Part shown: positions 1 through 64,000 of the stretch, piece by piece | Layout of the letters: every line of letters begins with the position of its first letter | How positions within the stretch are numbered: the first letter of the stretch is position 1 | Assembly (NCBI GenBank): GCA_021805775.1 | Contig: JAJZED010000002.1 | Coordinates: 210,390-274,389 of the forward strand | Source: a bacterium | GTDB taxonomy: Bacteria; Vulcanimicrobiota; Vulcanimicrobiia; Vulcanimicrobiales; Vulcanimicrobiaceae | Length of the DNA: 64,000 bases | Direction of reading: 5' to 3' | The notes under the pieces: model-generated | What the model saw: the letters and a program-made list of their open reading frames with translations, nothing else | Database searches by the model: none | What the model was told of the DNA's origin: nothing | Made by a program: the position numbers and the translations under genes

Positions 1-114
1 TCGCGCGCGATCGCGCGCAACGCAGCGATCTCGGTGGTCGCTGTTGCTGCCTACGTGGCCGCGATAATGACAATCCTGACCGCGTATGCGCTCTGGTGGG
101 CATTTTCAATATAG
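1..114 (+). CDS. 3' end of a membrane protein (partial)
   Basis: An open frame runs in from the left window edge and stops at TAG 112-114, giving the last 37 residues of a protein. They contain one strongly hydrophobic stretch rich in Ala, Val, Ile and Leu that ends in aromatic residues (WWAF), so the protein probably ends in a transmembrane helix. The next gene starts 18 bases downstream behind a strong Shine-Dalgarno, so the two are probably co-transcribed. The function cannot be assigned from this fragment. Confidence 0.5.
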   Translation, partial: SRAIARNAAISVVAVAAYVAAIMTILTAYALWWAFSI

Positions 115-132
115 CCAGGAGGATTTAGGATC

Positions 133-1116
133 ATGCTAATTTCACGGATTCGCCGCACGGCGCGCAAGATCGCGCTCGTCATCGGCGCGATGCTGCTGCT
201 CACGATCGCCACGGCGGCGATATCGTTGGTTGCGCGACGATCGGCGGCTCCACCCGTGCTCGCTGGCACGACCGGCTGCTACGCCGTGGCGATGCAGAGC
301 GGCACCTACCCAAACGGCGTGCCCGCTACCGAGGCCGGGATGCCCGCCCCGGTTAAGTCGGCGCTCGACGCGCTCGGCTACTCCCTGGACGACGCCGGGA
401 CGTACAGCGGCGGCCGCGATATAGGCTGCGTCCTACTGCACGGTGTGCCCGCCTACGCCGCGCCAATCGTCGCCTACGAGCCGGCCGATACCAGCGCGAC
501 CTCGCCCACCTACTCGTACCGAAAAAGCGCGGGATGCGGCAATCAGGTCGCAACAACCGGGCGATATCCGGCCAGCCTCCAGGGCCCTACGGTCGTCGTC
601 ACCGAGCAGCCAACGTCTGCAGCGGCCGGGACGACCACCTGCACCCTCACCTTTTCGACCGTGCCTGCGTCGTCAAAACCGCCCGCCATTGGTAGCGGCC
701 TCGTGCCTGTGGTGGTGGTTTCGCCGACGCCTGCTCCGGGCGGGTACTTTTTTTGGGTCTGTGCGGCCCAATGGAACTCCGGCGGGTGGATAAACGGCGT
801 CCAATGCTATTGGGTGACGACCACCGACAGCGGCGGTCAAGACATACTCAATAGCGCCGACACCACTACGATGCAGAACCTGGCTAGCAATACACTCTCA
901 GGGTTTAGTCAGTCTCTTGCGCCGCAGAACCCATCGCCGTGCCCAGGTGGCACGACGCCCGTCGAGCCTCCGCTACCTGCTGGCATCCCGTCACCGTCCC
1001 CCGCGTGGCTGGCCTCGCAGGCGCAGGCGCAGGCGGCTGCCGCGGCCTATGCGCTACAGGGCCAAGTTGGGAACACCGGCATCACCGGGTCGGAAATGGT
1101 CTACTGCCAGCCCTAG
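133..1116 (+). CDS. Hypothetical secreted or membrane-anchored protein
   Basis: This 327-residue protein follows a near-perfect ribosome-binding site (AGGAGG at 118-123). The first ~40 residues are basic and then hydrophobic, like an uncleaved signal anchor or signal peptide. The rest is rich in Ala, Pro, Ser, Thr and Gly, with several cysteines that could form disulfides outside the cytoplasm and a C-terminal Ala/Gln-rich stretch. I recognise no family. It belongs to the cargo end of the integrated element and its stop overlaps the stop of the convergent lipoprotein gene. Confidence 0.6.
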   Translation: MLISRIRRTARKIALVIGAMLLLTIATAAISLVARRSAAPPVLAGTTGCYAVAMQSGTYPNGVPATEAGMPAPVKSALDALGYSLDDAGTYSGGRDIGCVLLHGVPAYAAPIVAYEPADTSATSPTYSYRKSAGCGNQVATTGRYPASLQGPTVVVTEQPTSAAAGTTTCTLTFSTVPASSKPPAIGSGLVPVVVVSPTPAPGGYFFWVCAAQWNSGGWINGVQCYWVTTTDSGGQDILNSADTTTMQNLASNTLSGFSQSLAPQNPSPCPGGTTPVEPPLPAGIPSPSPAWLASQAQAQAAAAAYALQGQVGNTGITGSEMVYCQP

Positions 1117-2078
1117 GGCCAGATCTTGACGTTCGGATCGGTAAACGCACGGGGGTCGATAGGCCACTCACCGCCCATAATCGCCGAGACGGTGCTGCCG
1201 GGCACGTAGGGGATATACTGCCCGCCGAACCACTCGGTCTGAGGGTCGAGGGTGTACTGCCCCCCGTTGGTCGCGGCAAAATAGCCACCGAGGAAGCCCT
1301 CGCACGACGTACCGCCGATGCCGCCGCCGTTGCCGGTCGTGATATCTCCGTACGAGTTTCCTGGCCACGGGCCAGGAACCGCACCTGGGGATCGCTCGTA
1401 GGCGTTTAGCGCCTGGATATTCTCCAGCAGCCACTCGTCGATGCTCCCGGCGGGCAGGTTGTTCGCCGTCCGTTCGTTCTGCCAATCGACGAAGCACGGG
1501 GTCTCGCTCGTCGGATCGAGCGTCGCGAGGCGATACTCGCCGTTGGTCTCCCACGGCTGCGGGGTGATCGTCGGCACGGGCGGTAGCGTCGGCGCAAGCA
1601 GCGTTTGGTTCCCGCCCCTGAGCGTGACGTTATCGTGAACGGTCGCCTGTACCGGGTCGGTCGCGCTCGTGCTATCGGTGCCGACGACGAGCAGGTAGTG
1701 CCCATTGGGAGCGCCGTTGAGCACGAACTGCCCCTGCGGGTTGGTCGTTGCCTGCGGAGAGGGCAGCGGCGTCGGGCAGCCGTCGTTCTCGGGGGTGATC
1801 TGCGCCGTCGGCGGCGGGGTACCGCACGGCCCCCAGGGCATCAGTTTGACCGGCACGCCGGCAAGCGGGGAGCCATTCGCGTCGTCCACGACCACACCCG
1901 AGGCGTTCGTGGTCGTTTGCGAGCCGGGGGTCGTCACCGGACTCGAGATCGGCGTCGGGGTGCCGCCGCCAACTGGGAGCGGGTTGGGGCCGCCGCTACC
2001 GCCGCAGGCGACGAGGATGGCGAGAGCCGCGACCGCACAGCCGACGACGATCGCGCTTGGTTGCCACGTTGTCAACAT
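1113..2078 (-). CDS. Putative lipoprotein with carboxypeptidase-regulatory-like domain
   Basis: This 321-residue protein starts with a signal sequence ending in a lipobox-like ILVAC, followed by a Gly/Pro/Thr linker, which indicates a lipoprotein. Residues ~60-150 (ASGVVVDDANGSPLAGVPV and on) resemble a CarboxypepD_reg/SdrD-like beta-sandwich. The C-terminal half has a segment with NERTANNLP that faintly recalls CAP/SCP domains, but I would not assign it. It is cargo of the integrated element and converges on the secreted protein at 133-1116, with which it overlaps by four bases. Confidence 0.6.
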   Translation of the reverse strand: MLTTWQPSAIVVGCAVAALAILVACGGSGGPNPLPVGGGTPTPISSPVTTPGSQTTTNASGVVVDDANGSPLAGVPVKLMPWGPCGTPPPTAQITPENDGCPTPLPSPQATTNPQGQFVLNGAPNGHYLLVVGTDSTSATDPVQATVHDNVTLRGGNQTLLAPTLPPVPTITPQPWETNGEYRLATLDPTSETPCFVDWQNERTANNLPAGSIDEWLLENIQALNAYERSPGAVPGPWPGNSYGDITTGNGGGIGGTSCEGFLGGYFAATNGGQYTLDPQTEWFGGQYIPYVPGSTVSAIMGGEWPIDPRAFTDPNVKIWP

Positions 2079-2087
2079 GGTATCTTT

Positions 2088-2393
2088 CTAGCTTTCTTGC
2101 TTATTATCAAGCCCTAGGGATTGGTCGATGGGACGCAGCCCGTCGACGGCGAGCTCGCGATTGAGGGCGTCGATCACGAGTTGTTGCAGCGATGTTCCGC
2201 GATCGATCGCGATCTTCTTCAGCCTTGCGCGGGCCTCGGCTGAGACGCGGAGCATGATCGCGACGAGCCGATCATCGCTCGGTCGGATCGTCGCAGGTGT
2301 AGGCGTCATGGGCGGCCTCGGCGCGACCCTCGCGAATGTTGCCTTTCGTGCTTGTTGGCGTGCTGGTTTGTTATCTTGTTGTTTTGCTGTCAT
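2088..2393 (-). CDS. Ribbon-helix-helix DNA-binding protein, ParA partner
   Basis: This 101-residue protein has a disordered, Lys/Arg/Pro-rich N-terminus. Residues ~45-80 are typical of a ribbon-helix-helix (CopG/ParG/Arc-like) fold: MLRVSAEARARLKKIA followed by a helix-turn-helix segment. Its start overlaps the stop of parA by four bases (ATGA), so the two are translationally coupled. In ParF/ParG-type plasmid partition systems the small RHH protein binds the centromere and autoregulates the operon. The gene order (parA first, then RHH) and size fit that model, although the exact family is inferred. Confidence 0.72.
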   Translation of the reverse strand: MTAKQQDNKPARQQARKATFARVAPRPPMTPTPATIRPSDDRLVAIMLRVSAEARARLKKIAIDRGTSLQQLVIDALNRELAVDGLRPIDQSLGLDNKQES

Positions 2394-2983
2394 TTTAGCA
2401 CCTCATTCAGAAGGTCGGTGATTTCTTGCGCCGCGCGCGAGCGTGGAGCGTTCTCGGTAGCGGCCGCGCCAGCGGCCAAGGCGCGAGCATAGTCACGCCG
2501 CTCGCCGATGGTGGTCTGAGCCACGCGCAGCCCCAGTCTGCCAATATATGCCCGTGCCTCGTCGATCTCGGGGCTGCGCGGTGGGCAGCGCGTGAGGACG
2601 GCCATCGCATCCAGCTCACGCCCTCCGAGGAGGTCGAGCGTGGCTCCTAGCGCGGCCAGATCGAGCGCAGACGGCTGCACCGGGACGACGATCCGGTCGG
2701 GCTGCCATGCGCCGCGCGTCCGCGCGCTCGGCGGCGAATCCACGATCACGAGCTCGGCATCGATCCGAGCCACGGTCAGCGCGAGGTCGCGACCACCTGC
2801 GACGACGAGGATCGGGAGCGCGTCAGGGTCACGCCGAGAGGCCCATGCGAGCGCGCTCGCCTGCTCGTCGGCGTCGACGATTGCGACAGATCGTCCAGCT
2901 GTCGCTGCGGCAACGGCCAAGTGGAGCGCCAGGGTCGTCTTCCCCGCGCCACCTTTTCGGGCGAGGAGCTGCATGGTGCGCAT
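2390..2983 (-). CDS. parA: ParA-family partition ATPase
   Basis: This is a ParA/MinD-type P-loop ATPase of about 197 residues. It has the deviant Walker A motif KGGAGKTT near the N-terminus, a Walker A' region VAIVDADEQASALAW, and a VIVDSPP Walker B-like strand. The short length (no N-terminal HTH) places it with type Ib plasmid ParA/ParF proteins. I chose the ATG at 2983 because the conserved domain begins immediately after it; an upstream ATG at 3010 would add nine residues and overlap the palindromic operator candidate. With the downstream RHH protein it should segregate the plasmid form of the element. Confidence 0.85.
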   Translation of the reverse strand: MRTMQLLARKGGAGKTTLALHLAVAAATAGRSVAIVDADEQASALAWASRRDPDALPILVVAGGRDLALTVARIDAELVIVDSPPSARTRGAWQPDRIVVPVQPSALDLAALGATLDLLGGRELDAMAVLTRCPPRSPEIDEARAYIGRLGLRVAQTTIGERRDYARALAAGAAATENAPRSRAAQEITDLLNEVLK

Positions 2984-3026
2984 AATGCTAGCATAGCAAC
3001 TAGACAGCATGAATGCAAGATGCTAG
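2984..3026. promoter_or_regulatory. Palindromic operator/parS candidate upstream of parA
   Basis: A perfect 10-bp palindrome ATGCTAGCAT lies at 2985-2994, and a second ATGCTAG copy lies at 3020-3026, with a CTAG also between them. The spacing and the position at the parA start suit binding by the RHH partner for autoregulation, or a partition centromere. This is inferred from pattern only. Confidence 0.4.
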
Positions 3027-3030
3027 TCCC

Positions 3031-3651
3031 TCAGAACAAGCTAATGTGCTGACTTCCCTCTCGCACATAATCTTGTGACGAGCAATGCCATCGAACCTCG
3101 CCTTCGGTAGGCCCGATAGGGCCTAAAAGCACGATCTGGGCTAGCGCCGTTGGCGCGTTCGTTATCGTTATGCGCTCAACATCGAGGATGGCTCTATTCC
3201 ACAGGTTTCCTTCGTTATCGTAGCATGTTCCATCGGGTCGCATTTCGGGCAATGCAGTATCCCATCGGTGCCCAAAAACGAACCCTAACGGCGACTGCAC
3301 CATTATCGTTACGCGGCATCCATCGGCCGCTAAGGGTCCCTCGTTTGTTGCAAGTAGTCTCGCGTAAAATATCTTGCTTGAAGGCTGGGTATTTGCGGGT
3401 GCTAAACAGATGGGCTCCCCTAACTTGCCGGAAGCGGTAACGCCGCCTAGCGCCACCGTTACATCTGGTTTCCGCGTCAGATAGTCCTTTTGGAAGTCAT
3501 ACGTCTTCGCACTCGACATCGCTGATGCCCTCGCATAACAAATGGCACCAGCTCCCACCACAATCGAAATGGCCCATGACCAGGTGAAGCCATTATCGGC
3601 GAGCCACGTCGCCAGACCGTGAATTAACACGGGCACATCATATTCTAACAT
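3031..3651 (-). CDS. Hypothetical membrane-anchored protein
   Basis: This 206-residue protein has one N-terminal transmembrane helix (residues ~22-42, WAISIVVGAGAICYA) and a predicted soluble remainder of mixed alpha/beta character containing FGHRWDTALPEMRPDG. The base composition here is noticeably less GC-rich than in the chromosomal genes to the right. I recognise no domain. It sits between the toxin gene and parA on the same strand, so it may be part of the element's backbone or a phage-defence-type accessory gene. Function unknown. Confidence 0.5.
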   Translation of the reverse strand: MLEYDVPVLIHGLATWLADNGFTWSWAISIVVGAGAICYARASAMSSAKTYDFQKDYLTRKPDVTVALGGVTASGKLGEPICLAPANTQPSSKIFYARLLATNEGPLAADGCRVTIMVQSPLGFVFGHRWDTALPEMRPDGTCYDNEGNLWNRAILDVERITITNAPTALAQIVLLGPIGPTEGEVRWHCSSQDYVREGSQHISLF

Positions 3652-3660
3652 CGTGAATTG

Positions 3661-4050
3661 CTATCGGCGTCGTGCCGCCTTTATGTAGGCTTGATCATGC
3701 GCGTCAATGGACAAGATTTTGACGACTCGCGCGGTCTCATCAAGCGTATACACGAGACGATAGGTCACGTTGCGAAACCTCATCTTGGCCGCTCGCGTAT
3801 TCGATAAGGCTCCTAATTTTTTTGGAAATTGTTTTGGATTATTTTCGAGTTCGCTAAAAATATTTGCAAGCGTGGGCGAAAAGTCCGGATTCGAAAGGCC
3901 TCCCTCAGCAACGCGTTTTGCGACTTCCCGATGCAACTTGACGGTCCACCGCTCGCCGGCGCCCTCGTCGGCTAAAGCGACTTTCGTTCGCTTCGTCGAT
4001 TGCGGCGAGGAGCGCCCGCCCGTCAACGAATTCACTATCTGGGGCATTGG
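3661..4050 (-). CDS. RelE/ParE-like type II toxin
   Basis: This protein of about 129 residues has a C-terminal half with the pattern of a RelE-superfamily toxin: WTVKLHREVAKRV, then a helix, then FRNVTYRLVYTLDETARVVKILSIDAHDQAY. That is the beta-strand core with the Arg/Tyr residues used on mRNA or gyrase by such toxins. I chose ATG 4050; the open frame extends further upstream, but only inside the antitoxin gene. The reading frame overlaps the antitoxin by about 145 bases, which is unusually long, so the true start could be later or one of the two frames may be altered. Confidence 0.65.
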   Translation of the reverse strand, partial: PMPQIVNSLTGGRSSPQSTKRTKVALADEGAGERWTVKLHREVAKRVAEGGLSNPDFSPTLANIFSELENNPKQFPKKLGALSNTRAAKMRFRNVTYRLVYTLDETARVVKILSIDAHDQAYIKAARRR

Positions 4051-4294
4051 CACGCCTGGTAAGATCGAGCTCATCGCACAGCTCAGCGTCGCGCTCGAAA
4101 AGTTGTTCAAGCGTACAGCCGAGCACAGTCGCAATTCTCTCAAGGATCGCAACGGTAACGTTCCCATCGCCTTGCTCAATCTTCGAGATAGTAGGACGAC
4201 TGACTCCGGCGCGATCGGCCAGCGTCGACTGCGAAACAGATTTTTCGGCTCGCTTTCGTACGACATTTTTGCGTAGCGTCTCCATAGCGGTCAT
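3905..4294 (-). CDS. Xre-family HTH antitoxin/regulator
   Basis: This protein of about 129 residues has a classic Cro/C1 helix-turn-helix in residues ~10-65: SQSTLADRAGVSRPTISKIEQG and then VTVAILERIATVLGC. The ATG at 4294 has a good Shine-Dalgarno (AAGGGGAG) seven to ten bases upstream. It precedes and overlaps the RelE-like toxin gene, the standard antitoxin-first order. The Arg-rich C-terminus is encoded in the overlap and may be non-conserved. It probably represses its own promoter at 4315-4350. Confidence 0.75.
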   Translation of the reverse strand: MTAMETLRKNVVRKRAEKSVSQSTLADRAGVSRPTISKIEQGDGNVTVAILERIATVLGCTLEQLFERDAELCDELDLTRRANAPDSEFVDGRALLAAIDEANESRFSRRGRRRAVDRQVASGSRKTRC

Positions 4295-4320
4295 GATGCG
4301 CGTACTCCCCTTCTCAAGGG

Positions 4321-4350
4321 AGCGTACCGTACATAACGATAATTTGTCAA
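4321..4350 (-). promoter_or_regulatory. Promoter/operator of the toxin-antitoxin operon
   Basis: On the minus strand a perfect -35 TTGACA (4350-4345) is followed, after 18 bases, by TACGCT (4326-4321) as a -10. The dyad-like GTACCGTAC at 4324-4332 overlaps the -10 and could be the antitoxin operator. The ATG at 4294 would then have a leader of about 20 bases containing its Shine-Dalgarno. Confidence 0.5.
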
Positions 4351-4495
4351 TTATAATAGACACCTGCCGTCAGAATAGGCCAGGCGGGCGGATGGAGAGG
4401 GGAACTCCCCGGCGCGCGGAGGCTATGAGGGCGCCTGATCGGGAGGCAGGCGGTCTGGGCGGAGCCGGGGGTCGCACCCGATCAAGCGCATCCGA

Positions 4496-4567
4496 GGCAA
4501 GGGCGGCTCGCCGAGCGAGCGGAGCGAGCGTCCCTTGCCCGGAGCGCTAGGGTGCGCGACCCTCCGG
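4496..4567. repeat. Two adjacent hairpins in the plasmid-like intergenic region
   Basis: The 4364-4732 gap has no convincing gene. It contains an inverted repeat GGCAAGGG (4496-4503)/CCCTTGCC (4532-4539) directly followed by a nested hairpin with CCGGAG (4539-4544)/CTCCGG (4562-4567) outside and AGGGT (4549-4553)/ACCCT (4559-4563) inside. Strong GC-rich dyads next to iterons can be single-strand origins, transfer origins or terminators. The sequence alone does not decide which. Confidence 0.4.
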
Positions 4568-4732
4568 CGACGGTCAACCGACGCCGAGCAACCAAGAGCC
4601 GGAGCGCGCTTCCTCGCGCGCGGGCTTGGCAGAGATAGGGATTAATGACCAGGATTTATGGGGAAAGGATATGTGATGCTCGCGAAGCGCAAAAAAAGCT
4701 TGTGGTTATGCGGATTTTTGCGAGACAGGGAT

Positions 4733-4858
4733 GCGACTGCTATGACGGTACCCCTTGCGACTGCTATGACGGGTCGGCGCGCGACTGCTATGACGGGTCA
4801 GCGCCAAAAACCGCGACTGCTATGACGGGTCGGCGCGACTGCTATGACGGGTCAGCGC
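4733..4858. repeat. Iteron array, five copies (candidate replication origin)
   Basis: The core GCGACTGCTATGACGG occurs five times, starting at 4733, 4757, 4781, 4813 and 4835. Copies 2-5 share an extended GTCGGCGC or GTCAGCGCC tail. Spacings are 24, 24, 32 and 22 bp, about two helical turns, as in iteron plasmids. An A/T-richer stretch (about 4690-4725) flanks the array, and the replication initiator gene ends inside the last iteron. I infer that this is the binding array of the adjacent TrfA-like protein. Confidence 0.8.
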
Positions 4859-5694
4859 CGAGCGGCGAGGGCACGCGCCTGCGTCGGCGTCGGCACCTTG
4901 TCGATCATCACGAGGCCGCTATCACCGCGCCCGATCCGGTATTTCCTCACCCATCCGCGGCCGACGAAGTCGTCCAGCACCGCCCCCAACGCGGCGCGAA
5001 AGTCGCGCATCCTGCCATAGCCAGCGCCCACGCGCTGCATCAGCGTATCGAGCCGCATAGGCACCCACGCTGCATGCGATGACAGCGTCGCGTGCAGCGC
5101 CTTGGCCAGCTGATTCGAGCCGAGCGACCGTCGGTCATCGATGTTGAGGTGAGTGATCTCGTCCCAGAGGGCGCGGAGCTGCGGATTTGTCGCGATGACG
5201 ACCTCGCCGGTCTCGCGATCGAGCCGAAAATGCGAAAGCATCGCGCCCGCGACACCAGAATAACGGCCATCATCGTACGCTATCGTCGTCTCCGAGAGCG
5301 CCTTGAGGCGGGCGTGGAGCCACGCTCGATTCGCGCCGCCGTCAGTTTTTCCGAGGCGGCGCAGCAGCGTGTGCAGCTTAGAGCGGAGATCTTCACCGGG
5401 CTTAACAACCCGCGCAAGGTGCATGATCTCCAGCCACACATCTGCATCGTGCTGATCGAGGCGCCAGCCCGTCAACGTGATTGCGCTGCCCGTAGGGCCT
5501 GCTATCGGCATATCGACGACGCGCTTGCGTTTGCCGCTCTTCACGACGCCGAAAATCGCCGATCGAATTACGTCATTTGGCGCACCGCGACGATCATCGG
5601 GCCAATCGGGGAATAGCTTGAGCTGCAGCTCGCGCGCCTGGTGGCGTCGGATCGCAATGATCCGACGCTCGCGGTCGCTATCGGGCATCCTCAT
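4852..5694 (-). CDS. TrfA-like plasmid replication initiator
   Basis: This 280-residue protein has the TrfA-like pattern: N-terminal PNDVIRSAIFGVVKSGKR, then winged-helix-type segments (DVWLEIMHLAR, LRSKLHTLLRRLGKTDGGANRAWL), then a second set ending RMRDFRAALGAVLDDFVGRGWV. This matches the plasmid replication initiator family of IncP RK2 TrfA. It is shorter than the long form of TrfA but close to the short form. It lies beside five iterons and overlaps the upstream AlpA/Xis-like gene by 17 bases, implying one transcript. It would bind the iterons and load host replication proteins when the element is excised. Confidence 0.8.
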   Translation of the reverse strand: MRMPDSDRERRIIAIRRHQARELQLKLFPDWPDDRRGAPNDVIRSAIFGVVKSGKRKRVVDMPIAGPTGSAITLTGWRLDQHDADVWLEIMHLARVVKPGEDLRSKLHTLLRRLGKTDGGANRAWLHARLKALSETTIAYDDGRYSGVAGAMLSHFRLDRETGEVVIATNPQLRALWDEITHLNIDDRRSLGSNQLAKALHATLSSHAAWVPMRLDTLMQRVGAGYGRMRDFRAALGAVLDDFVGRGWVRKYRIGRGDSGLVMIDKVPTPTQARALAARR

Positions 5695-6085
5695 CCGTCG
5701 CGGCGTGCACCCACATCGCAGGAATCAGTACGGCACGCCCAACCTGGCGCGATGGGATCTCGCCACTGCGGATGCCGTCGTATATCATCGTGCGCGAAAT
5801 ACCCATCAGCGCGATGACCTCGCTGACGCGATAATACGCGCGCTGACGTGATATCGTGGTGTTCGGCGTCGCGGGCCGAGCGATTTTCGTCGGCGCGCGG
5901 CGCGTACGTGGGTTACGTTTCGTCACGGGACGCAGGATATCGCGGCGTCCCTGTCGAATCAGCTGCAAGAGCGCGGCAGCGAAGCAGACGCGCGTATACT
6001 CTTGCCAGCTGATTTGAGGAGCGTCGAATGCGGCGACCACGCGGATCAGGCGCGATCTATCGCCGACGAGGCCAGTGGATCTCAT
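5678..6085 (-). CDS. AlpA/Xis-like helix-turn-helix protein
   Basis: This protein of up to 135 residues ends in a clear HTH_17 (excisionase/MerR-like) domain: YYRVSEVIALMGISRTMIYDGIRSGEIPSRQVGRAVLIP. The N-terminal part is basic and unremarkable. Its start is uncertain: the frame reaches 6085, which would overlap the divergent integrase gene by 58 bases, and a GTG at about 6040 is an alternative. It is placed between the replication initiator and the integrase, as in integrative elements where Xis directs excision. Confidence 0.65.
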   Translation of the reverse strand: MRSTGLVGDRSRLIRVVAAFDAPQISWQEYTRVCFAAALLQLIRQGRRDILRPVTKRNPRTRRAPTKIARPATPNTTISRQRAYYRVSEVIALMGISRTMIYDGIRSGEIPSRQVGRAVLIPAMWVHAATDEDAR

Positions 6086-7146
6086 GTCTTACTCTGCAAG
6101 GCCGCGGCAAGAGACGACGCGTATGGTCGCGCCCGTGCGCGACGAAAGCCGAGGCGCAGCGAGCGCTCGACGAGTTGATGCGCGAGCCGCGCACGCTCCG
6201 ATCGCGAGATTCTATCGGAGCGATTTTATCTCGGTATAACGAGCACGTGCTTACGCTGGGGCGCTCACCGACCACGCTGCAACGCTATCGTGGTCTCACG
6301 GCGAATCTGTCAGCGCTACATTCGACGCGAGCCGAGACCCTGGACGCCGACGAGCTCGAGCAGGCCTATGGCGAGTTGCGTCGTGCCGGCATTTCCGCGA
6401 CGACGGTGCGACATGCGCACGCGCTACTACGCGCATCTTTACGCTGGGCGTTTCGTCGCGCGCTGATCGGTCGCGACCCGCTCGCCACAATGGATCTCGA
6501 TCTACCATCCCGACCTCGCAGTGAAGCCGCTTCGCTCTCGGTCGACGATGCGCGCGCGCTGCTCGCGCACGTCCATCGGTCGCGTTATGGCAATGCGATT
6601 CAGCTCGCGCTTGCGACCGGCATGCGCCGCGGCGAGATCTGCGGTCTCCGTCGCGAAGCCATCGACCTCGAGCGCGGAATTATCATCGTGCGTGAGTCGC
6701 GGTACGAGATCGTTGGCAAGCGCGCGCAGCGCGGAACGAAAAGCGGCCGCACCCGCGAGGTTGCGCTCTCGTCGCTAGCGCTTGACGCCCTCAGCGCCGA
6801 GCGCGCGCGACGTGCTGCGCTTCAGCTCGCCGCCGGCGACGCATGGGAGGAGTCAAAGCACGTCTTCGTGACCGATTTCGGCAACCCGCTCTCACCCTAC
6901 GGCCTGAGCGCAGCATTTCGCGTCGTCGCCACCGCAGCGGGCCTGCCAACGCGCTATACGCTGCATTCCTTGCGCCACACGGCTGCGACGTGGATGCTCG
7001 CCGCCGGCATGGAAGTGCCCGCGGTGCAGCGCGTGCTCGGTCACAGTGCGGCCAGCACCACGACCAATATCTACGGCCACGTGCTCGAGGGACGAGCCGC
7101 AGCGGCTGTCGAGACGATCGCAGCGCGACTGAGAGAAGCGACCTAA
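6028..7146 (+). CDS. int: Tyrosine recombinase/integrase
   Basis: This complete 372-residue phage-type integrase has an N-terminal AP2-like arm-binding region (residues ~5-60), a SAM-like core-binding domain (~61-155) and a catalytic domain. Catalytic residues visible are R200 (ATGMRRGE), K238 (GTKSGR), H313 and R316 (HSLRH), H339 (LGHSAAS) and the nucleophile Y349 (NIYGH). The ATG at 6028 has GAGGAG just upstream. It lies 136 bases from a tRNA 3'-end fragment, so it is the enzyme that integrated this element into a tRNA gene. Confidence 0.93.
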   Translation: MRRPRGSGAIYRRRGQWISCLTLQGRGKRRRVWSRPCATKAEAQRALDELMREPRTLRSRDSIGAILSRYNEHVLTLGRSPTTLQRYRGLTANLSALHSTRAETLDADELEQAYGELRRAGISATTVRHAHALLRASLRWAFRRALIGRDPLATMDLDLPSRPRSEAASLSVDDARALLAHVHRSRYGNAIQLALATGMRRGEICGLRREAIDLERGIIIVRESRYEIVGKRAQRGTKSGRTREVALSSLALDALSAERARRAALQLAAGDAWEESKHVFVTDFGNPLSPYGLSAAFRVVATAAGLPTRYTLHSLRHTAATWMLAAGMEVPAVQRVLGHSAASTTTNIYGHVLEGRAAAAVETIAARLREAT

Positions 7147-7281
7147 CAATTGGAGCATGGCTGCCTAATTGGCTGCCTATGGGGCGGCCACAGCGATACG
7201 CGCCGGACGACTCATGGCCGGATACTCTTGAAAAACAACGGTTTTCGCGAACGCGGCGTTACGGGGCGGCACGAGGAAAGA

Positions 7282-7307
7282 GAGTTCGAATCCCGCTGGG
7301 GCTACCA
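7282..7307 (+). other. Attachment site: tRNA 3'-end fragment
   Basis: The bases GAGTTCGAATCCCGC followed by TGGGGCTACCA are the T-loop, 3' T-stem, acceptor 3' strand, discriminator A and encoded CCA of a tRNA. The matching 5' T-stem (it should be GCGGG) and the acceptor 5' strand (AGCCCCA) are absent upstream, so this is not a whole tRNA gene. It is best read as the att core duplicated by integrase-mediated insertion. The intact tRNA should lie at the far (left) end outside the window. No gene is seen in the surrounding 7147-7615 gap. Confidence 0.7.
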
Positions 7308-7615
7308 ATTTGCGCCTTGTGTTTCGAGGCGCTCCGCGACTCCCGGGATTCCGTTCAACAAGTTTTCAACGGTGACGCGACGAAGCGGGGGCGAGCACGC
7401 AGGCCACGGAATAGGGCTCTTGTCGCCATAGATCCTCGATGGTGAGCATTTTACCCCCGCATGATTCGTACGCGGCGGAATTGATCGACTCGCGCCTACG
7501 ACTTCGAACGCCCCGCGCGCGTTCGAAGAACTCCGTGCGGCCGATGGCGTTCTTCTTCTCTGTCAACTCGCGCAACGCACGTTCCTCAAACGATTACCGG
7601 AGGTGGATTGATATT

Positions 7616-7807
7616 ATGCCGTACGACGACGAACCTAAGCGATACGTTACGCCCGAGGAGGGCCGGAAAGAATTCCCAAGCGGGGAAGCCCATTTTACGT
7701 GCTGCGTGAACTGCGGAGCATTGCTTTTTATCGACGTTTCAAAAGCCCCGTTCTGCAACGGACGCGATACGGCGAGTTGTATCGATTCCCGTTTCTCGGC
7801 GAACTGA
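7616..7807 (+). CDS. Small hypothetical protein with clustered cysteines
   Basis: A 63-residue protein starts at ATG 7616 behind GGAGGTGG (7599-7606). It has five cysteines (CCVNC in the middle, then CNG and SC), reminiscent of a small zinc ribbon but without a standard CxxC pair set. The N-terminus is charged and hydrophilic (MPYDDEPKRYVTPEEGRKEF). It lies just right of the attachment site. It may be a real small gene or a remnant; the good ribosome-binding site favours a real one. Confidence 0.45.
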   Translation: MPYDDEPKRYVTPEEGRKEFPSGEAHFTCCVNCGALLFIDVSKAPFCNGRDTASCIDSRFSAN

Positions 7808-8069
7808 CGAAACGAACGGTACGGAGAGCTTCAGTAATGCGCGGACGCCGAAGCTCCGCCTCTCGCTGGTTTTGGCCCTAGGGTCAGCCTCCGTACCACT
7901 CATGCAGGGTATCGAGCGGTTGTCGAACGCGAGATGCGCAATATATCCAGAGGCGACGCCGTTCCGTTCATAACGACGCACGATTTCGTAATCGTTCTTT
8001 CCACCGAAATTTGGAGCGATCGAGGTGCGTCACATGGGGGGCGAGAGCGTTCGGCTCCACGCGTTCATC
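7808..8069. other. Intergenic stretch without a supported gene
   Basis: An 80-residue open frame on the minus strand (7739-7981) overlaps the small protein gene. It lacks a good ribosome-binding site and any recognisable pattern. I see no tRNA, repeat or terminator here. Confidence 0.3.
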
Positions 8070-8537
8070 CTAATGTTGACATTGATATTCGCGATGAAAT
8101 GCCATGAGGTTAGACGTATTGTTTATAAACTCTCCGCCGAGCTTCCCGTCGGGCTCGTGGCGTAGGCCGAACGCGACGCTCGAAAACCCGAACATTGCCG
8201 CCCCTCCGTGGGCACGCGTGCAAAGCACGGGCTTCGTCCATCCCGTGAACGTTTGCTGATGACCGACGCTCGCGAGAATCCGATAGACGCTTCCCGCGGC
8301 GTAACAGCAGTTATTAAAAGCGAACGCTCCTCCGGGCTCGACCGCTACCGGCCCATGTAGCTCGTGCGAATTCCAGAAAATCACGACCTGAACGCGTTGA
8401 CCGGAGTGGTTCTCAAAAAGGATAACACCGTTATGCAGATTGAGCCCATCGAGATGAAAAGGTGCCGCAGCGGCTATGCCGCCGAACATCAACAAAAATG
8501 CCGCAAAGCACACGATTCGGCGAATGGAAACAATCAT
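8070..8537 (-). CDS. Hypothetical secreted protein
   Basis: This 155-residue protein has a clear Sec signal peptide (basic start, then FAAFLLMFGGIAAAA, with cleavage expected near residue 24). The mature part is beta-rich with paired cysteines (NNCCYAAG, LCTRAHG, YQCQH), suggesting a small disulfide-stabilised extracytoplasmic domain. Phrases such as VILFENHSGQRVQVVIFWNS resemble immunoglobulin-like folds, but I cannot name a family. It stands alone on the minus strand. Confidence 0.6.
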   Translation of the reverse strand: MIVSIRRIVCFAAFLLMFGGIAAAAPFHLDGLNLHNGVILFENHSGQRVQVVIFWNSHELHGPVAVEPGGAFAFNNCCYAAGSVYRILASVGHQQTFTGWTKPVLCTRAHGGAAMFGFSSVAFGLRHEPDGKLGGEFINNTSNLMAFHREYQCQH

Positions 8538-8640
8538 TGGTGTGAACCTCCACTACGGATGGCGAGATAGCGCGAGATCTATGCGGCCCATGCGCCGGAG
8601 CCCTGCTCCCTATAATCGTGCGCCCGCTCGATCGAGATTC

Positions 8641-8826
8641 TTACCGCGAGCGGGACGAATCGCGCCCGGGGCGCTTCTCCCCCTCCTCGGGCGGGTCGTC
8701 TTCTCCCTCGGTCTCCTCGTTATGCCAACTGCGCAGCAACTCGGCGCGCTGATCGGTATCGATCTCCAAGGCCGGGTCGAGCCCCAACTCCGAGAGCATC
8801 TCTTCCCCGGCGTTTCGGTCGTTCAT
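8641..8826 (-). CDS. Small acidic hypothetical protein
   Basis: A 61-residue, highly acidic protein starts at an ATG preceded by GGAGG with good spacing. It contains a helix-like first half (EEMLSELGLDP) and a disordered Glu/Asp/Arg-rich tail. A -10-like TACAAT with an upstream TTGCAC (19-base spacer) lies on the minus strand around 8845-8875, supporting expression. Function unknown. Confidence 0.5.
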   Translation of the reverse strand: MNDRNAGEEMLSELGLDPALEIDTDQRAELLRSWHNEETEGEDDPPEEGEKRPGRDSSRSR

Positions 8827-9096
8827 CGTTGCCTCCAGAGCGATTGTACCGTAGGTGCCCCGTGCCCGTGCAACCTTTCAAGAAATTTTCCCGCGCCTTC
8901 CCGAGCGGCTCGGAAACTCGGAAACAGGGTTCAGTAGCAACGATCCGCTGCTCTACGGATCGCCGCAGGGATTGCGTGCGCCGCGCCTCGGCCCGGTGAC
9001 AAAGCGAATTTGAGGTTCTGCCATGATGCTCTCGCGCATCGATGGGAGCACGGGCGGCGGCAGGTCTTACCTGATAGAAACGCCGATACCCGCTGC

Positions 9097-10683
9097 GTGC
9101 GCCGCTGGAACGGATGGGGCGACGATGCCGTCCACCTAGAACTTCCCGAACGCGCGCTCGAGTATCTTCGCGAGCGTCTCGGCGAGGGCGTGCCTCCATC
9201 CGATGCACGCTTAGAGTCCGTGGTTAGGAGAACCGGCGAGTCGCGCTTGCCGACGCATCCATCGCTCGACCGATCCGCGGAGACGCGCGTGCTCCACGCC
9301 CGCGGACAGAGCTTTCCCGATTGGTGCGCGCTGCGATTCGGCCGCATCGATCGTCTGCCCGACGGCGTTGCGTTTCCCGAGACATCGCACGAAGTTCGCG
9401 AACTCCTCGAGTACGCTCGCGGCGTCGGCGCCTACGTTATTCCCTACGGCGGCGGGACGAGCGTCGTCGGGCATATCAATCCGCCCGAGCAGTCCGACCG
9501 CCCCGTGCTCACCATCTCGCTCGCTCGCATGCGACGTTTGCTCGATCTCGACGAGGAGAGTCGTCTCGCGACCTTCGGTGCCGGCGCCGTCGGTCCGGAT
9601 TTGGAGGCGCAACTCCGCACGCGTGGATATACGCTCGGTCATTTTCCGCAATCGTTCGAGTATTCGACCCTCGGCGGCTGGATCGCCACGCGATCTTCGG
9701 GGCAACAATCGTTGCGCTACGGCCGCATCGAACAGCTCTTTGCCGGCGGCCGCATCGAGACGCCGAGCGGAACGCAGACGATCCCGACGGTGCCGGCCTC
9801 CGCAGCGGGAATCGACCTGCGCGAACTCGTGCTCGGCTCCGAGGGACGCCTCGGCATTCTGACGGAGGCGACGGTGCGCGTTCGCCCGCTGCCCGCGCAC
9901 GAGTCCTTTCACGGCTGGTTTTTCCCGAATTGGGAGCGCGCCGAAGCGGCAGTTCGCGCGCTCGCGCACGATGGGCTCGGCCTGTCGATGATTCGCCTTG
10001 CCAACGCGGCGGAGACACTCACGACTCTGCGCCTGGCTAACGGCGGCTTCGCACTCGAACTTCTCGATCGCTATCTCCGCTTGCGCGGATGCGGCGACGA
10101 GCGCTGCCTGCTCGTGGCCGGCGTTACCGGCGATAGCGAATCGGCACGCATCATGCTGGAGTCGGCACGCGCTATTGCATCCGAGCACCGCGGCCGCTAT
10201 TTTGGAACGCAACTCGGCGATCGCTGGCGGCGCAATCGTTTTCGCGGCGTCTATCTCCGCAACGCGCTCTGGGAGCATGGATACGCGGTCGACACCGTCG
10301 AGACGGCCGTCGATTGGCCGCGCGTTCGGGCGATGGTCGCCGCGATTGAGTCCGCCGCCGCCGACGCGTTTGCTGGTGAAGCGATCCACTCTTACACGCA
10401 TCTCTCGCACGTGTACGCGCAGGGGTCGAGCGTCTACAGCACCTTTATTTTTCGCCTCGCGGCAACGTTCGAAGAGAATATCGCGCGTTGGCAGCGGTTG
10501 AAGTCCGCGGCGAGCGAAGCGATCGTTGCCTGCGGCGGAACGATCAGCCACCAGCACGGCGTCGGCACCGACCATCGCCGGTATCTGATAGCAGAAAAAG
10601 GGGCGCTCGGCATCGAGGCGATGCGCGCCGTCTTTCGCCATTTCGACGCCGAGGCAATGATGAATCCCGGAAAGCTATGTTAG
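9097..10683 (+). CDS. FAD-linked oxidase, alkyldihydroxyacetonephosphate synthase-like
   Basis: This is a PCMH/VAO-type flavoprotein of about 528 residues. It begins with the family-typical RRWNGWGDDAV, has the FAD-binding loop IPYGGGTSVVGH, then a central GSEGRLGILTEATVRVRPLP, and ends with SHQHGVGTDH (the His-rich active-site loop of AGPS) and MMNPGKLC. AGPS exchanges the acyl chain of acyl-DHAP for a fatty alcohol, the committing step of ether-lipid synthesis. I chose GTG 9097 because homologues start at this motif; the frame also extends to TTG 9010. It overlaps glpD by seven bases, linking it to glycerol phosphate metabolism. The exact substrate is inferred. Confidence 0.82.
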   Translation: MRRWNGWGDDAVHLELPERALEYLRERLGEGVPPSDARLESVVRRTGESRLPTHPSLDRSAETRVLHARGQSFPDWCALRFGRIDRLPDGVAFPETSHEVRELLEYARGVGAYVIPYGGGTSVVGHINPPEQSDRPVLTISLARMRRLLDLDEESRLATFGAGAVGPDLEAQLRTRGYTLGHFPQSFEYSTLGGWIATRSSGQQSLRYGRIEQLFAGGRIETPSGTQTIPTVPASAAGIDLRELVLGSEGRLGILTEATVRVRPLPAHESFHGWFFPNWERAEAAVRALAHDGLGLSMIRLANAAETLTTLRLANGGFALELLDRYLRLRGCGDERCLLVAGVTGDSESARIMLESARAIASEHRGRYFGTQLGDRWRRNRFRGVYLRNALWEHGYAVDTVETAVDWPRVRAMVAAIESAAADAFAGEAIHSYTHLSHVYAQGSSVYSTFIFRLAATFEENIARWQRLKSAASEAIVACGGTISHQHGVGTDHRRYLIAEKGALGIEAMRAVFRHFDAEAMMNPGKLC

Positions 10684-12251
10684 CGCACGATTCTCCGCGC
10701 GCTTTGCGGGCCGATGCGTGGGCGAGGCTCGACGACCCGTGGGATATTCTCGTCATCGGCGGCGGCGTTACCGGTGCCGCCATTCTCTTAGAAGCGGCGC
10801 GCCGCGGGCTGCGCGCGTTGCTGCTCGAACGCGCGGATTTTGCCTCGGGTGCTTCGAGCCGCTCGTCGAAACTCGTTCATGGCGGCTTGCGCTATCTGAA
10901 AAATGGAAAGTTCGCGCTGACACGCGAGTCGGTGCGCGAACGAGAAGCACTCCTGCGCGAGGCACCGGGGCTCGTCGATCCGATGCACTTTCTCATGCCG
11001 CACTATCGCGGCGGTAAGCCTAGCCCGCGAACGCTGGGCCTCGGACTCGCGCTCTACGATCTCTTCGCCGGGCATCGCCAACATCGCGCGGTCGATGCCG
11101 ACGAAGCGCTTCGGCTCGTGCCGACGCTCGATGCCGCGGGGCTCCTCGGCGCCCACGACTACCTCGACGCGACCACCGATGACGCTCGCCTCGTGCTGCG
11201 CCTCATTCAGGAAGCCCGTTCCGCGGGCGCGGTCGCGCTGAACTACGTCGAGGTGCGCGAACTTATCGAGCGCGACGGCATCGTTATCGGAGCGCGCGTC
11301 GTCGACGGCATCCACGAGACCGGCGGAGAGGTTCGCGCTCGCGTTACGATCAATGCCGGCGGCAGCTTTGCCGACACCTTGCGGGTGCAACTCGGAGAAC
11401 GCGCAAAGTTACGGCCGCTTCGCGGTAGCCATCTCATTCTTCCGGATTGGCGACTCCCATTAGCGCAAGCGGTCGCGTTTTCGCATCCGCGCGACGGGCG
11501 CCCCGTCTTTGCCTATCCGTGGCTCGGCATCACCCTTGTCGGAACGACCGATGTCGATCACGATGATGCTCGTCGCGGCGAACCGGCGATCTCCACAGCC
11601 GAAGCAACCTATCTGCTCGAGGCGCTCGCGCATCAGTTTCCCGCGAGTGCCATCGAGCGCAGCGACGTTATCGCCACGTTCGCCGGCCTCCGCCCCGTTA
11701 TCGATAGCGGAAAAGCGGATCCATCAAAAGAGTCCCGCGATAGCGCGATCTGGAACGAACGCGGCATGCTCACCGTCACGGGTGGGAAATTGACGACGTT
11801 CCGTCCGATGGCGATGGCAGCACTCCATGCCGCAGCAACACGGCTCGATCGCTTCGATCTCGCGTCGCGCCCCGTATTCGTGCGCTCCGCTCTGCCGCAC
11901 GCGCCCCATCTATCGCTTGCCGATCGCGTGCGACTCGCCGGGCGCTATGGGGCCTCCGCCCAATTATTGCTCGACGAAACCCCGCCCAGCGAGCATTCTG
12001 CGATCGATAATACGCCGACGCTCTGGGCCGAACTCCGTTGGGCCGCGCGCCACGAGAGCGTCGAGCATCTCGATGACTTATTGCTTCGCCGCACGCGGCT
12101 CGGGCTGGTCGCCCCGGCGAGCGATCTTCGCTGGTCGGCTCGCCTGCGTGCGATCTGCGCGCAAGAACTGCTTTGGGATGACTCGCGGTTCGAACGCGAG
12201 GAGCACGCATATCGTGCGCTACACGCCGCATATTACGGAGCGCTTGCATGA
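10677..12251 (+). CDS. glpD: FAD-dependent glycerol-3-phosphate dehydrogenase
   Basis: This 524-residue GlpD/GlpA-type flavoprotein has an N-terminal Rossmann dinucleotide motif (ILVIGGGVTGAAILLEAARRG), the GlpD signature ASGASSRSSKLVHGGLRYL, a central FAD-binding GTTDVDHDD, and VTGGKLTTFRPMA near residue 370, followed by a C-terminal helical domain. It oxidises sn-glycerol-3-phosphate to DHAP and feeds electrons to quinone at the membrane. The ATG at 10677 overlaps the end of the AGPS-like gene, and its stop overlaps the FGGY kinase start (ATGA), so the three form a coupled operon. Confidence 0.92.
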   Translation: MLAHDSPRALRADAWARLDDPWDILVIGGGVTGAAILLEAARRGLRALLLERADFASGASSRSSKLVHGGLRYLKNGKFALTRESVREREALLREAPGLVDPMHFLMPHYRGGKPSPRTLGLGLALYDLFAGHRQHRAVDADEALRLVPTLDAAGLLGAHDYLDATTDDARLVLRLIQEARSAGAVALNYVEVRELIERDGIVIGARVVDGIHETGGEVRARVTINAGGSFADTLRVQLGERAKLRPLRGSHLILPDWRLPLAQAVAFSHPRDGRPVFAYPWLGITLVGTTDVDHDDARRGEPAISTAEATYLLEALAHQFPASAIERSDVIATFAGLRPVIDSGKADPSKESRDSAIWNERGMLTVTGGKLTTFRPMAMAALHAAATRLDRFDLASRPVFVRSALPHAPHLSLADRVRLAGRYGASAQLLLDETPPSEHSAIDNTPTLWAELRWAARHESVEHLDDLLLRRTRLGLVAPASDLRWSARLRAICAQELLWDDSRFEREEHAYRALHAAYYGALA

Positions 12252-13798
12252 ATCGCGACCTCCTGCTGGCAATCGATAACGGGACGCAGAGCGTGCGAGC
12301 GTTGCTTTTCGATGCCTCCGGCACGTTGGTTGCAAAGATGCGCGTTCCGCTCGACGATTATATCGTGAGCGCTCCCGGGCGCCACGAACACGAGGTCGAC
12401 GGCTTTTGGAAGAGCCTCGCGCTCGCGTGTCGAGGCCTTTGGGAGCAAGATTCAAGCTTCGCCCAACGCGTTGCCGGCGTCGCTTTGACGACGCAACGCG
12501 GTACCGTGGTCGCACTCGATAGGAACGGCACGCCGTTGCGTCCGGCAATTACCTGGCTCGACCAGCGAAAAAGCACGCGCATTCCACCGCTGCCGCTTCG
12601 CTGGCGCGCGGCCTTTGCAGTCGCCGGCGTCGGCGAGACGATCGCGTACTTTCAACGCGAAGCGGAAGCAAATTGGCTCGCCGAAAACGAGCCCGATCTT
12701 TGGCGGCGCACCGATAAGTTTTTGCTGCTCTCGGGATACCTACTCTATCGCTTGACCGGCGAATGGATCGATTCCGTCGGCGCGCAGGTAGGTTACGTTC
12801 CGTTCGATTTCAAGAACTTACAATGGGCGAAAACCGGCGACTGGAAATGGAGTGCGATGCCGATTCAGCCCTCGATGCTCCCGCGCTTGCTCGAGCCCGG
12901 AACGATCGCTGGAGAGATTCACGATGCGGCATCGGTGGCGACGGGAATTCCGCGCGGAACGCCGGTCGTAATGGCGGCTGCAGATAAGGCTTGCGAAGTA
13001 CTTGGCGCGGGCTGCATTACGCCGACCGTTGCCGCCTTAAGTTACGGAACCACCGCAACGGTGAACACACTTTCGGAACGCTACCTCGAAGCGATGCGGT
13101 TCGTGCCGCCCTATCCCGCGGCGATTCCGCGAGCGTACACGACCGAAGTACAGATCTTTCGTGGTTACTGGATGGTGAATTGGTTCAAGGAGCAGTTCGG
13201 TCACCTCGAACAACAGGCCGCGCAAGCGAGCGGCAAACCGGTTGAAACCTATTTCGACGAACTGGTCGAATCGGTTCCGCCGGGCTCGATGGGTTTGATG
13301 CTGCAACCCTATTGGACGCCGGGCATACGGATGCCCGAAGCGAAGGGGGCGATCGTGGGATTCGGCGACATTCATACGCGCGCCCATCTCTACCGCGCGA
13401 TGCTTGAAGGCCTGGGGTTTGCGCTGCGCGACGGTTTGGAGCGAATCGAGAAACGGAGCGGGATCGCCGTGCAAAGCCTGCGCGTCGCCGGGGGTGGATC
13501 GCAGAGCGACGCCGCCCTTCAACTCACCGCCGACCTTTTCGGCCTGCCGACGGCGCGGCCGCATGTCTATGAAACCTCGGGGCTCGGTGCCGCGATCGAC
13601 GCCGCCGTCGGCCTTGGGTTTCATCGCGATTTCCCCACCGCGGTTACAGCGATGACGCGAACCGCACGCATCTTCGAACCCGACCCCAAAGCGAGAGCGC
13701 TCTACAACGAGCTCTACCGAGCTGTCTATACGCGGATGTACGGTCGGCTCGCGCCGCTCTACCGAGCGATCCGCCACATCACGGGGTACCCTTCTTGA
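12248..13798 (+). CDS. FGGY-family carbohydrate kinase (glycerol kinase-like)
   Basis: This 516-residue FGGY kinase has an N-terminal AIDNGTQSVRALLFD phosphate-1 motif, the TWLDQRKS region, AALSYGTTATVN, and the C-terminal RVAGGGSQSDAALQLTAD adenosine motif with ETSGLGAAIDAAVGLG. Its place beside glpD suggests glycerol or a related polyol/DHA as substrate, but it is not a canonical GlpK: it carries HEHEVDGFW instead of the usual GlpK W-x-E-H-D motif. Another FGGY sugar substrate is therefore possible. Confidence 0.82.
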   Translation: MNRDLLLAIDNGTQSVRALLFDASGTLVAKMRVPLDDYIVSAPGRHEHEVDGFWKSLALACRGLWEQDSSFAQRVAGVALTTQRGTVVALDRNGTPLRPAITWLDQRKSTRIPPLPLRWRAAFAVAGVGETIAYFQREAEANWLAENEPDLWRRTDKFLLLSGYLLYRLTGEWIDSVGAQVGYVPFDFKNLQWAKTGDWKWSAMPIQPSMLPRLLEPGTIAGEIHDAASVATGIPRGTPVVMAAADKACEVLGAGCITPTVAALSYGTTATVNTLSERYLEAMRFVPPYPAAIPRAYTTEVQIFRGYWMVNWFKEQFGHLEQQAAQASGKPVETYFDELVESVPPGSMGLMLQPYWTPGIRMPEAKGAIVGFGDIHTRAHLYRAMLEGLGFALRDGLERIEKRSGIAVQSLRVAGGGSQSDAALQLTADLFGLPTARPHVYETSGLGAAIDAAVGLGFHRDFPTAVTAMTRTARIFEPDPKARALYNELYRAVYTRMYGRLAPLYRAIRHITGYPS

Positions 13799-14187
13799 GC
13801 GACCTATCACCCCCGGATCGGCAAGCACTCCTCGCCCGCATCGAAGCGATGGATCCCGCCGAGATCGATATGCTCCCCGTCGGCATTATCACGCTCGCAC
13901 TCGACGGCACGATTCTTCGCTACAATCGTACGGAGGCCGGGCGCTCGCAACGCCGCGCGGCCGATCAGATCGGACGGAATTTTTTTCGTGAGGTCGCCCC
14001 CTGCACGGAAGATCCGCTCTTCGAGGGCCGCTTTCGCGAGCTCGCGCTCCCCGACGGCCACGGTACGATGGAATTCGATTACACCTTCGCCTTCCCGTGG
14101 GGTAGCGAGAAGGTCCTGATATCGTTTTTACGCGCACCCGAGGCGCCGCGCATCCAAGTCGTCGTCACCTGGCCCGATAAATCGTAA
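13795..14187 (+). CDS. pyp: Photoactive yellow protein homologue
   Basis: This 130-residue single-PAS protein aligns without gaps, as I recall the sequence, to the core of Halorhodospira photoactive yellow protein. Residues matching its Tyr42, Glu46, Arg52 and Cys69 are Y43, E47, R53 and C70, and the chromophore loop GRNFFREVAPCTEDP is nearly identical to GKNFFKDVAPCTDSP. Cys70 would carry p-coumaric acid by thioester, giving a soluble blue-light sensor. The TTG start at 13795 overlaps the FGGY kinase stop; ATG 13849 is an alternative that would delete the N-terminal cap. No tyrosine ammonia-lyase or coumarate ligase gene is in the window. Confidence 0.88.
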   Translation: MSDLSPPDRQALLARIEAMDPAEIDMLPVGIITLALDGTILRYNRTEAGRSQRRAADQIGRNFFREVAPCTEDPLFEGRFRELALPDGHGTMEFDYTFAFPWGSEKVLISFLRAPEAPRIQVVVTWPDKS

Positions 14188-14254
14188 ATTCGGATTCGCT
14201 GATTCTTCCTCGCGCGCTCATCGGAGCGGCTTTCGGCGAGAGTAGCATCGGAGG

Positions 14255-15219
14255 GTGCTTCCCATCGCTCCGACCATTCGAACCGTCACCTTAAACCCCG
14301 CCGTCGACGAGGCAATCGTCGTCGAACGACTCGCGCTTGGAAGCATAAATCGGCGCAAACTCGACGCCGTCGATCCGGGTGGGAAAGGCATCAACGCCGG
14401 TCGCGTCATCCACCGCCTCGGTCGCTCCACCCTCGTACTCGGTTTCGTCGCCGGCGTCACCGGCGCATACGTGCGCGCCGCACTGGATCGCGAAGGCGTT
14501 CCGCATGCGCTTGAAAGCATCGCCGGGCTGACGCGCATTAATGTGATGCTGCTCGAACGAGCGAGCGGGAGGCGAACGCGCATGTACCTCCCGGGAGCGA
14601 CGGTGACGGCGATAGAACTCCAGCGACTGCGAGCCTCGCTCGACGACGCGTCGGCGGGCTCGCTCGACGACGCGCCGGCGGGCTCGCTCGTCGTCCTCGG
14701 CGGGAGCCTCCCGCCCGGAGTTCCCGCGACCTTTTACGCCGAGACGATTCGCCGACTCAACGGGCGCGGCGTTCGCTGCATTCTCGACACGTCGGGGGCG
14801 GCGCTCGAACAAGCGCTCGCCGCGCGGCCTCTCCTCATTAAACCGAGCCTCGATGAAGCCGAGCAGGTTCTCGGGCGAAGCCTGCTCGAGCGGGGTGCCG
14901 TTATAGAAGCGGCACGCGAATTACAGCGCCGCGGCGCCGAATATGTCGTCATTTCGCGCGGCGAGGAAAGCACGATCGCGTTCGTCGGCGAGAGCATTTG
15001 GGAGGCTCAACCACCCAAGATCGCAGCGAATACTACCGTCGGCTCCGGCGACTCGATGGTTGCCGGGCTCGCAATTGCAATCAGCCGTTCTCCGAGGCAC
15101 TACGACTCGGCAGCGCGGCCGGAGCCGCAACCGCGATGACGACCGGGACGCAACTCGGCGATCTCCGCGAAATCGAAAGACTCCGCGAGCTCGTGGTTAT
15201 TTCCCAGCTCGCCTCATAA
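14255..15219 (+). CDS. PfkB-family sugar kinase (1-phosphofructokinase-like), apparent frameshift
   Basis: The FruK/LacC-type fold is clear: TVTLNPAVDEAI at the start, GGKGINAGRVIHRLG, LGGSLPPGVP, IKPSLDEAEQVLG and the catalytic GSGDSMVAG. After AIAIS (near 15085) the family continuation SEALRLGSAAGAATAMTTGTQ is found in another frame up to TAA 15217-15219, so one base appears to be missing. Unrepaired, the frame runs to 15139 (294 aa) and loses the last helix; repaired, it would be 321 residues. A 24-bp tandem duplication (14639-14686, DDASAGSL/DDAPAGSL) lies in the lid region. The start is GTG 14255. It would phosphorylate a sugar phosphate in the cytoplasm. Confidence 0.8.
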
Positions 15220-15424
15220 ACGGCCCACCCAAGAGCGGCGAAAGGCCGCAAAAGTTGACCAGTCCCGAAACGATGAAGACCAACCCGATGATCCCAACGA
15301 TATCGCGGCCAATCCCGTGCAGGGAATGATAGGCCAAAAACATCAGCAGCAAACCGATGACGGCGCGAATGATGCGGGCAGTGCCGCTAAAAAGAAAATC
15401 GATCATCCGAGAGCCGTTTTGCAA
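15197..15424 (-). CDS. Small membrane protein, DUF2892/YgaP-type
   Basis: This protein of up to 75 residues has two transmembrane helices (RIIRAVIGLLLMFLAYH and IVGIIGLVFIVSGLVNF) and the C-terminal FCGLSPLLG typical of the YgaP-like membrane domain (DUF2892). In rhodanese fusions this domain sits beside sulfur-transfer activity; here it stands alone. Met7 is an alternative start. It converges on the pfkB gene, overlapping its repaired end by about 23 bases. Confidence 0.7.
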   Translation of the reverse strand: MQNGSRMIDFLFSGTARIIRAVIGLLLMFLAYHSLHGIGRDIVGIIGLVFIVSGLVNFCGLSPLLGGPFMRRAGK

Positions 15425-15456
15425 GCACGGCCGGAAGCCTTCCTCCGCGCCCTCGC

Positions 15457-16770
15457 TCAGATTACCGAAGCTGCCGATAGGAGACTCGCAATCGTGACGA
15501 ATTTTTCGCGCGGCTTTGGCGGCGTTGCCCGTGCAATCTCGGCTTCATCGATGCGTTTCCAGGCGGCATAATCGATAAACCGAATACCCCGTTCGCGCAA
15601 TAGCGCAGTGACGGCGCCGGTTCCGGGCTTGCCTTCCGGCAGCGCCTGCGAGGCGATATCTTCGGCAATGCGTTTCACAAGAATACCTGCATCGGTCCGG
15701 TTCGTTCCGACAACCCCTCGCGGACCATGCTTGCACCAGCCCGCCGCATAGACACCCGGCTCGATAAAACCGTCATCGTTTGCAAATCGTCCACGCTTTT
15801 CATCGAACGGCACGCCGGGGAGCGCCGGAGTGTGATAGCCGATCGCCGCGACGACGCTCTCAACGGGTAACTCGAAGCGTTCGCCGGTCGGCTCCGCTCG
15901 CCCCTCGATCACTCGCGTACGCTCCAGTTGCAATCCCCTCACGCGCTCTTCGCCGAGAATCGCAACCGGCGCGGCGTTGAATAACACATGTATGCGCATC
16001 GGTTTTGGTTCGCCGGATCGGGCGCCGAACGAGCGAAGGATTTCGAGGTTGCGCTGCCGCGATTTTCTTTCTTTTTCCGGCACCTCCGGGCCGACATCGG
16101 CGGCGATAGCTGCGGGGTCGACGATGACGTCGCAACGCTCCAGCTCGCCGAGCTCCGCGAGTTCGACCGGTGTAAAACTCGCCTCGATCGGGCCGCGCCG
16201 CCCGATTAGATAGAGATCCGTGAGATGCGCGGCATCGATGCGTCGAGCTGCGTGCTCGCAGATATCGGAGTCGGCTAATTCGGCCTGCGTTTTAGCGAGG
16301 ACGCGCACCACATCCAAGGCAACGTTCCCATTGCCGATGACGGCGAGCGCCGTGCCGTCGAGAAGCGGCTCGAGTGCATGGTGACGCGGATGTCCGTTGT
16401 ACCAGCCGACAAAAGCCGCGGCCCCGTAGACCCCGGGTAGATTCTCGCCGGGAATTCCGAGCGAGCGATCGTTCTCGGCGCCCACGCTGAATATAACGAG
16501 ATCGTATGCTGCCTTGAGCTCGTCATAGCGCAGATCCCTACCGATCTCGACATTGCCGAAAAATCTCGTCCCGGGGCGAGAGAGCATGCGCTCGAAGGCT
16601 CGCGCGACCGCCTTCGTGCTCTGGTGGTCGGGGGCGATGCCGCCGCGGACGAGGCCGTACGGCGTCGGAAGTCGATCGAAAATATCGATCTCCGTATCCG
16701 GCCAGAGGCGCGTGATGGCGTCGGCGGTATAGAGCCCCGACGGCCCACTGCCGACGATGGCGACGTGCAT
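15457..16770 (-). CDS. fprA: FprA-type ferredoxin/adrenodoxin-NADP+ reductase
   Basis: This flavoprotein of about 437 residues starts at the FAD motif HVAIVGSGPSGLYTADAI. It contains PYGLVRGGIAPDHQ, the NADP-binding VIGNGNVALDVVRVL and, near the C-terminus, YAAGWCKHGPRGVVGTN, all diagnostic of the FprA/adrenodoxin reductase family. It moves electrons between NADPH and ferredoxin. I set the start at ATG 16770; 47 upstream residues in the same frame show no domain character. It is transcribed away from the next gene. Confidence 0.9.
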   Translation of the reverse strand: MHVAIVGSGPSGLYTADAITRLWPDTEIDIFDRLPTPYGLVRGGIAPDHQSTKAVARAFERMLSRPGTRFFGNVEIGRDLRYDELKAAYDLVIFSVGAENDRSLGIPGENLPGVYGAAAFVGWYNGHPRHHALEPLLDGTALAVIGNGNVALDVVRVLAKTQAELADSDICEHAARRIDAAHLTDLYLIGRRGPIEASFTPVELAELGELERCDVIVDPAAIAADVGPEVPEKERKSRQRNLEILRSFGARSGEPKPMRIHVLFNAAPVAILGEERVRGLQLERTRVIEGRAEPTGERFELPVESVVAAIGYHTPALPGVPFDEKRGRFANDDGFIEPGVYAAGWCKHGPRGVVGTNRTDAGILVKRIAEDIASQALPEGKPGTGAVTALLRERGIRFIDYAAWKRIDEAEIARATPPKPREKFVTIASLLSAASVI

Positions 16771-16829
16771 GCTCACGCCGGGGCCATTTCGCGGCGCCGC
16801 TCCCCCTCCCTCGTGCGAGTTCTTCAGGT

Positions 16830-16842
16830 CGCTCTCAGAGCG
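16830..16842. promoter_or_regulatory. Palindrome between divergent genes
   Basis: CGCTCT-C-AGAGCG is a perfect dyad in the 16771-16882 gap between the divergent fprA and the membrane protein gene, about 40 bases upstream of the latter's ATG. It is a plausible operator, though I cannot name a regulator. Confidence 0.3.
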
Positions 16843-16882
16843 CTTTACTACGATAGGGGCACCATCTCCGACGGAGGTTACC

Positions 16883-17314
16883 ATGCAACGAGTCCCCATC
16901 ATCGCAAACATTTACGGCTACGCGGTCTGCCTGATCGCGGTGCTGGTGTTTTTTGTCGGCACCGCCGTATTTATCGGCGGCGCATTCCATGCCGTCCATC
17001 CAACGCCGTTTCACCCGTTCGTTTCTCGCAACATTCGCATCGAACGCGGCGGAGCGCCCGGCGATATGATGTGGCGCGAGCGCGGTATGCATCCCGGCAT
17101 CATGCATCCCGGCGCGATGCATCCCGGGAGCATGTCTCCCACCGGGCTCCAACCGCGCCCGCTCGTATCCAACGGCGCGCTTCATGCGACGATGCTTGCA
17201 AACGCGCGTTACGCGGCGATCCGGCGCATGACCATCGCTCTGGCGATGCTCGTCCTCGCGGGAATGCTCTTCAGATGGCATTGGCGCTGGTTGCAGGCCG
17301 AGTCGAAGCCTTAA
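16883..17314 (+). CDS. Membrane protein with Met-His-Pro-Gly repeats
   Basis: This 143-residue protein starts at ATG 16883 behind GGAGG. It has an N-terminal transmembrane helix (GYAVCLIAVLVFFVGTAVFIGG), an extracytoplasmic His/Met-rich loop with consecutive MHPG units (GMHPGIMHPGAMHPGSM), and a C-terminal helix (MTIALAMLVLAGMLF). Clustered Met and His outside the membrane suggest copper or other soft-metal binding; that is inference. It ends one base before the convergent VTT gene's stop. Confidence 0.65.
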   Translation: MQRVPIIANIYGYAVCLIAVLVFFVGTAVFIGGAFHAVHPTPFHPFVSRNIRIERGGAPGDMMWRERGMHPGIMHPGAMHPGSMSPTGLQPRPLVSNGALHATMLANARYAAIRRMTIALAMLVLAGMLFRWHWRWLQAESKP

Positions 17315-17315
17315 G

Positions 17316-17868
17316 CTAGGGCAGCAATTTCCAGCCCGCGTAGGCACTGACGACGGCGACCGGTAAGGCGACGACGAGCCGAGTCCAAAAATGTCGACGA
17401 AACGAAATTTCGTAGACCGCCGCGGCATTGTTCGCGAGCGTCCCCCCGAGCCAAGGAATCGTTCGTAACGCGATGAGAAACGCCGGCGAGCCGACGGGAA
17501 TGCGGCGAAGCCACGTCGGCATCTTCGCGCGTAGTTCTTCCGCTCCATACCCGGCGGCGAGCCGCTCGGCGACGGCATAGGTCGTGAACCCGCTGAGCAC
17601 GATGGCAACCGCGCTATATGCCGCCCCCCACCAAAATCCAAAGAGCATCCCGTTGAGGAGCGCGACGGCTCCGGAAGATAGAAACGGGATGCTCGCCAAC
17701 AGCGTATAGAGCGCGATCGAGAGCAGCGGGCCGGTCGGGCCCGGCTCGGAGGATCCATGCGTGGACCTCGGGCTCATGCAACATGGCGTAAACGCCGATC
17801 GCCGCCGCCGCCGTCAAGAACAGGCTCTGTGAAACCGCCTTCCTCACTGATTCACCGCGATATTGCAT
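17316..17868 (-). CDS. VTT/TVP38-family membrane protein, apparent frameshift
   Basis: The segment 17316-17777 encodes the TVP38/DedA-like core: ALYTLLASIPFLSSGAVALLNG, FGFWWGAAYSAVAIVL, FLIALRTIPWLGGTLANNAA and a C-terminal helix. The expected first transmembrane helix (SQSLFLTAAAAIGVYAML) lies directly upstream but in another frame, opening at ATG 17868. The two frames join around 17745, near a run of C and G bases, which implies one extra or two missing bases. Such proteins are small inner-membrane proteins connected with membrane lipid scrambling. Without repair the protein lacks its N-terminal helix. Confidence 0.68.
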
Positions 17869-17902
17869 AGATATGAGCGTCGAGTAACGAGGGGAGGGGA
17901 CG

Positions 17903-18394
17903 ATGCCGAATCACAAACGAAAGCATTTCGTGGTGCAGATGCACCAAGCATCTCACCTCCACTACGACTTCCGCCTCGAGGTGGATGGTGTTTTGGCCTC
18001 GTGGGCGATTCCCAAGGGCCCCACCCTCGCAGTCGGCAAGCCCCGCCTCGCCGTCCACGTCGATAATCACCCGCTCTCGTATCGCGATTTCGAGGGCGTA
18101 ATTCCGCCCGGGCATTATGGAGCCGGGCGCGTTATTCTCTGGGACAGCGGCACCTATCAGACACCCCCCGGCGAGGAGCCCGCCTCGGCACTCTCGCGCG
18201 GAAAAATCACTTTCGATCTGCGCGGAAAGAAACTCCGCGGAAGGTTTACACTTCTGAAGATGCATCGCCGCGCGAACGAAAGTGACGAGCCGTGGTTACT
18301 CATCAAAGATCGCGATAAAAACGTCGATCCAACCTTCGACCCGGAGAATTATCCGAATTCGGTAAAATCGGGAAAGCGAATCGACGATTTATGA
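17903..18394 (+). CDS. LigD-type 3'-phosphoesterase domain protein
   Basis: This 163-residue protein is a stand-alone LigD phosphoesterase module. It has HLHYDFRLEVDGVLASWAIP, AVHVDNHPLSYRDFEGVIP and YGAGRVILWDSGTY, with the His/Asp/Arg residues of the active site. The enzyme trims 3'-ribonucleotide and 3'-phosphate ends before end joining. Homologues usually have GEYGAG; here it is GHYGAG. Its stop overlaps the next ATG (ATGA, 18391), so it is coupled to the ligase remnant and the polymerase. Confidence 0.88.
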   Translation: MPNHKRKHFVVQMHQASHLHYDFRLEVDGVLASWAIPKGPTLAVGKPRLAVHVDNHPLSYRDFEGVIPPGHYGAGRVILWDSGTYQTPPGEEPASALSRGKITFDLRGKKLRGRFTLLKMHRRANESDEPWLLIKDRDKNVDPTFDPENYPNSVKSGKRIDDL

Positions 18395-18747
18395 ACGATC
18401 CATTCCCAAGGGTCGACTCACCGAACCCCAAAAAGCGCCTTCATGAAGTGCTCGTCGATGGCGGAGCGGCGTTTTCTTCCGCTTATGTCGTCGGCAAAAA
18501 GAAGGTACTTTTTGCACGAGCGAAACGGAGACGACTTGAAGGCATCGTTGGGAAACGGGTGAGCTCCAGTTGCCAACCCAAACACCTCTGCCACAATCAC
18601 TGGAGTTCGCCGGATCCGATCGCCGAGGTCCATTTTAGCGAATGGAGGCATAACCGCCCCCCACGGCACCCCGTCTTCCTCGGCCTGCGCCAGGATAAAG
18701 CAGCCCGCGAAGTTCTCTTTGCATTGCCGTTACGACGGTCGCAGTGA
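18391..18747 (+). pseudogene. Decayed ATP-dependent DNA ligase (LigD ligase module remnant)
   Basis: This 118-residue frame retains two pieces of a LigD ligase: ARAKRRRLEGIVGKR, matching ligase motif IV, and AEVHFSEWRHNRPPRHPVFLGLRQDK, matching the end of the OB-fold domain. The N-terminal adenylation domain with the catalytic lysine (motif I), and the segment between the two pieces with motif V, are missing. It cannot be an active ligase as it stands. It is translationally coupled on both sides (ATGA upstream, GTGA downstream), so the operon reading order is preserved. Confidence 0.75.
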
Positions 18748-19754
18748 CGATGGAACCCCGTGCGGACATTCGCGTCGATGCACGTACATTGCAACTCGCG
18801 AACCTCGCGAAATTGTATTTTCCCCGCGAAGGTATCACCAAAGGCGATCTGCTCGCGTACTACGATGCAATAGCCGAACATTTGCTCCCCCACGCACGGC
18901 GCCGCCCCCTCACGCTCGAACGAGCTCCGGACGGTATCGACGGAGCGCATTTCTTCGAAAAGCAAATTCCCCGCGGTACGCCTGCGTGGGTTCACCGCAT
19001 TGCCCTTAGCGCGCTTGAGGACACGAAGCGCGTCACGTATGCGCTCTGCGACGATCGCGCCGCATTACTTTATTTTGTGAACCTTGGAACGATCGCTTTT
19101 CATGGATGGGTTTCCCATACGGGCAGCCTCGCGAGCCCCGACTTTGCGTTGTTCGACCTCGATCCCGGTGAAGAGTGCTCGCTCGGGACGCTTGCGCGGG
19201 TTGCGCTCGCCGTTCGCGCGCATCTCGAACGCATCGGCCTATCGGCACATGTAAAGACTTCGGGAGCGACCGGGCTACACGTACTCGCCCCCCTCACCGG
19301 GCCACGAAGTTACGGAAGCGTAAAAACACTGACGTACGAAATCGCCCGCGGAGTGTTTGCCGAGCGGCCCAGAGACGTGACGCTCGAACGTTCTTTGCGC
19401 GAGCGCGACCGACGAGCGGTCTATCTCGACTACCGACAGGTAGGCCGAGGAAAAACCTTGGCTTTACCCTACTCCGCCCGACTACGAGATGGAGCCCCGG
19501 TTTCGACACCGCTGCATTGGAATGAAATAGAGGAATTCGCGGCAATGCGCCTTCGCGGGCGTCCCGCCGCTACGTTCGCTCGCTTCAACATCGCTTCCAT
19601 TCGCGCGCGCATCGGACACTATGGGGATATCTGGAAGCACTTTGCGCGCGAGGCGCGCGAGATTGGGCCGGCACTCGCCCAACTTCCGCCAATGCGAACG
19701 CTTGCTCGTTCGAGAGGAATCGTCAGCTATGAGTCGGTAGCAGCGTCAAAATGA
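18744..19754 (+). CDS. LigD-type polymerase/primase domain protein
   Basis: This 336-residue protein is the archaeo-eukaryotic primase-like polymerase module of LigD. Features are NLAKLYFPREGITKGDLLAYY, GAHFFEKQIP, the catalytic FALFDLDPGE, the KTSGATGLHVLAPL region (usually KTSGSKGLHV), and YLDYRQVGRGKTLALPYSAR. It adds (ribo)nucleotides at double-strand breaks in NHEJ. The start is GTG 18744, overlapping the ligase remnant's stop. No ku gene is in the window. Confidence 0.9.
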   Translation: MTMEPRADIRVDARTLQLANLAKLYFPREGITKGDLLAYYDAIAEHLLPHARRRPLTLERAPDGIDGAHFFEKQIPRGTPAWVHRIALSALEDTKRVTYALCDDRAALLYFVNLGTIAFHGWVSHTGSLASPDFALFDLDPGEECSLGTLARVALAVRAHLERIGLSAHVKTSGATGLHVLAPLTGPRSYGSVKTLTYEIARGVFAERPRDVTLERSLRERDRRAVYLDYRQVGRGKTLALPYSARLRDGAPVSTPLHWNEIEEFAAMRLRGRPAATFARFNIASIRARIGHYGDIWKHFAREAREIGPALAQLPPMRTLARSRGIVSYESVAASK

Positions 19755-20092
19755 ATCATCGTTCCTTCTTCCGTCGACTTTTTGTGCCGTTTGCGGCCCT
19801 CGCTCTTGCCGTGCTCGTGGGGCGCATCACCGATCGAACGACCGGGCAATCACTTTCGGGGCTTCGCGTCACCACCATCGGCCCGACCCACGCGGTCGCG
19901 CGCACCGATTCCGACGGCCGCTATGAATTCCGAAATCTTCGCCCCGGAAAATATACGCTTGTCATCCGCGGGAAAGGGGTACCGACGGTTCGCGCGCGCA
20001 TCGCACTAGCGGGTAGACAAATGACGAAGAACGTTGCCGTTTGCAACGTCGCTCTCGACTACAGCTGCTCGAATTTGCCGCAACGCCGTTAA
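19751..20092 (+). CDS. Secreted carboxypeptidase-regulatory-like domain protein
   Basis: This 113-residue protein has an N-terminal signal sequence (FFRRLFVPFAALALAVLVG) followed by one CarboxypepD_reg beta-sandwich: GRITDRTTGQSLSGLRVTT, then DSDGRYEFRNLRPGKYTLVI. It ends with two cysteines. It overlaps the polymerase gene by four bases, which is odd for a secreted protein and suggests chance operon packing. Role unknown; such domains mediate surface or carbohydrate interactions. Confidence 0.7.
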   Translation: MNHRSFFRRLFVPFAALALAVLVGRITDRTTGQSLSGLRVTTIGPTHAVARTDSDGRYEFRNLRPGKYTLVIRGKGVPTVRARIALAGRQMTKNVAVCNVALDYSCSNLPQRR

Positions 20093-20227
20093 CGCTTCGT
20101 TTTTCCCTAGGAATCGTTATCATCGCGCTTGCCCGTTCTTGAGAATATTTTAGGCAAGCTGGGAAGAACTGAAGATACTCCGATCGCGCAAAAGGCACCG
20201 GGCCGAGCGACGCGAACGAGCAAAATA

Positions 20228-20671
20228 ATGATCGCCCGCTCGGTAGCAACCACCATCCTCCGCGTCGGACTCGGCGTTCTCCTGATCGTTACCGGCGCGC
20301 TCAAAATCGGACATGCCGTAGAGCTCGCGTCATCGATAGCCGCGTTTCGCTTGCTCCCCGCCTCGGCGATCGCTCCCGTCGCCCTCGCCCTTCCGTTTTT
20401 CGAGATATTCGTCGGTCTCTACCTCGTTTTCGGTCTTTTTACGAAATGGGCGGCATGGATCGCGATGCTGCAATTTTTCATGTACGGCGCCGCGATCGCC
20501 TCGGCGGTGCTGCGCGGCCTCGCAGTCAATTGCGGATGTTTCGGGCCGCAGGATCGCGCAACGGCCGACTGGCCGCACGTCGCCTTTGATTTCGGCCTGG
20601 GGCTCTGTGCCGCATTCGTGGCAATCTATGCACCCGGTTTTATCGCTCTCGATCGGAGGATTTCATCGTAA
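20228..20671 (+). CDS. MauE/DoxX-family membrane protein
   Basis: This protein of about 147 residues has four transmembrane helices and the MauE signature NCGCFG after helix three. It resembles DoxX at the N-terminus (ILRVGLGVLLIVTGALKIGHA). MauE-type proteins support disulfide formation or thiol-redox relay with a MauD/TlpA partner, and that partner is encoded immediately after with a one-base overlap (TAATG). ATG 20228 fits the first helix; a longer frame upstream shows no domain. Confidence 0.8.
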   Translation: MIARSVATTILRVGLGVLLIVTGALKIGHAVELASSIAAFRLLPASAIAPVALALPFFEIFVGLYLVFGLFTKWAAWIAMLQFFMYGAAIASAVLRGLAVNCGCFGPQDRATADWPHVAFDFGLGLCAAFVAIYAPGFIALDRRISS

Positions 20672-21243
20672 TGCAACGTCGCACGCTTCTTGCTTTTAGC
20701 ATCGTCGCACTTGCCCTGTTGGTCGTCGTCGCAATTCTCGTTGTGAAATTGCAACCGTCGCAGCAACTGCAAAATGCATCGACGGCACCCGTCATCGCGC
20801 CGGCAAGCGTTGGGGCGGTCGCGCCGACATTTTCCACCCCCACTACAAAAGGCGAATTCGATCTCGCCGTCGTCGACCGGCCGGTGCTTCTCGAGGTTTT
20901 CGCTACCTGGTGCCCGCACTGCCAGTTCGAAACCGGCATTCTCAATCGTCTCTATCAGCGATTTGGGAAGCGCGTCGCGTTCATTGCCATTCCGGGCAGC
21001 ACCACGGATATAACCGGTACGGGCCCCTCCTCACAAGAAGACGTTCAAACCTTCATCGCCCGTTTCGGAGTGCGCTATCCGGTCGCGATGTACGATCCGA
21101 CGCTGGCCGTCTCCAGCCTCTACATTCAAGGTGGGTATCCGACGATTGCCATGATCGACCGCTCGAAGCGGATCGTCTATCTCAAGAGCGGCCAGACCAA
21201 CTACTCGACTCTTGCTAATGCAATGGAAAAGCTGCTCCATTAG
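20671..21243 (+). CDS. TlpA/MauD-like membrane-anchored thioredoxin
   Basis: This 190-residue protein has an N-terminal membrane anchor (LLAFSIVALALLVVVAILVV), a linker, and a thioredoxin fold with the active site WCPHC in FATWCPHCQFETGIL. The cis-Pro region is QGGYPTIAMID. It would act outside the cytoplasm, paired with the MauE-like protein as a redox module. Downstream, 21244-21349 holds only the Shine-Dalgarno CTGGAGG of the exporter gene. Confidence 0.88.
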   Translation: MQRRTLLAFSIVALALLVVVAILVVKLQPSQQLQNASTAPVIAPASVGAVAPTFSTPTTKGEFDLAVVDRPVLLEVFATWCPHCQFETGILNRLYQRFGKRVAFIAIPGSTTDITGTGPSSQEDVQTFIARFGVRYPVAMYDPTLAVSSLYIQGGYPTIAMIDRSKRIVYLKSGQTNYSTLANAMEKLLH

Positions 21244-21349
21244 TAGCACGGGGTGGAAAGGCCCGGCGCGATAGTTTTTCACTGGATTCTCACGGCGTTC
21301 ACAACGGATTACCAGGCGCGGCGCTCAGAATAAGCCTGGAGGATCGCAG

Positions 21350-22876
21350 ATGTCATCGAGCTCACTACCACGCCCCTGGGGCCTCGACGCGCTCTCCCGT
21401 TGGATACCCAAAGCCCCGAAGTGGCAATTACTGCTCGGCGCATCGGCGCTTGTCGGGGCCGTGGTTCTGGCGCTGATCTTTATCGTCGAACGCGCCCGCC
21501 CCGGCGTCTCGTATTCGACCGCCCCGGTCGCGGTCGCAACGCTCACGCAGAGCGTCACGGCATCGGGAACGGTCAATCCGCAAAACAGCATCTCCGTCGG
21601 CACGCAAGTCTCGGGAACGATCGCCTCGATCGACGTTGATTTTAACAGCAAAGTCACCAAGGGCGAGGTCCTCGCCCGTATCGACCCAAGCACGTTCCAA
21701 GCACAGCTCGACCAGGCTCAGGCGAGCCTCGCCCAAGCGCAGGCCCAAGCCGCTGCAGCGGGTTCGACGGCCATCGGCGGGCAGAGCAGCGTCGCGATCG
21801 CCTCGGCGAATAACGCCGCACAAGTCGCCGCGGTCGCAGCGGCTCAAGCGAATATCGCGAAGGCGCAATCCGCTCTCGTGCTCGCGCAATTACAGGAGAA
21901 GCGCGATGCATCGCTCTCCGCACAGGGTTATCTCGCGCAGAGTCAACTCGATAGCGATCGCTCGACGACCGCACAGGATCGAGCGGCACTCGCAGCGGCT
22001 CAGGCCGCCCTCGCACAATCGCACGCGCAGGCTCAGGCAAGCAACGCGACGATCGCCCTGAGCTCGACGACGGCACAAGGACAGAACGCAACCGCACAGG
22101 CCGCGGCCGCAGCGGTTCGACTCGCCGCGGCTTCGGTTCAACAGGACCAACTCAATTTGGCTCACACGGTCATCACCTCACCGGTGAACGGGACGGTTAT
22201 CGCACGCGCCGTCTCGGTCGGCCAAACCGTCGCCGCGTCCTTTAGCACGCCGACGCTTTTTACGATCGCCCAGAATTTGCAAAAAATGGAAGTCGATATC
22301 AACGTCGGTGAACCCGATATCGGTAACGTTCGTGCCGGAGATCCGGTGGCGTTTAGCGTGCTGGCCTACCCATCGCGTACCTTCCACGGCACCGTCGCGC
22401 AAGTTCGCATCAATCCCCAAACCCTCAATAACGTCGTAACCTACGACGTCGTCGTTGATGTTCCCAATCCCGACGGCGCTCTACTCCCCGGTATGACTGC
22501 CAACGCAACCATCGACGTCGCCAGCGCGAAAAACGCCTTGGTCGTGCCGCTCGCCGCGTTAGCATGGAAACCCAGTTCGGGCGGCGCGACGACGAACGAG
22601 TCTTCCCCTTGGGGAAAACTCGCGAGCGGAAGCGGTAACGTCGCATCGGCGCCGGGAACCGCCGGGATGCTCTTCGTACTGCAAAATGGAGATCCTCACC
22701 ACGTTGCGGTGCGCGTGCTCCTAACGACGAGCACGCAGGCAGCCGTCGCTCCCATCCAAGCCGGAGAGCTGCACTCCGGCGATCCGGTCATCACTGCCGC
22801 AACCGGGGTCTCGGCACACGCCCGCAACGGCGTTACGCGGTCGCCGGTGAGCCGTGCAATGCGAGTCATTCACTAA
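21350..22876 (+). CDS. macA: MacA/HlyD-type periplasmic adaptor protein
   Basis: This 508-residue membrane-fusion protein has an N-terminal transmembrane anchor (LLLGASALVGAVVLALIFIV), the lipoyl start ASGTVNPQNSISVGTQVSG, and a very long Ala/Gln-rich coiled-coil hairpin (residues ~110-260). The second lipoyl half follows (VITSPVNGTVIARAVSVGQTV), then beta-barrel and membrane-proximal domains. It is longer than E. coli MacA (about 370), mainly from the extended hairpin and a Ser/Gly loop near residue 415. It should bridge the MacB-like transporter encoded downstream to an outer-membrane channel, which is not encoded here. Confidence 0.88.
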   Translation: MSSSSLPRPWGLDALSRWIPKAPKWQLLLGASALVGAVVLALIFIVERARPGVSYSTAPVAVATLTQSVTASGTVNPQNSISVGTQVSGTIASIDVDFNSKVTKGEVLARIDPSTFQAQLDQAQASLAQAQAQAAAAGSTAIGGQSSVAIASANNAAQVAAVAAAQANIAKAQSALVLAQLQEKRDASLSAQGYLAQSQLDSDRSTTAQDRAALAAAQAALAQSHAQAQASNATIALSSTTAQGQNATAQAAAAAVRLAAASVQQDQLNLAHTVITSPVNGTVIARAVSVGQTVAASFSTPTLFTIAQNLQKMEVDINVGEPDIGNVRAGDPVAFSVLAYPSRTFHGTVAQVRINPQTLNNVVTYDVVVDVPNPDGALLPGMTANATIDVASAKNALVVPLAALAWKPSSGGATTNESSPWGKLASGSGNVASAPGTAGMLFVLQNGDPHHVAVRVLLTTSTQAAVAPIQAGELHSGDPVITAATGVSAHARNGVTRSPVSRAMRVIH

Positions 22877-22877
22877 A

Positions 22878-23579
22878 ATGAGCGACGTCGTCGAAGTGCG
22901 CGGCCTTCGTAAGGTCTATCCCATGGGCGACGACGAGGTCGTCGCTCTCGGCGGCGTGGATCTTGCCATTGCAAGGGGAGAGTTCATCGCCGTTATGGGC
23001 CCGTCGGGTTCCGGCAAGTCGACCTTCATGCAGATCGTCGGCATGCTCGATCGGGCAACCTCGGGAACCTATCTGTTTGAAGGGAACGACGTCGCGAAGT
23101 TCAGCGACGACGAGCGCGCCGACGTCCGCAGCCGGCGCCTCGGCTTCGTCTTTCAATCCTACAACCTCTTGCCGCGCACGAGCGCGCTGGAGAACGTCGA
23201 ACTTCCAATGGTCTACGCCGGCCTCCCGTCCGAGAAGCGTCGGGATATCGCGTTGGCGAAAATGGATATCGTCGGAATTAAGGCGCTCGCCGATCACATG
23301 CCCAACCAAATGTCGGGCGGGCAGCAGCAGCGCATCGCAATTGCACGTTCGTTAGTCAACGATCCCGCGCTCATACTTGCCGACGAACCGACCGGGGCGC
23401 TCGACACGAAAACATCGAGAGACGTCATGCGTCTCTTTTCGGATCTGAATGCGCATCGAAATATTACCATTATGCTAGTGACGCACGAGCCCGATGTCGC
23501 CGCGTTCGCTAAGCGCATCGTCACCTTCCGCGACGGACACATCCTCTCGGATGTTCCCAATTTGGAACGAGCGGCGTGA
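22878..23579 (+). CDS. MacB/LolD-type ABC transporter ATPase
   Basis: This 233-residue ATPase has Walker A GPSGSGKST, the signature MSGGQQQRIAIARSL, Walker B LILADEPTGALD and the switch His in LVTHEPD, with the LolD/MacB subtype marker FVFQSYNLLPR. The ATG at 22878 is two bases after the adaptor stop. It powers the permease encoded next, whose GTG overlaps its stop. Confidence 0.93.
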   Translation: MSDVVEVRGLRKVYPMGDDEVVALGGVDLAIARGEFIAVMGPSGSGKSTFMQIVGMLDRATSGTYLFEGNDVAKFSDDERADVRSRRLGFVFQSYNLLPRTSALENVELPMVYAGLPSEKRRDIALAKMDIVGIKALADHMPNQMSGGQQQRIAIARSLVNDPALILADEPTGALDTKTSRDVMRLFSDLNAHRNITIMLVTHEPDVAAFAKRIVTFRDGHILSDVPNLERAA

Positions 23580-24793
23580 ATCTCCGCGCAACCCTTCGTC
23601 TCGCCGTACAGGCGCTCGTGCGGAATAAAGTCCGTTCCTTGCTCACGATGCTCGGCATCGTTATCGGCGTCGCTGCGGTAATCATCACCGTTGCTATCGG
23701 TGCGGGCGCTCGCGTCTCGGTTCAGCAGAGCATCGCAAGTCTTGGGTCGAACCTCATCGTCGTTCAACCGGGTAGCGTCACCCAAGGGGGGGTGCGCACC
23801 GGTTTTGGCGGCGCATCGACCCTCACTCCGCAAGACGGCCCCGCCGTCGCCCAGCTTCCCGGCGTCGCGGCCGTCTCGCCGATCGTCAGCGTTCATTCGC
23901 AGGTCGTCGCCGGCGGCAATAACTGGCAGACGCAAATTACGGGCGTAGCGCCGACCTATACGTACATCAAGGCATGGCCGTTAGCGAGCGGGCGCTTTCT
24001 ATCGGAGAGCGACGTCGCCTCGATCGCGAAGGTCGCCGTGCTCGGGCAGACCGTCGTATCGCAGCTCTTCCCCAACGGCTCCTCTCCGATCGGCAAGACC
24101 ATCATTATCAAGGGTTCGCCATTTACCGTTATCGGTACGCTAACTGCCATGGGTCAGAGCGGCATGGGGCAAGATCAGGACGACGTCGTGTTGATTCCTT
24201 ATTCCTCGGCGATGGAGCGCCTCACCGGCCTAACGACCGTGAATCTTCTGTTGATTTCCGCAACTACCGCCGCGCAAGTAAATCCCGTTCAAACCGAGGT
24301 CACCGCCTTGCTCGCTCGGCGTCACCGGATCGTTCCACCGCAACCTTACGACTTTCAGGTTCGCAATTTACAGGCATTCGCGCAAGCCGCCTCCTCAACC
24401 GGAACGGTGATGGAGCTTCTCCTCGCCGGCGTCGCCGCCGTCTCATTGCTCGTCGGTGGCATCGGCATCATGAATATTATGATGGTCTCCGTTACCGAAC
24501 GAACGCGAGAGATCGGCTTACGCATGGCCGTCGGCGCGCGCGCACGAACCATACTCAACCAATTTCTTACCGAATCGATCGTGCTGTCGACCATCGGCGG
24601 CGCGATCGGAGTCATCGTCGGCCTATTGGGAACGGTTCTCGTCGCCCAACTGGCGAAATGGCCGACGCTCATCCCACCCGGCTGGATCTTCGCATCGGTG
24701 GGATTTTCGGCGATGGTCGGCATCTTCTTCGGCTATTATCCGGCCCAGAAAGCCGCGCACCTCAGCCCGATCGAGGCGCTCCGTTTCGAGTAA
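23576..24793 (+). CDS. MacB-type ABC transporter permease (FtsX-like)
   Basis: This 405-residue permease has an N-terminal helix (RSLLTMLGIVIGVAAVIITVAIG), a large periplasmic MacB_PCD domain, and three C-terminal helices. The middle of these has the FtsX motif TERTREIGLRMAVGAR. ATPase and permease are separate genes, unlike fused E. coli MacB. Together with the adaptor it forms a tripartite-type exporter for peptides, macrolides or lipoprotein-like substrates; the substrate is unknown. Its 3' end overlaps the convergent PAP2 gene by about 30 bases. Confidence 0.92.
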   Translation: MNLRATLRLAVQALVRNKVRSLLTMLGIVIGVAAVIITVAIGAGARVSVQQSIASLGSNLIVVQPGSVTQGGVRTGFGGASTLTPQDGPAVAQLPGVAAVSPIVSVHSQVVAGGNNWQTQITGVAPTYTYIKAWPLASGRFLSESDVASIAKVAVLGQTVVSQLFPNGSSPIGKTIIIKGSPFTVIGTLTAMGQSGMGQDQDDVVLIPYSSAMERLTGLTTVNLLLISATTAAQVNPVQTEVTALLARRHRIVPPQPYDFQVRNLQAFAQAASSTGTVMELLLAGVAAVSLLVGGIGIMNIMMVSVTERTREIGLRMAVGARARTILNQFLTESIVLSTIGGAIGVIVGLLGTVLVAQLAKWPTLIPPGWIFASVGFSAMVGIFFGYYPAQKAAHLSPIEALRFE

Positions 24794-25238
24794 ACGGCAG
24801 CATTCGCACGAACCACGCTCCCACGAATGCACCAACGAGACCGACGAGAAAGCCGAACGCGATATCCTGCACGTAATGCAAACGAGCGAGCACTCGAGCA
24901 GTCCCGATTACAATCGCTGCAACCAGCGCTAGAACCGCCAACGCTTTCGAACGGGGCCAAAGATATCCAACCGCGAGTCCGCAGGCGGCAAGATGATCGG
25001 AAGGAAAAGCATTATCCGCAGCATGAGCGACGAGCGGTTTCAGATGCTCGGCGAGAAAGGGGCGCTGCTCGAAAACAAAGGCCGCTCCGAGCTTCACGAA
25101 AGCAATCGTCGCAAGCCCCCCAAGCGCACCGCACATGACGTCGATTCGCCAGGCGCCGCGCCTGATCGTTGCGATTAGGACGAGCAACAGCGGGAGCGAT
25201 ATTCCCCATACCGCTACGAAGGCAATCGACGCATTCAC
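24762..25238 (-). CDS. PAP2-family membrane phosphatase
   Basis: This 158-residue integral membrane protein has the acid-phosphatase triad motifs: KLGAAFVFEQRP (motif 1), FPSDH (motif 2) and ARVLARLHYVQD (motif 3). It belongs to the BcrC/PgpB-like group that dephosphorylates undecaprenyl diphosphate or lipid phosphates on the outer face of the membrane. The substrate is not resolvable. It is divergent from the S10 peptidase gene; the 25239-25386 gap is A/T-richer than its flanks and probably holds both promoters. Confidence 0.85.
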   Translation of the reverse strand: MNASIAFVAVWGISLPLLLVLIATIRRGAWRIDVMCGALGGLATIAFVKLGAAFVFEQRPFLAEHLKPLVAHAADNAFPSDHLAACGLAVGYLWPRSKALAVLALVAAIVIGTARVLARLHYVQDIAFGFLVGLVGAFVGAWFVRMLPFTRNGAPRSG

Positions 25239-25386
25239 TTCAAACCGAGCTTTCCATTATTGTCTTTTCTACGACTACTCGCTTCGGCAAAGCAAGCGCG
25301 CGCTTCATTATAGACGAAAGGGTGGGCGCAAGCGACATTCGAATCCCAAGAAACCTTTCAAACGTCTCCAGACCAAAGGAATCGAC

Positions 25387-26970
25387 GTGAAACGCACTCT
25401 CTCCTTGCCGGCGGCATCGTTGGGGATCGCGCTTGCAGTCGGCGGACCGCTTGCAGTCGGCGGACCGCTTGCAGCAGCGACGGCGGCGCCCCATGCCGGT
25501 CATCCCGTGCATAGCGCCATTTCGAACGCGCATTTCTATCCCGATCGGGTAACCGAGCATACGATCTTGCTCGACGGCAAAACGATTCACTATACGGCCC
25601 GCGCCGGTACGATCGTGCTGCGCAACGATCGACACCAGCCGACCCTGCGCATGTTTTACGTCGCATATACCAAAAATGGCGCGAACCCGGAAAAGCGTCC
25701 GATTACTTTTCTCTACAATGGCGGGCCGGGGAGCTCGTCCATGTGGTTGCACATGGGTTCGTGGGGACCCGTGCGTGTCGAAGTCGGTAACGGCACGATC
25801 GTCGGCGGCCCGCCCTACCGCATCGTCAAGAACCAATACAGCCTTCTCGACACCACGGATCTCGTCTTTATCGATATGCCCGACAGCGGCTTTGGCCGAA
25901 TTGTCGGCGTCGGTAAACCGAAGATGTTCTTCGGCGTCGATAAAGATGTCGCCGCATTCGGCCAGTTTATCGAACGTTACGCCAGTTCGTTCGGCCGTTG
26001 GAACTCTCCAAAATTTCTTTATGGGGAATCTTACGGCACCACTCGATCCGCAGCGCTCGTTCACTATCTCCAACAAAAAGGCGTCGGGATTAACGGCGTC
26101 GTTTTGCAATCGTCGATTCTCAACTTCGGGCTGGACGTAACCGGAGCAACGCCGATCGGCGGAAGCGACTGGGCGTACGCCTTCTATCTCCCGACCGAGG
26201 CCGCGACGGCATGGTATCACCATGCGCTTCCCAATCGTCCCGCACGCTTGCGGCCCTTCGTCGCAAAGGTCAGCGCGTTCGCTCTGAACGACTACTTAAA
26301 TGCGTTAGCGCGCGGCTCGCAACTTTCTCGACAGCGCCGGGCGGCCATCGTCGCCAAACTCCACGCTTACACCGGGCTCTCGGAACGTTTTATTCGCAAC
26401 AATAACCTGCGCGTACCGTATTGGAGATTTGAAAGCCAGCTTTTGCGCGATAACGGCCTCGAAACCGGTCGACTCGACGGGCGTTTCGTTACCGATACGA
26501 CCGACGGCGCCGAAAACCAGCCGCGTTGGGATCCCACCGATGCCGCCATCGATTACCCGTACACGACGGCGATCAATCAGTACCTGCGCGTCGATCTCAA
26601 ATACGACCCGACGTTACAGTATCGTACCGAGATTTATAATATAATTGCGCGCGACGGAATTCCGGGCGGTGGTTGGAATAACACGCATCGCGGCAATCCA
26701 ACGACCGACGTCACCCCCGACCTTGCAGATGCGCTGAGTTACGACCCGCACCTGAAAATCTTCTCCGCCAACGGTTATTACGATTTCGCCACGCCGTTTT
26801 TAGAGACGGAGTTCGCGCTCGACCATCTCAACGTGCGACCGGCGCTTCTAAAAAATATCACCTACGGTTTCTATAAATCGGGACACATGATCTACCTGGC
26901 TCCGCAAGCGCTCGCCCGATATCACGCCGATCTCGAGCGTTGGTATGCCGCGACCCTGGGAGGGCGCTAA
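25387..26970 (+). CDS. Secreted S10-family serine carboxypeptidase
   Basis: This protein of about 527 residues starts at GTG 25387 with AAAGGA upstream. Its signal peptide contains an 18-bp tandem duplication (25432-25467, LAVGGP twice). Peptidase S10 features are YNGGPGSSSMWLHMGSWGP (oxyanion region), catalytic Ser in YGESYGTTR, Asp in ANGYYDFATP and His in KSGHMIYL. It should cleave C-terminal residues at acidic pH outside the cytoplasm. A paralogue follows after two bases, a clear tandem duplication. Confidence 0.9.
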   Translation: MKRTLSLPAASLGIALAVGGPLAVGGPLAAATAAPHAGHPVHSAISNAHFYPDRVTEHTILLDGKTIHYTARAGTIVLRNDRHQPTLRMFYVAYTKNGANPEKRPITFLYNGGPGSSSMWLHMGSWGPVRVEVGNGTIVGGPPYRIVKNQYSLLDTTDLVFIDMPDSGFGRIVGVGKPKMFFGVDKDVAAFGQFIERYASSFGRWNSPKFLYGESYGTTRSAALVHYLQQKGVGINGVVLQSSILNFGLDVTGATPIGGSDWAYAFYLPTEAATAWYHHALPNRPARLRPFVAKVSAFALNDYLNALARGSQLSRQRRAAIVAKLHAYTGLSERFIRNNNLRVPYWRFESQLLRDNGLETGRLDGRFVTDTTDGAENQPRWDPTDAAIDYPYTTAINQYLRVDLKYDPTLQYRTEIYNIIARDGIPGGGWNNTHRGNPTTDVTPDLADALSYDPHLKIFSANGYYDFATPFLETEFALDHLNVRPALLKNITYGFYKSGHMIYLAPQALARYHADLERWYAATLGGR

Positions 26971-26972
26971 CG

Positions 26973-28517
26973 ATGAAAGACGGTACCATGAACGCGCTCC
27001 GCGCCGCTGCGGCGATCGCCCTTCTTCTTCCCGGCGCGATCGCCGCTTCGCCCGCAAAACCATCCACGACGCCGGCATGGACGCGGGTGCCCGATGCGGT
27101 CACCCAGCACAGCATGTCGCTCGACGGTAAACGCTTATCTTATACGGCGCGCGCGGGGACGATCGTGCTACGAGGTGCCGGGCGCAAGCCGTTGGCGACG
27201 ATGTTCTATACCGCCTACACCAAGAACGGCGAAAACCCGAACCATCGCGCGATTACCTTTCTCTATAACGGCGGACCGGGTAGTTCGACGATATGGCTGC
27301 GAATGGGCTCGTGGGGCCCGATTCGCGCCGCCATCGCCGCGAACGGCGGCATAACGGCGCCGCCCCCGTATCACCTCGTCAGTAACCCCGATACCCTCCT
27401 CGATACCACCGATCTCGTCTTCGTCGACATGCCGGCGAGCGGGTACGGCCGCATCTGGCCCGGCGCCGATGCAAAGAAGGTCTTCGGTTCCGACAACGAC
27501 GTGAAGATGTTCGCGCAATTCATCGAGCGTTATTTGACCGAGTTCGACCGCTGGAACTCGCCTCGTTTCCTTTATGGGGAATCCTACGGCACTCCCCGGA
27601 CTGCAATGCTGGTGAACTATCTACAAAATCATGCCGTCTCAATCGATGGCATCGTTTTGCAATCGTCGATTTTGAACTACAATCTCGCCTCAACCGATAT
27701 TTACGGTGGAGCGGATACCGACGACTGGCAATATGTTTTTGATTTTGCCACCGAGGCGGCAACGGCATGGTATTACCACGCCGTACCGGGAGCGAACCCC
27801 AACCTCAATGCCTACATGCAGCAGGTAAAACGCTTCGCCATGGGCCCCTACCGCGAGGCACTCAATCGCGGTGCGACGCTCGCTCCTAGCGCCTACGCGT
27901 CGATGGTTGGTGAACTCTCCCACTATTTGGCGATACCGGAATCGTATATCCGCCACTCGAACCTTCGCATCCCCGCGCAGCGGTATATCGCGGAATTTCG
28001 TCGCTCGCAAGGAAAAACCGAGGGCATCTACGACTCGCGCTATCAACTCTATACGCTCGATCGAGCCGAGATGCAGCCAAGCCTCGAAGCGAGCGACGCA
28101 TCGATCGATTCCGCCTTCTACTCGCTCTCGAACGTCTATCTGCGCAACGATCTGCACTATCGCACGCCGCTGCGCTATCGGATGGGAGCGTACTCCGCCA
28201 TTCAAAAGAGCGGACCCTGGAATTTTATGCACGACGGCTGGCTGCCCCTGAACACCGCTCCGGATCTCGCGCAAGCGATGACCTACAATCCCCATCTGCG
28301 CGTATTTTCAGCAAATGGATATTTCGACTCGGTTACCCCCTGGCTTGCGACGGTCTATACGCTCGAGCACCTGCAACTCGCGCCGGCACTCCAGCGACAC
28401 ATTACGTATGGATTTTATCCGTCGGGGCACATGATCTACCTCAACGTGGCCGCGCTCGGCGACTTTCACGCGCAACTCGAACGTTGGTACCGGCGCATTC
28501 TCGCCCGCCGACGCTAG
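26973..28517 (+). CDS. Secreted S10-family serine carboxypeptidase (paralogue)
   Basis: This 514-residue paralogue of the preceding gene has a signal peptide (AAAIALLLPGAIAAS), YNGGPGSSTIWLRMGSWGP, nucleophile YGESYGTPR, Asp in ANGYFDSVTP and His in PSGHMIYL. Start ATG 26973; ATG 26988 is possible. It ends with a four-base overlap with the convergent molybdoenzyme gene. Both copies keep the full catalytic triad, so neither looks decayed. Confidence 0.9.
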   Translation: MKDGTMNALRAAAAIALLLPGAIAASPAKPSTTPAWTRVPDAVTQHSMSLDGKRLSYTARAGTIVLRGAGRKPLATMFYTAYTKNGENPNHRAITFLYNGGPGSSTIWLRMGSWGPIRAAIAANGGITAPPPYHLVSNPDTLLDTTDLVFVDMPASGYGRIWPGADAKKVFGSDNDVKMFAQFIERYLTEFDRWNSPRFLYGESYGTPRTAMLVNYLQNHAVSIDGIVLQSSILNYNLASTDIYGGADTDDWQYVFDFATEAATAWYYHAVPGANPNLNAYMQQVKRFAMGPYREALNRGATLAPSAYASMVGELSHYLAIPESYIRHSNLRIPAQRYIAEFRRSQGKTEGIYDSRYQLYTLDRAEMQPSLEASDASIDSAFYSLSNVYLRNDLHYRTPLRYRMGAYSAIQKSGPWNFMHDGWLPLNTAPDLAQAMTYNPHLRVFSANGYFDSVTPWLATVYTLEHLQLAPALQRHITYGFYPSGHMIYLNVAALGDFHAQLERWYRRILARRR

Positions 28518-30628
28518 CCGGCTGCAACCTCGACCGAAACCGCACACGCCTTGAAGCCGGGCTCCTGGGAGATCGGGTCGCGCACGTCGAGCGTTACCTC
28601 GTTCACGAGACTTCCCGGATAGCCCCAGAGCGTGAACAACACCCCCTCTGGAACCTCGTCGGTAACGTGCGCTACGAGATCGATCGTCCCCCGTCGCGAT
28701 GCGACGCGAACGAGCTCGCCGTCGCGAACGGCGGAGCGTCGCGCATCGGCGGGATTGATTGAAAGTAAATTTCGCGGCGAACGCGCAACGAGTTGCGGGG
28801 TGCGCGCAAAGGTATAGCCGCTCTGCCAAAGGTCGTTCTCGCGACCGGTAACCAGGGTCAATGGATAATCGGCATCGGGCCTTTCGGGCTGAGCGAGGTA
28901 ATCGAGCGCCCAAATCTGTGCGCGGCCATCCGGCGTCGGGAACTTGCCGTCACTATAAAGCCGCTCGGTACCCACGGAGTCCGCGGTCGGTACCGGGATT
29001 TGAAAACCGTTGGAACCCGCCGCACGAAGCCGGCTATAGCTGAGCCCGGCAAACGGCGAACCGACCTTGAGTTCATCGAATATCTCTTCGGAGGATTTCC
29101 AAGAGAATTTGCTCGGCTCGCTCAAACGCTTCCCAAGTTCGGCCGGTACGTACCAATCCGGCTTGCTCTCCCCCGGTGCCGGTGCAAATGCATCGTAGAA
29201 GCGCGCGCGACGCTCCGTGTTCGTGGACACGTAGGAACTCTCTCCCCAAGAAGCAGCCGGAAAAATGACGCTCGCAAGTTCGGTCGTTTCATTCGGATAG
29301 ATATCGGTTACCACGAGAAATTCAAGATCGTCGCGAAATATTTTCCGCGTCCTCCCGGCATTCGGTAACGTTACTAAGGGTTGAACGCTCGCACAGAGGA
29401 GCGCTTTCTGTTCTCCCGCTTCGATCGCGTCGAGCTGTTCGAAGATCGTTTTGTTTGGGATCGTAACGTGAGCGAGCGCTCCTGCAACGAGCGGGGGATT
29501 CACGATCGACCCTTGATGCCCCCCAAGCGGCGAATACGAACCGCCGACCCGTCCGACGTTGCCGGTCAGCAACGCAAGATTTATCAACGAACAGATCATA
29601 TCGGTCCCGTGCGCCTGGTGCTCTAAACCTTTACCCGAGAGAAAGAGCGTCCGTTTTGAAGACCCGATCTGCCTCGCCACCGCCCGAATCGTCGCCGCCG
29701 ATACACCGACGATTCGACTCACGTTTTCCGGCGAATAACGATCGAGGACGAGTTCGCGATACTCTGCTAGCCCGTTGGTATGGAGCGCGACGAAGTTCTC
29801 ATCGTAGAGACGTTCCTGCAATAGCACGTTCCCGACGGCGTTATAGAACGCGACGTCACTACCCGGGCGAATGCGAACGAAGTGGCCGAGCTTCGCAGCC
29901 GCCCGCGCGGCCTCGGTCTCGCGAACGTCGACGACGATGAGCTTCGCGCCGCTCTGCGCGCGCGCGACGACGCGATCGTAGATAACCGAAAGCGTTGCCG
30001 ATGCATTTGCACCCGCAAGAACGATGGTGTCGGCGGCCTCGATATCGGCAAGCGCCCACGGATGCGATGCGTTGCCCAACGAACGCGAGAGCCCGGCCGA
30101 TCCGGTAGCGGCGCAAAGGCGACCGTTGAGGTCGTAATTGGTAATTTTCAGCGCCGCGGCAAGCTTCATATACGCATAGGCATTCTCACCGCCAAACCAA
30201 TCGGCATGATAGATTCCGATGCTCGATGGGCCGAATCGCTCCAAGTACGCTTTCAGTTTTTCGCCGACGTGGTCGAGGGCACTCCGCCACGTCGACCGCA
30301 CCATCCGCGCGCCGACCCGCACGAGCGGATAGCGAAGCCTATCTCGCGTCGGCCCGTTCTTGCGATAGAGCGTCTCGGAGAGGAAGGCACCGCGCACCGA
30401 GTAATCGCCTGCGTTCACCGGGCAATTTGCGTCGGGCACCAACTGAACGTAGCGACCGTCGGTAAGGCGGACGATCGGAAGGTCGGGGACGCGGGAATCG
30501 AAGGCTCGCGCCGCGAGTACGCGATAACCACAGCCGACGTTACAGAATCGGCAACTCGTGGAGCTAGAACGTAGATCGACGACGCCGGGAGCGGCGAATA
30601 ATCGATCGAGAATCTCCGTGCGTTTCAT
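28514..30628 (-). CDS. AioA/IdrA-family molybdopterin oxidoreductase
   Basis: This 704-residue DMSO-reductase-superfamily enzyme has C26-x2-C29-x3-C33 and then NAGDYS77VRG where other families have a fourth Cys. This predicts a [3Fe-4S] cluster as in arsenite oxidase AioA. Other AioA-like segments are GGHQGSIVNPP and VGTERLYSDGKFPTPDGRAQ near the C-terminus. By my recollection of AioA, most arsenite-site residues are not kept (Ala replaces the first His, Pro replaces the Arg before GGH), so the substrate is probably different. IdrA-type iodate reductases are relatives. It is shorter than AioA (~825) and lacks its own export signal; the Rieske partner carries a Tat signal. Confidence 0.82.
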   Translation of the reverse strand: MKRTEILDRLFAAPGVVDLRSSSTSCRFCNVGCGYRVLAARAFDSRVPDLPIVRLTDGRYVQLVPDANCPVNAGDYSVRGAFLSETLYRKNGPTRDRLRYPLVRVGARMVRSTWRSALDHVGEKLKAYLERFGPSSIGIYHADWFGGENAYAYMKLAAALKITNYDLNGRLCAATGSAGLSRSLGNASHPWALADIEAADTIVLAGANASATLSVIYDRVVARAQSGAKLIVVDVRETEAARAAAKLGHFVRIRPGSDVAFYNAVGNVLLQERLYDENFVALHTNGLAEYRELVLDRYSPENVSRIVGVSAATIRAVARQIGSSKRTLFLSGKGLEHQAHGTDMICSLINLALLTGNVGRVGGSYSPLGGHQGSIVNPPLVAGALAHVTIPNKTIFEQLDAIEAGEQKALLCASVQPLVTLPNAGRTRKIFRDDLEFLVVTDIYPNETTELASVIFPAASWGESSYVSTNTERRARFYDAFAPAPGESKPDWYVPAELGKRLSEPSKFSWKSSEEIFDELKVGSPFAGLSYSRLRAAGSNGFQIPVPTADSVGTERLYSDGKFPTPDGRAQIWALDYLAQPERPDADYPLTLVTGRENDLWQSGYTFARTPQLVARSPRNLLSINPADARRSAVRDGELVRVASRRGTIDLVAHVTDEVPEGVLFTLWGYPGSLVNEVTLDVRDPISQEPGFKACAVSVEVAAG

Positions 30629-31125
30629 CGTTCGTTCCCCGTTCCGTAGATCGTTTGATTCTCTTCGAGACTTTCGGGGCGACCGAAGACCGGCGCAGAA
30701 ATGCCGACCGCATAGAGCACGCCATCGTGGGAGCTCCGAACCGCGATCTCCGGAAGCGAGCGCGGAGCGGGGCCACGTTCGACCTCACCGGAACGAGTTG
30801 CATCGAAAACACTGCCATGGCAGGGGCACGTAAAAGTTTGAGTCTCGCGTGCGTAGGCAACCTCACAGCCCATATGCGTGCAGATCAGGCTGTAGGCGAC
30901 GACGTCACCGTTGCCGAGCAGCAATGCACGCGCCGGCGAATTTGCATCCGGATACATAAAGGCGATCTCGCCGCGAGCCTTCAGTTCTGCGAGGGTTCCT
31001 ATTTTGTGCCAAGGCTCCGTCGATGGGTTCGCTTCGGCGCCCTCAAATGAAAGAGCGTCGGCCGCAAGACCGCCGGCTATCGCCGTTGCGATCGTCGCGA
31101 TCGACGCACGCCTGGTCATACTCAT
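30625..31125 (-). CDS. AioB-like Rieske subunit with Tat signal
   Basis: This 166-residue Rieske protein has an N-terminal twin-arginine-type signal (TRRASIATIATAIAGGLAADA) and the [2Fe-2S] ligands C82-T-H84 and C100-x2-H103. C87 and C102 are placed for the disulfide found in high-potential Rieske proteins. It precedes and overlaps the catalytic subunit gene by four bases (aioBA order). It would carry the catalytic subunit through the Tat system and pass electrons to or from a periplasmic cytochrome, which is not encoded nearby. Confidence 0.88.
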   Translation of the reverse strand: MSMTRRASIATIATAIAGGLAADALSFEGAEANPSTEPWHKIGTLAELKARGEIAFMYPDANSPARALLLGNGDVVAYSLICTHMGCEVAYARETQTFTCPCHGSVFDATRSGEVERGPAPRSLPEIAVRSSHDGVLYAVGISAPVFGRPESLEENQTIYGTGNER

Positions 31126-31209
31126 TGCTCCGCTCTCCTTCGTTCGTCAAAGCGTAACGCCGGTCGGTGAAGCGAGGGAGAAGGTCTCGTGAACGAACGC
31201 GCAACCGCG

Positions 31210-31581
31210 CTAGCGGTGGTCGAATGCTTCCTGCGCCGAGCGCACCTGCGGCATGTGTCGCTCCGCCCAGCGCGCGAGCGCGCTCAGAGGCTCGTCGAGC
31301 GTGCGGCCGAGCGGGGTCAGCGTATATTCGACGCGCGGAGGAATCTCAGGATAGAGCTTTCGGGTCACGAGACCGTCGCGTTCCAGGTCGCGCAGCGTTT
31401 GGGTGAGCATCTTCTGCGATATTCCCGTGACCGAACGGCGCAACTCACCGAAACGAACGGCCCCATCGGCGCGACCGAGGATGCCGATGATCAGCGTCGT
31501 CCATTTATCGGCGATGCGATCGAGCAGTTCGCGCACGGGGCAGTTACCCGAAAATGCATCCGGTTCGTTCTTGGTTTCCAT
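31210..31581 (-). CDS. HxlR-family transcriptional regulator
   Basis: This protein of about 123 residues has the HxlR winged helix: [50 protein letters not shown], and [12 protein letters not shown]. The Cys in NCPV is the redox-sensing position in some relatives such as HypR/QorR. I chose ATG 31581 (AGGA upstream); ATG 31599 adds six residues. It is divergent from the YceI gene and probably controls it. Confidence 0.88.
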
Positions 31582-31627
31582 TTTGTTCCTATATACCATT
31601 TTGGTGCCTTATTGCTTCTAGGTGCTC

Positions 31628-31649
31628 GGTATGCGATAGTAACTATACC
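31628..31649. promoter_or_regulatory. Dyad operator candidate between hxlR and yceI
   Basis: GGTAT (31628-31632) and ATACC (31645-31649) form a dyad with a 12-base spacer. TATACCA is repeated at 31592-31598 and 31644-31650. This lies in the only gap between the divergent HxlR regulator and the YceI gene. Confidence 0.4.
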
Positions 31650-31665
31650 ACAAAAGGAGATTTAA

Positions 31666-32205
31666 ATGAACAGCACCCTGCAAAAATATGCGATCGACCC
31701 CAGCCATACCTCGGTCGAGTTCCTCGTCCGCCATATGATGCTTGCGAAGGTCCGCGGCCGCTTCACCGGCGTTACCGGCTCGTTCGCCGTCCCTCAAGAT
31801 GGGACGCTGCCGACCGAGATCGAGGCGCACATCGATACGACGAGTATCGATACCCGCGAAGAGCAACGCGACACGCACCTCAAGTCCGCCGACTTTCTCG
31901 ATGCGGCGACCTTTCCGACGATCGATTTCGTCAGCACGAAGGCCGACGGATCGGACGAACGCTTCACCATGAACGGCAACCTCACCATCCACGGCGTCAC
32001 TCGGCCGGTAGCGCTCGACGTTACCTTCGAGGGGCGCGCAACCGACCCGTGGGGAAACCAGCGCATCGGTTTCATCGCGCATGCCACGATTAGCCGGAAA
32101 GAGTTCGGCTTGACGTGGAATCAGGCGCTCGAGACCGGCGGCGTGCTCGTCGGCGACGAAGTGCGCATCGAACTCAACGTTGAGGGGATTCTGCAGGCTT
32201 CGTAA
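31666..32205 (+). CDS. YceI-family protein
   Basis: This 179-residue lipocalin-like YceI protein begins YAIDPSHTSVEFLVRHMM. It contains FTGVTGSFAV, a THLKSADFLDAATFPTIDF core, and ends FGLTWNQALETGGVLVGDEVRIEL. There is no signal peptide, so this is a cytoplasmic member, unlike E. coli YceI. The family binds isoprenoid or amphiphilic molecules. A strong Shine-Dalgarno AAAGGAG precedes ATG 31666. It is paired with a divergent HxlR regulator, a common arrangement for stress-induced genes. Confidence 0.92.
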   Translation: MNSTLQKYAIDPSHTSVEFLVRHMMLAKVRGRFTGVTGSFAVPQDGTLPTEIEAHIDTTSIDTREEQRDTHLKSADFLDAATFPTIDFVSTKADGSDERFTMNGNLTIHGVTRPVALDVTFEGRATDPWGNQRIGFIAHATISRKEFGLTWNQALETGGVLVGDEVRIELNVEGILQAS

Positions 32206-32207
32206 TC

Positions 32208-32986
32208 ATGCAACCGACGCTCTATATCCCGCACGGCGGAGGTCCATGCTTCTTTATGGAGTGGCCTGGGGAGCCTTGGAAAAACATGGAAGCGTACCTC
32301 CGTGCGCTTCCATCGACGCTCAACGAGCAACCGCGCGCGATTCTCGTCATCTCAGCGCATTGGGAACGCGCGCTTCCGACGGTCACGGCGAACCCGCAGC
32401 CTCACCTTATCTACGACTACAGCGGTTTCCCAGCGCATACGTACCAGCTTCGCTACGATGCTCCGGGCTCGCGGAGCTCGCGCAGCGCGTCCGCGATTTG
32501 CTCGCCTCCGCCGGAATCGCTTCGGCGAGTGACGATCGGCGCGGCCTCGATCACGGCGTTTTCGTTCCCTTGAAGGTGATCTATCCCGAGGCGCGGATTC
32601 CCGTCGTCGCGCTCTCGCTCCAGCACGGATACGATCCGCAGCGCCACCTTGCAATCGGGGCAGCGCTCGCACCGCTGCGCGAGGAGGGCGTGCTCGTCAT
32701 CGGCAGCGGTATGAGTTACCACAATTTGCGCCGCATCTTCGACGGCACCGACGATGGTGCCGCGCAGTTCGACGAGTGGCTCAATGAAGCGGCGCTCGCG
32801 CCGGCTCCGCTGCGAGCGGAGCGCCTCATCGCCTGGGAGCGTGCGCCGCACGCACGCGACGCGCATCCACAAGAGGATCATCTCGCACCGCTCTTCGTCG
32901 TCGCCGGAGCTGCCAAGATCGCCGCCGAGCGCGACTACCACGACGTCATCTACGGAAAAACGCTCTCGGCTTTTCGATTCGACTAG
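32208..32986 (+). CDS. Class III extradiol dioxygenase (DODA/YgiD-type), apparent frameshift
   Basis: The family start YIPHGGGPCFF and metal-region SAHWE lie in the frame opening at ATG 32208. After YQLRYDAPGS, at about 32470, the continuation ELAQRVRDLLASAG, LDHGVFVPLKVIYPEA, GSGMSYHNLRRIF and the C-terminus lie in another frame ending at 32986. Restoring one base near GGGCTCGCGGAG gives a normal 259-residue LigB-fold protein. Members open aromatic rings of DOPA or related catechols with non-haem Fe or Zn. Read unrepaired, the first frame would stop at 32573. Confidence 0.78.
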
Positions 32987-33045
32987 TTTTCGTGCGTTTC
33001 ATGGACGAGGCTCAGGCTCGTCCTCGAAACCTTCCTCGGTACGGT

Positions 33046-34575
33046 TCAAGTCTCGCGGTAAAAAAACGAGTCGAGATCGAGCTCGCGCTCGACGACGTCG
33101 GCGAGTTCGTCGAGCGAGCGCTCCCGATCGCGCGCCACGAAGCGCCACTCCGTTGCAGCGTTCATTCCGAGGAAGGCACGCAGTCGCTGGAGATACTCGT
33201 GCCGAAAGATATCATCATCGAAGAGTCCGTGTACGTACGTACCCACGATACGGCCGTCCTCCGAGCGAACTCCATCGCGTCGCCGCTCCGCCGCACCGTT
33301 ATCGTGGATCTCCGCAAACGGCAGGCTTTCGGCGTCGTAAACGGTAGCGCCGACGTGAATCTCGTAGCCGCGAATCGGCGCGCCGGTAACGGTGAGGGTT
33401 CCGCGGACGCACTTCGTTGTTTTCTCGCTCAGCATAACGGTCGAGAGCGGCAAGATTGCGAGGCCGGCGTGCGTACCGCCGGCTTCGACTCCGTGCGGAT
33501 CGGCGATCTGCCGCCCGAGCATCTGCATCCCCCCGCATATGGCTAAGATACTGCCCGCCCCTCGCAACGCGCTATCGAGCCGTCGCTCGCGCAACCATTG
33601 CAGATCGGCGATCGTGTTTTTCGAACCCGGGAGGATCGCGAGATCCGCGTTAGCGATATCCTCGCTTCGATCGGTGTAGCGCAACTCGAGCGAGGGCTCG
33701 GCAGCGAGCGATTCAAAGTCGGTGAAATTCGCAATATACGGAAACGCGAGGACGGCGATCCGCAGGCGATCGTCGTCGCGACGTGCGTGCCAGGGGGCGC
33801 CGAGGCGGCGCCGCTCGAGCGAGAGCGAATCTTCTTCGTCAAGTTGTAGGTTTTTCAAATACGGCAGCACGCCATAACAGCGTCTTTCGCAGAGTTTTTC
33901 GATCTCGAGGATTCCCGGCTCGAGGAGGCTCCGCTCGCCGCGGAATTTATTGATCGTAAACCCGGCGATCCGAGCGCGGTCGCGCTCGTCGAGAAGCGCC
34001 AGCGTTCCGTATATTGCCGCAAAAACGCCGCCGCGATCGATATCGCCGACGAGCATACAGCGAGCATCGGCAGCATGGGCCATCGCCATATTAACGATGT
34101 CCCCATCGCGGAGATTGATCTCCGCCGGCGAGCCCGCCCCTTCGAGAACGATCGCATCGTACTCGGCCGCGAGGCGCTCGTACGATTCGAGCACCGCCGA
34201 CCAGAAGCGCTCGCGATTCCGCCCGCGATAGTCGGCGGCATGTACCGTGCCAAAACGCTCTCCGTGAAGAACCACCTGCGCCCCGTCGCTCGAACTCGGC
34301 TTGAGGAGAATCGGGTTCATGTCAACGCTGGGAACGATGCCGGCGGCCTCAGCCTGGAGTGCCTGCGCGCGGCCGATCTCCTTCCCATCGGGGGTGACGG
34401 CGGAGTTCAGCGACATATTTTGCGCTTTGAAGGGAGCGACGGCGATGCCGCGGCGGGCCAAATAACGGCATAGCGCCGCCGTAATCAACGATTTTCCGAC
34501 ATCCGACCCGGTGCCCAGAACCATGAACGCGTTCGCACGACGCTTTTGCCCACGCTTCCGCCCTCTCGAATTCAT
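33046..34575 (-). CDS. cobQ: Cobyric acid synthase
   Basis: This protein of about 509 residues has the N-terminal dethiobiotin-synthetase-like P-loop GTGSDVGKSLITAALCRYLARRG, APFKAQNMSLNS and VLEGAGSPAEINL. A C-terminal glutamine amidotransferase domain follows, with the nucleophile in ILAICGGMQMLG and His in GTYVHGLFD. CobQ amidates adenosylcobyrinic acid a,c-diamide at four positions. I chose ATG 34575; ATG 34524 directly before the P-loop is an alternative. It is isolated from other cobalamin genes here. Confidence 0.92.
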   Translation of the reverse strand: MNSRGRKRGQKRRANAFMVLGTGSDVGKSLITAALCRYLARRGIAVAPFKAQNMSLNSAVTPDGKEIGRAQALQAEAAGIVPSVDMNPILLKPSSSDGAQVVLHGERFGTVHAADYRGRNRERFWSAVLESYERLAAEYDAIVLEGAGSPAEINLRDGDIVNMAMAHAADARCMLVGDIDRGGVFAAIYGTLALLDERDRARIAGFTINKFRGERSLLEPGILEIEKLCERRCYGVLPYLKNLQLDEEDSLSLERRRLGAPWHARRDDDRLRIAVLAFPYIANFTDFESLAAEPSLELRYTDRSEDIANADLAILPGSKNTIADLQWLRERRLDSALRGAGSILAICGGMQMLGRQIADPHGVEAGGTHAGLAILPLSTVMLSEKTTKCVRGTLTVTGAPIRGYEIHVGATVYDAESLPFAEIHDNGAAERRRDGVRSEDGRIVGTYVHGLFDDDIFRHEYLQRLRAFLGMNAATEWRFVARDRERSLDELADVVERELDLDSFFYRET

Positions 34576-34660
34576 GCGGCGCCTCGGATTCCCGGGGAGC
34601 TCGCCAGAGCCTTTCACGGAGGGCCGGCGACCCAAGCGGCGAAAAGCGATACTTTGCCGA

Positions 34661-34687
34661 CGCCCGAAGCGATACGGGCGTTTTTTA
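34661..34687 (+). terminator. Terminator-like hairpin upstream of the S1-domain gene
   Basis: CGCCCG (34661-34666) and CGGGCG (34675-34680) form a hairpin followed directly by TTTTTT on the plus strand. No plus-strand gene precedes it, since cobQ runs leftward. It therefore lies in the probable leader of the S1 gene 45 bases downstream, where it could act as an attenuator. Confidence 0.6.
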
Positions 34688-34731
34688 TGCCGAGCCGCCT
34701 CGTGCGGCCATTCTTGGCGGAGAGCCTACCG

Positions 34732-35991
34732 ATGAACGAGCACCCTACCCTTGAAGCGCCTGAGGCGCCCGAAGCGCCCGTGCAGAGCATGATTGCCGAG
34801 GAGGCAGCTCCCGCCGACGCGGTTGAGGCAACCGCCGAATCTACCGCTACCGAGAGCGCAGTCGAGCCCGCTCCGCATCTCGGCGTCGAGCCCGCTCCGC
34901 ATCTCAGCGTCGAGCCCACTCCGCATCTCGGCGCCGAACCCGCTCCGCATCTCAGCGCCGAACCCGCTCCGCATCTCGGCGCCGAACCCGCTCCGCATCT
35001 CAGCGCCGAACCCGCTCCGCAGCTCAGCGCCGAACCCGCTCCGCAGCTCAGCGCCGAACCCGCTCCGCAGCTCAGCGCCGAACCCGCTCCGCAGCTCAGC
35101 GCCGAACCCGCCGTCGAACCCGCCGCCGAGCCGGCTGCCCCCAAGGGACCGACGCCGGAGCAGCTCGCAGCACGCCAGCGCGCTCAGGAGCGCTGGGAGA
35201 AGCTTGTTGCCGCGCATACGAGCGGCGAGAGCCGCGAAGCTCGGGTCAAATCCTTGGTGAAGGGTGGGCTCTTGCTCGACATCGACGGTTATCGAGCCTT
35301 CCTGCCCGCGAGCCAGAGCGGGGAACAGCGCGGTGCCGCTCTCGATCCTTTGGTCGGCACGAAGATCCAGGTGAAGATCATCGATGTCGATGAGGCACGC
35401 AAGCGCCTCGTCGTCTCTCGCCGCCGCGCGCTCGCGCAAGAACGGCGCGAAGGCCGAGCCGCAACGATTGCCTCGCTTGAGGTCGGTAAGGAATGCGATG
35501 CGACGGTGGTCCGTCTCACCGATTTCGGCGCATTCGTCGATCTCGGAGGTGGAGTCGATGCACTCGTCCCGATGAGCGAACTTGATTTCGAGCGCGTCGC
35601 CAAAGCCGCCGACGTTGTGAGCGTCGGCGAAAGGCTCCGCGTACGCATTCTCCGCGTCGAAGGTAACGGTAAGAAAATCGCCGCCTCGCGGAAGGCGTTG
35701 CTCGCCGATCCATGGCGCGACAATGCAGCGTTGCTTCGCAACGGCGCGACGATCGAGGGAACCGTCGTGGCTCTCGAACCGCGACTCTCGGTAGAAGTCG
35801 CTCCGGGTATCGTCGGAAACATCTCCGACCGCGAAGCGGATCCCGCCGATTACACGATCGGCGAGAAAGTCGAGGTGACGATCCGTTCCCTCGATATGCG
35901 GGCACGCCGCCTGCGCTTAAGCGTTCTTCACGGCACCCCGGCGATGAGTTCGACCGGTTTTGCCCCGCTCGGGCAGGAGCTGCGCCGCTAA
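34732..35991 (+). CDS. S1-domain RNA-binding protein with octapeptide repeats
   Basis: This 419-residue protein starts at ATG 34732 (GGAGAG upstream). Residues ~45-124 are ten tandem copies of an eight-residue unit (EPAPHLGV to EPAPQLSA), encoded by 24-bp repeats. Three S1-type OB folds follow: ~150-230 (SREARVKSLVKGGLLLDIDG), ~235-320 (VGKECDATVVRLTDFGAFVDLGGG, a canonical S1 motif) and ~325-405. It resembles ribosomal protein S1 but with an unusual acidic, Pro-rich N-terminus. It probably binds mRNA or the ribosome; whether it is the main RpsA cannot be decided here. Confidence 0.85.
   Translation: MNEHPTLEAPEAPEAPVQSMIAEEAAPADAVEATAESTATESAVEPAPHLGVEPAPHLSVEPTPHLGAEPAPHLSAEPAPHLGAEPAPHLSAEPAPQLSAEPAPQLSAEPAPQLSAEPAPQLSAEPAVEPAAEPAAPKGPTPEQLAARQRAQERWEKLVAAHTSGESREARVKSLVKGGLLLDIDGYRAFLPASQSGEQRGAALDPLVGTKIQVKIIDVDEARKRLVVSRRRALAQERREGRAATIASLEVGKECDATVVRLTDFGAFVDLGGGVDALVPMSELDFERVAKAADVVSVGERLRVRILRVEGNGKKIAASRKALLADPWRDNAALLRNGATIEGTVVALEPRLSVEVAPGIVGNISDREADPADYTIGEKVEVTIRSLDMRARRLRLSVLHGTPAMSSTGFAPLGQELRR
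34864..35103 (+). repeat. Ten tandem 24-bp coding repeats
   Basis: Units of the form GARCCCGCTCCGCAKCTCRG plus CGYC repeat ten times, encoding Glu-Pro-Ala-Pro-His/Gln-Leu-Gly/Ser-Ala/Val. The last four units are identical at nucleotide level, suggesting recent expansion by slippage or unequal crossing over. Copy number is likely to vary between strains. Confidence 0.92.
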
Positions 35992-36015
35992 GCGCAGCCC
36001 CTACCCGAGCGACGG

Positions 36016-38529
36016 CTATCGCCGCATCGTCTGCAGAGCAGCGAGCGGCAGACGCGCTCGCAACGCCGCGTTGGCAAGCGCTCGCAACGCCGCGAGATGA
36101 GCGCGCGTGAGTTCGTCAAGCCCCTTGCGCCCTAAGCCGGTGGTGCTTTCATCTCGGAGATTGACGAGTTCGGCTCGCGCCAGCGCCTGAGCGTCGCTAG
36201 GCGCACCGGGCGCCGGATGCAGCCACATGGTTGCAAGTCGTTTTGCAAACGCCATCTGAAGATTGCGTTTGATTACTCCGTCGTGCTCGACCATCCCATT
36301 TGCGATGTCGCCGAACATCGTCGCCTGCGCCCACGTGAAGAGGTCGCTCAGACTCATCGTCGAGTTGGCGCGATACTTCGTGTGGATGTCGGCGATTCGT
36401 TGAAGGGTAAGCGGAGCGAAGAGCTCGTTGAGCGCGGCATTTTGGGCCGCGTTGACCGTTTCCACGACCGGGACATCGTGCCTCGGAGTCGGATTGTAGG
36501 CCCAAGTGCCATTGGTAAACGAGCTCACTTCGGAGTAGGTGAGACTGCGCAGAACGTCGGCGTTGAAATGCCACGCATTGTTGTCGAAGAGTTCGCTTGC
36601 GAGAAGATTCCACGCACGCACTTCTTGTTTGCGCGGAACTGCGGTCAGCGGCAAGGGCGCGTGCGGATCGGTACGCCACGCACGCGAGAGATATTCACCG
36701 CCGATGGTGTGGGCGGCCATCAACGAGCAGCGCAGATCGTCCATAAACGGATAGGAAAAGGCAAGCCGCGCCTCGTCGTATGCATGCCCCGGTGACGGGA
36801 AGCGTGCGAGAACCGCATTCATAAGCCCGCGCATCATCCCCACCTGTCCCTCGCACCAGTGCAACGGATGGTCGGTCAGCATGAACTGAAAAACGCGCGG
36901 ATCGATCGCATGGCCGGCTGCGAAGTCGACATCTTCGTCGGAAGCGAAGCGGTCGTAAGGATTCGACCATTTCGATGCCCAGCGTTCGAGCGTCGGGAGT
37001 TCGGCACGCGGCGTCGACGCGCCGATATAGCCGTATCCGTACTTAATTGCATGGTAATCGTACGGCCCGAGGACGATTTGCTCGTAATCGCCCTGCGGCG
37101 TGCCTTTTGGCCAAAGATTGATGGGATTGTAGGCCATCACCGAAGTGGAGACGCCATATTTTGCGGTAAAGGCCTTGCTCTGCAAGTCCTTCGCCGTATA
37201 GGCCATCGCACTGATAAAATTGTGCTGCAAGCCGAAATCGTGACCGGATTCATGCAACACGGTCGAACGAATCGCTTCGAGGACGAATTTTTGCTCGGCA
37301 GCAGCCGAATCGGGGAGCCCTCGCGCCGGAGCGATGAGGAAGCGATAGGCGCGTCCGGCGGTCCCTTCGACCGCATCGACATTAATGCCGACGTTGAGTT
37401 CTTCGCCGGTACGGGGATCGCCGATAATTAGTGCTTCGGCACCATATTGCGGCTGCGTCGTATCGACCCAGCGTACGACGTTATAGGAAAGATTTTCCGG
37501 ATCGGCATTCGCAGGTAGTTGTTGCACCTGTACCGCGTTGAGAATGCCGATCTTTCGGAATGCATTGTTCCAGGTCAGCAACGCATCGCGAATGGTCGCA
37601 CGATACGCGATTGGGACGTCGTTGCCGATCGAAAAAACTAACGGGTGCGTCGCAATCGATGGTTTTCCAGGCGTCTTCGGTTTGAAATTCCAACGTAAGA
37701 TGTAATTGACATTTCGCGTTTCGTGCGTGTCGTTGGCAAAATCGAGTCGCGGAATGCTGAAGAACCCGACCCGCGCGTCATAAATACGCGGAACGAACCC
37801 ATCGTGCGGCTCTTGGAGAATATTATAGGTCATCCCGACTTCGAGGCTGCGAGCATCGGGCGCATTATCTATCGTATTAGGATCGAAGCTCGCCCACGTC
37901 TGTCGAACGTGTAAAACGTCGTTCGTCGGGAAAGCCTTCGCACCGCTGAAAAAGCTGCGCGAGGGGTCGAGGTGATAACCATGCATCGGATTGGGGATCG
38001 CCTGCGAAAAGACTGCGTTGTAATCCGCAATATCGCCGAGGAACGCCGCCGCGGGAATAACGATATTTCCGGTTTTAACGTCGCGCGCAACGATCGGCAC
38101 GAGGGCGATAACCGATGCCGGCATCGACTGCTTCGCTGCCAAGGCCTGCGGCGTCCCCGGTTCGGTCTGCGCGATGCGATTGGGCCACCGCAACGCAATC
38201 TTTCCATCGGCTCGATCGAACTCGAAGATGCGCGCGGGAGCGACGTACGGCTCGCCGGCGGCCGGGCCGAAGCCGCCGAGCCCGGTCGATGGGACCGAAG
38301 TCTCCACGAACGATCTCCCGATCTGCTTCGGCGAGAGAACAAAATAATACATCCCCGCCTTTCGGACGAGGGGTATGAGCCCCGGCTGAACCTTCGCACC
38401 CTTTATAAAAGCCGCGTACGGGGCGGGCTGCGGCCCGCCGCCCGGCGCCATCTGCGCGCGAGCTGCTCCCCCCGAAATGACGGCGAATAGCGCAAGCACG
38501 ACCGCACCTGCCATCGCAAAACGACGCAC
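36016..38529 (-). CDS. Secreted zinc metalloprotease (metzincin-type)
   Basis: This 837-residue protein has a signal peptide (AGAVVLALFAVISGGAARA). A long N-terminal region is followed by the zinc site HESGHDFGLQH and a downstream Met-turn (STSVMAYN), as in metzincins. The layout matches DUF5117/DUF4953-type bacterial metalloproteases of ~800 residues. The GTG start at 38529 is preceded by AGGAGG. A perfect 8-bp hairpin lies just upstream of the ribosome-binding site. It converges on the S1 gene. Confidence 0.85.
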   Translation of the reverse strand: MRRFAMAGAVVLALFAVISGGAARAQMAPGGGPQPAPYAAFIKGAKVQPGLIPLVRKAGMYYFVLSPKQIGRSFVETSVPSTGLGGFGPAAGEPYVAPARIFEFDRADGKIALRWPNRIAQTEPGTPQALAAKQSMPASVIALVPIVARDVKTGNIVIPAAAFLGDIADYNAVFSQAIPNPMHGYHLDPSRSFFSGAKAFPTNDVLHVRQTWASFDPNTIDNAPDARSLEVGMTYNILQEPHDGFVPRIYDARVGFFSIPRLDFANDTHETRNVNYILRWNFKPKTPGKPSIATHPLVFSIGNDVPIAYRATIRDALLTWNNAFRKIGILNAVQVQQLPANADPENLSYNVVRWVDTTQPQYGAEALIIGDPRTGEELNVGINVDAVEGTAGRAYRFLIAPARGLPDSAAAEQKFVLEAIRSTVLHESGHDFGLQHNFISAMAYTAKDLQSKAFTAKYGVSTSVMAYNPINLWPKGTPQGDYEQIVLGPYDYHAIKYGYGYIGASTPRAELPTLERWASKWSNPYDRFASDEDVDFAAGHAIDPRVFQFMLTDHPLHWCEGQVGMMRGLMNAVLARFPSPGHAYDEARLAFSYPFMDDLRCSLMAAHTIGGEYLSRAWRTDPHAPLPLTAVPRKQEVRAWNLLASELFDNNAWHFNADVLRSLTYSEVSSFTNGTWAYNPTPRHDVPVVETVNAAQNAALNELFAPLTLQRIADIHTKYRANSTMSLSDLFTWAQATMFGDIANGMVEHDGVIKRNLQMAFAKRLATMWLHPAPGAPSDAQALARAELVNLRDESTTGLGRKGLDELTRAHLAALRALANAALRARLPLAALQTMRR

Positions 38530-38545
38530 GAAACCTCCTAAATGT

Positions 38546-38565
38546 GTACCCCGATTCCGGGGTAC
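38546..38565 (-). promoter_or_regulatory. Perfect hairpin in the metalloprotease leader
   Basis: GTACCCCG and CGGGGTAC flank a four-base loop, about six bases from the AGGAGG Shine-Dalgarno of the metalloprotease gene. Folding would be close enough to affect ribosome access, or the dyad could be an operator. Confidence 0.45.
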
Positions 38566-38689
38566 GAGCGAGAGATAAGGATCCTTAATGAGGGTATTTC
38601 TTCGCAGACTCGCTCTCGCTCCCCCGCCCGGCTGGGGCTCGCCAGCCTTACCGATCCTGCTTCCTCCACTAGTCCGATCTCCCCAAGCG

Positions 38690-38698
38690 TGCTATACT
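38690..38698 (+). promoter_or_regulatory. Extended -10 promoter of the outer-membrane protein gene
   Basis: TGCTATACT is an extended -10 element (TGn followed by TATACT) 38 bases upstream of ATG 38737. No convincing -35 is present, which is usual for extended -10 promoters. Confidence 0.5.
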
Positions 38699-38736
38699 GC
38701 GCGGGTTTCCCCGCTCTTGAAAGGTCGTTTGTAGCG

Positions 38737-39555
38737 ATGCGTCGCGCTTTTTCCATTGCCGCTCTTCTTCTGATGGTTCTCGCCCTCAGGCCCCACGCAG
38801 CTGCCGCCGCCAACGCAAGCGCCCCGACGGCCGCTTGCAAAGGCCGCACGCTGCGCGCGGTCGCCAGCCGTACCCACGGCAAGGTCAACGCCTGCATCGC
38901 TACCCTGCACCGTTTTATTCTCGAGACGACTTACTATCAGAACGCATCGCGCCTCGGCGGCACCGCACTCGCCGCCTATCCGGAGGCGCGCATTCGATAC
39001 GGACTCGCACCGCGAATCGAGGCCTTCATCGATTACCCTTCGGAGATCGCAAAATCGGGCAATCGCGGCAACGGAGTCTATTTTATGACTGGTGCCGGCG
39101 TCGGAGCGAAGGTTGGGCTAGGAGAATTTCACAACGCCTATTTCTCGATCTCCGGCGAGGAGCACCCGCCGCTCGCGGCGCTCGCTAATACGGCGATCGT
39201 TCCCGATTCGCTCTACAACCTCTACGCGGATTGGTCGCCGGCGCGTTCGTGGATTCTCGGCGCATCGCTTGGCAGCTATTCCTATACCCAGAGCAACATC
39301 GGGTTCGCGCACGTGGTCACGCCGACCGCGGCATTTTCCGCCAGCCACGATATCAACGCTCGCTACGGCATTACCGCCGAAGTGACGACGCAGTCGGTCG
39401 CGGCGTACGGCGGCAGCGCACAGACCGCGGGAACGATCGGCATTCAACGCGTCATCAATCCACGATTACTTTTTTCATTTGAAATCGGTACCGCATTTAA
39501 CGCTAGCGCCGGCAGCAAACCGCACTACATCGGATTCGGGTTCACGTTTCGTTAG
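38737..39555 (+). CDS. Probable outer-membrane beta-barrel protein
   Basis: This protein of about 272 residues has a signal peptide (AALLLMVLALRPHAAAAA) and then a body of alternating aromatic/hydrophobic strands (EARIRYGLAPRIEAFIDYPS, GVYFMTGAGVGAKVGL, NAYFSISGEE). It ends on a terminal strand with final Phe-Arg (YIGFGFTFR), typical of barrel proteins. It resembles MetA-pathway-of-phenol/transporter-like DUF barrel proteins, but I do not assign a function. It is divergent from the metalloprotease. Confidence 0.7.
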   Translation: MRRAFSIAALLLMVLALRPHAAAAANASAPTAACKGRTLRAVASRTHGKVNACIATLHRFILETTYYQNASRLGGTALAAYPEARIRYGLAPRIEAFIDYPSEIAKSGNRGNGVYFMTGAGVGAKVGLGEFHNAYFSISGEEHPPLAALANTAIVPDSLYNLYADWSPARSWILGASLGSYSYTQSNIGFAHVVTPTAAFSASHDINARYGITAEVTTQSVAAYGGSAQTAGTIGIQRVINPRLLFSFEIGTAFNASAGSKPHYIGFGFTFR

Positions 39556-39580
39556 AGTAACTCGCCGAGCCGAAGCAGCC

Positions 39581-40621
39581 TCACCTCACCACGATGCCGC
39601 GCTCTCCAACGAGCGTGCCGATACGCGCGGACGCCGCGACCCCCGCGGCGTGCAGTGCGGCGAGAAGATCGTCGGCGTGCCGTTCGGCGACGGCAACGAG
39701 CAGCCCGCCCGAGCTTTGCGCGTCTGCGAGTACCAACTGCGTCGCTATCGAAATCCGGTCGTCGAACTGCGCTCCATCACCGATCGCCGCCTCGAGATTC
39801 GTTCGCGTTCCACCGGGAGCGATGTTCCGCTCCGCTAGGCCGATCGCGCCCGGGAGCATCGGTACCGCAGCGGCGTCAAGACGCGCACCGAGATCCTCGC
39901 CGAGCATTTCGTGAAGATGTCCCAGTAACCCAAAACCGGTAACGTCGGTCATCGCCGCAACATCGAAACGGAGCGCACATTCGGCCGCGACGCGATTGAG
40001 CGTTACCATCGAAGCTACCGCCGGAGCGAGTTCTTCGGCCGTTATTGCATCGGAGCGACGGGCGGTCGTAAGAATCCCCGTTCCCAGCGCTTTCGTCAAG
40101 ATAATCGCATCGCCGTTGCGCCCGGTGTTATTCCTCACGATGCGCTGCGGGTGAACGATGCCCGTTACCGCAAGTCCGTACTTGGGTTCGTCGTCTTTAA
40201 TGGTATGACCGCCGATGATTGCGATACCGGCGGCCTCTGCGCTATCGACCCCGCCGCGCAAAATCGCTCCGATCGTCTCGGGGTCCATCTCCTCGGGGAA
40301 GGCAGCGATCGCCAGTGCGAAGAGCGGCGTCCCACCCATTGCATAGACGTCGGAGAGCGCGTTCGCAGCAGCGATACGGCCAAAATCGTAAGGATCGTCG
40401 ACGATCGGCGTAAAGAAATCGAGCGTCGATACGATGGCCCGCTCGTCGTCGAGGGAATAGACACCGGCGTCGTCGGCGCTCGCCGTACCGACGAGTACCT
40501 TCGGGTCGTGAATCGGGGGAAGGGCGCGCAGAACCTGCGCGAGCGCACGTGCGTCGAGCTTCGACGCTCAACCCGCGCAACTCGACAGATGGGTCAGTCG
40601 CGTTATATCGGCTTTTGTCAC
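39581..40621 (-). CDS. selD: Selenide, water dikinase, predicted selenoprotein with in-frame UGA
   Basis: Reading from GTG 40621 through a single TGA (40570-40568, codon 18) gives a full 346-residue SelD. The N-terminus is TRLTHLSSCAGU, with Sec at the place of E. coli Cys17. TASADDAGVYSLDD, LDFFTPIVDDPYDFGRIAAA and AMGGTPLFALA then follow without another stop. The C-terminus has the AIRS domain with TDVTGFGLLGH. A SECIS-like hairpin lies 32 bases after the UGA. SelD makes selenophosphate from selenide and ATP. The start is 11 bases after the permease stop and the gene is in an operon with senA, so here it also supplies selenoneine synthesis (SenC role). Confidence 0.9.
40525..40567 (-). promoter_or_regulatory. 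Bacterial SECIS-like element in selD
   Basis: In the mRNA, a 7-bp hairpin (GCGTCGA/TCGACGC) immediately follows the UGA. It is followed by an apical stem CGCGCA/TGCGCG... with stem bases 40541-40536 and 40530-40525 and the five-base loop GGUUC at 40535-40531. The loop closely resembles the E. coli fdhF SECIS (loop GGUCU), and its 32-base distance from the UGA is within the range accepted for bacterial SECIS. Binding by SelB is inferred. Confidence 0.65.
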
Positions 40622-40632
40622 GTCGCCGTTCG

Positions 40633-41718
40633 CTAATGGACGAAGAGCGCGGCGAGGCTTCCGATTAAGACGCCGCCCACGAAGATAATACCGAAGGTCG
40701 TTACGAGAACCTTGCGCGGAAAAACCTTCCGCACGATGAAGAGCGAGGGCAAGCTAATCGCCGGGAGCGTAACGATCAGCGCGATCGCCGCGCTCGTGCT
40801 CATTCCATGCGCGAGCAAGGTCTGCACGATCGGTACCTCGCCGGCGGTAGGGACGACGAAGAACGTGCCGGCGAGCGCGACCAACGCCGTCGGTAGAATC
40901 CCAGCGGTATGCAGCGTTAGTCCGGGCGGAAAGAGAAACGCGCGAAGCGCACCGAGCAAAATGACGATCGCAATATACCCCGGGAGAATGGCGACGATTT
41001 CGTTCCACATTTCCTTGAGCCAGGCCAGCGATAGCGTACGTGCGCTCGCGTCGGGGCGTTCGATCGGCGCGAGTTCGAAACTCGGAGCATCGATCTCGGC
41101 GTTCGGGAGCGCCGCGCCGAAACGATGGGCGACGGCAACAACCACCCCGATCAACAGCACCGCCGAGATCAGTCGGATAGCCGCGAATTGCCATCCCAAG
41201 ACGAAGCCCATGAAGATCAAGACTGCCGGATTGAGCAGCGGATTCCCAAGGAAAAACGCGAGCGCACCCTCCATGCTCGTGCGCTGCTTGCGCATGCCGA
41301 CGACGATCGGCGCCGTGCAGCACGTGCACATCATTCCGGCTAGAGAGATCGCACCGGCGATCGCCGCCGAGCGCGCATTTGCGGCGCCGAGGAGTTGGAG
41401 CAACCATTTCCGCGGGACGAATACTTGAATCGAAGCACCGAGGAGCAACGCGAGAACGACCGCGGTCCAGACCGCGTTAAAGTACGCAAACGTGTATTGC
41501 CACGCCGCAGCCCAGCCGACTGCCGGCGGAGCCGCAGCCGTTCCGCTGAGCATCGACGGGCCGATGGAATGGGTTGCGGCGGCGAGATGTGCCTTCCCCC
41601 AGTACGGAGCCCATTTGACGATGTAGAGTCCAACAACGGCGATCGCAATAAAGAGCAACGTACCAAAAATAAATGCTCGCGCGTTCGGACGACTTACTGT
41701 CGGTGCAGATACTGACAC
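40633..41718 (-). CDS. YraQ/ArsP-type (DUF318) permease in the selenoneine operon
   Basis: This 361-residue membrane protein has about eight to ten helices and the family motif SLAGMMCTCCTAPIVVGMRKQ, with a second half GEVPIVQTLLAHGMSTSAAIAL. It belongs to the UPF0718/DUF318 permeases that include ArsP, an organoarsenical exporter. The GTG start at 41718 has GGGAGAG upstream. It sits 36 bases after senA and 11 before selD on the same strand, so a role in moving a selenium compound (selenide source or selenoneine) is a reasonable inference. Confidence 0.85.
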   Translation of the reverse strand: MSVSAPTVSRPNARAFIFGTLLFIAIAVVGLYIVKWAPYWGKAHLAAATHSIGPSMLSGTAAAPPAVGWAAAWQYTFAYFNAVWTAVVLALLLGASIQVFVPRKWLLQLLGAANARSAAIAGAISLAGMMCTCCTAPIVVGMRKQRTSMEGALAFFLGNPLLNPAVLIFMGFVLGWQFAAIRLISAVLLIGVVVAVAHRFGAALPNAEIDAPSFELAPIERPDASARTLSLAWLKEMWNEIVAILPGYIAIVILLGALRAFLFPPGLTLHTAGILPTALVALAGTFFVVPTAGEVPIVQTLLAHGMSTSAAIALIVTLPAISLPSLFIVRKVFPRKVLVTTFGIIFVGGVLIGSLAALFVH

Positions 41719-41754
41719 GATTTCTCTCCCTCTCCCGGAATGCAGGACATCGAC

Positions 41755-43011
41755 TTAGAGCGCGCAGGTGCGGAACCCGGTGAAAATATCCCGCCGATGC
41801 GGGAGATAGAAATTTCTCCAACGGTTGGAGATCATCCGCGCACGGGTGCTCCACGCCCCTCCACGCAGAGAACGCTGTACGCCGAACCAGGGTTGCGAAT
41901 ACTCCGCATAAGCGTCGGGCGAAAAGCCCGGATAGGGTAGGAACGGCGAGGCGGTCCACTCCCAGACGTTGCCGATCATCTGCACGCAACCCCACGAGGA
42001 TGCAGCCTCGGCGAATGCATCGACGCTCGCGACGTCGCCGTACCAACCGTCGAGATTCGCACGCGTTCGATCTGCCGCGTGCTCGCCCCACGGGTAGCGG
42101 CGCCGCTCGACGCCGGTCGCGGCGACCTCCCATTGCGCTTCCGTCGGTAAACGGCGCCCGGCCCAGCGAGCGAAAGCCTCGGCTTCATACGCGTTCACCT
42201 GAACGACCGGCTCCCGGTCGCGCAAGGGAAAGTAGCGTTGAAAGTGCCGCCGTTCCCAACCCTCGTCGGCGCGACGCCAGTGGAGTGGGTGCTCGGCGCC
42301 CGCATCGAGGCGCCATCTCCAGCCCTCCGCACTCCACAACGATTCCCGACGATACCCACCATCGTCGACGAACGCGCGAAATTCAGCGCAGGTCACGCAA
42401 CGCTTCGCGATACGGAAGGCGTCGAGTTCGACTTCGTGCTCCCACTTCTCGTTATCGAAGACGAACGCATCGCCGTGGCGCGCGCCGATTCGATAGCTTC
42501 CCGCCGGAATCGCGGCGTCGCCTTCGATCTCCGTTGCGGCGGCCGGCGCGGTCGCCGTCGGTAGCGCGGGTGCCGCATAGCGCAGAGTTTGGCGCGTGTA
42601 AAGCGTCGCTTCGCCGTGCATATCTTCGTGGAAGAGCACGAGCGCTTGAAAATACTCGCTTCGTTCGTCGACGTACGGCGCGCCGAGCGTTGCATCGAGT
42701 TGTCGTTCCAGATAAGCGAGCGTCTCGGCGCGCGACGGAAGCGGCAACGACCAGCGATCGTCGTGAGCGATCTTCGCCGAATCGTAGAGCCGCTCGCTCC
42801 CGGGCAAAAGCGATGGACGCCCGAGCATCGTCCGCAACGTCCAGTGTTCGGCAAAGAAGGCAACGTGCCCGAGCTCCCACAACAACGGATTGATGGTCGG
42901 TAAAAGCGGAACGAGCAACTCCTCATCGCGCAGGTCGGCGACGAGCGCCAACGTTCGTTCGCGGGCATCCTTCAGTTCGTCGGCGCGAAAAAGCGGCACC
43001 CGGATCGCCAT
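41755..43011 (-). CDS. senA: EgtB-like selenoneine synthase
   Basis: This protein of about 418 residues has an N-terminal DinB-like four-helix domain with the metal-site histidines (LLWELGHVAFFAEHW and LFHEDMHGEATL). The C-terminal FGE-sulfatase domain ends GNVWEWTASPF and SLRGGAWSTRARMISNRWRNFYLPHRRDIFTGFR. This is the EgtB/SenA architecture, joining hercynine to a thiol or selenol donor with non-haem iron. Adjacent selD and SenB-type glycosyltransferase genes make SenA, not EgtB, the best call. ATG 43011 starts the conserved domain. No egtD is in the window, so hercynine must come from elsewhere. Confidence 0.88.
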   Translation of the reverse strand: MAIRVPLFRADELKDARERTLALVADLRDEELLVPLLPTINPLLWELGHVAFFAEHWTLRTMLGRPSLLPGSERLYDSAKIAHDDRWSLPLPSRAETLAYLERQLDATLGAPYVDERSEYFQALVLFHEDMHGEATLYTRQTLRYAAPALPTATAPAAATEIEGDAAIPAGSYRIGARHGDAFVFDNEKWEHEVELDAFRIAKRCVTCAEFRAFVDDGGYRRESLWSAEGWRWRLDAGAEHPLHWRRADEGWERRHFQRYFPLRDREPVVQVNAYEAEAFARWAGRRLPTEAQWEVAATGVERRRYPWGEHAADRTRANLDGWYGDVASVDAFAEAASSWGCVQMIGNVWEWTASPFLPYPGFSPDAYAEYSQPWFGVQRSLRGGAWSTRARMISNRWRNFYLPHRRDIFTGFRTCAL

Positions 43012-43966
43012 TCTCTCCCCGGCGCGCGTCCCCTCGCGGGCGGGGAACGCGGTCACGGCGCGCCGTTACGCGCGGCTCTTTCGCGCGTTGGGGTTCCAGG
43101 TTCGCATCTACCCCTCCGACACACCCTCGATCGAGGCCGACATCGTCGTTGCATTGCATGCAAAGAAGAGCGCTGCGGCAGCGCTTCGCTTCCGCAAAAC
43201 GTTCCCGGAACGAACGCTTATCGTCGTCCTCACCGGCACCGATATCTATCGCGATCTGCCGCGGAGTCGCACGGCAACGCGAGCGCTCGAAGCCGCCGAT
43301 GCCATCGTTGCGTTACAACCACTCGCGCTCGACCGCCTCGCGCCGTCGCTGCGAGCGAAGGCGCGCACGATCGTGCAATCGGTCTCCCTCCCGGCTCTGC
43401 CGAAGCGGGCAAAACGCAGAGCGAGCCGCTATGAATTTGCTGTGCTCGGTCATCTTCGTGCGGAGAAAGATCCCCTTCGAGCGGCCTATGCGGTCCGGGG
43501 GCTCCCGCGCGAGCCCCGCGTCGGCGTGACCCTCGCCGGGGGCATTCTCGACGATCGCTACCGAGCCCGCGCAAACGTCGAGGCCGCGCGCAATCCGCGC
43601 TTTCGCTATCGAGGAGAGATCGCCGCGCGCGCCGCGCTTGCATTGCTGGCACGCAGCGACGCACTCGTCCTTTCATCGCGCATGGAGGGCGGAGCGAACG
43701 TTTTGGGCGAGGCAATCGCACTGCGCGTTCCGGTTATCGCGTCGCGCATCGACGGCAATAGAGGCCTGCTTGGGGATGATTATCGGGGATATTACACCGT
43801 CGGATCGACCGACTCGCTACGCTCGCTCCTCAAACGATTCGTCGAAGATGCATCGTTCCGGGATGCATTGCGCGCGCAGATCGCAACGCTCGCTCCGCTC
43901 GTTCGTCCGGCCGCCGAGCGTTCGGCTTGGGCGCAGCTATTGCGTCGCTACAGGTCGCGACGATGA
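42893..43966 (+). CDS. senB: SenB-type selenosugar synthase (GT-B glycosyltransferase)
   Basis: The conserved protein starts near 43004 with RIAILSPARVPSRAGNAVTARRYARL. It continues ADIVVALHAKKSAAAALRF, LIVVLTGTDIYRDLPRS, VLGHLRAEKDPLRAA, and ends in a GT4-like donor site SSRMEGGANVLGEAIALRVPVIAS. This pattern matches the TIGR04348/SenB family, which builds a selenosugar from UDP-GlcNAc and selenophosphate. It is divergent from senA. The only ATG in frame (42893) lies within senA and overlaps it by about 119 bases; an ATT (43010) or ATC (43004) start beside the senA ATG may be the real one. Confidence 0.87.
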   Translation: MVGKSGTSNSSSRRSATSANVRSRASFSSSARKSGTRIAILSPARVPSRAGNAVTARRYARLFRALGFQVRIYPSDTPSIEADIVVALHAKKSAAAALRFRKTFPERTLIVVLTGTDIYRDLPRSRTATRALEAADAIVALQPLALDRLAPSLRAKARTIVQSVSLPALPKRAKRRASRYEFAVLGHLRAEKDPLRAAYAVRGLPREPRVGVTLAGGILDDRYRARANVEAARNPRFRYRGEIAARAALALLARSDALVLSSRMEGGANVLGEAIALRVPVIASRIDGNRGLLGDDYRGYYTVGSTDSLRSLLKRFVEDASFRDALRAQIATLAPLVRPAAERSAWAQLLRRYRSRR

Positions 43967-43981
43967 GCGCGCCGAGAGCTT

Positions 43982-45556
43982 TCAAGATCGTCGGTCGAGC
44001 GATGCGGCGCTACGAAGAATAAAGCCCTCCCGCTGCAATCGCTCGCGAATGCCGCGCGCGTGGAGGAGTGCGTTCGGCGTATCGCCGTGGAGGCAAATGC
44101 TCTCACCGCGTCCGGAGCGGGCGAGTTCGACCGCTTGTGCGGCGGCGGCGTCGGGAGACTCGATGATTGCGGTCGGCTCTTCGCGCGGAACCAGCGTGCC
44201 GTCGTCTCGATAGCGGCGATCGGCGAAGAGCTCGCCGATCGTTCGCAAACCTCGCGTGCGCGCGCGCTCCAGCGAGCGGCTACCGGCGAGCCCGACCAGC
44301 GCGAGGGTCGGATCGACCGCGGCGACGGCTGCGGCAACGGCGTCGGCGACCTCGTCGTCGATCGCGCTGCGATTGTAGAGCGCGCCGTGCGGCTTCACGT
44401 GCGTTAGCGCTGCCCCTTCTTCAAGCGCGACCCGAGCGAGCGCCGCGATTTGCTCGGTTACGAATTCGGTAATCCGATCCCGGCGCAGATCCATCTTGCG
44501 GCGCCCGAAGCCTTCGCGGTCGGGATAGGAAGGGTGCGCGCCGACGGAGACGCCGAATCGCCGCGCCGCGCGAACGGTATCCCGCATCGAACGCTCGTCT
44601 CCGGCATGACCGCCGCACGCGATATTGGCAGAGGTCACGATATTGAGAATCGCCTCGTCATCGCCGTAACCCTCGCCGAGATCGGCATTGAGATCGATCC
44701 ACTGCATCGGCAGAAATGTCACTGCTTCGCCGATACGCGCCTGCCCGAGCTTCCAGAGATCCTCGCCGAAAATTTCGGCAAGGATCGGATAACCGCCGGT
44801 CGTCGGAGCGTCGACGCCGAGGAGAATCGGCAACCCACTCGGCGGTAGTTGTATCGTTCCCGGAAAAACCGCGAGCGTTGCAATTTCGTTCCCGGCAAAA
44901 TCGATCGGCGCTCCTTCGCAGCGCACTCCCGTTCGATCGCTCTGTGGACTCACGCTCCATCTGCGCGAACAGAGTTGAGAGAAGGGAGCGCTCTCGCGGA
45001 TGTGCACGCGCTCCCGAACGACGCGAAGGCGCGTGTCGATCGGTATTTGCTCGCGCGTGGCCGGAGGCATCGTTCCGAGCCCCCCGAGCGCCAGCAGATC
45101 GCCGTCACGAAGCGCGCGCCCCTCAAACCCGCCGAATCCCGAACGGAGATCGGTGCTCCGCGAACCGAGAACCTCCGGCACGGCGATACCGCCGCGAACG
45201 ACGATCGTCGTGCGGGCTCCAACGAGCGGCGCACCGAGTCGAAGCCGAGCGCCGGGTTTTGCGATAGTTCTGCGGTACGCTGCGACCGGCTCGCCATCGA
45301 GCGTCGCATTCGCCTCGGCACCGGCGAGCGCGAACGCGCTCGCGCTCTCGAAGCGGAGGCAGATATTTCCGTACGCGACTTCTATTGCGGCACCCCCGGG
45401 CGCGTTGCCGACGATTGCGTTCGCATCCTCGTACGCCCGCATGTCGAACGCACCACACCACGCGATTGCTTCGTGGCGATGGCCGGTACGCGGTGCGGCA
45501 ACGACCAGGCTCTGCAACCCGGCTCGCTCGATAACGATTCGCTCAGCCGTTCTCAT
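43982..45556 (-). CDS. PxpC-PxpA fusion, 5-oxoprolinase subunits
   Basis: This protein of about 524 residues has residues 1-~275 forming the biotin-dependent-carboxylase-like PxpC/KipA domain (GIAVPEVLGSRSTDLRSGFGG, LGVDAPTTGGYPILAEI). Residues ~278-524 form the LamB/YcsF PxpA domain (WIDLNADLGEGYG, ANIACGGHAGD, GAHPSYPDREGFGRR, THVKPHGALYN). The junction is one continuous frame (LPM then QWIDLNADLG). With PxpB it converts 5-oxoproline to glutamate using ATP. The ATG at 45556 overlaps the pxpB stop (ATGA). Confidence 0.9.
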   Translation of the reverse strand: MRTAERIVIERAGLQSLVVAAPRTGHRHEAIAWCGAFDMRAYEDANAIVGNAPGGAAIEVAYGNICLRFESASAFALAGAEANATLDGEPVAAYRRTIAKPGARLRLGAPLVGARTTIVVRGGIAVPEVLGSRSTDLRSGFGGFEGRALRDGDLLALGGLGTMPPATREQIPIDTRLRVVRERVHIRESAPFSQLCSRRWSVSPQSDRTGVRCEGAPIDFAGNEIATLAVFPGTIQLPPSGLPILLGVDAPTTGGYPILAEIFGEDLWKLGQARIGEAVTFLPMQWIDLNADLGEGYGDDEAILNIVTSANIACGGHAGDERSMRDTVRAARRFGVSVGAHPSYPDREGFGRRKMDLRRDRITEFVTEQIAALARVALEEGAALTHVKPHGALYNRSAIDDEVADAVAAAVAAVDPTLALVGLAGSRSLERARTRGLRTIGELFADRRYRDDGTLVPREEPTAIIESPDAAAAQAVELARSGRGESICLHGDTPNALLHARGIRERLQREGFILRSAASLDRRS

Positions 45557-46176
45557 ATACGCACGAAGCGCACGCGATCGCCGGATGCGAGCAACGTTGC
45601 GGGGGAACGCATCGGATCGAAAAGCACGCTCTCCGTTCGCCCGAGCAGGTGCCATCCGCCCGGCGAGGCGACCGGATAGACGGCGGTAAAGCTATCGCCG
45701 ATCGCTACCGAGCCCGCGGGGACGCGCGTACGCGGACGTATCCGACGCGGAGTCGATAACTGTGGATCGAGCCCGAGCAAGTACGCGAACCCGGGCGCAA
45801 AGCCCAGGAACGCCACGCTGTAGAGCGGAGCGAGGTGTCGCGCGATTGCTTCCTCTACTGAGAGCCCGTGCAGCAGGGCCAGCTCCCGAAGATCCTCTCC
45901 GTCGTAACGAACCGAAATCTCGTGGGTACGCACGGGCGAGGCGGCACGGTTCTCGTCAGCGAGGAGAGCGAGCAAGCGCCGAGCTACCAGTCGCCTCTCT
46001 CCGCGGGCAACGAGTATCGCAAGGTTGCCGAGGCCGACCACCGCTTCACGGACCTCGGACTCGCTGCGGATCGCCCGTGCCACCTCTTCGAGCTGCGCTT
46101 GCCCGACGATCCCAGGCTCCCCCTCGATCTCCAGCAGTAACGCCTCTTCGCCGTACGCCTCCACTCTCGCGCGCAT
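45553..46176 (-). CDS. pxpB: PxpB/KipI-like 5-oxoprolinase subunit
   Basis: This 207-residue protein has the KipI cyclophilin-like fold: ISVRYDGEDLRELALLHGLSVEEAIARHLAPLYSV, FLGFAPGFAYLLGLDPQLSTPRRIRPRTRVPAGSVAI and SPGGWHLLGRT. AGGAG precedes ATG 46176. It is translated ahead of, and coupled to, the PxpC-PxpA fusion, completing 5-oxoprolinase. Confidence 0.92.
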   Translation of the reverse strand: MRARVEAYGEEALLLEIEGEPGIVGQAQLEEVARAIRSESEVREAVVGLGNLAILVARGERRLVARRLLALLADENRAASPVRTHEISVRYDGEDLRELALLHGLSVEEAIARHLAPLYSVAFLGFAPGFAYLLGLDPQLSTPRRIRPRTRVPAGSVAIGDSFTAVYPVASPGGWHLLGRTESVLFDPMRSPATLLASGDRVRFVRI

Positions 46177-46238
46177 TCGAACTCCTGCGCGAGCGGGAGA
46201 GTAAAATCCTCGCCCACACGCGAACGAGGGTGAGTTCC

Positions 46239-47906
46239 GTGAGTCAATATGTTTTTAGCATGTACCGATTGGGGAAAACCGTGCCCCCGAAGCGGCGCAT
46301 TCTCGACGATATCTCCTTAAGTTTTTTCCCGGGCGCGAAGATCGGTATTCTCGGCCTGAACGGGTCGGGGAAATCGACGCTGTTACGGATTATGGCCGGC
46401 GTCGATACCGAGTTCGACGGAAGCGCCGAACCGGCACCGAATCTTCGCATCGGCTATCTCGAGCAAGAGCCGAAACTCGACCCTACGCTCACCGTCCGCG
46501 CCTGCGTTGAAGATGGTATGGGCGAGGTCGTGGAAGCGCGTCGACGCCTCGACGCCGTCTACGCCGCCTACGGCGACCCCGATGCCGACTTCGATAAACT
46601 CGCGCGCGAGCAATCCGAGCTCGAAGCGATCATCGCCGCTGCCGGTGATGACAGCGACGCCCAATTGGAGATCGCCGCCGACGCGCTGCGTTTGCCGCCG
46701 TGGGAGGCGATCGTCGGCACGCTCTCCGGCGGCGAGAAACGACGCGTCGCCCTCTGTCGCCTCTTACTCTCGCGCCCCGACATGCTCTTGCTCGACGAGC
46801 CGACCAATCATCTCGACGCCGAGAGCGTCGAGTGGCTCGAAGGTTTCTTACAACGATTTCCCGGCACCGTCGTAGCGATAACCCACGATCGTTATTTCCT
46901 CGACAACGCCGCCGAATGGATTCTCGAACTCGACCGCGGCCGCGGCATTCCGTGGAAAGGGAATTACAGTTCCTGGCTCGAGCAGAAAGAAGAACGCCTC
47001 GCCGCCGAAGAAGCGCAAGAGAGCGCTCGCCGACGCGCCCTCGCGCACGAACTCGAGTGGGCTCGCACCGCACGCAAGGGACGTCAGTCCAAAGGGAAGA
47101 GCCGTCTCGTGCGTTACGAAGAGTTAGCGAGCTACGAATATCAGAAACGAAACGAAACGCAAGAGATCTTTATTCCGCCCGGCGATCGGCTGGGCACGAA
47201 AGTGATCGACCTCCTCGACCTCGGGAAAAATTACGATGAACGCCTGCTCTTCGAAGGGCTGACGGCTTCAATTCCGGCCGGCGCCATCGTCGGGATCATC
47301 GGCCCCAACGGCGCCGGAAAATCGACGCTTTTCCGCATGATTGCGGGGCAAGAACGCGCCGATACCGGAAGCATCGAGATCGGCGAAAGCGTAAAACTCG
47401 CCGTCGTCGACCAGTCGCGAGCATCGCTACCGAGCGAGGCAACGGTCTTCGAAGCGATCGGGAACGGCGCGGATATCCTCAACGTCGGCCGCTTCGAGAT
47501 GCACGTACGCGCCTATCTTGGCCGTTTCAACTTCAAGGGCGGCGATCAGCAAAAAAAAGTCGGCATCCTTTCCGGCGGCGAGCGCGGCCGGTTGCATTTA
47601 GCGAAAGCACTGCTCTCAGGAGCGAACGTTTTATTGCTCGACGAGCCGTCGAACGATCTCGACGTCGAGACTCTCCGAGCGCTCGAAGAGGCGCTGCTCG
47701 AATTCGGCGGCACCGCGCTCGTTGTCAGCCACGATCGGTGGTTCCTCGACCGAATCGCCACGCATATTCTCGCATTTGAAGGCGAGAGTAAAGTCGTCTT
47801 TTTTACCGGCAACTACCACGAATACGAATCGGACAAAATTCGTCGACTCGGCGAAGAGGCGGCACGTCCGAAACGAGTGCGTTTTCGGCCGCTCGTTCAT
47901 CTTTAG
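46239..47906 (+). CDS. ettA: ABC-F protein EttA
   Basis: This 555-residue protein is the same length as E. coli EttA. It starts with a GTG at SQYVFSMYRLGKTVPPKR. Two ATP-binding domains carry GLNGSGKST/LSGGEKRR/LLLDEPTNHLD and GPNGAGKST/LSGGERGR/LLLDEPSNDLD, with the P-site tRNA-interaction arm (residues ~235-290, KGRQSKGKSRLVRYEEL) between them. It has no membrane domain. EttA gates entry of ribosomes into elongation according to ATP/ADP level. The GTG at 46239 is preceded by GAGGGTGAG. Confidence 0.95.
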   Translation: MSQYVFSMYRLGKTVPPKRRILDDISLSFFPGAKIGILGLNGSGKSTLLRIMAGVDTEFDGSAEPAPNLRIGYLEQEPKLDPTLTVRACVEDGMGEVVEARRRLDAVYAAYGDPDADFDKLAREQSELEAIIAAAGDDSDAQLEIAADALRLPPWEAIVGTLSGGEKRRVALCRLLLSRPDMLLLDEPTNHLDAESVEWLEGFLQRFPGTVVAITHDRYFLDNAAEWILELDRGRGIPWKGNYSSWLEQKEERLAAEEAQESARRRALAHELEWARTARKGRQSKGKSRLVRYEELASYEYQKRNETQEIFIPPGDRLGTKVIDLLDLGKNYDERLLFEGLTASIPAGAIVGIIGPNGAGKSTLFRMIAGQERADTGSIEIGESVKLAVVDQSRASLPSEATVFEAIGNGADILNVGRFEMHVRAYLGRFNFKGGDQQKKVGILSGGERGRLHLAKALLSGANVLLLDEPSNDLDVETLRALEEALLEFGGTALVVSHDRWFLDRIATHILAFEGESKVVFFTGNYHEYESDKIRRLGEEAARPKRVRFRPLVHL

Positions 47907-47924
47907 TACACAGAAAGAAATTGC

Positions 47925-50234
47925 ATGCCCATTCACGCCGTGCTCTGCTGCCTGATCTCCATTCACGTCCGCGCAGCATCCGGAGCGCCGCTCGCCGATG
48001 CTCGCGTCGCGTTGACCGATCTCACCGACCGCCATCGTATCGTCGCTCGTTCGAACGAGCGCGGGCTTGCCTCCCTGAAGGTGGCGCGCGCGAGCTATCT
48101 CATCGATGTCACCCACCGCGGTTTTGCCGGCGCTCGCATCGGTCCGATATCGGTCCGCAACAAAGATCGCGTCGAGGTCGCACTCCAGCCGCTCGATTCA
48201 TCGCAACTTCACGTAATCGCCACCGTTCGCGTCAATGGCGCGAATCAACCGGTCCGCACGGCGACGCCGCATATCTCGATCTCACGTGCCGAAATGGAGC
48301 GTGAGGGTATATCGCACGTCATTAGCGCGCTCGAAAGTATTCCGTCGATTACGATTGCGCGACCGAACGGGGGTTCGTCGACCGCATACGCGACCGTTGC
48401 CCTTCGCGGCCCCGATCCATCGGAGACGCTCGTCACGCTCGACGGACAACTCCTCAATGACGGCAATACCGGCGACGTCGATCTCTCGCGTTTCCCGATC
48501 GCCGCATTCTCAAACGTCGAGATAAGCGAGGGGCTCGGCCCCTTTAGCCGCGAGGGAAGCGATACGATCGGCGGCGCCGTCAATCTCATCTCGCTTCACC
48601 CCACACTTGCCCCGCACGCTACGTTTTCGCTCTCGACGGGCTCGTTCGGAAGAAACGAAGCTTGGTATAACACCACGGGCACGCATGGAAAACTCGGCTA
48701 TGCTGCGGCGCTCGACACGCAGAGCGAGGTCGGAACGGCGAACCAAGGCGTCACTCTCTGCACCGGTGGTTACGTTTCCACGCAGCCGCAACCATGTGTC
48801 GGAGCGCGGGCGGAAAAGCTGGGATCGAATATTCTCGGACGCTCGGGTTTAATCAACCTGCGCTATTCCATCAACCCGGAGAGCGACGTCGCCTTCCGCC
48901 TCTTTACGATGGCCGATACGCGGGATATGAGCGCGGCCGATAACGCTCCGGCAATCGCGACGCAGCAAGGGCCGGGAGCATATTTTATCGGTCCGGGAAG
49001 CTCGAACATCGCCCAGCACATCCGCGCCTACGATCTCCGCGCTCGCACGGCGCTCGGAAAGGGCTCGCTGCTCGTCGATGGGAGCACCTCCGATAACGAC
49101 CTCGCATTACAGGGCGGCGGAATCTCCCCCTACGATCTCACTCACTACGACCGTCGCTCGACGCTCGATCTGAGTTGGGAGCTCCCCCGAAACCGCAGCG
49201 ATTTCGCCATCGGCGGGTACGCGAGCGGCGAATCGTTTCGGGCGACGGGAGTGACGGGGACCCTGCAGCAACAAATCGTCTCCGGCTTCGTTCGCGAGAG
49301 CGATCGGCTCAGTGCGCGCCTGCGCCTGCAAGGCGGAATATTCTTAACCCATTATTCAAGTTTTGGATCGAGTCTCGATGGGCGCATCGGTGCCGCCTTC
49401 AATCTCGGCCCGCACGATGCCGTTCGCGCGGCGGTCGGGACGGGCTTCCGCGCTCCGCTGTTGATCGAACGTTATCTTTTCCCCGTCGCCGATCTCCCAA
49501 TCGATTCTAATTGCGTCGCTACGGGCCAGGGAAACCCGTCGGAGCAACCAGAGCATGCAACCGAATACGAACTTGGTTATTCGCACGCAGGTGCGCCGGG
49601 GAACGACTACGATGTAGCGCTCTACCGCACGAATTTGCGCGACCCGATCGAAACCTATTATCCGCTCGGAGCGAGTTGCCCGGCGAGCGCAGTTCCGCTT
49701 ACTTCCTATCCGATCAATGTCGGCAACGTCGTCTATCAAGGCGCAGAGATTCGGATGCATCGCCGTCTCGGGAATTTCGATCTCGTCGCGCGCTACGGGC
49801 TAAATATTGCCTACCCGGGGCCGCTTCCCGCTACGGTGAGCAATCCGACCTCCGGAGGCAGCTTGGTTGCAAACCAACAGTTCCTCAACATTCCCCAGCA
49901 GAGCGGCTCGCTCGGCATCGATTGGGCGCGCAACGGATGGCATGCGGTGATCGACGGGTACGCGCAAGGCAGTAACAACGCGTATAACCAGGGCCCGTTT
50001 GCGATGCTCGACGCGGCATTTGGGCGGACGATGCCCGACGGCGTCGATCTTACGCTTGCGGCGACGAATCTTACCGATGCCATTGCCGGGCGTTATAGCC
50101 TGATCGGCGCCGGCGTTCCGTACCGTGGCATCGTCGGTACGAGTGGCGGGAATCCGGTCTACGGCCCATTACCGACCAACCGCTATTTCGCCGATCCGTT
50201 CGGGTTACGGTTTATCGTGACGATTCGTCACTAA
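47925..50234 (+). CDS. TonB-dependent outer-membrane receptor
   Basis: This 769-residue protein begins with a short, weak signal-like segment and a CarboxypepD_reg-type domain (ASGAPLADARVALTDLTDR). A plug follows (RAEMEREGISHVISALESIPSI, VALRGPDPSETLVTLDGQLLNDG, SDTIGGAVNLIS) and then a beta-barrel with alternating strands, ending in FGLRFIVTIRH. The substrate is unknown. Its distance from the sen genes does not justify a selenium link. The N-terminal signal is shorter than usual, so an upstream start or unusual export signal is possible. Confidence 0.88.
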   Translation: MPIHAVLCCLISIHVRAASGAPLADARVALTDLTDRHRIVARSNERGLASLKVARASYLIDVTHRGFAGARIGPISVRNKDRVEVALQPLDSSQLHVIATVRVNGANQPVRTATPHISISRAEMEREGISHVISALESIPSITIARPNGGSSTAYATVALRGPDPSETLVTLDGQLLNDGNTGDVDLSRFPIAAFSNVEISEGLGPFSREGSDTIGGAVNLISLHPTLAPHATFSLSTGSFGRNEAWYNTTGTHGKLGYAAALDTQSEVGTANQGVTLCTGGYVSTQPQPCVGARAEKLGSNILGRSGLINLRYSINPESDVAFRLFTMADTRDMSAADNAPAIATQQGPGAYFIGPGSSNIAQHIRAYDLRARTALGKGSLLVDGSTSDNDLALQGGGISPYDLTHYDRRSTLDLSWELPRNRSDFAIGGYASGESFRATGVTGTLQQQIVSGFVRESDRLSARLRLQGGIFLTHYSSFGSSLDGRIGAAFNLGPHDAVRAAVGTGFRAPLLIERYLFPVADLPIDSNCVATGQGNPSEQPEHATEYELGYSHAGAPGNDYDVALYRTNLRDPIETYYPLGASCPASAVPLTSYPINVGNVVYQGAEIRMHRRLGNFDLVARYGLNIAYPGPLPATVSNPTSGGSLVANQQFLNIPQQSGSLGIDWARNGWHAVIDGYAQGSNNAYNQGPFAMLDAAFGRTMPDGVDLTLAATNLTDAIAGRYSLIGAGVPYRGIVGTSGGNPVYGPLPTNRYFADPFGLRFIVTIRH

Positions 50235-50337
50235 CGCACGCGAAGCGGGGATATTGCGTTTCGAGCCAATCCATCGGGGACGAGCGTTCTTTGGTGCCGT
50301 TTTCAAGCACCTGCGCGCCGCCTGAGGAGGGAGCGCC

Positions 50338-51390
50338 GTGATTCCCGTCCATCTCAATGCCGTGGCAACGGCCGTACCTCCGTTTCTGTTCGAGCAACCC
50401 GATATCGAACGGCGCATGCGAGCGCAGTTCGGAGATTCGGCGATGGTTGCTCGTCTGCTGCCCATCTTCGCGAACACGGGTATCGAACGACGATACTCCT
50501 GCGTTCCCATCGAATGGTATTACGACGAACACCGTTGGGCCGACCGTAACGCGATCTACCGCGAAAATGCAGTCGCGCTGATCGAAGAGGCCACGATTCG
50601 TGCGCTCGAACGCGCTCGGATCGCTCCCGATCGAATCGACGCGATCGTCAGCGTCTCGACGACCGGTCTGGCAACGCCCTCGCTCGACGCCTTGTTGATG
50701 GAGCGATTACCGTTCGGGCGGCATACGACGCGACTGCCGATTGTCGGGCTCGGCTGCGTCGGCGGAGCGCTCGGCCTTGCCCGTGCCGCCGACCTCGTTC
50801 GCTCCGGCTCGTTCTCCAACGTTCTCTTCGTCGCGGTCGAGTGCTGTACGCTCTGGTTTCGCCGCAACGAGATGACGAAGAGCAATATCGTTGCAACGGC
50901 GCTCTTCGGTGACGGCGCGGCAGCGGCGGTGCTTTCGTCGACGGGAACGGGGCCGCGCCTTGTCGCGTCGGGGGAATATACGTTCGCTCGCAGTCTCGAT
51001 ATCATGGGTTGGGATGTCGCCGACGACGGCCTTCAAGCGATCTTCTCCCGCGATATTCCCGCGCTGATCGCGCGCGAACTGCGAGCGATCCTCGATGATT
51101 TTCTCGCGCGGAATCACCTGAGGCTCGAAGATTTCGATGCCTTCCTGAGCCACCCCGGCGGCACGAAGGTACTCGAAGCGCTCGAGGGGATCTTTGCCGT
51201 TGCCCCGGGCTCCCTTCGCGATTCGCGCGCGGTCTTGCGCGAGTACGGAAATATGTCCTCCGTGACGCTCCTTTTCGTCCTCGAACGCGCGTTGCGCGAA
51301 GGCGCACTCGCATCGCTCGACGCCCGACGAGCGCTCCTCACTGCGATGGGCCCCGGATTCACCGCCGCCTTTCTCACCCTGGAACGATGA
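50338..51390 (+). CDS. Type III polyketide synthase
   Basis: This 350-residue thiolase-fold enzyme carries the chalcone-synthase-type triad: C140 in VGLGCVGGALGLARA, H273 in LSHPGGTKVLEALE and N306 in EYGNMSSVTLLFVLERAL. It would extend a fatty acyl or aromatic starter with malonyl units to make alkylresorcinols or alkylpyrones. The GTG at 50338 follows GAGGAGGGA. The downstream methyltransferase gene overlaps it by four bases, as in srsA-srsB-type clusters. Confidence 0.93.
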   Translation: MIPVHLNAVATAVPPFLFEQPDIERRMRAQFGDSAMVARLLPIFANTGIERRYSCVPIEWYYDEHRWADRNAIYRENAVALIEEATIRALERARIAPDRIDAIVSVSTTGLATPSLDALLMERLPFGRHTTRLPIVGLGCVGGALGLARAADLVRSGSFSNVLFVAVECCTLWFRRNEMTKSNIVATALFGDGAAAAVLSSTGTGPRLVASGEYTFARSLDIMGWDVADDGLQAIFSRDIPALIARELRAILDDFLARNHLRLEDFDAFLSHPGGTKVLEALEGIFAVAPGSLRDSRAVLREYGNMSSVTLLFVLERALREGALASLDARRALLTAMGPGFTAAFLTLER

Positions 51391-51887
51391 ACTGGCTCTA
51401 CGGAACCTTGCTCTTCGTCGCCGCGCAGCGTTGCGCGGAGCTCCTCTATGCGCGAGCGAATACGCGCCGCGCACTCGCCGCGGGCGGTAAAGAGATCGCC
51501 GCGCGGCAATACCCCTGGATCGTCGCACTCCATGCCGCGTGGCTCGCAGCGATGTGGCTGTTCATCCCGCGGAGCGCCGAGCCTAACTTTTTGTTGCTCG
51601 GCATCTACCTGTTGCTCCAGCTCGCGCGGATCTGGAGCATCGCCTCGCTCGGACCTTATTGGACGACACGCATCATCACGTTCCCCGAGCGCCCCCTCAT
51701 CGCGCGCGGTCCCTACCGCTATCTACGTCACCCCAATTACGCGATCGTTGCCTGCGAGATCGCCGTCGTGCCGCTCGTTTTCGGAGCTTGGCAGATCGCG
51801 GTGCTTTTTTCCGCGCTCGATGCGATTGCCCTGATCGCGCGGATCCGCGCGGAGAATCCGGCTCTCGACGCCCGTCCTCACCCCTAA
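51387..51887 (+). CDS. Isoprenylcysteine carboxyl methyltransferase-family membrane methyltransferase
   Basis: This 166-residue membrane protein ends with the ICMT-family SAM-binding pattern FPERPLIARGPYRYLRHPNYAIVACEIAVVPLVFGAW. Three or four hydrophobic helices precede it. Next to type III PKS genes this family O-methylates the alkylresorcinol or alkylpyrone product; that role is inferred from context. It is translationally coupled to the PKS (ATGA). Confidence 0.9.
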   Translation: MNWLYGTLLFVAAQRCAELLYARANTRRALAAGGKEIAARQYPWIVALHAAWLAAMWLFIPRSAEPNFLLLGIYLLLQLARIWSIASLGPYWTTRIITFPERPLIARGPYRYLRHPNYAIVACEIAVVPLVFGAWQIAVLFSALDAIALIARIRAENPALDARPHP

Positions 51888-51943
51888 GATCGCCCTGCGG
51901 AAGGTCGAGCCGGACGCGAGGCCCCGCCGATTATCGCCGCGAT

Positions 51944-51989
51944 GCAAAAAAAAAGCGAGCGATGCCTTCACGGCACCGCTCGCAGGATT
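51944..51989 (-). terminator. Rho-independent terminator of the fad operon
   Basis: On the minus strand GCGAGCGGTGCC pairs with GGCATCGCTCGC (one mismatch) around a GTGAA loop and is followed by a run of nine T, just after the thiolase stop at 52004. It is a textbook intrinsic terminator. Confidence 0.9.
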
Positions 51990-52003
51990 GAGGGCTCGCG
52001 CGG

Positions 52004-53191
52004 TTACGCGACTTCGAAGAGCCCGGCCGCCCCCATGCCGCCGCCGACGCACATCGTCACGACGACATACTTCGCACCGCGGCGCTTGCCTTCGATGAGG
52101 GCATGCATGGTCATCCGGGCACCGCTCATGCCGTATGGATGACCGATCGAGATCGCTCCGCCGCTGACGTTGAATCGCTCCTGCGGAATTCCCAACCGGT
52201 CGCGACAATAGACCGTTTGAACCGCAAAGGCTTCGTTGAGCTCCCAGAGCCCGATATCGTCGACGGTGAGTCCGTGCGCCTTGAGCAGTTTTGGCACCGC
52301 ATAGACGGGGCCGATGCCCATCTCTCCCGGCTCGCAACCCGCTACTGCAAAACCGCGATAGAAACCCAATGGTGCGAGCCCGCGTTTGCTCGCAGTCTCT
52401 GCGTCCATCAACAGCAGCGCTGCCGCACCATCGGAGAGCTGCGACGAATTGCCGGCGGTGATCGAGGTTTCTTTTATACCCGGAACGGCGCCTTTTAGAG
52501 CAGAGAGCCCTTCGAGCGTCGTATCGGGGCGATTCCCCTCATCTCTTGCGAGTTTGATTTTCGTTTCCGTAACGGCGCCCGTCTCTTTGTCGACGACCGC
52601 CATCCACGTCTCCATCGCCACGATCTCGTCGTCGAACTTTCCCGCCGCCTGCGCCGCAGCCGTGCGTTGCTGACTAGAAAAAGCATACTCATCCTGCGCC
52701 TCGCGCGAAACTTTATACTTCTTCGCGACATTATCGGCCGTATAGAGCATCGGCATATAGATATCGGGAGTATGCCGGAGCAGCCACTCTTCGGTGTAGA
52801 ACTTCATGTTGAGTTCGTTCTGCACCATCGATACCGATTCGACACCCGCCGCGAGCACGATCTCTTCGCCCTCGACGATGATGCGCCGCGCGCCGGAGAC
52901 GACGGCGTCGAGCCCCGATGCACAGTAACGACTGACCGTCGATCCCGGTACGCTTACCGGGCAGCCGGCACGAAGCGCCGTCGTGCGGCCGATGTTATTC
53001 CCGGTCGCACCCTCCGGCATTCCCGCCCCGACGATGACCTCGCCGATCTCTGCGGGGTCGACCTTCGCACGTGCGATCGCTTCGCTCGCGACAAAACCGG
53101 CGAGCGACGCCCCCGGCGTCTGATTGAATGCGCCGCGAAACGCACGCCCGATCGGCGTCCGAGCGACGGAGACGATAGCCGCCTCACGCAT
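52004..53191 (-). CDS. fadA: Acetyl-CoA acyltransferase (thiolase)
   Basis: This 395-residue thiolase has the acylated cysteine in [10 protein letters not shown], the [10 protein letters not shown] histidine motif and the C-terminal [13 protein letters not shown] with the second active-site Cys. It performs the last step of beta-oxidation. ATG 53191 has AGGAGAG upstream and overlaps the end of fadB by eight bases. It is the last gene of the padR-fadE-fadB-fadA operon and is followed by a strong terminator. Confidence 0.94.
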
Positions 53192-55292
53192 GGATGAACT
53201 CTCCTTGCTTATAGCTTGCAAACGTGCCGTTCTTCTCGGCGAGGGCTTTTAAGAGCGGCGCCGGCGTCCAACCGAACGCAACGACGCGATCGTACACATG
53301 TTTGACACCGACCTCATCGGCGTACCACATCGGCCCGCCGTGGTGCGGCGGAAAACCGTAGCCGTAGACGTAGACGATATCGATGTCCCCTGGGCGGAGC
53401 GCGACGCCCTCTTCGAGGAGAAACGCGCCGCGATTGACGAGCGCAAACGTCAGGCGTTCGAGAATTTCGGCATCGTCGACGCTCCGCGCGGCAACGCCGG
53501 CCCTTTTTGCTTCTTCGGCAAAGAGCGCTTCAACCTCGGGGTCGGCTATCGGCTCGCGACCTTTTCCGACGCTCTTATCGTACTTGAAGTAACCGACCAT
53601 CGTCTTTTGGCCGAGACGTTTCATTTCGACGAGTCGATCGATGACATTGGTCTTCCCCTTGGCAACGTCGGGGCGAGCCTTGGCGATATGCCAGGCCACG
53701 TCGATGCCGGAGAGATCGCCCATCGCAAACGGCCCCATCGGGAATCCGAATTTCTTCGCAACGCGGTCGATGCGCATCGGCGAGATGCCCCATTCCGCGA
53801 GTTCGCCTGCGGCTTTTGCATAATCGAAGACCATGCGATTGCCGATGAAGCCGAAGGAATTGGTCGCGAGCACCGCCGTCTTGCGCAGCGTTTTTCCGAG
53901 TTTGAACGCGGTTGCAAGGACCTGCGCGGAGGTTTCCTTGCCGCGCACGATTTCGAGCAACGGCATAATGTTCGCGGGAACGAAAAAGTGAAGTCCGAGG
54001 AACCGATCCGGGCGCTTCGTCACGGCCGCCATCTCGTCGATGTCGAGCGTTGAGGTATTCGAAGCAAGAATGCACGAAGGCTTCGCGATCGCGTCGACCT
54101 TTGCGAAAACTTCCTTCTTCACGTCCATGCTTTCGAAGACCGCTTCGACGACGACGTCGGCATCGGCAAGCTCGCTGTAATCTTCGGTGAATTGGATCGA
54201 TTGCCCAAGCTTCCACGCTTCTTCCTGCGTCATGCGGCCCTTCTGAACCTGATACATGAACATGCCGAAGACGGTCTGCTTCGCTTTTTCGACGGCGGCA
54301 TCGTTGGAATCGACGACGACGACCGGAACGCCGGCTTGCGCGAAGGTGATCGCTATCCCGGTGCCCATCGTCCCGGCACCGATAACCGCCGCTTTTGCAA
54401 TCGGCAGCGGTTCGGCCGCCGGAAGGCCGGGGATTTTATTGAGTTCGCGCTCGGCAAAAAAGACGTGCCGCAACGCAAATGACGGCGCCGAGCGCGCGAG
54501 TTCTTCGAAGAGACGCGCTTCGCGCGCGAGCCCATTGGCGAACGGTAATTCGACTGCGGCTTCGACCGCATCGATAAGCTTGTGCGCCGCGAACCCGCCC
54601 GCGTCTTCGGCGGGGACCATTTTGTGCGCCTGCGAGACGACGAACGCCGCAGCTTGCGCGCTGATACCCTTCCCAAGTTCGACCCGACGTTGCGAGATAC
54701 GCCGCTTCCCTAATGGAGCTGCCGACGCGATTTTCAGCGCCGCATCGAGGAGGTTCTCGGGCGAATCGACGACTTCGTCGAGCAGCCCCTTCGAAGTCGC
54801 CTCATCGGTCTTGACGTTGCGACCTTTGAGCATCATATCGAGTGCGTCTTGCGCGCCGATGGCCCGCGGAAGCCGCTGCGTGCCGCCCGCACCGGGAAGC
54901 AAGCCCAATTTGATCTCGGGTAAGCCGAGTTTCGTATCGGCGGTTGCGACGCGATAATCGCAGGCGAGCGCGAGTTCGAGCCCGCCGCCGAGCGCGTTCT
55001 TTTCAATCGCGGCCACGAAAATTTTATCGCTGCGTTCGATCGCCGCGATAACGTCGCGAACGGTCTTCGTCTCCGGGGTCGGTGCGGTCGCGAAATCGTT
55101 GATATCGGCACCCGCCGAAAATTGTCGGTTCGCTCCTCGCACGATGACGGCGCGAACGCTTTCGTCGGCGCTCGCCGCTTCGACGATCCGATAGAACTCG
55201 CCCGATAGGGCGAAGGAGAGCGAGTTGACGGGCGGATTATCGAGAGTGATAATCCGCACGCCGTTGCGATCTTCGGTGTGAACCAGTGCCAT
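53184..55292 (-). CDS. fadB: Enoyl-CoA hydratase/3-hydroxyacyl-CoA dehydrogenase
   Basis: This 702-residue multifunctional enzyme has an N-terminal crotonase domain ([48 protein letters not shown]) and a Rossmann NAD domain ([19 protein letters not shown]). HAD C-terminal repeats follow ([35 protein letters not shown]). It hydrates trans-2-enoyl-CoA and oxidises the product. ATG 55292 begins the crotonase domain and is two bases after the fadE stop. Confidence 0.95.
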
Positions 55293-55294
55293 GA

Positions 55295-57118
55295 CTACGC
55301 CGTCACCGCCATTTTGCGGTCGAGTTCGAAGCCGTCCTCCGGCAACGTCATCACGTCGCCCGCGCCGTCGATAATCTGCCGTTTGTACCACGCGCCCTGC
55401 GAAAGAACGTGGCTGGCGTAGAACTTTGCGGTCGCAAGTTTCGCCGAGTAGAACGGATCCTTATCGCCCGCGGCGATCTTCTCGGCGGCAACTTTTGCCG
55501 CTCGCCCCATCTGCCAGCCGCCGGCGACAACGCCCCAAAGCTTGAGGTATGGAACCGAACAAGCAAAGGCTTTCTTGAGATCGCCCATGGCGTTCATGCC
55601 GATCCACTGCGAAACTTCTGCGAGCGATGCGATGCTCTTGAGCAACGCCTCTCCGATCGCTTTTACATCGGCATTCGGGTGTGCGGCGGCCTCTTTCGCG
55701 AATTTCTCCATCGTTTTAATGACGGTGGTCGCGGTTGCGCCCATATCGCGAATCAACTTACGGCCGACGAGATCGAGGGCCTGAATGCCGGTCGTCCCTT
55801 CGTAAATCGTGGTGATGCGCACGTCGCGGTACTGTTGGGCGATCCCGGTCTCCTCGACGTATCCCATGCCGCCGAAGATCTGCAGTGCGTTCGAGCAGAG
55901 CTCCACGGCGTTCTCCGTACACCAGCCCTTCACGATCGGAATCATCAACTCGATGAAGGCTTTATGCTCTTTGCGAGTTTTTTCATCGGGGCTCTTCTGC
56001 GCGAAGTCCAGCGAGGCCGCCGTGACGTAGGCGAGCGCGCGCATCGCCTCGATGTTCGCCTTTTGCCACATTAACATGCGGCGCACGTCGGGGTGTTCGA
56101 TAATGCGGACCGGCGCTTTATTGCGCGTCGTCGCATCGGACATTTGCACTCGCTCTTTTGCATACGCAAGCGAGCTTTGATAGGCGCGGTCGGCGACGGC
56201 ATAGCCTTGCACGCCGACGGAGAATCGGGCGGCGTTCATCATAATGAACATATATTCCAGGCCGCGATTCGCTTCGCCGACGAGGAAGCCGATTGCGCCC
56301 TTCCCCTTCTCGCCGAACTTCATCGTGCAGGTCGGGTTCCCGTTAATGCCGAGTTTGTGTTCGATACCGGCACAGATTACGTCGTTCTTCTCGCCGAGCG
56401 AACCGTCGGGTTTGACGAGGAACTTCGGAACGATGAACAGCGAGATGCCCTTGGTTCCTTCGGGCGCGTCGGGGAGACGCGCGAGGACGAGATGGATGAT
56501 ATTTTCAGCCATATCGTGCTCGCCGAAGGTGATGAAAATTTTCTCACCGGTGATGAGATAGCGATCGCCTTCGGGAACCGCCTTTGCACGCACCTGCGCG
56601 AGGTCGGATCCGGCTTGGGGTTCGGTGAGATTCATCGTTCCGGTCCATTTACCGGAGACGAGATTGGGGATGTAGGTTTTCTTCTGATCGTGCGAACCGC
56701 ACAGTTCGATCGCTTCGATCGCACCTTGGTTGAGCAACGGGCCGTTGGCGAAACCGATATTCGATCCGTTCCACATCTCCAAGGTCGGGCCGAGCAAGAG
56801 CTGCGGCAGGCCCTGGCCGCCGTATTCCGCCGGAACGGGAAGCCCGATCCAACCGGCATCGGCAAATTTTTTGTAGGCTTCTTTGAAACCCTTGGGAGTG
56901 GTGACGTTGCCGTTCGCATCGATCGAACAGCCTTCCTTATCCGCGATGTGATTGAGCGGATCGAGCACGCCGGTCGCGAACGCACCGGCCTCTTCGAGAA
57001 TCGAATCGAGAACGTCGAGCGTATCTTCATTCCCGGGAAGCTTTGCGACCTCGTCGATACCGGCGAGTTCGCGGAGGACGAACTGCATGTCGCGCAGTGG
57101 GGCTCGGTAGGTGCTCAT
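55295..57118 (-). CDS. fadE: Acyl-CoA dehydrogenase (long form, C-terminal extension)
   Basis: This 607-residue flavoprotein has the ACAD substrate loop MNLTEPQAGSDLAQVRAKA, YLITGEKIFITFGEHD, and a catalytic-base region ETGIAQQYRDVRITTIYEGTTGIQALDLVGRKL. The extra C-terminal helical domain (AKFYASHVLSQ) is typical of the 600-residue acyl-CoA dehydrogenases used in beta-oxidation. The ATG overlaps the PadR gene's stop, so it is the first enzyme gene of the operon. Confidence 0.95.
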   Translation of the reverse strand: MSTYRAPLRDMQFVLRELAGIDEVAKLPGNEDTLDVLDSILEEAGAFATGVLDPLNHIADKEGCSIDANGNVTTPKGFKEAYKKFADAGWIGLPVPAEYGGQGLPQLLLGPTLEMWNGSNIGFANGPLLNQGAIEAIELCGSHDQKKTYIPNLVSGKWTGTMNLTEPQAGSDLAQVRAKAVPEGDRYLITGEKIFITFGEHDMAENIIHLVLARLPDAPEGTKGISLFIVPKFLVKPDGSLGEKNDVICAGIEHKLGINGNPTCTMKFGEKGKGAIGFLVGEANRGLEYMFIMMNAARFSVGVQGYAVADRAYQSSLAYAKERVQMSDATTRNKAPVRIIEHPDVRRMLMWQKANIEAMRALAYVTAASLDFAQKSPDEKTRKEHKAFIELMIPIVKGWCTENAVELCSNALQIFGGMGYVEETGIAQQYRDVRITTIYEGTTGIQALDLVGRKLIRDMGATATTVIKTMEKFAKEAAAHPNADVKAIGEALLKSIASLAEVSQWIGMNAMGDLKKAFACSVPYLKLWGVVAGGWQMGRAAKVAAEKIAAGDKDPFYSAKLATAKFYASHVLSQGAWYKRQIIDGAGDVMTLPEDGFELDRKMAVTA

Positions 57119-57531
57119 GCTGATGTTTTCCTTACGGGCGTCAGAGTGGATTCGGTCGTGTAGAGTTCGCTGCGGAGCCGTCCGATCGAGGTCGCAAGCG
57201 AATCGAGGTAGGGGAGCATGCCGGTTTTTATACGGGCGAGGCGCTCGCGCCCGGCAGAGGTGATACGATAGAACCTTCGCGAGCGCTTACTGGGATGCTC
57301 CCACTGGCCCACGACAAAGCCGCGCTCTTCTAAACGGCGCAGCAGCGGGTAGATCGTATTGGTATTCACGGCGAGTAACCCGGAGCAGAGGAGTTCGATG
57401 CGGGCCATGAGGCCCGAACCGTGATCTTCGCGCTCCTCGAGCAAATGGAGAATCAGCACGGGGAAGAGCGTTTTGCTCTTGATCGGCCCGCGGATGACCT
57501 CTTCTGCGGTTCGCTTGGCGAGGGTTGCCAT
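57115..57531 (-). CDS. PadR-family transcriptional regulator
   Basis: This 138-residue PadR protein has a winged helix (LFPVLILHLLEEREDHGSGLMARIE, NTNTIYPLLRRLEERGFVVGQWE, RRFYRITSAGRERLARIK) and a short C-terminal dimerisation helix. It is the first gene of the fad operon, with ATG 57531 behind AGGAGG. It probably represses the operon and itself via the TTATTA/TAATAA dyad upstream, perhaps responding to an acyl or phenolic ligand. Confidence 0.9.
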   Translation of the reverse strand: MATLAKRTAEEVIRGPIKSKTLFPVLILHLLEEREDHGSGLMARIELLCSGLLAVNTNTIYPLLRRLEERGFVVGQWEHPSKRSRRFYRITSAGRERLARIKTGMLPYLDSLATSIGRLRSELYTTESTLTPVRKTSA

Positions 57532-57545
57532 GGTAAATCCTCCTA

Positions 57546-57561
57546 TTATTACTTTTAATAA
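57546..57561. promoter_or_regulatory. PadR operator candidate
   Basis: TTATTA (57546-57551) and TAATAA (57556-57561) form a perfect dyad with a four-base spacer. It is A/T-rich in a GC-rich setting and sits 15 bases from the padR start, as expected for PadR autoregulation. Confidence 0.55.
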
Positions 57562-57615
57562 GAGTTCCTTCCGACGCTGCGGGTTTACGTGAATTTTGCT
57601 AGACTGGAGGGTGCC

Positions 57616-57966
57616 ATGAACCTCTCCTCCCTCCCGTCGCTCTTCGCCGGCGGCGACTTCGGGAATCCGAGCCTCGCACAGGGCGCGCTACCGCTCCACC
57701 CCGTCACCACGACCGACGGCGCACCGGTCGCCTTCGCGCTCTCCGCGATCGTCCCGCCGGCGAACCTTTCGCTCGCACTCGTTTCGGCATCGGCGCTCAA
57801 GGTCGCCGCAATTCTCGCGCGCGCCTCCGGCGTCAGAAAACAAGCAAGCGCTCCGGGGATCCTGCCGACCGGAAATATCCACGATCATGCAACGCACCGC
57901 TCGACCGTCGCGCAACTGGCGATCGCTGCACTATATCCTCACGAGTTCTTCTCAGCTTACGCATGA
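57616..57966 (+). CDS. Hypothetical protein
   Basis: This 116-residue protein starts at ATG 57616 with GGAGGGT upstream. It has an Ala/Leu/Pro-rich sequence with an amphipathic middle and HDHATHRSTVAQLAIAAL near the end. There is no recognisable domain, and the hydrophobicity is not enough for a clear transmembrane helix. It is divergent from padR and could share its control region. Confidence 0.45.
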   Translation: MNLSSLPSLFAGGDFGNPSLAQGALPLHPVTTTDGAPVAFALSAIVPPANLSLALVSASALKVAAILARASGVRKQASAPGILPTGNIHDHATHRSTVAQLAIAALYPHEFFSAYA

Positions 57967-58017
57967 CCGTTCAGACTTTTCTCAGATTCTTCACGCGGTT
58001 TCGGTAGGATCTGCGCA

Positions 58018-58473
58018 ATGAGTGCTCTGCACCAACAACGGTCGCTTCGGATACCTTATCGTGCAGCGCGCGAGGCGCTTCATGCCAAACTCGCCCCACT
58101 TGCGGCGAGCGCTCGGAGCGCTCGCATCGAGTTGCGCGCTCCGTTGGTGGCGATGAAGGCGACCCATGATGTCGAGGCGCTTTTCGAACTCGCCGAAGAT
58201 CCATTACGCTTCGACGAAGTGTGGCGGGTCCTCTGGCACCCCTACGGCGGCGGCCCCTATCCTGATTTCGAAGGCGTACTCGCGGTTCGCTCGTGCGACG
58301 GCGGCGGCTGTACGTTGGAGCTCGATGGCCAATACGAGCCTCCGCTCGGCCAATTCGGGCGCGTCTTCGACGCCGTGCTCGGCGCTCGCATCGCATCGGC
58401 GACCGCGCGCGAACTTCTCGCCGATCTCGCCGAGGAGATCGAGGAGCGAACGGCAACACCACAGGCATCATGA
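58018..58473 (+). CDS. Hypothetical protein, first of a paralogous pair
   Basis: This 151-residue soluble protein ends LELDGQYEPPLGQFGRVFDAVLGARIASATARELL, which parallels the C-terminus of the next gene. The WHPYGGGPYPDFEGVL segment suggests a START/SRPBCC-like small-molecule or polyketide-binding fold, but I do not assign it. The stop overlaps the next ATG (ATGA). Confidence 0.6.
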   Translation: MSALHQQRSLRIPYRAAREALHAKLAPLAASARSARIELRAPLVAMKATHDVEALFELAEDPLRFDEVWRVLWHPYGGGPYPDFEGVLAVRSCDGGGCTLELDGQYEPPLGQFGRVFDAVLGARIASATARELLADLAEEIEERTATPQAS

Positions 58474-58964
58474 AAGCCATCGAGATGCACGTCGATTTGC
58501 CGCTTCCGGCATCGGCTGCTCGCGATGAAGCGATGGAACTCTTCGCCGCGCTCGGCCGCCGCGAAGCACCCTTCGACGAGCTTGCACTCGCCGTTGGGCT
58601 CCGATCGCTTCACCTGCCGGTTCAGGGCGAACTCCGCATCCCCGTGACAACGCATGTCGAACTCGCACCGGTGCGTTGGGAGGCGAGCATCGAGATGGAA
58701 GCCGCCGACCATCCGGGGCTCTTCCCGCGCTTTCATGGAACGATGACGCTTAACCCGGTCGGAGGCACGAACTCCGAACTCTGGCTCCAAGGAGAATATA
58801 ACGCGCCGTTCGGCGCGCTCGGCGAACGCTTCGATGCGACGGTGCTCCATGGGGCGGCCGAAAAGAGCTTACGCGATCTGCTCGAACGCATCGCGACGCG
58901 TCTCGTCGCGACGATTCGCGAACGCGAGGAGAGCGCCGCGCGCCGTGCTCGAGGGCTGGCTTAG
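58470..58964 (+). CDS. Hypothetical protein, second of a paralogous pair
   Basis: This 164-residue protein is coupled to the preceding gene. Shared pattern: ELWLQGEYNAPFGALGERFDATVLHGAAEKSLRDLLERI versus the first copy's LELDGQYEPPLG-type segment. Both look like SRPBCC-type helix-grip proteins. It converges on the histidine kinase with a four-base overlap. Function unknown. Confidence 0.6.
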   Translation: MKAIEMHVDLPLPASAARDEAMELFAALGRREAPFDELALAVGLRSLHLPVQGELRIPVTTHVELAPVRWEASIEMEAADHPGLFPRFHGTMTLNPVGGTNSELWLQGEYNAPFGALGERFDATVLHGAAEKSLRDLLERIATRLVATIREREESAARRARGLA

Positions 58965-59806
58965 TCCGCCTTCTTCGCCAGCGATACCATCGGTAAATCG
59001 ATCCAAAAGGTCGCCCCGCTCCCCGGCCGCGAGCGAACGTCGACGTGCCCGCCGAGCTCTTCGGTCAACTGGCGGACGACCGCTAAGCCAAGGCCGCTTC
59101 CCGCCGCACTGACGTTAGCGCCGCGATAGCCCGGCTCGAAGACGCGCTCCCGATCCTCCGGTGCGATCCCGGGCCCGCTGTCGTTGATGCGGACGTGCAG
59201 TCGTCCCCCTTCTTGATTGCACTGCAGTTCGATCGTTCCACCCGGAGGCGTGTAGCGCACTGCGTTTATAAGCACGTTGCGAAGAATTTGGCCGACGCGC
59301 ATCGCGTCGCCATAATAGTTTTCGCAGGAGATCTTGCGTTCGCCGCAGGTCTCGTAGACGATCCGAATCCCCTTCGCCTCCGCCATTCCCGCCGTCGCGG
59401 CGGCGTGCGCGCCGATGAGCGCGCAGATGTTCAGTGGAGCGAGCGCGATCGTTACCGAGGGCGATTCCGCTATCTCGGACTTCGGAGGTTCGGCGAGGAG
59501 GCGGCCGGCACCGACGATCGCATCGCGGATTCCCTCGAGTCGAGCGGGTTCGAGATCGAGAACGCCGTCGACGATTCCCTCGATATTCGACTGCGCTATG
59601 GAGAGCGCGTTGCCGACTTCGTGGCGCAACATCGAACGCGCGCGACGATCTCGGAGATCGCGTTCTTCTAAACCCTGAATGAATAACAATAGGCGCCCGG
59701 AGATTGGATCTTCAAGGGGTTCGAGTTCGGCCTTCGCTGCGTCGTAATCGCCGAGCGTCGCGAGGTCGAGGGCATGAACCAGACGCTGACTCACCGTATC
59801 GCTCAC
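58961..59806 (-). CDS. Soluble sensor histidine kinase
   Basis: This 281-residue kinase has no transmembrane segment. Residues ~1-55 form a helical N-terminus (QRLVHALDLATLGDYDAAKAELEPL). The H-box is RSMLRHEVGNALSIAQSNIEG, and the ATPase domain has NVLINAVRYTPPGG (N-box), INDSGPGIAPEDRERVFEPGY (G1) and GSGLGLAVVRQL (G2). It is encoded with its response regulator, overlapping by four bases, at the end of the ba3 oxidase operon. A cytoplasmic redox or energy signal is therefore likely. Confidence 0.9.
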   Translation of the reverse strand: MSDTVSQRLVHALDLATLGDYDAAKAELEPLEDPISGRLLLFIQGLEERDLRDRRARSMLRHEVGNALSIAQSNIEGIVDGVLDLEPARLEGIRDAIVGAGRLLAEPPKSEIAESPSVTIALAPLNICALIGAHAAATAGMAEAKGIRIVYETCGERKISCENYYGDAMRVGQILRNVLINAVRYTPPGGTIELQCNQEGGRLHVRINDSGPGIAPEDRERVFEPGYRGANVSAAGSGLGLAVVRQLTEELGGHVDVRSRPGSGATFWIDLPMVSLAKKAD

Positions 59807-60504
59807 TCGTGAGCGGCCTTATATCCCACTCCGAAGACGGTCAGCACGTATCGCGGGTGGAGCGGATCGATCTCGATCTTTCGGCGAAGATTGTTGATAT
59901 GCCGGTCGAGCGTTCGCTCGTAGATCGATCCATCGTCGCCGATGGCATCGAGAAGTTGCACGCGCGAAAAGACCTGCCCGGGATGACGTGCCAACGCGCT
60001 GAGAATACGGAATTCCGAGGGGGTCAGATCGATTTTCTCACCGTTGCGCCGAACTTCGTGCGCGTCACCGTCGATCGCGAGATCGAGCACGTGCAGGCGG
60101 TGGCGCCCGCCCGGCCGGTCGCGTTCTTCACTGCGTCGTAGAACCGCCCGAACCCGCGCGATGACTTCACGCGGAGAGAACGGCTTGGTGATGTAATCGT
60201 CGGCGCCCATCTCGAGGCCGACGACGCGATCGACTTCGTCGCCGCGAGCGGTCAGCATGATCGTCGGAATCGATTGTTCGTTGAGCGATCGGAGCAGGTC
60301 GAGCCCGCTGCCGTCGGGGAGGGTGACATCGAGGAGCAGCAGATCGGGGAGCTGCCGCTCTATCTCACTCAGCGCCCCTGCCAGCGTCTCGGCCACGACC
60401 GGAATGTAACCCTCCCGCTGTAAGTAGGCGGATAGTACATCCCCGATCTGGCGTTCATCGTCAACGACGAGCACCCGTTTGCTCACCGTGGGTGCTTCGT
60501 TCAC
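59803..60504 (-). CDS. OmpR/PhoB-family response regulator
   Basis: This 233-residue protein has a receiver domain (RVLVVDDERQIGD, phosphoacceptor Asp in LLLLDVTLPDGSGLDLL, EMGADDYITKPFSPREVIARVRA) and a winged-helix output domain (KIDLTPSEFRILSALARHPGQVFSRVQLLDAI, RTLDRHINNLRRKI). The GTG start at 60504 directly abuts the oxidase subunit I stop. It is co-transcribed with the oxidase and the kinase. Confidence 0.94.
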   Translation of the reverse strand: MNEAPTVSKRVLVVDDERQIGDVLSAYLQREGYIPVVAETLAGALSEIERQLPDLLLLDVTLPDGSGLDLLRSLNEQSIPTIMLTARGDEVDRVVGLEMGADDYITKPFSPREVIARVRAVLRRSEERDRPGGRHRLHVLDLAIDGDAHEVRRNGEKIDLTPSEFRILSALARHPGQVFSRVQLLDAIGDDGSIYERTLDRHINNLRRKIEIDPLHPRYVLTVFGVGYKAAHE

Positions 60505-62162
60505 CAGGTCCTCATTCCCGGCACGAGGTAGACATGTTCGCTGAAGTGCTGGTAAAACGGCCCTGCATAGGCCACGATTACCAAAGCGACCGCAACGAGC
60601 GCCCAGAGCCCCAAGCGATCGAAGACCGAGGGGGCATTGTCGCCGGGACGCGCCAATGCAAACGTAAAGGCGCGGGCGCTCTCGACTTCGGTAATCTCGG
60701 GCTTGGAGAAGATCGTTCCGAAGAGCACGATGGCGAACGCAATCACGCTGAGGAAGATCACCACCCCGCCGCCGGCTGCGAGCAGCGAATAGGGTTGCCA
60801 GGCCGCGGCGATCGCCGAGCCGCCATAGGTATAATGCTCGACGCGCCGCGGCGCGCCCATCAGCCCCTCGGTGTGCATCGCAAACGACATCACCGCCATC
60901 CCGACGAACCAGAGCCAGACCTGCGCCCGCGCGAGCCCAACGCTAAACAAGCGTTTCCCGGTGAGCGCCGGGAGCAGCCGCCACGTCGCCGCTAAGAGCG
61001 TCAGGGCAACCGGCCCACCGACGGTAATGTGAAAATGGCCGACGACCCACATGGTGTTGTGAATCGTACTATCGAGGGTGTACGAGGCGTTGAGGATGCC
61101 GCCGATTCCTCCGAAGATAAAGAGCAGCATCGCAAGCGCGATCCCTGCAAACGCAGGGTCGCCCCACGGGAGCGATCCGACGATACCGAAGAATCCGGTC
61201 TTGCCGAGTTTCGCCGCATACTCTTCAAAGGTTGCGAAGAGCGCAAAGGCCGTCATCAGCGATGGAACGACGACCATCAACGTCAGGCCGGTCTGCAATA
61301 ATTTCCAGCGGTCGGCGATTCCGGGGTCGGAGAACTCGTGATGGATCCCGACCGGAAGCGAGAGAATAATAAAGAGAATGAACGCCAGGCGCGTCAGCGA
61401 GTCGGAGAAAATCGGCACCTTGAGAATAGCCGGAACGACGCCGTACCAAACGAGGTAGGCACCGAGTAACCAGAAATAGACGAGCGGGTGCCCGAAGTAC
61501 CAGAACAGCATGCGCGTTAAGAGCACGTCGACGCCGGGAACCCATCCGAACGCCCACGGAATCAGCATGAAGATCACTTCGATCGCCACGCCGATCGTCG
61601 CCAAAAACCACATGATGTAATTTGCCAGCACCATGAAGGCCGGAAGCGGCGTGCGTTCGCCGGGATGCTCGCGTCGCCACAGGGCGGTTACCAAGAGCCA
61701 TTCCAGCAAAGCGACCCACGTTCCGACGATGAGCAGCGCGGCACCGACGTAGAACCACGGGCTCGCCTTCAACGGCGCGTAGAAGGTGTAGAGCACCGAG
61801 GCGTTCCCAGCGAGAATTTCGTAAGCCGCCATCACCGTGCCCACCGTCATCAGCCAAAATGCAACCCAGCCGAGCGCGATGCTGCGATGGGGATAATTCT
61901 CGGTCTGATAGACGGCGAGGTGCGAGAGCCCGGTAATAAAAAATGTCGTAAAGACCAGCGCCAGCAACACACCGTGCGCCGTCAACATGCGATAGTAATC
62001 GAACCACGGGGGCATCTGTATCGCATTGGCATGCGAGAGCGTCTGGAGAACGCCGAAAAACGTGCCGATAAAGAGCGCCGCGAAGGCGACGGTAAGATGC
62101 GCGAAAATCAACCGCCGTTGCGCCGAAGTCGTGGCGGTATTCATCCGGTCGAGAACCATCAT
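60501..62162 (-). CDS. cbaA: ba3-type (B-family) haem-copper oxidase subunit I
   Basis: This 553-residue protein has at least 12 helices. It has His ligands in MLTAHGVLLALVF (low-spin haem), FWYFGHPLVYFWLLGAYLVWYGVVP (CuB His-Pro and Tyr), the HHEF CuB histidine pair, and VVGHFHITVGG (haem a3 and b ligands). The short form and partner genes match Thermus CbaA. It reduces oxygen at high affinity and pumps protons. It is encoded downstream of the small subunit and subunit II. Confidence 0.94.
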   Translation of the reverse strand: MMVLDRMNTATTSAQRRLIFAHLTVAFAALFIGTFFGVLQTLSHANAIQMPPWFDYYRMLTAHGVLLALVFTTFFITGLSHLAVYQTENYPHRSIALGWVAFWLMTVGTVMAAYEILAGNASVLYTFYAPLKASPWFYVGAALLIVGTWVALLEWLLVTALWRREHPGERTPLPAFMVLANYIMWFLATIGVAIEVIFMLIPWAFGWVPGVDVLLTRMLFWYFGHPLVYFWLLGAYLVWYGVVPAILKVPIFSDSLTRLAFILFIILSLPVGIHHEFSDPGIADRWKLLQTGLTLMVVVPSLMTAFALFATFEEYAAKLGKTGFFGIVGSLPWGDPAFAGIALAMLLFIFGGIGGILNASYTLDSTIHNTMWVVGHFHITVGGPVALTLLAATWRLLPALTGKRLFSVGLARAQVWLWFVGMAVMSFAMHTEGLMGAPRRVEHYTYGGSAIAAAWQPYSLLAAGGGVVIFLSVIAFAIVLFGTIFSKPEITEVESARAFTFALARPGDNAPSVFDRLGLWALVAVALVIVAYAGPFYQHFSEHVYLVPGMRTW

Positions 62163-62175
62163 GCGTCTTGACTCC

Positions 62176-62643
62176 TCACTTCACCACGATGTGCGCGAAC
62201 ATATCGGCATGCCCGGCGCCGCAATATTGATCGCAAACGATTAAATGATCGCCTGGATGGCGGAAAACATGCGTCGCGGAGCTCACCCAACCCGGCATAA
62301 CTTCGAGATTCACATCGGTATGCTCGATGAGGAAGCCGTGCACGACGTCGGTCGAGGTCACGTAGAAATGAACCTTCGCTCCAAGCGGTACCGAAAGGGT
62401 CGACGGCTGCCAAAAGAAGACCTGGCCGACGTAATAGGCCTCGTAGGAACCGTCGGGAAGCCGTCGGAGCCCCGGGTGATCGAAGGGCGGTGTCGAGGCG
62501 ACCTTCGTGGGATCGATCGTCACGCTGCTCGCCGGAGGCTTGAAGCTCTCGCCGACCTGCAGAGCGATGAGGATGAGAAAGAATGCGGCGAGCGTGATAA
62601 CGCCCAAACCGAGGAAGACTCTCTCGAGCCGATGGACGTGCAT
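62176..62643 (-). CDS. cbaB: ba3-type oxidase subunit II (CuA)
   Basis: This 155-residue protein has one N-terminal transmembrane helix (VFLGLGVITLAAFFLILIALQ) and a cupredoxin domain carrying CuA ligands H102 (DVVHGFLI), C137-DQY-C141, H145 and M148. It takes electrons from a periplasmic cytochrome or cupredoxin and passes them to subunit I. AGGTGG upstream serves as ribosome-binding site. Confidence 0.94.
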   Translation of the reverse strand: MHVHRLERVFLGLGVITLAAFFLILIALQVGESFKPPASSVTIDPTKVASTPPFDHPGLRRLPDGSYEAYYVGQVFFWQPSTLSVPLGAKVHFYVTSTDVVHGFLIEHTDVNLEVMPGWVSSATHVFRHPGDHLIVCDQYCGAGHADMFAHIVVK

Positions 62644-62646
62644 CGC

Positions 62647-62754
62647 CTACCACCTCGCTTGGGATAGCGCGAGCAGCGCCACCCACGAAATAACGATCAG
62701 ACCGAGGATGACGAGCACGAACCCAAAAGTCGTTCGGTAGGTTGGTTCGTTCAT
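62647..62754 (-). CDS. cbaD: ba3 oxidase small subunit (CbaD-like), 35 residues
   Basis: A 35-residue single-helix protein (TTFGFVLVILGLIVISWVALL) starts at ATG 62754 with AAGGAGC and stops four bases before subunit II. Thermus ba3 oxidase has a 34-residue subunit IIa in the same position. It is therefore a real, easily missed subunit and the first gene of the oxidase operon. Confidence 0.82.
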   Translation of the reverse strand: MNEPTYRTTFGFVLVILGLIVISWVALLALSQARW

Positions 62755-62850
62755 GCTCCTTAGTTTAGCCTCGAACTGGGCGCCTTCTAGGAAGAAAGAC
62801 TCAGCGCGTCTTCTCGATTTCTTCTCGAATCTGAGGAGGCGCGATCGTTT

Positions 62851-63555
62851 CTAACCGCCGGCAACCCACCGCGCGAAGAGAAAAGCGACGCCCGACGCGA
62901 CGCCGCCGATTGCGAGCGTCTGGAGTGCTGCGAGCCAGGGCGCGATACCCGTCAAGCGCCCTTTCACCGCACCGAAAATCGCGAGCGCGATCCCGGTAAA
63001 GAGCGCCGACACAAGGAACGCTTCGTTCGAGACTGCGATCAACGCATAGGGCGCCAGCGGAATCACTCCCCCGACGACGTACGAAACACCGATCGTGATG
63101 CCGGAGAGAATGGCACGATGCTTCTCCGGACGTTCGAGCCCAAGTTCGAAGCGCATCATGAACTCAACCCAACGCTCGCGATCCGAACAGATCGTATCGA
63201 CGGTCTGTTTGAGGAGGTCCTCACTTAAGCCGTAATGCGAGAGGACCTCGGCGACTTCGGCACGTTCGGTCTCCGGAAGATGCTCGGCTTCGTAATGCTC
63301 GCGCGCAAGTTCGTTCTCGTAATGATCGCGATCGGTACGCGTTGCGAGATAGCCGCCGAGCCCCATCGAGATCCCACCCGCCGCCAGTTCGGCGACACCG
63401 GCGGTGACGACGATATGCGATGCTGCGAGGGCTCCGGCGATGCCGGCTGCGAGCGCAAACGGCACGGTGAGGCCGTCGGACATGCCGATAACGACGTCGC
63501 GCAAGGTTGCCGTCGATGAGAGGTGCCGCTCGGGGTGTTCGGGCTTGGAGAGCAT
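62851..63555 (-). CDS. VIT1/CCC1-family iron/manganese transporter
   Basis: This protein of about 234 residues has the VIT fold: ATLRDVVIGMSDGLTVPFALAAG in the first helix, AELAAGGISMGLGGYLATRTDRDHYENELAREHYEAEHLP (second helix and metal-binding domain), and C-terminal helices VSYVVGGVIPLAPYAL and AIFGAVKGRLTG. It moves Fe2+ or Mn2+ out of the cytoplasm. ATG 63555 is chosen; the frame extends upstream without domain features. Confidence 0.9.
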   Translation of the reverse strand: MLSKPEHPERHLSSTATLRDVVIGMSDGLTVPFALAAGIAGALAASHIVVTAGVAELAAGGISMGLGGYLATRTDRDHYENELAREHYEAEHLPETERAEVAEVLSHYGLSEDLLKQTVDTICSDRERWVEFMMRFELGLERPEKHRAILSGITIGVSYVVGGVIPLAPYALIAVSNEAFLVSALFTGIALAIFGAVKGRLTGIAPWLAALQTLAIGGVASGVAFLFARWVAGG

Positions 63556-63915
63556 GTGCGCCCGCTTAGCTTCGAGATTCGCGGTGGCCTGCCCACCATC
63601 TCGACGAATTTTATCGATGCAGCTCGTCGTCGAAGCGCCGTACAGAAAACGCAACTCGGCACGCTGCCGAAGAAGGCCCCAACGCTCCCCATTCCTTCAT
63701 CCGGTCGCCCACGGGCCGATACCCGGCGATGTTTTTCCTATCGAATGCGCCGCACCGCACTCCCTTTACGACAATCGCCGGTTGTACTTTGCAGTTCCCT
63801 ATCGCATCGGACGACAATGTATTTTCGGTTTCTTGCGCCGCTCGCGATTCTCCGGAAAGCATCCTGCGAGCGCCCGGCGAAAGCGGAGAGTTCCTGAGGA
63901 AAGAGAGGCGCGCGC

Positions 63916-64000
63916 GTGGGCTTTCCCTACTTCGAGCAGATCGCCGGAGCGTTAGCGACCGAGTCGCCGCTTCCCATGGTCGTCGCCGATGCAGCGGAAC
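63916..64000 (+). CDS. 5' end of an unidentified gene (partial)
   Basis: A GTG at 63916, preceded by purine-rich GAGGAAAGAGAGG, opens a frame running to the window edge (28 codons, FPYFEQIAGALATE and on). There are no other features. The upstream 63556-63915 stretch contains only overlapping non-coding-like frames. Too short to assign. Confidence 0.35.
   Translation, partial: MGFPYFEQIAGALATESPLPMVVADAAE

Follow-up and report, generated by a model that had tools for sequence, protein, structure and literature searches.

A YraQ-type permease encoded among selenium genes: a candidate bacterial selenium transporter with apparent selenocysteine forms

A 2026 review notes that a specific high-affinity system for selenium transport is still to be identified in prokaryotes (PMC13188914). 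For one membrane protein, YedE, selenium transport has been predicted from the gene neighbourhood: a 2015 survey of selenium genomic contexts proposed YedE, YedF, DUF3343 and LysR_Se (PMC5322559), and neither "permease" nor COG0701 occurs in its main text. The YeeE/YedE family also has a form with selenocysteine (PMC13188914). The senABC cluster of Variovorax paradoxus, in which senA, senB and selD/senC lie together, was described as a cluster of three genes (PMC10891094). In the Pfam family PF03773, ArsP was discovered through its gene in an ars operon, and the protein pumps trivalent organoarsenicals out of the cell (PMC6205960). The same family includes the Cu/Zn efflux family SO_0444 (NF033936), for which the 2026 review lists a selenocysteine form with a UxC motif, and the efflux transporter SaoE (NF040736), whose related Sao proteins are selenoproteins (PMC13188914).

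The permease of the window and its relatives

The window, i.e. the whole stretch of 64,000 nucleotides which was analysed, carries a permease gene between senA and selD on the minus strand, with senB divergent on the plus strand (Table 1). When compared to the cluster of V. paradoxus, the locus has the permease in addition, and its selD contains a UGA. The permease frame starts with GTG, and the plus-strand frame over the same positions is full of stops. We confirmed the arrangement given in the first-pass annotation, with gaps of 36 nt from senA to the permease and of 11 nt from the permease to selD; the second gap is valid only if selD starts at the GTG at 40621 and its in-frame TGA is read as selenocysteine. 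This TGA lies at the place where many SelD proteins have selenocysteine (SSCAG*ASK). The choice of the hairpin listed as SECIS of selD is uncertain, because a second hairpin directly follows the TGA.

Table 1. Positions of the features of the selenium locus in the window
Feature	Position	Strand	Evidence or remark
YraQ-type PF03773 permease, Cys form, 361 aa	40633..41718	minus	ORF; PF03773 120 bits; homologues beside senA
C-T-C-C motif codons, residues 131-134	41317..41328	minus	first codon (41328-41326) TGC here, TGA in 16 related genomes
Site of the SECIS hairpin of UGA forms; in the window an imperfect stem GCGCCGAT-CGTC-GTCGGCAT, 7 pairs, no GG loop	41294..41313	minus	
senA, selenoneine synthase	41755..43056	minus	NF041186 481 bits, cut-off 420
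senB, selenosugar synthase; runs divergently from senA, 5' ends overlapping	42890..43966	plus	TIGR04348 327 bits, cut-off 300
selD, selenophosphate synthetase, read through in-frame TGA	39581..40621	minus	TIGR00476 366 bits, whole frame, 1 TGA inside
In-frame TGA of selD, predicted selenocysteine	40568..40570	minus	context ...SSCAG-U-ASK...; genome with SelB and tRNA-Sec
Candidate SECIS hairpin of selD, CGCGCAG-GTT-CTGCGCG	40525..40541	minus	fold

SenA and SenB score over their equivalog cut-offs and SelD is present, so that the locus qualifies as a selenoneine (sen) cluster. The same genome encodes SelB (G000:C3:18925-20754, 305 bits), tRNA-Sec (G000:C5:5683-5772, 65.8 bits) and, away from the sen locus, EgtD; both selenocysteine insertion and selenoneine synthesis are therefore plausible. 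The 5' ends of senA and senB overlap (42893-43056): since the stretch from 42896 to 43040 offers senB no usual start codon, more than 100 bases are common to both coding frames, and there is no room for a separate promoter region between the two genes. Translation of senA more likely starts at the ATG at 43011. Elsewhere in the window, a single ORF (43982-45655) encodes fused 5-oxoprolinase subunits PxpC and PxpA and is adjoined by pxpB (45553-46176), and an ORF at 34546-35991 resembles an S1-domain protein and carries a tandem repeat of the EPAPHLSA type in the N-terminal part.

The permease, the one PF03773 gene found in this genome, had been annotated as ArsP-like. This is right at the level of Pfam, where it scores well above the cut-off of 32.3 bits, but it does not hold beyond: the best NCBIfam match is SaoE, with 56 bits against a cut-off of 325, SO_0444 follows with 35.4 bits against 300, and the permease belongs to none of the named NCBIfam equivalogs. 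It also differs from SaoE in having no Sao genes nearby, from SO_0444 in having C-T-C-C with a third cysteine and a place beside selenium genes, and from ArsP in that no ars genes recur around its family, where selenium genes are found instead. YedE is a separate family (PF04143); it is absent from the window genome and from most carriers tested, and does not provide a clean test of complementarity. The closest named relative which we found is Escherichia coli YraQ. Its MMCTCC motif and core residues are those of the window permease, the two proteins align over their full length with about 45% identity, and we therefore call the window permease YraQ-type. YraQ, which is also a Cys form, is 53-54% identical to the Caballeronia copy; unlike the gene of the window, yraQ does not lie beside selenium genes. 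We found no paper assigning a function to YraQ, and no prior report on DUF318, YraQ and selenium in the open literature.

The SLAGMMCTCCTAP motif pointed out in the first-pass annotation is present, as C-T-C-C at residues 131-134. In 50 homologues, with UGA read as C, the invariant residues are C131 (selenocysteine or cysteine), C133, C134, H50, K35, W36, N163-P164, E294, Q299 and others. In an AlphaFold model (pLDDT 83.5) the CTCC motif and a VPTAGEVP block fall at breaks in helices, one at residues 126-131 and one at 287-293, and such breaks are often substrate sites in secondary transporters. In a test for an internal repeat, a comparison of profiles of the two halves of the permease gave a suggestive alignment around both breaks, at a non-significant E of 0.11. 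A sequence search of the PDB gave no match, and the fold search matched the model to no solved fold: nothing fell below E 0.2, and the hit of top probability, a TRAP transporter, was unusable. The selenocysteine of SO_0444 probably occupies the same first cysteine of the CxC pair as in our motif. The UxC form of that family means that selenocysteine in PF03773 is not unprecedented.

Selenium genes around the permease

We searched 149 genomes of the phylum of the window, some members of which are also named Candidatus Eremiobacteria or Eremiobacterota. The permease is present in 23 of them and SenA in 24 (23 over the cut-off and one fragment); 20 genomes have both, 3 have the permease without senA, and 4 have senA without the permease (Fisher p = 5e-18). 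Counted by genus, the co-occurrence is 10/2/1/57 (p = 1.8e-9). The linkage of the permease to senA is not due to chance. In 18 of the 20 genomes with both, the two genes are adjacent or one gene apart. The order senA-permease-selD is that of the genus of the window and of some others. Five genomes (G057, G088, G096, G097 and G098) have senA-selD with the permease inverted behind selD, G080 has an inverted permease between senA and selD, and G084 has a senB-permease pair on a different contig from senA-selD. A permease-selD pair is found in G079, a genome where no SenA was found. With so many rearranged orders, simple inheritance does not account for the arrangement. In a sister family, four genomes carry senA but no permease. 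SelD is encoded in 118 of the 149 genomes, and about half of those with a clear SelD do not have the permease, which is thus not required for selenium use in general. One metagenome-assembled genome, 84% complete (G110, loci L063 and L033), has a permease of the Cys form; SelD, SenA, a full SelB and tRNA-Sec were not found in it.

Outside the phylum, a scan of genome contigs gave 413 relatives, 80 of which were kept. The order UGA-permease-senA-senB-egtD is seen in G150 and G391, and G151 starts in the same way on a contig which ends in senA. Many Paraburkholderia have selD-selU-permease and Trinickia has selU-permease-selD, while loci of the Dyella/Rhodanobacter and Hyphomicrobium types place the permease between selB/selA or selD and fdhE...fdhA (formate dehydrogenase of the selenocysteine type). 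We also used a DNA pattern of the motif to survey 200 genomes of Burkholderiaceae, a procedure chosen to avoid selecting by similarity to the window. The motif occurs in 72 of these genomes; in the 36 loci which were read, mnmH/selU is directly upstream of the permease in 28, and selD is at 3 kb or less in 6. In the class of the Caballeronia genome, a pattern survey found only 2 of 185 genomes, one being a false positive (L183). Finally, among 32 genomes in which distant relatives of the permease occur, 29 encode SelD, against 38.3% of sequenced bacteria (PMC5322559), with a binomial p of about 1e-9 when relatedness is ignored. The linkage of the permease to selenium genes spans unrelated bacteria.

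Selenium genes are absent from the surroundings of several Bacillota copies and of E. coli yraQ. For the unlinked copies, we found no recurrent family, be it of arsenic resistance, metal resistance or any other kind, among the 25 commonest families listed for 113 neighbours. Arsenic genes beside the permease in related genomes had been named beforehand as the observation which would speak against a selenium role; selenium genes are found there instead, and no arsenic gene recurs. On a megaplasmid of Ligilactobacillus salivarius (L139:3388-6014), YeeE/YedE, TusA, a rhodanese and the D-proline reductase PrdA are encoded next to a relative of the permease.

In-frame UGA at the first cysteine of the motif

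The main point had been overlooked in the first-pass annotation: in many orthologues the first cysteine of the motif is replaced by a UGA followed by a SECIS-type hairpin. The first Cys codon of MM-C-T-C-C is an in-frame TGA in 12 of the 23 permease-bearing genomes of the phylum, and the reading frame past this TGA is open and conserved over about 200-235 residues. UGA is found at the same codon in four metagenome-assembled genomes from outside the phylum: G150 and G151, labelled Bacillota, G391, of the same phylum as G150, and G153, from Rokubacteria. An 8-bp stem with a GG loop is present in 11 of the 12 distinct UGA genes, always starting 15 nt after the T of the TGA. Its versions are GGTCCACT-GGC-AGTGGGCC, GCCCCACC-GGC-GGTGGGGC and GCCCCAGT-GGC-ACTGGGGC, with a variant in L031 whose loop has 4 nt; L180 is the sole gene without a hairpin. 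No SECIS-type hairpin exists at this geometry in any of the 68 Cys permease genes, and resampling of synonymous codons leads one to expect it in 0.46 of 11 UGA genes. These p-like numbers are descriptive, as the test at fixed geometry was adopted after the hairpin had been seen. It replaced a comparison of the minimum-energy hairpin with synonymous shuffles, which was too blunt.

Over the 12 rows of the hairpin alignment, 90.6% of the cells pair, against 40-65% when the partner strand is slid, and three pairs are changed on both sides. The rows being few and related, this is support and not proof. A search of Rfam gave no SECIS match, and a weak match to a CRISPR repeat which we took as chance. 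Since UGA stands at a conserved cysteine and the hairpin accompanies it in UGA genes and is absent from Cys genes, we concluded that the family includes a selenoprotein. Judging from sequence, this family is apparently an undescribed one: a selenium-linked YraQ-type family with UTCC is absent from the 2026 review (PMC13188914), from NCBIfam 20.0 and from the open literature which we searched. A tree of 82 permeases, built by a quick method, implies five exchanges between selenocysteine and cysteine without distinguishing gains from losses. The window permease is a Cys form, and the imperfect hairpin at the corresponding place is possibly a relic of a SECIS.

One may ask whether these codons are nonsense mutations or assembly errors. 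Every UGA gene found comes from a metagenome-assembled genome, L180 has no hairpin, and an IS605-like element interrupts the copy of G082, which is a genuine pseudogene. Yet a single codon is concerned in 16 genomes of several clades, the frame behind it is open and conserved, the hairpin shows paired changes, and the UGA genomes of the phylum possess SelB (partial in G080) and, with the exception of G057, a clear tRNA-Sec. We therefore rejected this explanation, which we regard as extremely improbable.

Two further observations were made on UGA copies. In G082 (L046:6894-8877, G082:C9), an IS605 OrfB/TnpB-like element splits the gene right after UTCCTGPL, within the SECIS hairpin, and a C-terminal remnant of the permease persists beyond the element. 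G150 and G151 (L075 and L076) have, besides the UGA-type copy in the sen operon, a second permease of the Cys type away from selenium genes.

Possible roles of the permease

The explanation which we find best, with a probability of about 0.5, is that YraQ-type permeases carry a small selenium species which supplies SelD. A YraQ-subfamily permease of PF03773 would thus serve SelD-dependent selenium metabolism: most likely, a small selenium species would be carried across the inner membrane and would supply selenide to SelD, and through SelD the synthesis of selenoneine, selenouridine or selenocysteine. A species upstream of SelD is the best reading because these three routes share SelD and selenide. 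The invariant (Sec/Cys)-T-C-C would be a transient selenol or thiol ligand at the break of a membrane helix. We give even odds to the wider proposal that these permeases form a dedicated bacterial selenium transport family for all SelD pathways which, in several lineages, would be a selenoprotein with selenocysteine in the path of the substrate. Membership in the operon, linkage to selenium genes across phyla, invariance of the motif and the UGA with its hairpin are features of the genes themselves; from this context we infer transport as such, a selenium compound as substrate, the ligand role and the direction. The unlinked Bacillota and YraQ copies, and G110, speak against the supply of SelD.

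As for the direction, we lean mildly towards uptake and away from efflux, since the permease accompanies selenium users and not resistance genes. However, the members of PF03773 with a known or assigned function (ArsP, PMC6205960; SO_0444 and SaoE by NCBIfam name) are exporters, and cells short of selenium would have difficulty in making a selenocysteine-containing importer, a problem which SelD itself shares. The efflux precedent and a protein complete only at plentiful selenium both point to efflux. The permease might then be an overflow valve, exporting excess or toxic reduced selenium (selenide, selenodithiols, methylselenol) and protecting cells with the SelD pathway. Completion only when selenium is plentiful would suit such a valve, and the data on selenium linkage fit it equally well. 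But selenium is also toxic to bacteria which do not use it, and yet SelD accompanies nearly all of the distant relatives; moreover the permease is found among biosynthesis genes, with no family of resistance genes recurring around it. We hold this export role to be unlikely, though well worth keeping in mind.

The first-pass annotation had suggested selenoneine export or selenium import. The link to selenium is upheld across phyla, whereas the presence of relatives with selU, selD or selA/selB in loci without nearby sen genes argues against selenoneine export; for the same reason we rejected selenoneine as the only substrate. A dedicated transporter of selenoneine, or of the selenosugar, would explain why in the phylum the permease tracks senA (in 20 of 23 carriers) and not the far more widespread SelD, and why it stays with senB in G084 when senA and selD lie elsewhere. 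Against it stand, besides the close relatives just mentioned, the permease-selD pair of G079 and the conservation of the entire motif and core across sen, selU, selD and selA/selB contexts. A change of substrate specific to a lineage may have occurred, but as a general role this one is improbable. Equally one may think of a soft-metal or organoarsenical efflux pump of the ArsP kind, present in selenium loci only as a present or past selenoprotein. This would agree with membership in PF03773, with a motif rich in cysteine and with other selenocysteine-containing transport proteins tied to metal or metalloid resistance (PMC13188914). However, Cys forms are linked to selenium genes as tightly as UGA forms, both in the genus of the window and in Burkholderiaceae, no arsenic or metal-resistance family recurs among the commonest neighbours listed for unlinked copies, and the scores are far under the SaoE and SO_0444 cut-offs. 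We rejected an arsenic locus on account of these neighbours, and such a pump is very doubtful.

Supply of selenium to SelD is thus the role which we favour, and the family of the window permease makes a strong candidate for the bacterial selenium transporter still being sought. It gives prokaryotic selenium transport a concrete candidate and adds an apparently undescribed family to the selenoproteins. One membrane protein would link three uses of selenium, in selenoneine, in selenouridine and in selenocysteine, and the hypothesis is accessible in E. coli K-12 through yraQ, a gene of unknown function.
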